A stretch of 35,721 nt of DNA, taken from the NCBI GenBank assembly GCA_009777025.1, contig WRMS01000004.1, positions 1 to 35,721 on the forward strand. The letters are read 5' to 3'. Below are positions 1-35,721 of the stretch, piece after piece. The position numbers were made by a program, and so were the translations under genes. This DNA is from Clostridiales bacterium (GTDB taxonomy: Bacteria > Bacillota > Peptococcia > DRI-13 > UBA5745). The notes below the pieces were generated by a model, which worked only from the letters and a program-made list of their open reading frames with translations, did no database searches and was not told where the DNA came from. The stretch's first letter is position 1. The number at the start of each line of letters is the position of its first letter.

Positions 1-99
1 TTTAAGCGACTTGATTCTGAACATCTGAAACTCTGGCTTGAAACTGACTATTCCCTTGGAGAGTTATGGAATAAGAATATCTTTGGGGGGAGGCCATAA
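1..99 (+). CDS. C-terminal fragment of a probable AAA/OLD-like ATPase (5' end outside the window)
   Basis: Frame 1 is open from base 1 to TAA at 97-99: FKRLDSEHLKLWLETDYSLGELWNKNIFGGRP*. It directly precedes a DUF4276-like gene. The ATPase assignment rests on the tail sequence and gene context only. Confidence 0.5.
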   Translation, partial: FKRLDSEHLKLWLETDYSLGELWNKNIFGGRP

Positions 100-102
100 A
101 GC

Positions 103-765
103 ATGAGGCTATATGTTTTGTGTGAAGGGCTAACAGAAGACCGCTTTGTAAAAGAAATCCTCTATCCTGATTTGCAAAGCTTAAATATTTATGCAACGCC
201 GATTATATGCGAAACAAAGCGAACAGCCGGCAAAAAATATACAGGCGGAGTCAGTAAGTACAGCAAAATAAGAAATGAATTGGAAATACTTTGCAAAGCC
301 GACCCAACGGCTTTTGTAACAACGATGTTCGATTACTATAAATTGCCAAATGATACGCCGGGTAAAGGCTCAACCGGTGACATTTACAAAATAGCGCAGG
401 AAATTGAAACTGCTATAAATGCGAATCTTGGAGCGCCCGGAAATCTTCTTCCCTTTATAGTTTTGCATGAATTTGAAGGACTATTGTTTTCTGATGTGAC
501 AGCTTTTCTTGGAGAAGCAAAAGCAGATAGCAAAACTGTTATGGAATTAGAGCGTATAAAAAACAGCTTCCCTTCTCCTGAGCATATCAACGATTCAGAA
601 GAAACTGCGCCGTCAAAGCGCATACTGCGTTTTTTACCTGAATATTCCAAAACACTTAATGGTATCGAGATAGCGAAGAGTATCGGCGTGAACAAGATAG
701 CGGAGGAGTGCCCGCATTTCAAATCATGGCTTGAGAAAATTAGACGCTTACACCCGATGAACTAA
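103..765 (+). CDS. DUF4276 family protein (Toprim-like)
   Basis: 220 aa; N-terminal YVLCEGLTEDRFV (EGxTE motif), VTTMFDYYKLP and LHEFEGLLFSD motifs typical of DUF4276; starts 3 nt after the upstream stop. Confidence 0.75.
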   Translation: MRLYVLCEGLTEDRFVKEILYPDLQSLNIYATPIICETKRTAGKKYTGGVSKYSKIRNELEILCKADPTAFVTTMFDYYKLPNDTPGKGSTGDIYKIAQEIETAINANLGAPGNLLPFIVLHEFEGLLFSDVTAFLGEAKADSKTVMELERIKNSFPSPEHINDSEETAPSKRILRFLPEYSKTLNGIEIAKSIGVNKIAEECPHFKSWLEKIRRLHPMN

Positions 766-921
766 CATGAATACTATCAACCGGATGCTGTCAAAGAATA
801 AAAACAGAATTCCGTCATAAGTATTGAACGTATCAAATAACGCCTGCTTTGGCAGACAATCGTCGTAGTATATGCTATACTGATCATCGAATCGAATAGG
901 AAAGCAGAGGTCGTAGTATCT

Positions 922-2172
922 ATGGAAGAACAGCGCTCGTCTCCCCTGTCGAAAGAACTCAAAGTTTTTTTTGCCATCGTTGCACTCACGGGCTTCGCAA
1001 TGGGGATGAGCGACAACGTCATCTCCAATTTCTTCAAAGACGCCTACGATGTAACTGCCCAGCAGAGAGGGTTTCTGGAGTTTCCGCGGGAAGCGCCGGG
1101 CGTAATTTGTTTTTTGGTCATAGCCCTTACATCCGGTATCGGCGACGTCCGCCTTTCGCTTATCGCAAAACTGCTCTGCATAGCGGGTTCCCTTGCCCTC
1201 GGCCTATTCACGCCTTCTTTTGCCGTCATGTCGATCCTTATTTTTATCAATTCGCTGGGCAACCATATCTATATCCCGCTGCAGGACAGCATTGGACTCT
1301 CGATCATCGGGCAGGCGGATCTCGGTAAGCGCATGGGGCAGTATAGCGCTTTCCGCACCGCTTTCATGATGCTGTCCAGCATCATCGTTTTCCTGGGTTT
1401 CCGATTCGGTTTCTTCAGTTTCAAAACGCAGATCAAGCTTCCTTTCCTTATCGGCGCCGCCGGCTTTACCGGCGTGTTCCTGCTGTATCTATTACTTTAT
1501 TCGAAATACAAAGTCCAAGGGGAAGCCCGGAAAAAGCAATTTCAAATCCTAGTCAGGAAGAAATATACCCTTTACTATATCCTTGCCGTTCTGGCTGGCG
1601 TTCACAGGCAAATTATGGTCGTCTTCGGTCCCTGGGTCCTCATCGAGATCCTGAGCCAACAAGCCGACACACTGGCCTTTCTGGGGATCATTTCTTCCTT
1701 CCTTGGCGCGCTTATTCTGCCGACAATCGGTCGCTGGATCGACCGCTTCGGTACCAAGACGATCCTGCTCGCTGAAGGCTTCACCTTAATATTGGTCTAT
1801 ATCATTTACGGTTTCATGAGCCGTGCATTTACATTGGGAACGCTGGCTAAAGTTGGCCTTCCCGTTTTGCTTATCTCTTCCCTGTTCGTGTTCGAGCGGC
1901 TCACTATGCAGTTTGGTATCGTACGTACAGCCTATTTACGCTCTATAGCGGTCGATCCGGCGGATATCACCCCGACCCTTTCCTTCGGCCTAAGTATGGA
2001 TCATGTGGTGGCAATCTCCTGCGCCTACCTGGGCGGGGTCGCGTGGAATACCTTCGGCCCGCAGTACGTATTCTATATCGCCGCTACGCTTTCAGTTCTA
2101 AACGTTATCGTTGCTGTGTTAATCAAGCCGGCAATCAAAGCTGCTCCCTCAGTGCCTGAGACAGGATCTTGA
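922..2172 (+). CDS. MFS transporter
   Basis: 416 aa with about 12 hydrophobic segments and an MFS-like layout; AGAGG upstream of the ATG. Confidence 0.8.
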   Translation: MEEQRSSPLSKELKVFFAIVALTGFAMGMSDNVISNFFKDAYDVTAQQRGFLEFPREAPGVICFLVIALTSGIGDVRLSLIAKLLCIAGSLALGLFTPSFAVMSILIFINSLGNHIYIPLQDSIGLSIIGQADLGKRMGQYSAFRTAFMMLSSIIVFLGFRFGFFSFKTQIKLPFLIGAAGFTGVFLLYLLLYSKYKVQGEARKKQFQILVRKKYTLYYILAVLAGVHRQIMVVFGPWVLIEILSQQADTLAFLGIISSFLGALILPTIGRWIDRFGTKTILLAEGFTLILVYIIYGFMSRAFTLGTLAKVGLPVLLISSLFVFERLTMQFGIVRTAYLRSIAVDPADITPTLSFGLSMDHVVAISCAYLGGVAWNTFGPQYVFYIAATLSVLNVIVAVLIKPAIKAAPSVPETGS

Positions 2173-2203
2173 TCCGGAATATCAATCGGCGATCAACACG
2201 AAC

Positions 2204-2236
2204 AAAAAACCGCCCCCTGTGTGGAGCGGTTTTTTT
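2204..2236. terminator. Bidirectional intrinsic terminator
   Basis: AAAAAACCGCCCCCTGTGTGGAGCGGTTTTTT: A-tract/stem/T-tract between convergent genes (MFS + and C39 protein -). Confidence 0.8.
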
Positions 2237-2251
2237 AGTTTCGGTTTGGTT

Positions 2252-2267
2252 GTGGGCGGCAGCCCAC
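2252..2267 (-). repeat. GC-rich hairpin 1 nt after a stop codon (GTGGGC-GGCA-GCCCAC)
   Basis: Perfect 6-bp arms immediately downstream of the minus-strand stop at 2269-2271. Confidence 0.65.
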
Positions 2268-2268
2268 T

Positions 2269-5049
2269 TTAGGGCAGCGCGACGACCTGGCTTTTGCTTA
2301 TGCCCCCGTTTTCGTTGATGTACTCGATATAGGCATAGTACGTCTTGCCGTTAACCAGGCCCCGGATATGGACGCCGTTTGCATTATAGTTCACATTGGT
2401 GTAGGGCTTGAAAGAGCCCCGCGTTCCTGTTTCGGAAAGATAGGTCGTATAGCCCTTCCCGTTCGCGGAGCGAATCATAAAGTTCAGATTGGCCTGGTTG
2501 TTGCCCGGAACAATATCGGTAACAAAGATATCTGCTTTACTGCTGATTGTGACAAGTATTGTCGCCATCTCCGAACCACAGCGTACACGCAGCGTCATAG
2601 TCGCGTGTCCCTGCATGCTGCAATCCACGTCGGAATCTGAATCCTGCAGGACCGCCGCATCATCCAGCGTGTAGTCTAAGCCGGCTGTATAGCCTTGGTC
2701 AAGCAGAAAAGCTTTGACTGCCGTTAGGAAAGACGCCGAACCCCCGATCGTATCCGCATTGGGAATAAGGATTGGCGCGCTGAGCAGGCTAAGAATATCC
2801 GACAGCGTTTCTTTCGGTGCGGTCGCCGGACGCGCGGGGATCTCCGTGTCGATAAGATAAGGGATCAGGAATACTTCATCTCCGCGCGCATCGAAATCGG
2901 CAACCCATCCGTAGACCAGACGTTCGAAGCTTTCCAGATAGTACCCGTCCTGGTTATGGTCGGTGGTATCATAGGGATCCGCCAGGATCAGCACGTCGTC
3001 AGGGGTTTCTTCCGTACCCAGGTCATCATAGCCGATGACGACTTGCCAATGCCCGCCCCACTCGTTCCATCCGATCAATACGGGATAGCCAAGGCTCAGG
3101 TAGTAGGGGATCAGGCCGTCGTCCGCGGCGCCGTCTTCCAGATAGTGATCCACGCCTTCTTCGTCTGTGATACAGCCCTCAATCAGGTCGTCCGTACTCA
3201 GGTACGCCCATTTCTTCAACGTATCCCATTCGTTGGCGGCGGCGATAGCTTGGAGGTAAAGCTCGTCTTCATTTAAACTATCGAAGATTTGCATCATATC
3301 GTCCAGCGTGGTTGCGCCGGGCGCTTGACGGCCTTCCCCCCGAAGAAGGGCCAGGTTGATCTCGCTAAGGCTGTCGTCCATAAGATCCGCCGGATCGAGT
3401 TCATATCTGCCGGCGACCTGCATCAGGAGCGTGTCGTCAACGGCGTTCAACAGTTTCGGGAGTCCCGGATTGGCGTCAAACCAATCGATTGCCATGAGGG
3501 CCGAAGTCAAGCCGCAGGTCCACTCGGTGGTCTGCTGCCGTGTCTTGAAGTTCTCCAGAATGATCAGTTCCCCGTCGCCGACTGGACTTTCGCCATTCTT
3601 CCACTGATAGAAATCATAATGCGCGTAATACGGAGACAGATTGACGAAATCATTGGGTACCCGCTCGTAACCGCCGGTAGCCGCGCCGGCAAGCCCATTG
3701 TCGCCGCGCCAGGGCGTCGCGGGATAATAGCGTTCCAAATCCGCCGCCGCACGACCGTAATCCAGCTTCATCCCATCGCCGGCGTCGCCGTCGTAGCCTT
3801 CTTTATAAGCGGTGATTCCTTCTCCCGTCTCCGCCTCATATACCCAATCCAAAGGAACAGCCGCGAGAAAGACGCCATGATCAAAGTCGGGATCAAAGCC
3901 GGCGCTCCAGTCAAAAACAAAACGCTCAAGAGACTGCACATTGTATCCGTCATTGTAGTGATCCGTCGTATCGTAAGGATCCGCCAGGATCAGCACGTGA
4001 TCCTTCGTGTCCTCCGATCCCCTATCATCATAGCCGATAATGACTTGCCAATGACCGCCGAAGCTATTCCAGCCGATCAAAATCGGAATGCCGCGGGACA
4101 ATAGTTCTTGAAATAGCGAGCCATCCATCAGCTCTTCCACCGACATCAGGTTTTGCCGTTCATCCGAAGGCTCTGTCTCTTCCTCCGCCTCTTCTTCTTC
4201 CTCTTCCGCCTCCGCCGGCGTAAGGAAGTCATAACTGGAGAGGATCTCCCATTCGCCCCATTCGCCGATACCCGCGGCATGGAGTGCGGTTAATCCATCA
4301 AATATGTTGATCATCTGCTGAAGATTCGTCGCGCCGGTCTGCCTAGGATGCTGGCGTAAAGACGACAGGTCCTGTTCGTTCAAATCGCCCCGAAGGCCAA
4401 ACCAGTCCAGCACCATCAGCGCCGATGTGGGGCCGCAGGTCCAGCCGGTAGCCTGCTGGGTCGTCCGAAATCCTTTCAGCATGGTCAGGCTTCCCCCGGA
4501 GGCGCTGTTATAGTAATCATGAAGCGGCCAATAGGTGCTGTCTTCCAGATCGCCATACGCAAGGATGTTGCTGTAATCCACAGTGGCGCCGTCAGCCCCA
4601 TATTCTTCCAGCAGTCTTTGTCCAAAGGGGATACGCCATTCATAGGCGCCGGAAAACACGCCCTCGTCGTCGATGTCGTCGTCCCAGTGCATGTCGCTAT
4701 CCCAGTAAGTTTTACTGTCCTCCCAGGATACGATCCGCAGTTCATCAGCGTTGCTGTCGCCTGTCGTTTCCCAGATCTGAACAAAGTTGCCAACGATAGT
4801 CTTCGCCGTCGCTTCCACGGCTTCAAAGTTCCCGGTTTTGCTGTTCCAAAGAAATGCGGACAAATTCTTACTGACCGGAATGTTATTTATCCTTTCGCCG
4901 TCAAAGGCGCCGACAAGCGTAAAACTTTTCAGTATGCGTCTCTCCGGTATAGGTTCCGCCTGACCTGCCGTAACGGGCGCAGCAAATAAGCTCAATACAA
5001 AGAGCAGCGCCAGAAGTAGAGAAGCTGATTTTTTCATTTTGACAATCAT
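2269..5049 (-). CDS. Secreted protein with two tandem C39-like cysteine peptidase domains
   Basis: Signal peptide MIVKMKKSASLLLALLFVLSLFAAPVTAG. Two copies of F(K/R)T-QQxTxWTCGxTSALM, GGHWQV(I/V)IGYDD and DHVLILADPYDTTDH / DDVLILADPYDTTDH. Start placed at 5049 (AAAGGGGG RBS), not the ORF-track start at 5127, which overlaps a promoter. Confidence 0.8.
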   Translation of the reverse strand: MIVKMKKSASLLLALLFVLSLFAAPVTAGQAEPIPERRILKSFTLVGAFDGERINNIPVSKNLSAFLWNSKTGNFEAVEATAKTIVGNFVQIWETTGDSNADELRIVSWEDSKTYWDSDMHWDDDIDDEGVFSGAYEWRIPFGQRLLEEYGADGATVDYSNILAYGDLEDSTYWPLHDYYNSASGGSLTMLKGFRTTQQATGWTCGPTSALMVLDWFGLRGDLNEQDLSSLRQHPRQTGATNLQQMINIFDGLTALHAAGIGEWGEWEILSSYDFLTPAEAEEEEEEAEEETEPSDERQNLMSVEELMDGSLFQELLSRGIPILIGWNSFGGHWQVIIGYDDRGSEDTKDHVLILADPYDTTDHYNDGYNVQSLERFVFDWSAGFDPDFDHGVFLAAVPLDWVYEAETGEGITAYKEGYDGDAGDGMKLDYGRAAADLERYYPATPWRGDNGLAGAATGGYERVPNDFVNLSPYYAHYDFYQWKNGESPVGDGELIILENFKTRQQTTEWTCGLTSALMAIDWFDANPGLPKLLNAVDDTLLMQVAGRYELDPADLMDDSLSEINLALLRGEGRQAPGATTLDDMMQIFDSLNEDELYLQAIAAANEWDTLKKWAYLSTDDLIEGCITDEEGVDHYLEDGAADDGLIPYYLSLGYPVLIGWNEWGGHWQVVIGYDDLGTEETPDDVLILADPYDTTDHNQDGYYLESFERLVYGWVADFDARGDEVFLIPYLIDTEIPARPATAPKETLSDILSLLSAPILIPNADTIGGSASFLTAVKAFLLDQGYTAGLDYTLDDAAVLQDSDSDVDCSMQGHATMTLRVRCGSEMATILVTISSKADIFVTDIVPGNNQANLNFMIRSANGKGYTTYLSETGTRGSFKPYTNVNYNANGVHIRGLVNGKTYYAYIEYINENGGISKSQVVALP

Positions 5050-5098
5050 GATCAATCCCCCTTTATTGGAATGGGTTCTCCCGTGAGATATCCTCATT

Positions 5099-5127
5099 AC
5101 TATAACAGGGGGACTGCGTATTGGCAA
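5099..5127 (-). promoter_or_regulatory. Sigma-A-type promoter for the C39 protein gene
   Basis: On the minus strand TTGCCA-17 nt-TATAGT. Confidence 0.65.
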
Positions 5128-5159
5128 CCATAAATTCAGTAATGCTTTCCCGTTTTACT

Positions 5160-6152
5160 TTACTTGAAGAACTCCTTGCTCAGGGCCTGAATCTCCTCAG
5201 TCAGCGTATCGTATATCCCGGGATAGGTGGTACCCGGGCCGCCCATGGTAAAGCCGGGGATAAGGTAATGCTTCCCGGATTTCTCCACTAGCTCTCGCAG
5301 TGTACTTCGCAGGGCTTCGTGAGACCAGTCTTCCTTATCAAACTTTCCGTTGTCTATGCCGCCGTGGAAGGAGATTTTTCCGCCATACTTCCGAATGAGC
5401 TCGGGGATGTTGTTTTCTGAAACCGCACCCTGATAGACGTCGATTCCCATTTCAATCATATACGGCACAAGGTTCGCGGCATAGGAATCGCTGTGGTGAA
5501 CGATGACTTGCACACCGTTTTGTTTCCAGAAGCCATACACTCTTTGATAAGCGGGAACCAGAAATTCCGCAAAGGTTTCCGGCGCGAGGAAAGATCGGGT
5601 CTGCGTCCCCCAATCGTCATGGTGGAACAAAGCGTCCGGATGCTGGTGCGCAACGATTTCCTTCGCAAGCTCGATCTCCCAGTCCGCGATATAGTCGATC
5701 ATTTCCCGTATAAATTCCGGCTCTTCATGGAAATTCGCCAGGCAATCCGTCATACCCATCAGGTAATGCAAGCGCTCAAATATACCCGGCGCCGCCATAG
5801 CGGTAGCAAAGTATTCCTTCCGGTCCACTGCCGCCATATCGTCAACGTAACGCGCCCATTCCTCCTCGGAGAAGGAGTGGGGATCAGGGGCTATGATCGT
5901 CTCCCTCCATTTGCTTATATCTTTTACCACCAGCTTATCCGGCGTATGTACCGGAAAGGGCGCTACCACATGTTCCGGCCAGGAATACGTCACGCCCCAG
6001 TCATTGACCATCGTACCGCCTTTGGGACAGGTTCCCGATCTCCCCCTGCTTACCGGGTTGGAGACAAGCTTCATATACTCATACTGATTGACAAAACGGT
6101 CAGGGTCCCCGCCGCGGATCGTTTCCAATAAGTTTTGTCTGATGGTCAACAT
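5160..6152 (-). CDS. Uroporphyrinogen decarboxylase (URO-D) family protein
   Basis: URO-D/MtaA-like features: VIVHHSDSYAANLVPYMIEMGIDVYQGAVSENNIPELIRKYGGKISFHGGID; start chosen at MLTIRQNLLETIRGG with AGAAAGGA upstream. Confidence 0.8.
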   Translation of the reverse strand: MLTIRQNLLETIRGGDPDRFVNQYEYMKLVSNPVSRGRSGTCPKGGTMVNDWGVTYSWPEHVVAPFPVHTPDKLVVKDISKWRETIIAPDPHSFSEEEWARYVDDMAAVDRKEYFATAMAAPGIFERLHYLMGMTDCLANFHEEPEFIREMIDYIADWEIELAKEIVAHQHPDALFHHDDWGTQTRSFLAPETFAEFLVPAYQRVYGFWKQNGVQVIVHHSDSYAANLVPYMIEMGIDVYQGAVSENNIPELIRKYGGKISFHGGIDNGKFDKEDWSHEALRSTLRELVEKSGKHYLIPGFTMGGPGTTYPGIYDTLTEEIQALSKEFFK

Positions 6153-6205
6153 GCCAATCATCCTTTCTTCTTCCTCTGCCACAAAGATACCACTACTGAT
6201 CAATG

Positions 6206-6676
6206 CTACAAATTCAAGCGTTCCCTAACCATGGATAACAGTTCCAGATCGCTGTTAAACGCTTTCCGTGGCGAGCCGTCCAGCCAGTCCAGAAACCCTT
6301 GCCAGGAGGTATTCTGGCGGGTTATCACATTCAGCGCAAACGTCGCGATCTTCCCCCTGGCTTGATTCACTTCTTCTTCCGTCATATTGCCGGTTTTGCT
6401 TTCGACTTCCGCCTCCTCTTCGTACGCTTCTTCCTCTTTCTCCGGGGCAGAGGAAATCGCTTTGTGATCCGTCTTTCTAAAGCTTCGTTTTTTTTGGAAA
6501 GCCCGGGGGAAATCCTGCCTGTCCAACAGGTCTTCTATTTGCAGCAAAAGATTTGCCGCATCATGAAAATAAATCGGTTCTTTCAATCGTCGGCTATAAA
6601 CATAACCCGCGATCTCGCCTTCTTCATGTTCGTCAATGGTTACTCTCAAAAACGCCATATAATGATTCAATTTCAT
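6206..6676 (-). CDS. Hypothetical protein next to the type IV pilus locus
   Basis: 156 aa, GGGAGCA before the ATG, co-directional with the adjacent PilT-like gene. Confidence 0.6.
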   Translation of the reverse strand: MKLNHYMAFLRVTIDEHEEGEIAGYVYSRRLKEPIYFHDAANLLLQIEDLLDRQDFPRAFQKKRSFRKTDHKAISSAPEKEEEAYEEEAEVESKTGNMTEEEVNQARGKIATFALNVITRQNTSWQGFLDWLDGSPRKAFNSDLELLSMVRERLNL

Positions 6677-6703
6677 GATTGCTCCCCTGCTCCCTTCATT
6701 TTT

Positions 6704-7771
6704 TTATTTTAGAGCCTGCAGTCGCTTCAGCATCTGGTCGCTGTTGGTGCTGTAGTTGATCGCCGCCTCTTCTGTAATTTTACCATCCCGCGCCAGGTTA
6801 AGCAAATAGGTGTCCATACTGATCATCCCTTCGGATGCGGAAGAGAATATGACGCTGTCGATTTGATGCGCTTTCGATTCGCGAATCAGATTTCTGATCG
6901 CGTTGTTGGCAATCATCACCTCGAAAGCGGGTATTACGCCGCCTTCTTTAGCCGGTATGAGCTGCTGGGAAACCACGCCTTGCAAAACCATGCCCAATTG
7001 CACCCGGATCTGTTGCTGCTGTGTCGAGGGAAAACTGTCGATGATCCTGTCTATGGTATTGGCTGCGCCGACGGTATGCAGCGTGGATATTAACAGGTGA
7101 CCGGTTTCCGCGGCGGTAATCGCTGTTTTAATTGTCTCATAGTCGCGCATTTCTCCCAGCAGAATGACGTCCGGCGCCTGGCGAAGCACAGCGCGAAGAG
7201 CAGCTTCATAGGTAGTGGTATCGCTGGACAACTCCCGCTGGGTGACCACGCTTCTGTCATGCCGGTGGAGAAACTCGATGGGATCCTCGATCGTGATGAT
7301 ATGGGCGCTGCGATTATGATTGATCGCGTCAATCAAACAGGCAAGCGTGGTCGATTTGCCGCTGCCCGCAGGCCCCGTCACCAGGACCATCCCCTTTGTA
7401 AAACTGGCAAAGTTCATGACGGTTTCCGGAATCCCCAGCACATCATGGCTTGGCATTTCGAAGGAAACCATCCGGATAACCGCCGCCAGAGAACCTCTTT
7501 GCTTAAAAGTATTTACACGAAAGCGGCTCAAATGGGGCAGTGAAAAAGAAAAATCGTCGTCTCCATTCTCCAGCAGCAGATTCATATTTCGCTTTCCCGC
7601 CAGGTTATAGATTCCTTCAATCAATTGATAGATCGTCTCCGGAAGCAGCCTTTCCGTCTCTTCTCTGAAAATGACGCCATTGCACTTGTAAGCCACCGGC
7701 AGACCGGCGATCAACAGGATGTCTGAAGCGCCGTGCTCCATCGCCTTTGATAAAACATCAACGGCTTCCAT
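6704..7771 (-). CDS. PilT-like type IV pilus retraction/twitching ATPase
   Basis: Walker A GPAGSGKST; APDVILLGEMRDYETIKTAITAAETGHLLISTLHTVGAANTIDRIIDSFPSTQQQQIRVQL; AAGGAGTG RBS. Confidence 0.92.
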   Translation of the reverse strand: MEAVDVLSKAMEHGASDILLIAGLPVAYKCNGVIFREETERLLPETIYQLIEGIYNLAGKRNMNLLLENGDDDFSFSLPHLSRFRVNTFKQRGSLAAVIRMVSFEMPSHDVLGIPETVMNFASFTKGMVLVTGPAGSGKSTTLACLIDAINHNRSAHIITIEDPIEFLHRHDRSVVTQRELSSDTTTYEAALRAVLRQAPDVILLGEMRDYETIKTAITAAETGHLLISTLHTVGAANTIDRIIDSFPSTQQQQIRVQLGMVLQGVVSQQLIPAKEGGVIPAFEVMIANNAIRNLIRESKAHQIDSVIFSSASEGMISMDTYLLNLARDGKITEEAAINYSTNSDQMLKRLQALK

Positions 7772-7813
7772 GTTTCACTCCTTTTCGGATAAATATCGAG
7801 GTTAATGGATAGA

Positions 7814-8287
7814 TCAAAACAGCAATAAGGGTAAATACGCGATATCCGCTTCATCCTGCTGAGGAGGTATCAGCTGCCATTGTCTGATGCGCCAGCGGGA
7901 AGCGCCGCCGCCGGGATGAATCGATACTTCTACCTTGAGACAGGCCCCCTGCTGCAGCGGAATATCCGCTTCAATACGTATGCCGGCGCCATCCTCCGCC
8001 GTGATCAGCCCATACTCCGCCGTTAAGCTTTCACCGAAGGAGAGGATACTCGGCCGGCTCTCGCCGGGCGGCCACATTTCCTCCGCCATCTGCATGAGCG
8101 TATAGGCTTTGTTTTCCGCTTCATAGTATGCGGAGATGTATCGGGAATTCTTTTCGCTCAGCCTGAGATCAGCCTGAGCGGAGCTTAACGCCAGCACAGA
8201 AAATAAGGTTAAGCATAAAATAAGCAGCACTGTAAGCAGCGTAACGCCGCCTATCCCAAACAGCGGACTGCTACTGTTTTCACTCAT
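7814..8287 (-). CDS. PilX/pseudopilin-like one-TM protein
   Basis: 157 aa, N-terminal FGIGGVTLLTVLLILCLTLFSVLAL, ATGA overlap with the upstream gene, inside the pilus locus. Confidence 0.55.
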   Translation of the reverse strand: MSENSSSPLFGIGGVTLLTVLLILCLTLFSVLALSSAQADLRLSEKNSRYISAYYEAENKAYTLMQMAEEMWPPGESRPSILSFGESLTAEYGLITAEDGAGIRIEADIPLQQGACLKVEVSIHPGGGASRWRIRQWQLIPPQQDEADIAYLPLLLF

Positions 8288-8709
8288 AAGCCTCCCTCCG
8301 TTCTGAGCGCAGACGCTTCCAGTCTGTACACCGCGACGCCATCCTGCACGGATACAAGGATTTCTGCAAAGCGAAGCCCTGCCTCCTGCCGCAATTGAAT
8401 GGTCATGACATAGGCAGCGCCGTCGCTTGCCGTCGTCGCCCAGTCTTTATCATAATAGATTGTACAGCCGCTGTCTGTCGCGGTTCCCTCCATCATTCGC
8501 GCAAGAGTATCCGGGGCGCTGTATCGCTTAAATGCTTCAGCGCCGCTTTGCGCCATGACTACCGCATGGCTTAATGCGCTGCTCTGTTCCTCGATCCTGT
8601 GGGACCAGGCAAAAAGACCGGCGCACACCGAAGAGCACAAAGCGAAAATCATCAATGCCAATAAGAGTTCTGTTAAAAACACGACAGATTTGGATTGTTG
8701 ACGTCTCAT
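8284..8709 (-). CDS. Pseudopilin-like protein
   Basis: 141 aa, KSVVFLTELLLALMIFALCSSV N-terminal helix with an E5-like Glu, in the pilus operon. Confidence 0.6.
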   Translation of the reverse strand: MRRQQSKSVVFLTELLLALMIFALCSSVCAGLFAWSHRIEEQSSALSHAVVMAQSGAEAFKRYSAPDTLARMMEGTATDSGCTIYYDKDWATTASDGAAYVMTIQLRQEAGLRFAEILVSVQDGVAVYRLEASALRTEGGL

Positions 8710-9215
8710 CAGCGCCCCTCCTCTGTCGCAGAAGTTTTCGGTGATAAGAACATGTGTTCTATTCGTCCATCTTCAAAGTCGGCCCGTACAGTAATCATGC
8801 CCTGGTCGTCCTGTAGAAAGCTTATCCCTTCCAACCAAACGATGGGAAGCCCTGCTTCAGGATCCAGATCCGTGCCTTTCTCCACAAATAATTCCCGCAG
8901 GGCGCCATCATAGTGATACAGATAGGTGACATACGCCCAGCCGCCAAAGTCCTGTGTCAGCAGCAGAGCTTCCTGTCCCTTCCATTCTCCGACTTCGACG
9001 CCGCCGTTGGCGTCCGCCCTGCGAACCTGATTGGCGATATAGGAAAAGGTCGTCCTGATTTGATCGTTCACACCGGACGACAACATGATATGGCGATACA
9101 GGGAACCTCCCAGCATGACCAGACCGATGGACAAAAAAAGAAACACGGCGCCTAACAAGAAGACCCCGGCACTATCGACCCGGATTCTCTGTTTTTCTTT
9201 AATCACGCCGTACAT
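8709..9215 (-). CDS. DUF4860-like, single-TM pilus-locus protein
   Basis: 168 aa, DSAGVFLLGAVFLFLSIGLVMLGGSLYRHIM helix; size and context match DUF4860 proteins of Firmicutes pilus loci. Confidence 0.6.
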   Translation of the reverse strand: MYGVIKEKQRIRVDSAGVFLLGAVFLFLSIGLVMLGGSLYRHIMLSSGVNDQIRTTFSYIANQVRRADANGGVEVGEWKGQEALLLTQDFGGWAYVTYLYHYDGALRELFVEKGTDLDPEAGLPIVWLEGISFLQDDQGMITVRADFEDGRIEHMFLSPKTSATEEGR

Positions 9216-9228
9216 CCTTCTCCCTCCT

Positions 9229-9549
9229 TTACTGATTAATAGGAAATACAGCTATATCCGGCAGTAAATTGTCGGCTATAAACTGATAATGCACTACATA
9301 ATGTTTCGTATCCGGAAGGATTCCATAGTAATCCATCAGATAATGAATATTCACCGGATAGATGCCTTCTAAGGCATAACACTGTACGGAAGCCCTGCGT
9401 ATGCTTTCTTTCGTCATCAGTAACGCCTGCGCAACCGCTTGATCCTTTGTCTTAGCCGTTCCGAACACGATCCCGGCAACGACCAACAGCGTAAGGAGGA
9501 CAGGTATGCCTCCCCGGATCCAATTTCTATATTTTTTTTTCACAAACAT
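9229..9549 (-). CDS. Small single-TM protein of the pilus locus
   Basis: 106 aa, RGGIPVLLTLLVVAGIVFG TM segment; between the PilC and DUF4860-like genes. Confidence 0.55.
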   Translation of the reverse strand: MFVKKKYRNWIRGGIPVLLTLLVVAGIVFGTAKTKDQAVAQALLMTKESIRRASVQCYALEGIYPVNIHYLMDYYGILPDTKHYVVHYQFIADNLLPDIAVFPINQ

Positions 9550-9570
9550 GTATTCTGATCCCTTTCTTCC

Positions 9571-10641
9571 CTATGACCCGATTGCGTTCATCATCGCAAC
9601 GAGAGGAAGCATTACGGAAAGCAGAAGCATGCCGACGACAAACACCAGGAACACGACCAGCATAGGTTCTATCCTGGACATGACCCTGGACATGATATCT
9701 TCCGTCTGATCGTGAGAACGGCGGGAAAGCTCCAGCATCACCGCTTCACTGGCGCCCGCTTTAAACCCTGCGGATATCAGGCCGATCTCCAGACCGGAGA
9801 AAATACCTGCTCTCTCCACAGCGGATGAAAAGGTCGACCCTTCATTCAGATAGGTTCTGCACTGATCAATCCTGCTTCGCATTTTCACTTCATCCACCAG
9901 CAGAGACGCCCGATCCAGGGCGTCATTGAGATTCAGGCCACTGGCCAGACTCAGGGATACGGCGGACGAAAAGCGCTCCCGGGATACGGATAAACCCAAG
10001 GCGCCGCGAAAAAACACAAGGTCAGCCAGATGGCGCAGTTTCTCCTGCCCCGACGGACTGCGGGAATTCACAAACAGATAACCGGCTATGAATACCAACA
10101 GAATCGCAAGAATAATCGCCCCCGTCTTACTGAAGACGCCTAACTGCATAAGCGAAGACGCCCAAGGAGAAAGACCGGAGCCCAATTGTTCCAGTACCCG
10201 TTGAAAAACCGGCAACACCTGCGTAACCAATACAAAGGTCACGACGGCGATCACAACAGCCAGCCACGCAGGATATACAACTGCCTGGCGCATGTTTTCT
10301 CGTAATTCATGTTCCTGCTGATAATGCTGAGACAAAGCCGTCAGCACTTGTTCGAGCCTTCCAGTATCCTCGCCGATCTGCACCATGCGCAGGGCATGTT
10401 CCGGAAAGCAGCCTGTATTCTCCATAGCGGTATAAAATGGCTTCCCTTGCTCCAGCACTTCTTTCATGTCGGCAAGGAGCTTTTTTTCACGATGGGAGAC
10501 CGCCTCCGCTTCCAACAACGCGACGCCGTCCGAGGGCAAAATCCCTGCTTTCAGCATCATGGATATCTGAAGCGTAAAAAGATATACTTCTTCCGCTTTT
10601 AATAAACTGCCAGACTTTTTTTCTTTTATTTCTTCATTCAT
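9571..10641 (-). CDS. Type II secretion system F / PilC-like inner membrane protein
   Basis: 356 aa with two GspF-like repeats; FTLQISMMLKAGILPSDGVALL, GLEIGLISAGFKAGASEAVMLELS, C-terminal RIEPMLVVFLVFVVGMLLLSVMLPLVAMMNAIG. Confidence 0.9.
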   Translation of the reverse strand: MNEEIKEKKSGSLLKAEEVYLFTLQISMMLKAGILPSDGVALLEAEAVSHREKKLLADMKEVLEQGKPFYTAMENTGCFPEHALRMVQIGEDTGRLEQVLTALSQHYQQEHELRENMRQAVVYPAWLAVVIAVVTFVLVTQVLPVFQRVLEQLGSGLSPWASSLMQLGVFSKTGAIILAILLVFIAGYLFVNSRSPSGQEKLRHLADLVFFRGALGLSVSRERFSSAVSLSLASGLNLNDALDRASLLVDEVKMRSRIDQCRTYLNEGSTFSSAVERAGIFSGLEIGLISAGFKAGASEAVMLELSRRSHDQTEDIMSRVMSRIEPMLVVFLVFVVGMLLLSVMLPLVAMMNAIGS

Positions 10642-10693
10642 TAGCAGCCCCTAGTTTTATCCTCCCTTTCTATATATCCTAGTTTCACTCAAC

Positions 10694-10710
10694 ATGGGGC
10701 GCTGCCCCAT
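10694..10710 (-). repeat. Palindromic hairpin repeat, copy A (ATGGGGC-GCT-GCCCCAT)
   Basis: Perfect 7-bp arms; flanked by ATATCCTAGTTTCACTCAAC, similar to the flank of copy B. Confidence 0.8.
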
Positions 10711-10766
10711 ACCCCGTCGGCACTCGCGTACATGCCGCTCATGCCTTTCGTTCACTACGTTCACGA

Positions 10767-10784
10767 GTCGCATCCAGATGCGAC
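10767..10784. repeat. Hairpin GTCGCAT-CCAG-ATGCGAC
   Basis: Perfect 7-bp arms with a 4-nt loop. Confidence 0.75.
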
Positions 10785-10789
10785 ATATC

Positions 10790-10824
10790 TGAATCCTTCT
10801 GTATCGAGTTAGCTACAGGATTCA
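10790..10824. repeat. Bulged hairpin TGAATCCTTCTGTA...TACAGGATTCA
   Basis: Arms are complementary except for a 3-nt bulge. Confidence 0.75.
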
Positions 10825-10849
10825 TCTACATATCCTAGATTCATTCTAC

Positions 10850-10866
10850 ATGGGGCGGCGCCCCAT
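10850..10866 (-). repeat. Palindromic hairpin repeat, copy B (ATGGGGC-GGC-GCCCCAT)
   Basis: Perfect 7-bp arms, 8 nt downstream of the minus-strand stop at 10875; preceded by ATATCCTAGATTCATTCTAC. Confidence 0.8.
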
Positions 10867-10874
10867 TCGTATAC

Positions 10875-11801
10875 TTAGTACACATAGTTCATGTTGTATT
10901 CGTTGCCTTCTCCGATAAACTGTTTGACCGCATTGGACGATTTCGCTGTGGAGACAAAAGTGGGATCCAGCAGCGACCACTTCTTCCCGTCCCATACGAC
11001 CGCGTACTCGATCCATCCTGTATCGTCGTCTTCAATGTAGACATTGAGCCAGGCGTGGTATACTTTGCCTGCATATCCGATTACCAGCTTGGAAGGGATC
11101 CCTTTGAGACGCAGCATGGACGACATCAGCGCCGCATAGTCGAAGCAAATGCCTTTCTTACGCTCCAGCACTTTCTCCACATCCGGAAGATATCCAGGCT
11201 GCACCGTCGCCGCCAACACCGTGTCGTAGGTCAGAAGGGCGGTGACGTCATTATAAATCGCCGTCAGAATATCCAATTGCTTGGTCTTGCCCTCTGTCAG
11301 CATATTGGCTCTCTTCTCAACTTCAAGCCCTTTCTTAAAATTCACATACTGATTCGCATAGAGAAAGGGCAGGAATTCGCTTCGCAGTTTCAACTCCACC
11401 GATGTGCTGTAGGCCTGGGCATATTTGCTGCCCTGAATGTTTTCAAAGACGCCGATGGTATACTTTCCGTTCCCCTCGGTGAGCGGAATAATCTCCGCCT
11501 TACCTTTCGGATCAATATCGTAAGAATACGCGGAACCGTCTAACCTTGAAACCTGGGCTTTGATTCGTACATCTTTGCCGCCTGTATATTGGATGATTAC
11601 ATATCCCTCTTCCAGATTGGAAGCGTCGATAGAAGCTTTGTCATTGCTATATACGGTAACGCCTGTCTTTTGCTCCTTTGTTTCGACCATGGCTTCCGCG
11701 GTCATGGGCGCAAACCCGGTTAGTAACAGCGTTACAATACCGCAAACCAACAGTTTCAGCAAGAAGGACCTGTACTTCTGTTCTGTCATGCTGATTGTCA
11801 T
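10875..11801 (-). CDS. Exported transglutaminase-like (cysteine protease fold) protein
   Basis: Signal/TM N-terminus; triad-like motifs KGICFDYAALMSSMLRLKGIPSK, VYHAWLNVYI and WSLLDPTF. Confidence 0.85.
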   Translation of the reverse strand: MTISMTEQKYRSFLLKLLVCGIVTLLLTGFAPMTAEAMVETKEQKTGVTVYSNDKASIDASNLEEGYVIIQYTGGKDVRIKAQVSRLDGSAYSYDIDPKGKAEIIPLTEGNGKYTIGVFENIQGSKYAQAYSTSVELKLRSEFLPFLYANQYVNFKKGLEVEKRANMLTEGKTKQLDILTAIYNDVTALLTYDTVLAATVQPGYLPDVEKVLERKKGICFDYAALMSSMLRLKGIPSKLVIGYAGKVYHAWLNVYIEDDDTGWIEYAVVWDGKKWSLLDPTFVSTAKSSNAVKQFIGEGNEYNMNYVY

Positions 11802-11843
11802 CTTGTATTACCTCGCTTATAGTTTGTTCTCCTTCATCTGTTC

Positions 11844-13082
11844 TCAGTCATTCGTTCTCATTTTGTCCAGATCAAGCTGTTGAATCTTATAATTCAGAAT
11901 CAGGAAACTTTTTCTGTTTTTCTGATCAAACGTGCTCACTATCCTGTCCAGAATCATGGTCGCGTCCTCATAGCTTGCGGTAGGAAGCATCAATACATAC
12001 TGCGCGCCGCTATATCTGGCTACGACGTCCCCTCTTCGTAAAGTATTCTCCAGTACGCTTAGGACCTGATCCATGGTTTTGTTAAGCAGGTTCAGCGTCG
12101 GGCTCTTTCCGTCGGGGAGAGACAGCGTGATCAGCGCGATCTGAACGCTTGTGCCGTGTCTGGCAGCGCGTCTGGCCTCCAGACGGTAGGCTTCCCTGAA
12201 AAAGCCGTACTCACAGCAAAAAGGCCCGGAGCGCGCGACCGCTTCCCGTAAATCCTGCTGGATAACGGTCAAATCCATTTCCAGCATCTTGTTCTCTTTC
12301 ATGATCTCCTGATAGAGTTCCCTTAAGCCTTCGGAAGGCCGTACGCCAAGATTTTTGTAAAGAATCTCCGTCGCTTTCTCATACGTATTGACAGCGGCTG
12401 TTGTGTTTCCCATACTTAAAAATGCTTTGATCAGCATGATATAGAGTTTCTCTTCAAAGGGTTCTATCTTTACCGCTTGATTACATAAATCAACCAGTCC
12501 GGCATAGTCTTCCGCTTCCTGCAACAATTCCCCGTAAGCAAAAACCGAGTCTAAAAATAGATAATGATAATACGTCGCAAATGGCGCAATCCACATCTGA
12601 TCAGACAGTTTAGGCAGGAAATCATGCTGGTAAAGCACGCTGGCTTCTTTATAGTATTCGCGCCGCTCCCCCGCATCCAGATTTCGGTCAGCTGCCTTTG
12701 TGACCAGCTGATCGAATGCTTCCGCGTCTATACTGCACTCCAGTCTCAGGTTCCAGGAGTAGGATCCTCTTTGGGAGAGGATCAATTGCGGCCCTTCTCC
12801 GATTACCGAGGATATGGTGGCTCTCGTTCTGTATAGCAAAGTCTTTAACGCATTAGCAGGATTATCATTGTCTTCCTCAGGCCACAGCACCTCAATCAGC
12901 TCTTCCTGGGAAATATGACGCTGTCTGTGTATGATTAGATAAGCCAGCAACACCCACATTTTGTGGGATCTGCTTATCCTGTCGTCTATCACATAGTCGC
13001 CTATCGTAATTCTGAAATCCCCGAGCATATTGACGCGAACTACAGTTGAAAGCCCTTGAATCCCGCCGACTTCAGCAATCAT
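11844..13082 (-). CDS. SARP/BTAD-type transcriptional regulator with a C-terminal degenerate GGDEF-like domain
   Basis: N-terminal winged-helix (VRVNMLGDFRITIGD...LLAYLIIHRQRHISQEELIEVLWPEE...ALKTLLYRTRATI), BTAD helices, C-terminal ARRAARHGTSVQIALITL...LRRGDVVARYSGAQYVLMLPTASYEDA. Confidence 0.8.
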   Translation of the reverse strand: MIAEVGGIQGLSTVVRVNMLGDFRITIGDYVIDDRISRSHKMWVLLAYLIIHRQRHISQEELIEVLWPEEDNDNPANALKTLLYRTRATISSVIGEGPQLILSQRGSYSWNLRLECSIDAEAFDQLVTKAADRNLDAGERREYYKEASVLYQHDFLPKLSDQMWIAPFATYYHYLFLDSVFAYGELLQEAEDYAGLVDLCNQAVKIEPFEEKLYIMLIKAFLSMGNTTAAVNTYEKATEILYKNLGVRPSEGLRELYQEIMKENKMLEMDLTVIQQDLREAVARSGPFCCEYGFFREAYRLEARRAARHGTSVQIALITLSLPDGKSPTLNLLNKTMDQVLSVLENTLRRGDVVARYSGAQYVLMLPTASYEDATMILDRIVSTFDQKNRKSFLILNYKIQQLDLDKMRTND

Positions 13083-13142
13083 CTCATCATATGCCTTTCC
13101 TTATAGAAAATCTTCACACTTAGCCGGTCACACTATGACTAT

Positions 13143-13170
13143 ATTATACCTAAATATATAAAAATATGAA
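13143..13170 (-). promoter_or_regulatory. Putative promoter of the SARP-like regulator
   Basis: On the minus strand TTCATA-16 nt-TATAAT. Confidence 0.5.
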
Positions 13171-13181
13171 ACACTTTTTTC

Positions 13182-14804
13182 TTAATAATATGTGAACGGA
13201 TTTTCCTCTCTAAACGGAGCGTCTTTCCGATCTTGCATCAGTTTTTTTAGTTTCGCGTCCGCCACGGAAAAATGCCGCCAATCGAGTTGCGGATAGCCCT
13301 GCCCTTCATAATACCGTACTTTAGCTTGCCAAATCTCTCTTGCCCTGTCCCGGTATTCAGCCTCCATTTCTCCGTCTTCCATGATTTCCAATAAATAGGG
13401 CGTCGCGCTGCTGCCAAGCTGTCCCAGCAGAGACAAGTCCAATTGCGCAAGTTTTCCGGATCGATAGCCCGCAAGATTGTAGCGGGCGATGATCCTGTCC
13501 GTATCCGCATAGCACAGAATCAGCAACATGCCCATCGCGGCGCAAGCGGTATACTTCATCAAAGGATAGCCGGGCACGGCCACTTTCACCAGGATGCCGG
13601 AGAAAACAATAAGCAGAAATAACATAAACCAGGAAGTGTAGACGCGAAGCGGCGTCAGGCCATATATCGCAATATACAGAAACATCTTGCTCAGGGAAAT
13701 CAGGATCAGCGCGACAGTCATAACGGAAAGTATACTGCAGTAAGCGCCTGTGAGCCGGTTATTCGCTTTTTTGGTAAAGAAAAGCAATATCCCGGTCATC
13801 AGCAGATTGATAACGCTGATGGTACACAATTCAAAGAAGCCGCGTCGCGCGTATTCGGAATAGAGCATACCCTGGGGCAGTACGCCCCGGAAAGCGGAAA
13901 GAAAATAAGCGGACTGGGAGAGAAAAAACAGGGTATACAGCAGCAACAGGGGCGTGATCCCGCCGATTACCATCGGATAAGGTAAGGCTTTCGCCTTGTC
14001 CATGATCCGGGAAGCGCCTTCGGGATCGAGAGGGGAATGGCCATGTTGATGAACCGCGGCGAAGGCTAAGCCGAAAAGGTACATGCTCACCGGCAAGGAA
14101 ATCAAAATTTGAAAAAGCGTTATGCTGAAATTCTCGAAGTGAAAATGCGTGGTCAATACCGTCCAAAAATACCCGAACGCAGCGTCCGCGTCCTGCAGAA
14201 GCGCGGCCACATATAGGCATACCGGCAGAGTAAGCAATACGCCCAGAAGCACCAGCAGAAAGCTCATGCTTTTTCTTTTCTCGAAGCCGCTCCTGTATAC
14301 AGACCAAAGCTTGCCAAAGTGTCCGAAGGGGTAGGACAGCAGGGCAAAGAAAAGGTCAAATACAATGTAGTCGCCTATTTGGTCCTCCACCCTGCCTTTC
14401 CCCAGCGATACTACCGTATAGGCAGCAAGAAACAATAAGCCGAAAAACGCGGCTGTCTCCAGAAGCGGGTTTTGATACAGGAGAAAATACAGACTCAACA
14501 GCAGAACCAAAGAGATTTGAATGACAGCCGGCCGGTTCAGGATCGCGCCTTTTCTCTTCAGCCAGATCAGATTGCCTGCTACATAGCAAAAGGTAAATGC
14601 AGGCACGCCCGCGCCCAAATGGCCTCTCCACAATGCGGCGGCTACGATCAGCTTAATGAAGAGAAAGCCCAAAACGGAAAACAGCAGCGCAAACAGAAAG
14701 CTGTCGCGATCAAAGGGCAGCGCTGTATTCTTCGGTGCATCTTGATCACCGGGTTCGTTTTTCGCTATTTGCGCATCGACTGGCAGAATTCCTTCCATTC
14801 TCAT
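13182..14804 (-). CDS. DUF4173-like multi-TM membrane protein
   Basis: 540 aa, about 12 hydrophobic segments; overlaps the XRE gene stop by ATGA. Confidence 0.7.
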   Translation of the reverse strand: MRMEGILPVDAQIAKNEPGDQDAPKNTALPFDRDSFLFALLFSVLGFLFIKLIVAAALWRGHLGAGVPAFTFCYVAGNLIWLKRKGAILNRPAVIQISLVLLLSLYFLLYQNPLLETAAFFGLLFLAAYTVVSLGKGRVEDQIGDYIVFDLFFALLSYPFGHFGKLWSVYRSGFEKRKSMSFLLVLLGVLLTLPVCLYVAALLQDADAAFGYFWTVLTTHFHFENFSITLFQILISLPVSMYLFGLAFAAVHQHGHSPLDPEGASRIMDKAKALPYPMVIGGITPLLLLYTLFFLSQSAYFLSAFRGVLPQGMLYSEYARRGFFELCTISVINLLMTGILLFFTKKANNRLTGAYCSILSVMTVALILISLSKMFLYIAIYGLTPLRVYTSWFMLFLLIVFSGILVKVAVPGYPLMKYTACAAMGMLLILCYADTDRIIARYNLAGYRSGKLAQLDLSLLGQLGSSATPYLLEIMEDGEMEAEYRDRAREIWQAKVRYYEGQGYPQLDWRHFSVADAKLKKLMQDRKDAPFREENPFTYY

Positions 14805-15037
14805 TCTCCCCTTTCCCTTTGGCCGGAATCATGATCCTTCTTGTACTCCAGAATGTCGCCGGGTTGGCAGTCCAGCGCGCGGCAAATTTCTTCCAGGGTA
14901 GAAAAACGTATTGCTTTTGCTTTGTTGGTCTTCAGTATAGAAAGATTGGCCTGTGTGATACCCACCCGCGAGGCAAGCTCCCCCGAGGGCATTTTCCGTT
15001 TAGCCAGCATGACATCGATATTGACGACGATCGGCAT
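14801..15037 (-). CDS. XRE-family HTH regulator (YozG-like)
   Basis: MPIVVNIDVMLAKRKMPSGELASRVGITQANLSILKTNKAKAIRFSTLEEICRALDCQPGDILEY; internal start at 15037 rather than the ORF-track start. Confidence 0.88.
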   Translation of the reverse strand: MPIVVNIDVMLAKRKMPSGELASRVGITQANLSILKTNKAKAIRFSTLEEICRALDCQPGDILEYKKDHDSGQRERGE

Positions 15038-15086
15038 TCCTCGTACCTCATTCGTATCCCGGTAATGTTGCAGTTCAAGGCCGGCT

Positions 15087-15104
15087 ATGGTGGCGCCGCA
15101 CCAT
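15087..15104 (-). repeat. Palindromic hairpin repeat, copy D (ATGGTG-GCGCCG-CACCAT)
   Basis: 6-bp arms, 4 nt after the minus-strand stop at 15109; followed on + by ACCCC, as is copy A (CCATACCCC). Confidence 0.6.
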
Positions 15105-15108
15105 ACCC

Positions 15109-15555
15109 CTACACGGTCAGGTCGTTCTCTTCCTTGATTGCCACCGCTTGTTCGAACACATTCTTTACCACCCGCAGGATCAAGCCCGCAAAAGCAGCCA
15201 GGATGGCAAGGATCAAACCCAGGACATAATAAAAGAAGAAAACAGAGAAGACAAGGGCTACGATGAAGCAGCACCAGGAAATCACGCGCAGCGCTTTCAC
15301 ATTCTCATTGATAAAGACCCGCCCTTCCGCGATGTGCTTCAACATCCTACCCAAATGAAGCAAGGCGATAAAAGCAGGAATGGCGCAAGCCCACAAGCTG
15401 AGCATCACCGGCATCAGATCCATGGCGCCCCTGCCGGCGTATCCCGCGTACCAGCGCAACAGCCACGGCAGCCCCAGGGACCCGGCGGCAAGCGCAAGGA
15501 GAAACAGGACAACAAAAACCCTTGACAGCAATAAAGAACGGGGCTTCGTCCACAT
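15109..15555 (-). CDS. DUF2975-like membrane protein
   Basis: Four hydrophobic segments, HIAEGRVFINENVKALRVISW motif; AGGTG RBS before the ATG at 15555; paired with a YozG-like XRE gene. Confidence 0.8.
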   Translation of the reverse strand: MWTKPRSLLLSRVFVVLFLLALAAGSLGLPWLLRWYAGYAGRGAMDLMPVMLSLWACAIPAFIALLHLGRMLKHIAEGRVFINENVKALRVISWCCFIVALVFSVFFFYYVLGLILAILAAFAGLILRVVKNVFEQAVAIKEENDLTV

Positions 15556-15690
15556 AGACTTACACCTTTCTTGCACAGAAGATTGAATGAATCTTCGTTC
15601 GGCGTCAGTATAGCACATGTTTTATTGAATTGCAATATAGTTTTATCGTTTTTCGATATATTTTTTCTGTTATTCGGCCTATTCAGGCGT

Positions 15691-17979
15691 CTACATCAAG
15701 CTCTTCGGTTCCATGTCGAGGACAAGTCGGGGTTCGTCGCCCCACATCGCGCCTCTGTTTCTCGCGAAATCCAGGCAATGGGCCAATGGCGCCCAACTAT
15801 CCGCCAGCAGGATGAGATGCCATCGCCAGCGGTCTCTGATTCTCTCTACAGGGGCTTTCACCGGGCCCAGCCATAGTATGGATCCGGCTTCTCCCGGCTT
15901 GAGGCTTTGCCGGCAGAATGCCGCGAGATCCTCCAGTTTCTCTTTGACTTCTTCATCCTGATAACCGGTCGCCAGAATCCTGGCGCTCTTCTTCCATGGC
16001 GGATAATCCAGGAGCCGCCTGAGGGCCAGCTCATGGCGATAAAAGGCCATATAGTCATAGGTTGCCGCGACCTTCAACACCGGGTTTTCCGGATAAAAGG
16101 TCTGAATCATCACTTCGCCCGGCACATCCCCCCGGCCTGCCCGGCCAGCGGTCTGCAAGATGAGTTGCATGGCCCGCTCACTGCCTTGATAGTCGGGCAG
16201 ATTGAGGATGCCGTCGATATGCAGTACTGCCGACAAGGTCACTTTCGGAAAGTCAAAGCCTTTTGCTACCATCTGCGTACCCACCAGGACGTCCGCTTGC
16301 CCCTCCTGAAAAGCCTTCAGGATCGCATTGTGGCTGCCTGCTCTGGCGGTACTGTCCATATCGAGACGAAGCAAAGATAGCGACGGGATTTCCCCGGACA
16401 GATACTCCATCACCCGCTGCGTACCCGTACCCATATACTGCAGCATTCTGCCGCCGCAATGGGGGCAGGCTTCCCACAAGCCGCTGGAGTAGCCGCAGTA
16501 GTGACAGACCAGCCGCTGCCTTCCCTCTCCTTGCCTGCCGGCGGTCCCGGGCTGCCCGGCGGCCTCTGCTGCGCGGTGGTAGGTCAGCGCGATGCTGCAT
16601 CTCGGACACTCCAGGCTCTTTCCGCAGTCTCTGCAAAGCACATAGGTATGATACCCCCTGCGATTGATCAGAAGAATCGCCTGTTCGGCCTTTGCTTTTC
16701 GCTCCCTTATGGCTGCCAGAAGCGCCCTGCTCACTGGATAGGGGTGCCCTTCCTTCATCTCCCGGCTCATATTGATCCAGCGAATAGGCGGCATTGGCCG
16801 CGTTTCTACTCTGTCCGGCAGACGGGACAAGCGGATCTCTCCCCGCTCGGCGCGAAACAGGCTTTCCAGATCCGGCGTTGCGGAGCCGCGCAACACCACG
16901 GCCTTCCATAATCTGGCTAATGCCTCCGCCGCCTTTCTGGCGTCATAGCGCGGTTCCGGTTCGGACTGCTTATAGGTATTCTCGTGCTCTTCATCCAGGA
17001 TGATCAATCCCAGATCCGCGACGGGCGCAAAGAGAGCGGAACGGGGCCCGATGATCAGTCTGACCTCGCCTTGCCGGATCCTTTGCCATTCCGCGTATCG
17101 CTGCCCCGGGGTAAGGTTGCTGTGAAGAATGGCCACCTGGCCCGGAAAGCTTTGCTGCGCCTTGGCCGCCAATTGGGGCACCAGACTGATTTCCGGAACC
17201 AGGTATATCGTTTGCCTGCCCAGCTTCCCCGCGAGAGTAGCCAAATGCAGATAGACCTCTGTCTTTCCGCTTCCGGTAACGCCAAAGAGCAGATGCTTTC
17301 CTGCTTTTCGTTGCCGGATATCCTCTTTGACCAAGTCAAAGGCTTTCCGCTGCCCCTCTGACAGGAAGATACTGAGACTGGCCTCCATCATATCCGCCGT
17401 TGCTTCTTTACGGGGTTCTTTTTTCGTTTGCCGGAAGCCGCGCTCTTTGCGAAGGCGCCCGGATCCGGCCCATTCTTCGGCTTGGGCAAGGGCTTGCCTG
17501 TTCCATCTTTGCACAATCCTCTTGTCGCTCATGCCCCTGTTGCCTGTCTTCTTGATCCCGTTCCAAAGCGCTTCCCAGGCCGGATCGATAAACAGGCTTT
17601 CGTTCGTCGTACCCGGACTGCCGGCATTCTCTTCCGCTGTGTAGTAGCGTATTTCCGGCGCCGGCCTAACCGCGGGCGGCAGATACAATAAAGCGGCCCG
17701 ATGAAGCGGACAAACATAGTATCGCGCCAGCCAGCGGATGAGCGCGAGCCCCCTTCTGCTGATCAAGGGCTCGGGGTACAGCGCCTCGCCAAGTTCCAGC
17801 ATTCTATACTTTCCGCGCCGCTCTTGTTGTAAGCGAAGGACAAGGCCTTCTTCTTGCCTTTCCCGGACTTTTACAGAAAACAACATACCGGGAAAGCACA
17901 CCTGTCCTTCCCGGATAGCGTAGGTTAAGATCAATTCTTTGGCTGAAGCCGGATGCAAGATCAAGACCACCGCAAACAT
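15691..17979 (-). CDS. priA: Primosomal protein N' (replication restart helicase PriA)
   Basis: FGVTGSGKTEVYLHLA, LIILDEEHENTYKQ, zinc motifs CRDCGKSLECPRC and CHYCGYSSGLWEACPHCGG, GTQMVAKGFDFPKVTL. Start placed at MFAVVLILHP, 8 nt after metK. Confidence 0.95.
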   Translation of the reverse strand: MFAVVLILHPASAKELILTYAIREGQVCFPGMLFSVKVRERQEEGLVLRLQQERRGKYRMLELGEALYPEPLISRRGLALIRWLARYYVCPLHRAALLYLPPAVRPAPEIRYYTAEENAGSPGTTNESLFIDPAWEALWNGIKKTGNRGMSDKRIVQRWNRQALAQAEEWAGSGRLRKERGFRQTKKEPRKEATADMMEASLSIFLSEGQRKAFDLVKEDIRQRKAGKHLLFGVTGSGKTEVYLHLATLAGKLGRQTIYLVPEISLVPQLAAKAQQSFPGQVAILHSNLTPGQRYAEWQRIRQGEVRLIIGPRSALFAPVADLGLIILDEEHENTYKQSEPEPRYDARKAAEALARLWKAVVLRGSATPDLESLFRAERGEIRLSRLPDRVETRPMPPIRWINMSREMKEGHPYPVSRALLAAIRERKAKAEQAILLINRRGYHTYVLCRDCGKSLECPRCSIALTYHRAAEAAGQPGTAGRQGEGRQRLVCHYCGYSSGLWEACPHCGGRMLQYMGTGTQRVMEYLSGEIPSLSLLRLDMDSTARAGSHNAILKAFQEGQADVLVGTQMVAKGFDFPKVTLSAVLHIDGILNLPDYQGSERAMQLILQTAGRAGRGDVPGEVMIQTFYPENPVLKVAATYDYMAFYRHELALRRLLDYPPWKKSARILATGYQDEEVKEKLEDLAAFCRQSLKPGEAGSILWLGPVKAPVERIRDRWRWHLILLADSWAPLAHCLDFARNRGAMWGDEPRLVLDMEPKSLM

Positions 17980-17987
17980 GTGCGCCC

Positions 17988-19172
<1,185 letters not shown>

Positions 19173-19177
19173 ATTCG

Positions 19178-20392
19178 TTAATCATTCCTTTCCCGCCAAA
19201 TCTCATTGGCGGCCAATAACAGCTCTTTCGCCGCTTCCTCCTTGGACATCAGTTCCAATTCCTTGCTCCCGCCGTCTTGCCATAGCAGCAGGAGTTGGTT
19301 GGTATCCGTCCCGAATCCGGAGCCCGGACTGGTGAGATCATTCGCCGCGATCAGATCAATATGTTTCTTCTCCAGTTTCTCTTTGGCGTTTTCCCTCAGG
19401 TTCTGTGTTTCCGCCGCAAAGCCCACCAGAACCTGTCCGGCTTTTTTCTCTTTGCCCAATTCAGCCAGAATGTCTGTAGTACGGGTCAGATCCAGCGAAA
19501 AGCCTTCCTCCGCCTTCTTTATTTTTTCGAGGGATTGGACTGCCGGCCTGTAATCCGCCACCGCCGCCGACTTAATGATGATATCGGCCTTGTCTTTTTC
19601 CCGGAACACAGCCTCCGCCATATCCCCGGCGGAGCGCACCATGATCGTCCGGCACACTGGCAGGGCTTTCAATTCCACAGGGCCGCTGATCAGCGTCACT
19701 TCGGCGCCCATGAGCCAGGCCTCGTAAGCGACGGCATAGCCCATCCGCCCCGTAGAATGGTTCGTGATATAGCGCACGGGGTCGATATCCTCCACAGTCG
19801 GTCCCGCGGTGACAAGAACCCTGCGTCCTTTCAAAGGCTTTTCGCGTTCCAGCGCGTATTCGATATACAGGACGATATCGTCGATTTCCGCCAGCTTGCC
19901 TTTGCCCACGTCGCCGCATGCCAAAAGGCCAACCTGAGGCTCGACGATCAGGCAGCCCCGTTCACGCAGGATTTCTTCGTTGATCCGGGTAGCCGGGTTT
20001 TCATACATGACCGTATTCATAGCCGGGGCAATCACGCGCCCTTTATCGAAAGCCAAAAAAGCGGCCGTCAGCGAATCGTCAGCCAATCCCCAGGTTAGTT
20101 TTGCCATAACGTTCGCTGTAGCGGGAGCGATCACAAAGACGTCCGCCCACTGGGCGGCGCCCACATGCTCCACGTCCCATTGCTTAACCTCGTCAAACAT
20201 CCCTTGTATCACGGGGCGCCCGGTCAGCGTCTGCAGCGTTAGCGGCGTGATAAAGGCCTTCGCGGCGTCCGTCATCACCGTTTGTACTTGCGCGCCCGCC
20301 TTAATCAATTTTCTCGCCAGGTCACAGGACAAATAAGCGGCAATGCTGCCGCTTATTCCTAACAACACATGTTTTCCTTCGAGTTTTGTCAT
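19178..20392 (-). CDS. coaBC: Bifunctional phosphopantothenoylcysteine decarboxylase/phosphopantothenate-cysteine ligase
   Basis: [74 protein letters not shown]. Confidence 0.97.
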
Positions 20393-20601
20393 TTTATGCC
20401 GCCTTTGGGTTCGTCGATATCCAGTTTCCCATTGGCAATCTCTTCTAAGGCGATACTTACCGGCTTGATCATATCCGCCGGTACGCTCACTGCCGGCTTT
20501 CCGCCGTTTGTCAGTTCCCTGGCCCTCTTTGCCGTAGCCACCACCAGGCCGTATTTCGAATCCAGTCGATCGGTAAGCTTATCTATGGATGGTTGACGCA
20601 T
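20389..20601 (-). CDS. rpoZ: DNA-directed RNA polymerase omega subunit
   Basis: MRQPSIDKLTDRLDSKYGLVVATAKRARELT; position between gmk and coaBC. Confidence 0.92.
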   Translation of the reverse strand: MRQPSIDKLTDRLDSKYGLVVATAKRARELTNGGKPAVSVPADMIKPVSIALEEIANGKLDIDEPKGGIK

Positions 20602-21199
20602 TCGCTTTCCTCTCCTCCCTGATGATCTCCAAAATATGTTCTACCGCATCTGCTAAGTGATCATTGACGATTGTATAATGGTACTTCTCCTCCTGGGTCA
20701 TCTCCCATTGGGCGGTCATCATCCGGCGTTTGATTTCTTCCCGGCTTTCCCGCTGGCGCCCGGTAATCCGTTTGAGTAATTCTTCTTCAGAGGGCGCTTT
20801 CACGAAAAGGAGAACACAACTCGTATCCATCTTCTGCGCAATTTGCAGACCTCCCTGAACGTCAATTTCCAGTATGCAATCCTTGCCGGATTCCCGTATT
20901 TCCCGCACCTTATCTTTCAGCGTCCCGTAGCGGTGACCGTGGACCTCCGCCCATTCCAGGAAGCCGTCTTCGTCTATCGTTTTCTGAAAAGCATTCTCCG
21001 TATAAAAATAGTACTCTCTTCCATAGACTTCCTGCGGGCCCTGCTTTCGCGTCGTGGCGGAAACCGAGAGCGCCAGACCGGGATCCTGCTTCAGCAATTC
21101 CTGGCAGATCGTTCCCTTTCCCGCGCCGGAAGGGCCGGAGATCACAATCAAAAGTCCTTTCGTATCCGTAGTTTCCGCAACTATCCCGTTCGTGTCCAT
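20579..21199 (-). CDS. gmk: Guanylate kinase
   Basis: LLIVISGPSGAGKGTICQELL; SVSATTRKQGPQEVYGREYYFYT; EIDVQGGLQI. Confidence 0.96.
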   Translation of the reverse strand: MDTNGIVAETTDTKGLLIVISGPSGAGKGTICQELLKQDPGLALSVSATTRKQGPQEVYGREYYFYTENAFQKTIDEDGFLEWAEVHGHRYGTLKDKVREIRESGKDCILEIDVQGGLQIAQKMDTSCVLLFVKAPSEEELLKRITGRQRESREEIKRRMMTAQWEMTQEEKYHYTIVNDHLADAVEHILEIIREERKANASTIHR

Positions 21200-21242
21200 C
21201 GCCCTCCCGCTCCCTGTCTATTTTCCAGACGATTGACTCGTT

Positions 21243-22121
21243 CTATTGAATGTTTTGCGCCTGTTCACGGAGTTTTTCCAATTCGCTCTTGATCTCCACA
21301 ACAATTTTAGTCATGGACAGGTCGTTGGCTTTGGCGCCTACCGTATTGATCTCGCGATGAATCTCCTGACAGAGAAAATCCAGCTTTCTTCCCGCCGGCT
21401 CTTCCGCATCCAGCAGCGCGCGAAACTGTTGAAAATGGCTGTCCAGACGTACCAGTTCCTCATCTACGCCTGCACGGTCCGCAAACATCGCCACCTCTTG
21501 CACAATGCGATTCTCATCCACCGGCTGCTGCCCCAGCAGCTCTGTGATTCTCGCGGACAGGCGCTGCCTGTAGTTTTCCACGATGCCGGACGCATAACGC
21601 AGAAGGCTCTTTCGCCGGGCTTCCAAGTCATCCAGACGTTTTGCCATATCCGCGGCAAGCCTGCCTCCCTCCGCTCTGCGCATAGTAATCACCTGCGCAA
21701 GGGCGGCGTCGACTGGCACGATCAGTTGCTTCCAGGATTCTTCCATGTCATTAGCCGTCTCTTCGATGTGCATCACGCCGGGCAAACCGATCAGCTCGGC
21801 TACACCATAGTTGAAAGCAATACCCAAGTCGTCTGACAGATCCCGGATAGCCTGATAATACATACGGGCAAGGCCTTTGTCGACACGCATTTCTGTATCG
21901 TAGCCTTCCCCTCTGTCTACTTTTATATACACATCGACTTTACCCCTAATGAGCGAAGCCGCCAGATGCTGCCGGAGCCTCTCCTCAAGAGCGCCGTAGC
22001 TCCTGGGCATTTTAATCTGTATTTCATTATAGCGGTGATTCACCGTTTTGATCTCGGCAGTTATACATTTGGCTTCCGTGCGGGATTCGCTCTGCCCGAA
22101 TCCGGTCATACTTTGGATCAA
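21243..22121 (-). CDS. YicC family protein (YicC/YloC-type endoribonuclease family)
   Basis: MIQSMTGFGQSE N-terminus; C-terminal REINTVGAKANDLSMTKIVVEIKSELEKLREQAQNIQ. Confidence 0.95.
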   Translation of the reverse strand: MIQSMTGFGQSESRTEAKCITAEIKTVNHRYNEIQIKMPRSYGALEERLRQHLAASLIRGKVDVYIKVDRGEGYDTEMRVDKGLARMYYQAIRDLSDDLGIAFNYGVAELIGLPGVMHIEETANDMEESWKQLIVPVDAALAQVITMRRAEGGRLAADMAKRLDDLEARRKSLLRYASGIVENYRQRLSARITELLGQQPVDENRIVQEVAMFADRAGVDEELVRLDSHFQQFRALLDAEEPAGRKLDFLCQEIHREINTVGAKANDLSMTKIVVEIKSELEKLREQAQNIQ

Positions 22122-22177
22122 TCCAGCGCCTCCTGCCTATCTGTATGCATCAAGTCTCACACTATCTCTATCACTTC

Positions 22178-22183
22178 ATTATA
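22178..22183 (-). promoter_or_regulatory. Extended -10 element upstream of yicC
   Basis: Minus strand TGTTATAAT about 57 nt upstream of the yicC ATG; no convincing -35. Confidence 0.4.
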
Positions 22184-22196
22184 ACACAATTTCAGC

Positions 22197-23732
22197 TTAT
22201 CCGGTCTGAAAATTTTCCAGGAAAGCATTTATTTCCACGCCCTCGTAATTGAACACTTGCTCCTCGCCCCAGAGGGAAAGCATCATCTCGCGTCCCAGAC
22301 CGGGATTTGCCTTAATCGCGGCGCTGATGCGGATCAGCAGGCCTTCCTCCCCTTCCTGCCATTCCATTCTTTGGGCGCGATAAAGGGAAGAAAGCAGCAT
22401 ACGGGCTGACATATACCCCCAGCCGTACAAATCCTCCAAGGGAAAACAATACAGCTTTCCCCTTTGTTCATAGATGCACTGCAGGCGCCCGCCTTCATAT
22501 CCTGCCGCGACCACATACCGCTGCTCGGCAAAGGGGCATAGATCGACCGATAGCATATCGCCCGGCTGATACGGTACCGGCAGGTCGATCGAGGAACGAC
22601 AAAAACGCAAATGCGCGGGCAGCCCGATTTCGCCCAGATACGCTTCGGACGCCCGGTAGTCCAGGAACCCGTGCCGGTGCAGAAACTCCCTGCCGCCGTG
22701 AAAGTACCAAATATCGCCATAGGCGTTCAAGGTCCATTTGATTTCGTGTATCATGTTCCCCTCGTCATCCGGCTTATACTTGATGATCTCGTACCACGAA
22801 CGGTAACGCCAGGAAGCTTCCTCCAACCGGGGCAGTTTCTCGATTCTGATAAATCGGACTGCTTCGTCGAAATCGCTGAAAAGCCGCCAAAAATCCTCTT
22901 CTTGGCCAAAGCTTCCATAGGCGCCCAACCAACGGATATGCAGCAGAAAAACTGTACCCGGCGGATTGTTTTCATATCGCTCGTCAAGCGCAGCGCGGAA
23001 AGCCGCCAACGCGGAGGCGGCGTCGTAATCCCTGCTCTTCGAGACAGGCGCCGCCTGCCAGCTTATCCGCTCCAGTACCGGTATTTTCAGCTCGATGGAC
23101 GCCGGGGCGCTGGCTATGATTTTAGCGTAGTCGTCGTTACGCAACTGAGCGGAGCCATCGCGTAAATGCGTGCGGAGTTCCGCCGATTCGATAAACCGCA
23201 GCGCTTCTTCCTGATCGTCCGGCAGATACGCCCGGAAAAGCCGCCCTTCCACAGGCATGCAGAACACCTGTTCGTATTCGCACCAGCGCCATCCCTCGTC
23301 TCCCGGATACGCCACAAACTCAAAGGAATTCCCCCCGGCGACGCTTTTCGCCTCCGCATCCCATCTGTCGACGTCCGCGCCGACACGAAAGAAGGTAACC
23401 CAGACTTGCCCGTCGATCTCCAGACGGTGTACATGATAAATCAAGTCGGGGCCGTTCAGGTAGTCGTCCTTTTTTTCATCAAAAAAGCGTTGCTGCGCCG
23501 GCGTCGCTTCGGCTGTGGAAAGGGAATATAGCATACCCTTATACGATACGAGCCCGGCTTTCTGCCGGATAGCCCCGGAAGCATCGCCTTCCGGATCGCT
23601 CCCCGCATACACCTGATGGGATATGCGCAGCTCGCCGCGCTGCACAAAAGCTTCGATCGTCTCCTCCGACAGCTTGAGCAGCTTCATACGCTGTATGGCG
23701 GCCTCCCGCATGGCTTCTTCTATCTTCAGCAT
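22197..23732 (-). CDS. Hypothetical protein, 511 aa, no domain recognised
   Basis: Long ORF with normal codon/amino-acid composition, intergenic borders on both sides, divergent from rqcH. Confidence 0.75.
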   Translation of the reverse strand: MLKIEEAMREAAIQRMKLLKLSEETIEAFVQRGELRISHQVYAGSDPEGDASGAIRQKAGLVSYKGMLYSLSTAEATPAQQRFFDEKKDDYLNGPDLIYHVHRLEIDGQVWVTFFRVGADVDRWDAEAKSVAGGNSFEFVAYPGDEGWRWCEYEQVFCMPVEGRLFRAYLPDDQEEALRFIESAELRTHLRDGSAQLRNDDYAKIIASAPASIELKIPVLERISWQAAPVSKSRDYDAASALAAFRAALDERYENNPPGTVFLLHIRWLGAYGSFGQEEDFWRLFSDFDEAVRFIRIEKLPRLEEASWRYRSWYEIIKYKPDDEGNMIHEIKWTLNAYGDIWYFHGGREFLHRHGFLDYRASEAYLGEIGLPAHLRFCRSSIDLPVPYQPGDMLSVDLCPFAEQRYVVAAGYEGGRLQCIYEQRGKLYCFPLEDLYGWGYMSARMLLSSLYRAQRMEWQEGEEGLLIRISAAIKANPGLGREMMLSLWGEEQVFNYEGVEINAFLENFQTG

Positions 23733-23817
23733 CCTTCCCTCTCCCGTCTCCCTTAACGTTGATCATGGATAGGATATCATATTGCCGCGCAAGTGAAAAG
23801 GCAGGCTTCGCGTATGC

Positions 23818-23823
23818 TATAAT
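23818..23823 (+). promoter_or_regulatory. Extended -10 element (TGCTATAAT) upstream of rqcH
   Basis: TGCTATAAT at 23815-23823, about 53 nt before the ATG at 23876; weak -35. Confidence 0.45.
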
Positions 23824-23875
23824 GTATAATATCTTATGTCTCCCCGTAGCAAATCCCATGGAAAAGGAGCCTCCC

Positions 23876-25717
23876 ATGTCATACGACGGCCTGGTCATGA
23901 ACGGCATAGCCCGGGAATGCAACCAGCTTTTATCCGGGGCGCGGATTGACAAAATCGCCCAGCCCAACAAAAATGAAATCATTTTACAACTGCGCAATCA
24001 GGGCAAAAGCCATAAGCTGCTGATATCTGCCCTGGCGCAGGAAGCCCGCGTCCAGCTTACGACGACGGCGCCGCCCAATCCGGATCAGCCTCCGGCTTTC
24101 TGCATGGTCTTGCGCAAGCATCTGGAGGGCGGCAGGATCCTTTCCTTCGAGCAGCAAGGCATGGACAGGATCCTGTATATCACAATCTCCGCCATGGACG
24201 AGTTTGGCGATATCAAACCAAAGCGCCTGATCGCGGAAATCATGGGCAAACACAGCAATTTGATCCTGACGGATCCGGAGACAGGCAGGATCATCGACAG
24301 CCTGAAGCGGGTCACAGAAAGCGTAAACCGGTATCGGCAGGTGCTTCCCGGCCTTTCCTACCTTGCGCCGCCGCCTGTCCATAAGCTCCCCCTTTGGCAG
24401 GAGGATGAAGAGGCCATTGGGACGCGGCTGATGACGGCCGGCGCCAGTCAGGCGCTGGACAAGCTGATCCTGTCTCTCTACGACGGGATCGGTCCCTTAA
24501 GCGTCCAGGAACTGATCTACCGCGCCGGCGCCAGCCCCGTGGATACGCCAGAACGCTTCGGTCAGCGCGACTATTTGCGCTTATTTCAAGCGATACAAGG
24601 GCTGGGTAAAGCTATCCGGGAAGGCGCTTATCAGGGGGAAATCCTGCTGCAGGACGGCAAGCCCAAAGACTTTTCCGCCATCGCCCTTACCCTGTATCCC
24701 GCCGAACAGCGGCAGGCCTTCTCTTCCCTGAATGAAATGCTGGACGTCTTTTACCGCAATCGAGGCGCCGCAAACCTCTTTCATCAAGAGCAAAAGAACC
24801 TGGAGCAGATCCTCTATCGGGAGCAGGAGCGCTGCAGAAAAAAAGCCGGCCTGCAGGCGGAATCCATACTGGAAGGCAAAGAAGCGCAGAAATGGCAGAT
24901 TCTGGGCCAACTGCTGACCGCCAATCACTATCAGATCCCGCAGGGGGAGGAAGCGCTTGTCCCCGATTATCACGATCCGGAGGGCGCGATGGTCAGGATC
25001 CCCATGGATCCCCGGCTCAGTCCAATAGAAAACGCCCAGGCGTATTTCCGGCGCTACCAGAAAGCCCGCCAGACCGCGAAAATGGCCCAAGTACACTATG
25101 ACGAAACCATGGCGGAACTCGCCTATCTGGATAGCCTTGCCTTTTCGCTGACGACTGTGCGCAGCCCGGAAGAGCTGGCTGAGGTTCGCCGGGAATTAGG
25201 CGAAGCGGGCTACAGCAAACAGAAGCCTGCGTCAAAGCGTGCGTCAGGCGGAAAAAGCAGGCTGATGGCAGGCAAAACCGGCGGCGGCAAAGGAAATAAG
25301 GCGGATAAACCGAAAGCCCGCGAAGCGGATCCGGTGATCAGCAAAATCCATTATCAGGGCTTCGATATTCTCTATGGCAGGAACAATCGCCAAAACGACT
25401 ATCTGAACATGAAAGTCGCCAAAGGGGGCGACCTCTGGTTTCATGCGCAAAGCATTCCCAGCGCCCATGTGATCCTCCGCAATCCGGATAAAAAGGACGT
25501 CCCGGCGGAAGCCGTCGAAACGGCAGCGAAACTATGTCTCTGGCATTCGCAGGCAAAATCCGCCGGGAGAGCGGCGATCGACTACACCCTGCGGCAGAAT
25601 ATATGGAAACCGAAAGGCGCAAAGCCGGGCATGATGCTTTATGAAAAGTTTCAGACTATCTATGTTACGGCGGAGGAGGAGGAAATCCGGCTACTGCTGA
25701 CTGCGCATCAAGCTTGA
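23876..25717 (+). CDS. rqcH: NFACT/RqcH family protein (Rqc2 homolog; FbpA-like)
   Basis: MSYDGLVMNGIARECNQLLSGARIDKIAQPNKNEIIL; NFACT-R domain FDILYGRNNRQNDYLNMKVAKGGDLWFHAQSIPSAHVILR; AAAAGGAG RBS. Confidence 0.93.
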   Translation: MSYDGLVMNGIARECNQLLSGARIDKIAQPNKNEIILQLRNQGKSHKLLISALAQEARVQLTTTAPPNPDQPPAFCMVLRKHLEGGRILSFEQQGMDRILYITISAMDEFGDIKPKRLIAEIMGKHSNLILTDPETGRIIDSLKRVTESVNRYRQVLPGLSYLAPPPVHKLPLWQEDEEAIGTRLMTAGASQALDKLILSLYDGIGPLSVQELIYRAGASPVDTPERFGQRDYLRLFQAIQGLGKAIREGAYQGEILLQDGKPKDFSAIALTLYPAEQRQAFSSLNEMLDVFYRNRGAANLFHQEQKNLEQILYREQERCRKKAGLQAESILEGKEAQKWQILGQLLTANHYQIPQGEEALVPDYHDPEGAMVRIPMDPRLSPIENAQAYFRRYQKARQTAKMAQVHYDETMAELAYLDSLAFSLTTVRSPEELAEVRRELGEAGYSKQKPASKRASGGKSRLMAGKTGGGKGNKADKPKAREADPVISKIHYQGFDILYGRNNRQNDYLNMKVAKGGDLWFHAQSIPSAHVILRNPDKKDVPAEAVETAAKLCLWHSQAKSAGRAAIDYTLRQNIWKPKGAKPGMMLYEKFQTIYVTAEEEEIRLLLTAHQA

Positions 25718-25760
25718 ATCCCGGCGCCGTTGTGCATTATAAGCGCAGCGCCACTTTGCC

Positions 25761-26852
25761 TTATGGGCGCAGCACATCTTCTTTATACAGATGGATCGTT
25801 CCGCTTTTGTTCAGATCCGTGAGGATCGTACCCGCCAGCGGAAACACGATCAAACCAACTATGCCGAATAAGGAAGCCCCTAAATACATGCATAGCAGAG
25901 TAATCAGCGGATACAGGCCGATTTGCATGCCTACCACCTTGGGTTCAATCGTATTGCGGACAACCAGTACCACGCCGTAAAGGATTGCTAACTTCAAAGC
26001 CCTCGACAGTTCACCGGATATGATACTGACGATGATCCAGGGAATGAGAATCGTTCCTGTGCCTACTACGGGTAAAGCGTCAAAAAGAGCGATCACCAAA
26101 GCAAGGCCTGGCGCGTTTCTGACGCCAATCAGAAAAAACCCGATCAACAGTTCTACAAACATAATCAGCGTCATGATACAGCAAGCCTTAATATAGCTGC
26201 CAAAGAACTTAAAAGTATTGTTCTTGATTTGTCTGAGAAGCTGCAGTTTCTCCTGACTGAGCTGCTTCAGGATAAAGCTTTTGATGCCCGGGTAGTCCGC
26301 CGATACATAAAATGAAGCTAGGACAGTGATGAGAAAATTGATCATAAATCCCGGGAAAGCGCCGGCAAATCCGGTAACCCAGTTGAGTACCGCTGTAGAA
26401 ACAGTCGTGACCAGATTGGCCATGGAGGAAATGACGTTTCCTGACAAGCTCTGAATCGTAGCCTGTAAGGTAGGGTCGATCTCCTGAAAGAGGATGATTA
26501 GCGTATTCAAACTCTGCCTTACTGCCGGTTCGATCGTAGACCGGTAGTAATCCGGTATAACACTAAAGAAATGGCTGATCGCCGACGCCAGCCGAATGCC
26601 GGATATCGTCAGGAGCGTTCCCACTATCGAGTAAAACAGCACAAGGATTATCACCGCCATCCATTTCTGTTTTACCTTCGTTACGCCGGCAACCCATTTC
26701 GCCAGCGGCCTCAGGGACACCGCCACCAGCGAGCCGATCAAAAAGGGCGTAATCGCGGGCATCAGATATTTGAGGAAAACGTAAATGATGCCGGCCACGA
26801 TTAACCAGTAGGCAAATCGAACAATAAAGATCTTTTGGCTCTCTGTATCCAT
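25761..26852 (-). CDS. AI-2E family transporter (YtvI-like)
   Basis: YLMPAITPFLIGSLVAVSLRPLAKWV; VIALFDALPVVGTGTILIPWIIVSIISG; GGAGG RBS before MDTESQK. Confidence 0.88.
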   Translation of the reverse strand: MDTESQKIFIVRFAYWLIVAGIIYVFLKYLMPAITPFLIGSLVAVSLRPLAKWVAGVTKVKQKWMAVIILVLFYSIVGTLLTISGIRLASAISHFFSVIPDYYRSTIEPAVRQSLNTLIILFQEIDPTLQATIQSLSGNVISSMANLVTTVSTAVLNWVTGFAGAFPGFMINFLITVLASFYVSADYPGIKSFILKQLSQEKLQLLRQIKNNTFKFFGSYIKACCIMTLIMFVELLIGFFLIGVRNAPGLALVIALFDALPVVGTGTILIPWIIVSIISGELSRALKLAILYGVVLVVRNTIEPKVVGMQIGLYPLITLLCMYLGASLFGIVGLIVFPLAGTILTDLNKSGTIHLYKEDVLRP

Positions 26853-26866
26853 GCACGCCCTCCTTT

Positions 26867-27886
26867 TTATATCTCGCAGCAACCTTCGCGCCGCAGAACC
26901 GCTAAGGTATTTACCGCCCCTTCCTCTTTGAGAAGCTTACAGAACGCTTCTGGAGGCGGGGCAAAGAAGCGCATCCTTTCCTTGCTCTCCGGATGGTTCA
27001 GGGATAGCTGCCACGCATGAAGCACTTGTCGCTGCCAGGGGGAGTCGTCCTTTCGCAAGCCGTATTTCGGGTCCCCCAACACAGGATATCCCAGAAGTTT
27101 CATGTGCACCCGGATCTGGTGGGTACGCCCGGTATGCAGCTTACACTGCAGAACGGTTTTATCCGCGAGCCTGTCCAGTACGGTATAGGAAGTACTTGCT
27201 TCTTTCCCCCCCGCGACGGCCGCCATCTTCTGGCGGTCTTTCGGATCCCGGCCTATGGGCGCCTCAATCCTTCCCGCGGGTTCGCTGATAACGCCCCGGA
27301 CAACGGCGATGTAGAGTCTTTCCATCGTTCCGTCCTGGATCTGCTTCGCCAGAAAGCGATGGGATTCATCGTTTTTGGCTACGACCAAAAGTCCGGAGGT
27401 ATCTTTATCCAGCCTGTGTACGATACCGGGCCGCAAAACGCCGTTGATCCCGGACAAGTCCTGGCAATGCGCAAGCAATCCATGCACCAGCGTCCTGTCG
27501 CCGCTGCCGGGCGCCGGATGGACGACCAGGCCCTGAGGTTTGTTGACGACCAACAAAAACGGATCTTCATATACGATAGATAAATCCATCGGATAAGGCT
27601 CGATCCGTAAATGCACCGGAGCGGGAATGGTACAATCCAAACGATCCCCCTCCTCCAGCTTTCTGCCGCTTTTGACGTTCTGCCCGTTCAGCAGAATTTG
27701 GCTATTCTTGATCAGCTCCTGAATCCGGCTTCTGCTCAAAGCGGGAAGCATGGCGCTCAGATAGAGGTCCATGCGTTGTCCTTCCCCTTGCGGTTCGACA
27801 ACGAAAGCCAGACGCTGTCCCGGCTCCGCCGGGTAGGCCTGTTCTGCTGCTATCCGCTCACGTTCCGGGATTTCTGCTCGCCGCAT
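26867..27886 (-). CDS. RluA-family 23S rRNA pseudouridine synthase
   Basis: S4-like N-terminus; RPGIVHRLDKDTSGLLVVAKND; TGRTHQIRVHMKLLGYPVLGDPKYG; start at 27886 with AAGGAGAG. Confidence 0.95.
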   Translation of the reverse strand: MRRAEIPERERIAAEQAYPAEPGQRLAFVVEPQGEGQRMDLYLSAMLPALSRSRIQELIKNSQILLNGQNVKSGRKLEEGDRLDCTIPAPVHLRIEPYPMDLSIVYEDPFLLVVNKPQGLVVHPAPGSGDRTLVHGLLAHCQDLSGINGVLRPGIVHRLDKDTSGLLVVAKNDESHRFLAKQIQDGTMERLYIAVVRGVISEPAGRIEAPIGRDPKDRQKMAAVAGGKEASTSYTVLDRLADKTVLQCKLHTGRTHQIRVHMKLLGYPVLGDPKYGLRKDDSPWQRQVLHAWQLSLNHPESKERMRFFAPPPEAFCKLLKEEGAVNTLAVLRREGCCEI

Positions 27887-27915
27887 TATCTCTCCTTCAT
27901 GCCTCCGCCGCTTTT

Positions 27916-28437
27916 TCAATCTTCCGCAAGATGCTTTGGTTCTTTTCTCCTGTCTTTCCACTCCTCATACAAAACGAAAAGGGCCAGCAGCGTCCCGCCG
28001 CATACGACCGCAGAATCCGCGACATTGAAGATATAGCTCCAAATCCCGCGAAAATCAAGAAAATCGACAACCGCATCATGCTGTAAACGATCCGCCAGAT
28101 TTCCTAACGCGCCGCCGCTGATCACCCCGAGAAGAATCCTGATGGACCGGCTCATGTTCTTCAAGAAAAAAGCCGCCCAGCAAAGAAAGGTTATGGCCAA
28201 AACGCTTACGACGATGAACAGCGTATTGTAGCCGGACATCATCCCGAAAGAAGCGCCGCTGTTCATGATAAAGGTCAGGTAAAAAAAACCGGGAATCACA
28301 GGGATGCTCTCCCCCAGCCGCATCATGGACAGCACAGCGTCTTTGCTGATCTGATCAACAGCAAAAATCACTACAGCACTAAGAAAATAACCCAGTCTTC
28401 CCTGCGAGGTCACTCTGCTGTGTCTGGGATTATACAT
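27916..28437 (-). CDS. lspA: Lipoprotein signal peptidase (signal peptidase II)
   Basis: MNSGASFGMM, GGALGNLADRLQHDAVVDFLDF and FNVADSAVVCGG motifs. Confidence 0.95.
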   Translation of the reverse strand: MYNPRHSRVTSQGRLGYFLSAVVIFAVDQISKDAVLSMMRLGESIPVIPGFFYLTFIMNSGASFGMMSGYNTLFIVVSVLAITFLCWAAFFLKNMSRSIRILLGVISGGALGNLADRLQHDAVVDFLDFRGIWSYIFNVADSAVVCGGTLLALFVLYEEWKDRRKEPKHLAED

Positions 28438-28487
28438 ATACTATCTCTCACTATGCAGTACTTCTTGTCTGTATTCTTTCACCTATA

Positions 28488-29699
28488 CTATCTTTTCCCG
28501 GGCGCTTTTGCAAGTTCAAATTCCGCCAATATCGTCTTCATTCTGTCTATTTCTTTCCTATCCGTGTCTTTTTCACCATATCTTGCCTGTATGTATATCG
28601 AACGAAAAGCGGCGGCCGCCTCCGGATTCTGAAAATGAGTCCTGGTCAGCCTCTCAAAGTCGGCGCTGGTCAGATGGTTCTCCTTGTGTATTCCTCTCTT
28701 CCGGCACTGGATAAGGTATTTACGGTACAAAGCCCGAACCGGGTGATGCATCGCTTTTCCCCGTTCTGCCGGCTTCTGATCCGCGGACACTGGGAAACGC
28801 CGCATTCCGCTCCCTGTATGGTCGACGCTTAGCCCGCTATAGTTCGATAACCTTTTAAACAACCGATAAAACAAATAAAGAATCAAGAGAATAAGCGCCA
28901 GATACAAAAAGGCCCTGAGCAGATCATACCTGGCGGCAGGCAAGTCTGCGAGCTCTTCCTCAAAGAATCCCATGTCGGTCAGGATCTCCGTTTCCTCCCT
29001 ATCTCTGCTAAACTGCGGTAAACGCTCGAGCAGCAACAGCAAGGGCGTCAGGATGAATAGTATCACCCTGATCAGCAAAACCAATATTGGCGCAATGATA
29101 CGGAAATACGCCGTACGCAATACCCATCCGCTGAAGCTGAAAAAAGCCCTGCTGCTGAACAAGACGCCTGAAAGGATGACGGCGAGTGCCTGAAAGGCGC
29201 TCATCCATTGAAAGCGCGCCTGTGATATGGTCTCCGGATTATGCCGGAGCATGTGCATGAGCAGCATCGACGCCGTTAAGAAAATAAAGGCAAAAGGGAG
29301 CGAAGCGGGCTCCAGGCCAGCCTTTCCCCCCATAAGCAGCGTCAGGATCATAAAAGGAAGATAGGTTCTGAGAAAAAACAGGAAATTTTCGCTGTAACTG
29401 AACATGCGCGGTATGCCGTCCAGACGATAGACGCTGACCGCCACGTAGGCCATAGCCGGTAACAAGACCAACGCGTTCGCCGGCGCCGGCCGGTACAAAA
29501 AGCAAAGCGGCAGAAAGGCCAGGGGCAGGAAGCGCAGTTTCCCCCTGGCGACAAGCCGGCCACAGGCGTAGATACAAAATGCAAACAGAAGCAGCGTTAC
29601 GATCAGCGGGCTTCCTCCGAAATAGAAGGAGAAGAAACTAGCCAGCGCAAAATAATAGCAAAGGTCGCATACGAGTTTCAAGCTGAACAAAAGCGTCAC
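28488..29699 (-). CDS. Multi-TM membrane protein with a DUF4129-like cytoplasmic tail
   Basis: GTG start at 29699 overlaps the DUF58 stop (GTGA) with GGAGGAGG RBS; about 9 TMs; C-terminal ALYRKYLIQCRKRGIHKENHLTSADFERL. Confidence 0.65.
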   Translation of the reverse strand: MTLLFSLKLVCDLCYYFALASFFSFYFGGSPLIVTLLLFAFCIYACGRLVARGKLRFLPLAFLPLCFLYRPAPANALVLLPAMAYVAVSVYRLDGIPRMFSYSENFLFFLRTYLPFMILTLLMGGKAGLEPASLPFAFIFLTASMLLMHMLRHNPETISQARFQWMSAFQALAVILSGVLFSSRAFFSFSGWVLRTAYFRIIAPILVLLIRVILFILTPLLLLLERLPQFSRDREETEILTDMGFFEEELADLPAARYDLLRAFLYLALILLILYLFYRLFKRLSNYSGLSVDHTGSGMRRFPVSADQKPAERGKAMHHPVRALYRKYLIQCRKRGIHKENHLTSADFERLTRTHFQNPEAAAAFRSIYIQARYGEKDTDRKEIDRMKTILAEFELAKAPGKR

Positions 29700-30748
29700 A
29701 ATACGGCCTCCTCCGCCGGAAGGATCAACAACTGCATAGCGTTTTCCCGGTTCAACCGGGCCATGATCTGCTCCCTGTCTGTAGGCGTAATGATAATCAA
29801 GGCTTTGGCGCCGCGGGTTTTCATCCGCTTGACCATGGCGGAGAAGGACTCCGTAAACCGATAGGAAGCACGCCCAAGTCCTTCCATTATTGTAAAATAG
29901 TGCTTTTCCCCCAAGCCTTCGCCAATATACGCCCAATCGGCAATCGCGCCGGAAGTGGTGGCGTTGGTATAAAAATCATACTGAATTCGCCGTTCTTCCA
30001 GAATTCTGCAAACCGATCGGGTCAAGCGGTAGCAGGTCTCGATCCGCTGTTCTTTCCCCTCTTCCTCGCATTCGACGTTTAAAAGCACGGTAGCGGAAGC
30101 TTCTGTCGTATAGTCATATTGCTTTACCATGATCTCCGCCATGCGGGCGCTTTGCATCCAGGAGATGGCTTTCATCGGTTCCCTTCCCGTATACGCCCTG
30201 AATCCTGCAGTAAGCACCGGGTCTTCCATAATGAACCGGCGAACAAGGAAATCCCCTATGAAGCCGCCCATGACGTCTTCCAGCCTGCGGCTATCGCTTT
30301 CCCTCGGATAGATCACGACTTCGGCAAACAAAGATACCCTCTGCCTTTCTTCGTTCAAGCCAAGAAAATCTCCGCCGCTCAAATGCGCGCCGGGGAAGAT
30401 ATACCTGCCCCTTTCGGGTATCGAAGCCGTAACGCTACGCTGGAACCCGGCGTAGGGCATCATATAGGTGGAATAGGAAAGTTTGCTGTATTCCGAGGGG
30501 CTTGCCGCGCTTTGCATGGCCTGGTCGTACACCACCAGGCCGAATGGTAAATATTCCTCGACCCGGATAAAGGGAATAAAGCGAAGGCTGTGATTGGACA
30601 AGCTGGAGAGGATCGCAAACTTTTCGTCGGGCGCCGCTAAAACCAGAGAAGGCTGGTAGTGGAATACAACGCCTCTCAACGCGTACTCGAGAGACCATTT
30701 TTCAACGAAGTACGCCAGTATAATCAGCACGAAAATAAATACCGTCAT
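29696..30748 (-). CDS. DUF58 domain-containing protein
   Basis: FIRVEEYLPFGL; RGRYIFPGAHLSGGDFLGL; YTGREPMKAISWMQSARMAEIMVKQYD; downstream of moxR. Confidence 0.88.
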   Translation of the reverse strand: MTVFIFVLIILAYFVEKWSLEYALRGVVFHYQPSLVLAAPDEKFAILSSLSNHSLRFIPFIRVEEYLPFGLVVYDQAMQSAASPSEYSKLSYSTYMMPYAGFQRSVTASIPERGRYIFPGAHLSGGDFLGLNEERQRVSLFAEVVIYPRESDSRRLEDVMGGFIGDFLVRRFIMEDPVLTAGFRAYTGREPMKAISWMQSARMAEIMVKQYDYTTEASATVLLNVECEEEGKEQRIETCYRLTRSVCRILEERRIQYDFYTNATTSGAIADWAYIGEGLGEKHYFTIMEGLGRASYRFTESFSAMVKRMKTRGAKALIIITPTDREQIMARLNRENAMQLLILPAEEAVL

Positions 30749-30798
30749 ATTCTGCCCTCTGCGATACGCCGCGCCCCTAGTAGTCTGTTAAGTCCAAG

Positions 30799-30813
30799 GT
30801 GGGCTACGCCCAC
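30799..30813 (-). repeat. Hairpin GTGGGC-TAC-GCCCAC
   Basis: Perfect 6-bp arms in the moxR-DUF58 gap. Confidence 0.7.
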
Positions 30814-30829
30814 GTTAGATGCATGTTAC

Positions 30830-30846
30830 ATGGGACGCTGTCCCAT
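30830..30846 (-). repeat. Palindromic hairpin repeat, copy C (ATGGGAC-GCT-GTCCCAT)
   Basis: Perfect 7-bp arms; differs from copies A/B by a compensatory G-C to A-T pair; shares the flank TAGAT(G/T)CAT(G/T)(T/C)TAC with copy B; 15 nt after the moxR stop. Confidence 0.78.
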
Positions 30847-30861
30847 AGAACGAATCTTTGC

Positions 30862-31809
30862 TCAGATATCCTCCAGCGGTACCTTTGCCTTGTTGATGAT
30901 TTTCTCAAGAATCTCCGTATAGCTATCGTTTCTTGCCGTCGTCCCCATACTCAGGCGGTGGGCCAGTATGGGAGGCGCTACAAAACGCAGGTCTTCCGGA
31001 ATGACATAATCCCGGCCGTTCAAGGCGGCGCAAGCCTGGCTCGCTTGATACAGCGCGATCGCTCCTCTGGTGGATACCCCTGCGACAAAGCGGCTCTCCC
31101 TGCGGGTGGCTTCTACGATATCCATGATGTAGCCGGAAACGTCCGCGCTGACGACCGCCTGACGATAGCTGCTTCGGATATAGGCTGTCTCTTCTTTGCT
31201 GACTTTCTGTTCGAGAGATTCCACAATATCCAGGACCGAAGGTCTGGCAATGACCGAAAGCTCCTGGCTGCGGCTCATATACCCGAGAGAAAGCCGCATG
31301 AAGAAGCGGTCGATCTGCGCTTCCGGCAGAGGAAAGGTTCCGTACGATTCCAAAGGATTCTGGGTCGCCATAACCATAAACGGCTCGTCGAGCAATGTCG
31401 TGACCCCGTCCACGGTGATCTGGCGTTCTTCCATCGCTTCCAGCAGGCTCGATTGGGTACGCGGGGTCGCCCTGTTGATTTCATCCGCCAGCACAATATT
31501 CGTAAACAGCGGGCCGGGCCGGAACTGGAAATCCCCGAGCTTTTGGTTGTAAAAATGAATCCCCGTTAGATCCGAAGGGAGAAGATCCGGTGTAAACTGA
31601 ATCCTTTTAAAGTCTCCGCCAATGGTCCTGGCAAAGGATCGGAGCAGCATGGTCTTTCCGGTCCCGGGCAGGTCTTCGATCAGCACATGTCCGGAACAGA
31701 CAAAGCAGATTAAGACAAGTAAAATGGCTTCTTCTTTCCCAATGATAACCTTCGAGCAATTCTCGACGACTTTTCGGCGGTATTCGGCAAATAACGCAAG
31801 TTCCATCAT
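30862..31809 (-). CDS. MoxR-family AAA+ ATPase
   Basis: LIEDLPGTGKTMLLRSFARTIGGDFKRIQFTPDLLPSDLTG; NIVLADEINRATPRTQSSLLEAMEERQIT; ATQNPLESYGTFPLPEAQIDRF. Confidence 0.95.
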   Translation of the reverse strand: MMELALFAEYRRKVVENCSKVIIGKEEAILLVLICFVCSGHVLIEDLPGTGKTMLLRSFARTIGGDFKRIQFTPDLLPSDLTGIHFYNQKLGDFQFRPGPLFTNIVLADEINRATPRTQSSLLEAMEERQITVDGVTTLLDEPFMVMATQNPLESYGTFPLPEAQIDRFFMRLSLGYMSRSQELSVIARPSVLDIVESLEQKVSKEETAYIRSSYRQAVVSADVSGYIMDIVEATRRESRFVAGVSTRGAIALYQASQACAALNGRDYVIPEDLRFVAPPILAHRLSMGTTARNDSYTEILEKIINKAKVPLEDI

Positions 31810-31971
31810 TCTCTCCACCCTGTAGATTCGTTCCCTGTCCGGTCTCGTCAGAACAAAACAAATATATCATAAACCGCTTGTCACATCAATGAACAAAGCA
31901 CAAAGTCACCGTCGACGGCAGACGCCCGGCAATTGACAATTCCGGCCCGGATATAGTACCTTATCAGTATC

Positions 31972-31986
31972 CGTTCAACCTGAACG
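31972..31986. promoter_or_regulatory. Inverted repeat CGTTCA-ACC-TGAACG upstream of the dehydrogenase; possible operator
   Basis: Perfect 6-bp arms about 95 nt before the ATG at 32079. Confidence 0.35.
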
Positions 31987-32078
31987 AACGGGTGTCGTTT
32001 ACTTAAAATGGCGTTCTGCATCCGCTTCCGGGGAGCATCCTATTCGCCGGGAGCACAACCAAGAAGGAGGTTATCATT

Positions 32079-33152
32079 ATGAAAGTTGGCGCAGCGATTA
32101 AATTTGGGTTTCTGAACGACCCGGTTCCGGAAAAACGGGGAGCCGTTGGTTTGGTCGACTTCCCGGAACCGGAAGTCGGCCCGGACGATGTACTGATTAA
32201 AGTTGCCTATTGCTCGATCTGTGGATCCGACCCGCACCTTTCGGACGGTACGTTTGGCATGGACTTTCCCAACTATATCGGCCATGAGGTCTCCGGCGTA
32301 GTCGCAGCCCTGGGCGAAAGGGCGGTCATTAAGGGACTAAAGGTCGGCGACAGGGTTTCGGGAAACTTCCGGCATACCTGCGGCGTGTGCTACTATTGTC
32401 AAATGGGGCAGCCGCACTATTGTATCGGCACCCGCCTTTTGGGGCCGGGGCGAAGAAGCCCGGGCATGGCGCCGCTGATGGTTTGGAACCAGTCCCAGGT
32501 ATTCAAACTTCCCGACAATGTTTCCCTCCGGAAGGGCTGCCTCCTCGAACCGGTATCCATTGCGGTCCGGGCCGGCGACAAAGTACATAATTATGTCGGC
32601 GCCAGGATGGCGGTATCCGGCGGCGGACCCATCGGCCAATTGGCGCTGCAGGTACTGAAACTGCAGGGCGCAACGGCGCTTACGATGATCGAGCCCATAG
32701 CTGACCGCAGAGAACTCGCCCTGCGTTTTGGCGCCAAGCATGTCATCGATCCGGTCAACCAAAATGTAGTGGAAGAAGCCATGCGCATTACCGGGGGCTT
32801 GGGCTTCGACGCCATCGTCGACGTATCCGGCGCGGCGGCAGCCTGCAGGCCTCTCCTGGATGCAGCGGCGCGGGGCGGTACCATTTGCTATGGCGCGATG
32901 TATCCTACCGGCTACGAGATGCCGCTGAACATGCTGGAATATATGTATCGCAAGGATCTGACCCTCACCGGCCTTTTCCTTTCGCCCCATACCTTCCCCC
33001 GCTCTGTCCAGCTTCTCGAACGCTTAGACCTGGATCCCTTCGTTGAGGCGTGCTACCCCCTGGAGCAGATCGTAGAAGCTTTTGCTATGCATATGTCGGG
33101 GAAATATCCAAAGGTCATCGTCAACTGCAACGCCGATCTGGCAGATCTGTAG
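32079..33152 (+). CDS. Zinc-dependent medium-chain alcohol dehydrogenase
   Basis: YCSICGSDPHL, NYIGHEVSGVV, structural zinc Cys set CGVCYYCQMGQPHYC, GGGPIGQLALQVLKLQG; AAGGAGG RBS. Confidence 0.92.
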   Translation: MKVGAAIKFGFLNDPVPEKRGAVGLVDFPEPEVGPDDVLIKVAYCSICGSDPHLSDGTFGMDFPNYIGHEVSGVVAALGERAVIKGLKVGDRVSGNFRHTCGVCYYCQMGQPHYCIGTRLLGPGRRSPGMAPLMVWNQSQVFKLPDNVSLRKGCLLEPVSIAVRAGDKVHNYVGARMAVSGGGPIGQLALQVLKLQGATALTMIEPIADRRELALRFGAKHVIDPVNQNVVEEAMRITGGLGFDAIVDVSGAAAACRPLLDAAARGGTICYGAMYPTGYEMPLNMLEYMYRKDLTLTGLFLSPHTFPRSVQLLERLDLDPFVEACYPLEQIVEAFAMHMSGKYPKVIVNCNADLADL

Positions 33153-33159
33153 GATTTGC

Positions 33160-34281
33160 CTATTCCTGCGGTTCTCTGATGAAAACAGCGCCGTGCGGGC
33201 ATAACTCCTGGCAGCAGAAACAGCGGATACAGCGATTGTAGTCATAGGTTGGCGCTTGCGTCTGATCCTTGTCCTGCCAGCTTAGGGCTTTCGGCGAGAC
33301 CGGGCACATGTCGATGCATACGCCGCAGTGCTGGCATTTCTCCTCGACGATATAGGGCTTGGGTACGCCCGCGTCGTTATCCCGGGAGAATACCCCGGCG
33401 CCGCGCACATTGCTGATCGGATTGCGATTGATCTGGAAGTCGTAAGCGATGAAGCTTTCCAGGGCGTCCCCCAGCAGCGTAATCTCCTCGCTCACATACG
33501 TACCGTGTCCTGCCTGCATGCCAAGAGAAACCGTGTAGGAATACTCGGGTTTCACATCCACAATGCGGCATACAGTGGCGTCCAGCGCAACCGGATCGGA
33601 CGACAGCAGCAGCAGGTTCATCTTCTTGGGGTCGCCGTTCATCGGGCCGTTCCCTTCCATGCCGATTATCCCGTCCATGATATAAAGCCGGGGTTTGAGG
33701 AACATATTCAAATCAAGGAGCATGCGCGCGAAATCCGCCGGCCTTTGCAGTTCTTGATGGTAGGCGCCTTTCCGCCTGCCGGGGATGCAGCCGAGCTGGT
33801 TTTTGACGGCGCCTGTAAGCTTAAGAAATCCCTGGGTCTTCAGCTTGGGGAGGCTGATTATGCCATCGCAATCCAGGGCGCCATTGGCAACATAGAATTC
33901 CCGCGTAGCGGTTTGGATTGTCCGTCCTTGCAGAAAATCCGCAAGGGGGATATCCAGCGCCGCGGCGACTTCCCAGAACCCGGTCGCTTTAGCGGCTTCC
34001 AGGGCTTCATCCTCTGTCGTACCCCGCCCGGGCGAGTCCCCGTAGCTTAAGCTGGCGCCGGTAGACTGCAGGATTTCACACACGGCTTTAAAGACAGCGG
34101 GATGGGTTGTGGCACAGCGTTCCGGCGGCACAGCCATGATCCAGTTTGGCTTGAGCAGGATCTTTTCGCCGGGCTTGACAAATCCACCCGCGCCCCCTAA
34201 TAGATCGATCCCTCTTTGCACCGCAGCCTTCACCTCGGCGTAATCATAGCTTTCACAACGAACCAAAGCAACATTTGACAT
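33160..34281 (-). CDS. DUF362 domain protein with a C-terminal 2x[4Fe-4S] ferredoxin domain
   Basis: MSNVALVRCESYDYAEVKAAVQRGIDLLGG; LLKPNWI; C-terminal CQHCGVCIDMCP and CIRCFCCQELCP; AAAGGAGG RBS. Confidence 0.9.
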   Translation of the reverse strand: MSNVALVRCESYDYAEVKAAVQRGIDLLGGAGGFVKPGEKILLKPNWIMAVPPERCATTHPAVFKAVCEILQSTGASLSYGDSPGRGTTEDEALEAAKATGFWEVAAALDIPLADFLQGRTIQTATREFYVANGALDCDGIISLPKLKTQGFLKLTGAVKNQLGCIPGRRKGAYHQELQRPADFARMLLDLNMFLKPRLYIMDGIIGMEGNGPMNGDPKKMNLLLLSSDPVALDATVCRIVDVKPEYSYTVSLGMQAGHGTYVSEEITLLGDALESFIAYDFQINRNPISNVRGAGVFSRDNDAGVPKPYIVEEKCQHCGVCIDMCPVSPKALSWQDKDQTQAPTYDYNRCIRCFCCQELCPHGAVFIREPQE

Positions 34282-34410
34282 GGATAACCTCCTTTTTCTC
34301 ATCACAAGACCAAGCCGGTCCTGTCATACCATGCAATTTGCGGTCACGGGCTTTTACTTAGGCTACTTATAACTGCTCACAAATCATATCACATTTTCTT
34401 GATGACTGTA

Positions 34411-34439
34411 TTGTAAAATCCCTTATTTTTCTATAGTAT
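34411..34439 (+). promoter_or_regulatory. Putative promoter of the second alcohol dehydrogenase
   Basis: TTGTAA-17 nt-TAGTAT upstream of AAAGGAGG/ATG at 34479. Confidence 0.4.
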
Positions 34440-34478
34440 AAGATGATGAAAAGCTGTTTAAAAGGAGGACTGGATAAC

Positions 34479-35516
34479 ATGGCGGATACAATGAAAGCAG
34501 TATGGTGGACAGAACCGAAAAAGATAGAACTATTGCACGACGTACCGATACCGCAAGTACAGCCCGGCACGGCAAAGATTAAAATGGAATACGCAGCCCT
34601 TTGCGCGACGGACTTCCATCAGGTATCTATGGGCGTAATGAATGTGGTTTGGACAGAACCTCGGGCAATGGGGCATGAAGGCTGCGGCGTCATCGTCGAA
34701 ATGGGTCCGGGCACGGAGAACAGCGGGCTGAAAGTCGGCGATAAAGTAGCCATGACCGGCGGCAACCGATGCGGTGTTTGCATCAATTGTAAGAGAGGCC
34801 TTCCCAACTGTTTGAATATGCGTATGGTACCGGGCGGCGGGGGAACCTTTGGCCAGTATCGCGTCACCGGCGTAGGCGGCTGCCAGAAAATCCCGGACGA
34901 CGCCGACATTATGCCCTACGCGATCACCGAACCTTTGGGCTGCATACTCCGCTGTATGGATCTTTCCCCCATCCACAACGGCGACTCCGTTCTGGTGTCC
35001 GGGGTTGGCGCCATAGGCTCTATCATGCTGGATATGGTGATTAAGTCCGGCGCTGTGAAAGTCACCGTTTCCGATCCGGTGCCGGAGAAGAGGGCGCTGG
35101 CTTTGGCTATGGGCGCGCAATATGTCATCGACCCCAGCAAGGAAGATCTGATCGCCCGGGGCCGGGAAATCACAGACGGCTACGGTTACGACAAGATTTA
35201 CGAAGTCTCCGGTGTGCCGGTTACCGTCCAGCCTTGCCTGGACCTGCTGGCCAGAGCGGGAACGGTAGCCTTTTTTGCTGTTTTTCCGCCTACTTTCGAG
35301 CATCCCATCAATCTGCACACCTTGTACCTGAAGGAAGCCGGGATCCGCTTTGTGTTCACCCACTGGAATACGGGACCCCGGGCGCTGGATCTGATCCCCC
35401 GCATGCAGACGGACAAAATCATCGGCAAGGTGTACAATCTGGACGACGCCATGGAAGCCATCGATGTGTTCAACACGTCCGTCTATCCTAAAATCCTGTT
35501 GAAATGCAATCCCTAA
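34479..35516 (+). CDS. Zinc-binding medium-chain alcohol dehydrogenase
   Basis: YAALCATDFHQV, MGHEGCGVIVEMG, CGVCINCKRGLPNC, GVGAIGSIMLDMVIKSG; AAAGGAGG before ATG 34479. Confidence 0.9.
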   Translation: MADTMKAVWWTEPKKIELLHDVPIPQVQPGTAKIKMEYAALCATDFHQVSMGVMNVVWTEPRAMGHEGCGVIVEMGPGTENSGLKVGDKVAMTGGNRCGVCINCKRGLPNCLNMRMVPGGGGTFGQYRVTGVGGCQKIPDDADIMPYAITEPLGCILRCMDLSPIHNGDSVLVSGVGAIGSIMLDMVIKSGAVKVTVSDPVPEKRALALAMGAQYVIDPSKEDLIARGREITDGYGYDKIYEVSGVPVTVQPCLDLLARAGTVAFFAVFPPTFEHPINLHTLYLKEAGIRFVFTHWNTGPRALDLIPRMQTDKIIGKVYNLDDAMEAIDVFNTSVYPKILLKCNP

Positions 35517-35584
35517 TCCTGATCGTTGATTGAAAATCAGCGATGAATATAAGCATACGTGTAACACCTGTGTATCGATAGAGT

Positions 35585-35622
35585 AAAAAAGAGGCTGTCC
35601 GGATAGGGATGGCCTCTTTTTA
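35585..35622 (+). terminator. Intrinsic terminator after the alcohol dehydrogenase
   Basis: AAAAAAGAGGC...GGCCTCTTTTTAT stem with A/T tracts. Confidence 0.8.
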
Positions 35623-35721
35623 TGAAAAGGACTCATGTTAAAAACGCAATGAAAGGGGTGTTCCCCCCCATACCGTCCCGTTGCGTTACGGATGCAAATG
35701 GGTTAAACTGTAGCCACGCAG

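Follow-up and report, generated by a model that had tools for sequence, protein, structure and literature searches.

We found that the short hairpins of the window (the whole stretch of DNA analysed, 35,721 nucleotides) belong to a family of mobile intergenic repeats of about 150–200 nt, undescribed so far, each with up to six hairpins that follow a fixed order and occur in exchangeable versions. Each hairpin is very probably one slot of a non-coding mobile repeat of modular build, which lies between genes, would be moved in trans and is presumably carried in mRNA. The preliminary description had taken a single short hairpin as the unit and had suggested a REP/BIME-like element or a miniature repeat targeting gene ends. 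Its interpretation was partly supported, as the hairpin family was real whereas the single hairpin was found to be one slot of a six-hairpin element.

Structure of the repeat and its copies in the window

The genome of the window (G000) contained 2.11 Mb in 170 contigs and was 85% complete; the three carrier genomes, G000, G001 and the sister genome G002, were 80–85% complete. When the copies were aligned with one another together with 80 nt on each side, the 17-nt hairpin was found to be hairpin 5 of a full unit of about 199 nt. Full copies of about 150–200 nt contained the slots in the order 1-2-3-4-5-6. In type I, slot 1 contained a stem of 12–14 bp from the left end (TAGTAACTGACACC .. GTGTCAGTTGCTAA), followed by the presence of CGCTGCG-GTAA-CGCAGCG in slot 2, CCGC-GAA-GCGG in slot 3, GGGAT-GAGCG..CGCGA-ATCCC in slot 4, ATGGGGC-AGA-GCCCCAT in slot 5 and GGCTGCGC..GCGCAGC in slot 6, with CATCTTAG at the right end. 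Type III contained slots 4 and 5 in common with type I, whereas slots 1, 2, 3 and 6 differed in sequence. The window contained the following features:

10670–10828, minus strand: full type III copy, slots 1'-2'-3'-4-5-6', with hairpin A as its slot 5 (by alignment to 7 further type III copies)
10787–10828, minus strand: slot 1' hairpin (ATGAATCC..GGATTCA), covarying stem
10767–10784, minus strand: slot 2' hairpin (GTCGCATCTGGATGCGAC), covarying stem
10748–10766, minus strand: slot 3' hairpin (TCGTGAACGTAGTGAACGA; CCGC..GCGG in other copies), compensatory pairs
10719–10745, minus strand: slot 4 hairpin (GGCATGAGC..GCGAGTGCC; GGGAT..ATCCC in other copies), common to type I, with G-C to C-G covariation in alignment A1
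10694–10710, minus strand: slot 5 hairpin, hairpin A (44 genome places against 2 for the control)
10670–10693, minus strand: slot 6' (GTTGAGTGAAACTAGGATATATAG), from the type III alignment
10829–10866, minus strand: tandem fragment of slots 5 and 6', with hairpin B at 10850–10866 (42-nt direct repeat with A, 86% identical)
30830–30846, minus strand: slot 5a hairpin, hairpin C, GGGAC/GTCCC version; identical at several other genome places
30847–30869, minus strand: 23 nt that fully match M2, one of the nested modules, at its 3' terminus as found in L132 (ATATCTGAGCAAAGATTCGTTCT)
30799–30813, minus strand: second hairpin of C, a slot-6-like remnant by sequence (GTGGGCGTAGCCCAC), lacking at the orthologous site of the sister genome
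15087–15104, minus strand: diverged slot 5 hairpin, hairpin D, adjoining the TAG stop of gene 15618–15109; slots 4 and 5 here in the sister genome (L202), none in G001
2240–2272, plus strand: right end of slot 6c (GGGCGGCAGCCCACTTTAG), by module match
7810–7812, plus strand: empty target site TAG, with a copy here in the sister genome (window GGATAG/ATCAAA, L073 AATAG/TACCTTACGG)

The hairpins A–D were present in the positions and with the sequences described earlier, and D was confirmed as a real diverged copy by hairpins 4 and 5 of the family at the orthologous site of the sister genome. The hairpin at 2252–2267 was also correctly placed; it belongs to the family, as had been proposed, but it is the right end of slot 6c and not the same hairpin. 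The covariance model R1 matched the minus strand at 10690–10789 (E 3.9e-11), and the fold z of 10660–10872 was −4.5. A and B lie within one 42-nt direct repeat, the full copy and the fragment together span 10670–10866, and module matching showed 5-6' fragments elsewhere too, in G002. At C, nucleotides 30847–30869 included the TGA stop of gene 31818–30862, and the sister genome also had 16 of these 23 nt. We considered whether this flank is the end of a host gene that was captured; the 23 nt match the M2 module end instead, but as part of them is shared with the sister genome, either history may apply. Gene 5127–2269 takes its TAA stop from the CTAA of the slot 6c end, and its G001 homologue extended about 25 residues further at the C-terminus, a tail which is missing in the window gene. 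At 4181–6443 the window contained stretches of low complexity with much TCCTCCGCCTCTTCTTCTTCC, which correspond to acidic or serine-rich segments of the proteins and recur in neighbouring genes.

Slot modules were assigned by short BLAST, with slot 3 scored together with slot 2. The versions found were 1a/1b/1c/1t3, 2/2t3, 4, 5/5a/5b and 6a/6b/6c/6t3. The fetched part of G000 contained 44 architectures at 69 places and G002 contained 35 at 59 places; the order 1-2-4-5-6 was held in nearly all of them. The versions combined freely, as in 1a-2-4-5-6a, 1a-2-4-5b-6c, 1b-2-4-5a-6a and 1c-2-4-5-6b, and slots are recombined between copies as alternative versions. Many copies were cut down to 1, 1-2, 5 or 6, and a few copies of G002 were tandem or had an additional slot 6 in front. 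Two nested hairpin modules were found. M2, of about 107 nt, lay between slots 4 and 5 and in one case within slot 6c; M3, of about 50 nt, lay within slot 6 and, reversed, within slot 4. A separate single-hairpin insert (GTGGCTGTGCGC..GCGCAGCCGTATTGATAG) was present at L185:7628 in G000 and not in G002, at a TTTA site and with TAG at both ends; it is perhaps a further module of the same element system. At L185:6433–6690, several hairpins contained GATGAGTCCATGCA and GAACGAATCTT in common with M2 and differed in the rest, forming a second M2-like family.

Base pairing of the hairpins

Alignment A1 contained 15 copies, and 10 of the 49 pairs of its consensus structure showed double-sided compensation. 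Double-sided changes were found in 34 cells, against 11.8 ± 2.6 after shuffling, which leaves the relatedness of the copies in, and 2–7 with slid partners; 96% of the cells were paired. The covariation is strong. Hairpin 1 alone contained six double-sided pairs, and for slot 1 of type I there were three or more versions, which differed in their stems and still paired. The pair that distinguishes GGGGC/GCCCC from GGGAC/GTCCC, first noticed between hairpins A/B and C, was recurrent, with G-C in 8 of the 15 copies and A-U in the other 7. Departures from pairing on the sense strand were G-U in 35 cells (16 pairs) and A-C in 5 cells (5 pairs). Since the departures were mostly G-U and rarely A-C, folding is more likely on the strand shown. 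The six-hairpin structure is conserved by base pairing.

Template switching that corrects palindromes could have produced some of the apparent covariation. Short palindromes without mismatches readily undergo such correction and the alternative stem versions are often perfect, so that the compensatory changes might represent corrected DNA palindromes with no structural selection at all. We consider this unlikely in view of the excess of G-U over A-C on one strand, the preserved slot order and the sense bias of the copies given below, none of which is decisive; it is an alternative to the conserved structure and not to the mobility.

Distribution, mobility and target site

The sequence ATGGGGCNNNGCCCCAT was found at 44 palindromic places in G000 with at most 2 mismatches and at 2 places for the reversed control, which bears out the repeated hairpin family; a few of the 44, the weakest ones, were chance matches (e.g., C22, C36, C51 and L026). 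A DNA search of G000 gave 43 full or partial matches. The genome scan with a covariance model, which had been proposed earlier, gave by threshold 34–48 matches in G000, 22–26 in G002 and 3–4 in G001. R1 had no match in two further genomes of the genus, both 98% complete, or in the other 41 genomes of the class compared. When the GTDB collection was scanned with the pattern, with records very near the window's own possibly left out, the sole match was the MAG Clostridiales bacterium Th196P4bin44 (contigs L036–L038); this is G002, of the same genus as G000. Among the genomes compared, the repeat is limited to three species of one genus. We take the name Th196P4bin44 to point to the termite gut, and the carriers are apparently termite-gut bacteria. 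Phage records and viral contigs contained no copies. No Rfam family was above the gathering score on the window or on four element loci, and micro-RNA matches at L004 were rejected as chance, being far below the cut-off.

Orthologous stretches of G000 and G002 were about 85–95% identical and contained filled and empty sites in the pairs L050 and L237, L048 and L229, L191 and L210, L076 and L187, L042 and L220, L084 and L211, L079 and L213, L088 and L215, and L073 and window position 7810. Given in element orientation, the junctions were TTTAG/AAACTG..GTTAG/TGGAATG in L050 and TTTTTAG/CGGAATG in L237, AGATAG/TGACTT in L048 and AGATAG/AGAATAAC in L229, CTTAG/TAACTG..GTTAG/T in L191 and CTCAG/TGTCG in L210, and GCAATAG/TACC..CTTAG/ATATTA in L076 and GCAATTG/ATATTA in L187, respectively. 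The empty sites matching L042, L084 and L079 were TTG, and the copy of L088 lay directly after a TAG stop codon, with L215 as the empty counterpart. The same site contained different slots in G000 and G002 at hairpin D and L202, L014 and L160, and L007 and L197. The element is mobile, as T(A/T)G sites occupied in one sister species were empty in the other. TAG was found at both element ends and TAG, CAG or TTG at the empty sites, which fits a duplicated target or fixed ends.

A different, unrelated repeat with flanking inverted repeats of about 20 bp (GTACC.CGTTGCA.CTAAAAGTTA) was found in G001 at L093:18461–18625, directly after the gene orthologous to window 10875–11801, which is the intergenic site of A and B. 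Its end was found once in 0.77 Mb of G001 and in none of the sampled stretches of G002 and G000.

The 3-nt TAG direct repeats and the small, non-coding, structured unit are also what would be seen in a MITE of a DDE insertion sequence, like RUP or ERIC, whose recognisable ends had been lost. Such an origin is unlikely: the aligned copies contained no terminal inverted repeats (left TAGTAACTG, TAGTAAC; right CATCTTAG), slots were swapped and lost independently, and no full-length relative was seen among the transposase families selectively searched.

The REP/BIME elements moved by RAYT (Y1 HUH transposase), suggested in the preliminary description, are likewise palindromic, repeated, intergenic and close to gene ends; the left-end TAG resembles their GTAG tag, and G000 alone contained two TnpB fragments. 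Yet the search for a RAYT/IS200-like transposase proposed there found no Y1_Tnp (PF01797) in G000, G001 or G002, where at 80–85% completeness the gene could be missed, nor in G003, and G004, which had one, lacked the repeat. In addition, the unit of about 200 nt with six hairpins is not a GTAG-tagged REP of 20–40 nt, and the stem foot of hairpin 5 is without GTAG. Membership in this class is therefore very unlikely. Compared with the IS200/IS605 type, the ends were compatible (TAG target on the left, TTAG on the right), TnpA was not found and TnpB occurred as fragments only. An IS110 bridge-RNA recombinase was not found in the carriers (80–85% complete). A group-II-intron-like reverse transcriptase of 354 aa was present in G000 (L238:1144–2208), with none in G001 or G002, and was rejected as common mover since it was in one of three carriers only. 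Among the fetched loci, pairs of nearby matches showed no copies enclosing a gene, as an autonomous version would.

Gene context and proposed mechanism

The genes were called by a simple codon-usage caller and are approximate. One of 80 called places lay inside a coding sequence, as a chance match, and the others were intergenic. The copies lay between codirectional (55), convergent (9) and divergent (13) genes, against a background of 264, 30 and 41, so that the configuration equals the background. Between codirectional genes, the strand check proposed earlier gave 44 sense and 11 antisense copies (p 9e-6). The ratio was 19:1 for short copies (<60 nt) and 16:8 for long ones, and the bias differed between copies <100 nt and long copies (Fisher p 0.04). 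It was 28:4 for leading-strand genes and 9:5 for lagging-strand genes, replication strand being confounded with transcription; at divergent or convergent gene pairs, 11:5 copies pointed towards the leading strand. The sense bias may reflect selection after insertion, the remnants being more biased than the long copies, or insertion on one replication strand.

Hairpins B, C, D and 2252–2267 lie 8, 15, 4 and 1 nt after minus-strand stops (ORF ends 10875, 30862, 15109 and 2269), as noted before. As a general rule, placement right after stops held in a modest form: 23 of 55 copies were found at most 20 nt from the stop upstream, against 14.6 expected under uniform placement in the gap (p 0.002), and 8 copies near downstream starts were below expectation. 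The enrichment arises in part because TAG stops serve as targets (L088; D in G002) and in part because both element ends carry stop codons. The claim of a mobile repeat targeting gene ends thus stands for the mobility, whereas the targeting of ends is weak. A species-specific type I copy was found immediately upstream of a putative prfB with a programmed frameshift site (CTTAGGGGGTCTCTTTGAC) at L006:1572–1700.

Ordinary rho-independent terminators or operon-junction RNA hairpins alike by convergence would share the sense bias, intergenic location and strong GC stems, but this explanation is extremely improbable, as no U-tract follows A–D (an earlier observation that holds), hairpin 5 has co-linear neighbours over 200 nt at 80–98% identity, species-specific insertions occur at precise sites and antisense copies are present.

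We propose that the modular repeat is non-autonomous and that an enzyme acting in trans would read not terminal inverted repeats but its hairpins, in the form of RNA or single-stranded DNA. TAG, also where it is a stop codon, would be the site of insertion, and the stops in both ends (TAG TAA on the left; CTAA read from the right) would make insertions at gene 3' ends harmless. The sense-transcribed chain of hairpins would then be placed in 3' UTRs and operon junctions, where sense remnants would preferentially be kept. Being mostly in sense orientation, the copies are presumably carried in the mRNA of flanking genes, where the chain would probably affect mRNA stability or coupling; a stabiliser or attenuator function, as had been suggested, is possible. 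More speculatively, the repeat might be a structural cassette, in which an enzyme reading hairpin shape exchanges slots singly and inserts chains or single hairpins at TAG, possibly via an RNA or single-strand intermediate; we regard this as quite unlikely.

Previous studies described the pneumococcal BOX as small, intergenic and modular (boxA-boxB-boxC) with a variable number of modules, predicted to fold when transcribed, thought to be mobilised in trans and able to alter gene ends (PMC3049150). The likeness to BOX is one of behaviour, in the modular build and variable module content (44 and 35 architectures here); the host is another, no sequence common to both is known, and the two are likened by build and behaviour. 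In yeast mitochondria, GC clusters are hairpins flanked by AG or ACT which undergo shuffling (PMC4478555). The likeness to these clusters and to double-hairpin elements is an analogy in behaviour only, as the clusters are mitochondrial, of about 42 nt, and have no fixed-order cassette of six slots. REP/BIME and REPINs with RAYT are repeated intergenic palindromes with alternative complementary stem residues and tolerated G-T pairs (PMC3733652, PMC3116915). These features are found in both, whereas the present unit is much longer and multi-hairpin, without a GTAG-tagged unit of 20–40 nt and without a RAYT found in the carriers. The bcr repeats of the Bacillus cereus group are structured and interspersed, of about 150 nt. 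They resemble the present repeat in these respects, by description only, and we know of no modular slot exchange in them. The bcr repeats are mentioned in PMC2267715. By analogy, the element is grouped with the small, structured, modular interspersed repeats, with BOX and the GC clusters as closest analogues.

From the filled and empty sites it can be seen how small structured repeats spread and are reshuffled within the operons of bacteria; for BOX, REP and the hairpin elements of organelles, this question is still open. The fixed order of six covarying hairpins, the exchange of versions, the nested hairpins and a TAG target with no inverted repeats lead to predictions on the mobilising enzyme and on the effects on operon mRNA. 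If the structural cassette reading were true, the unit of transposition would be the hairpin, and the order would be held by the function of the folded chain.
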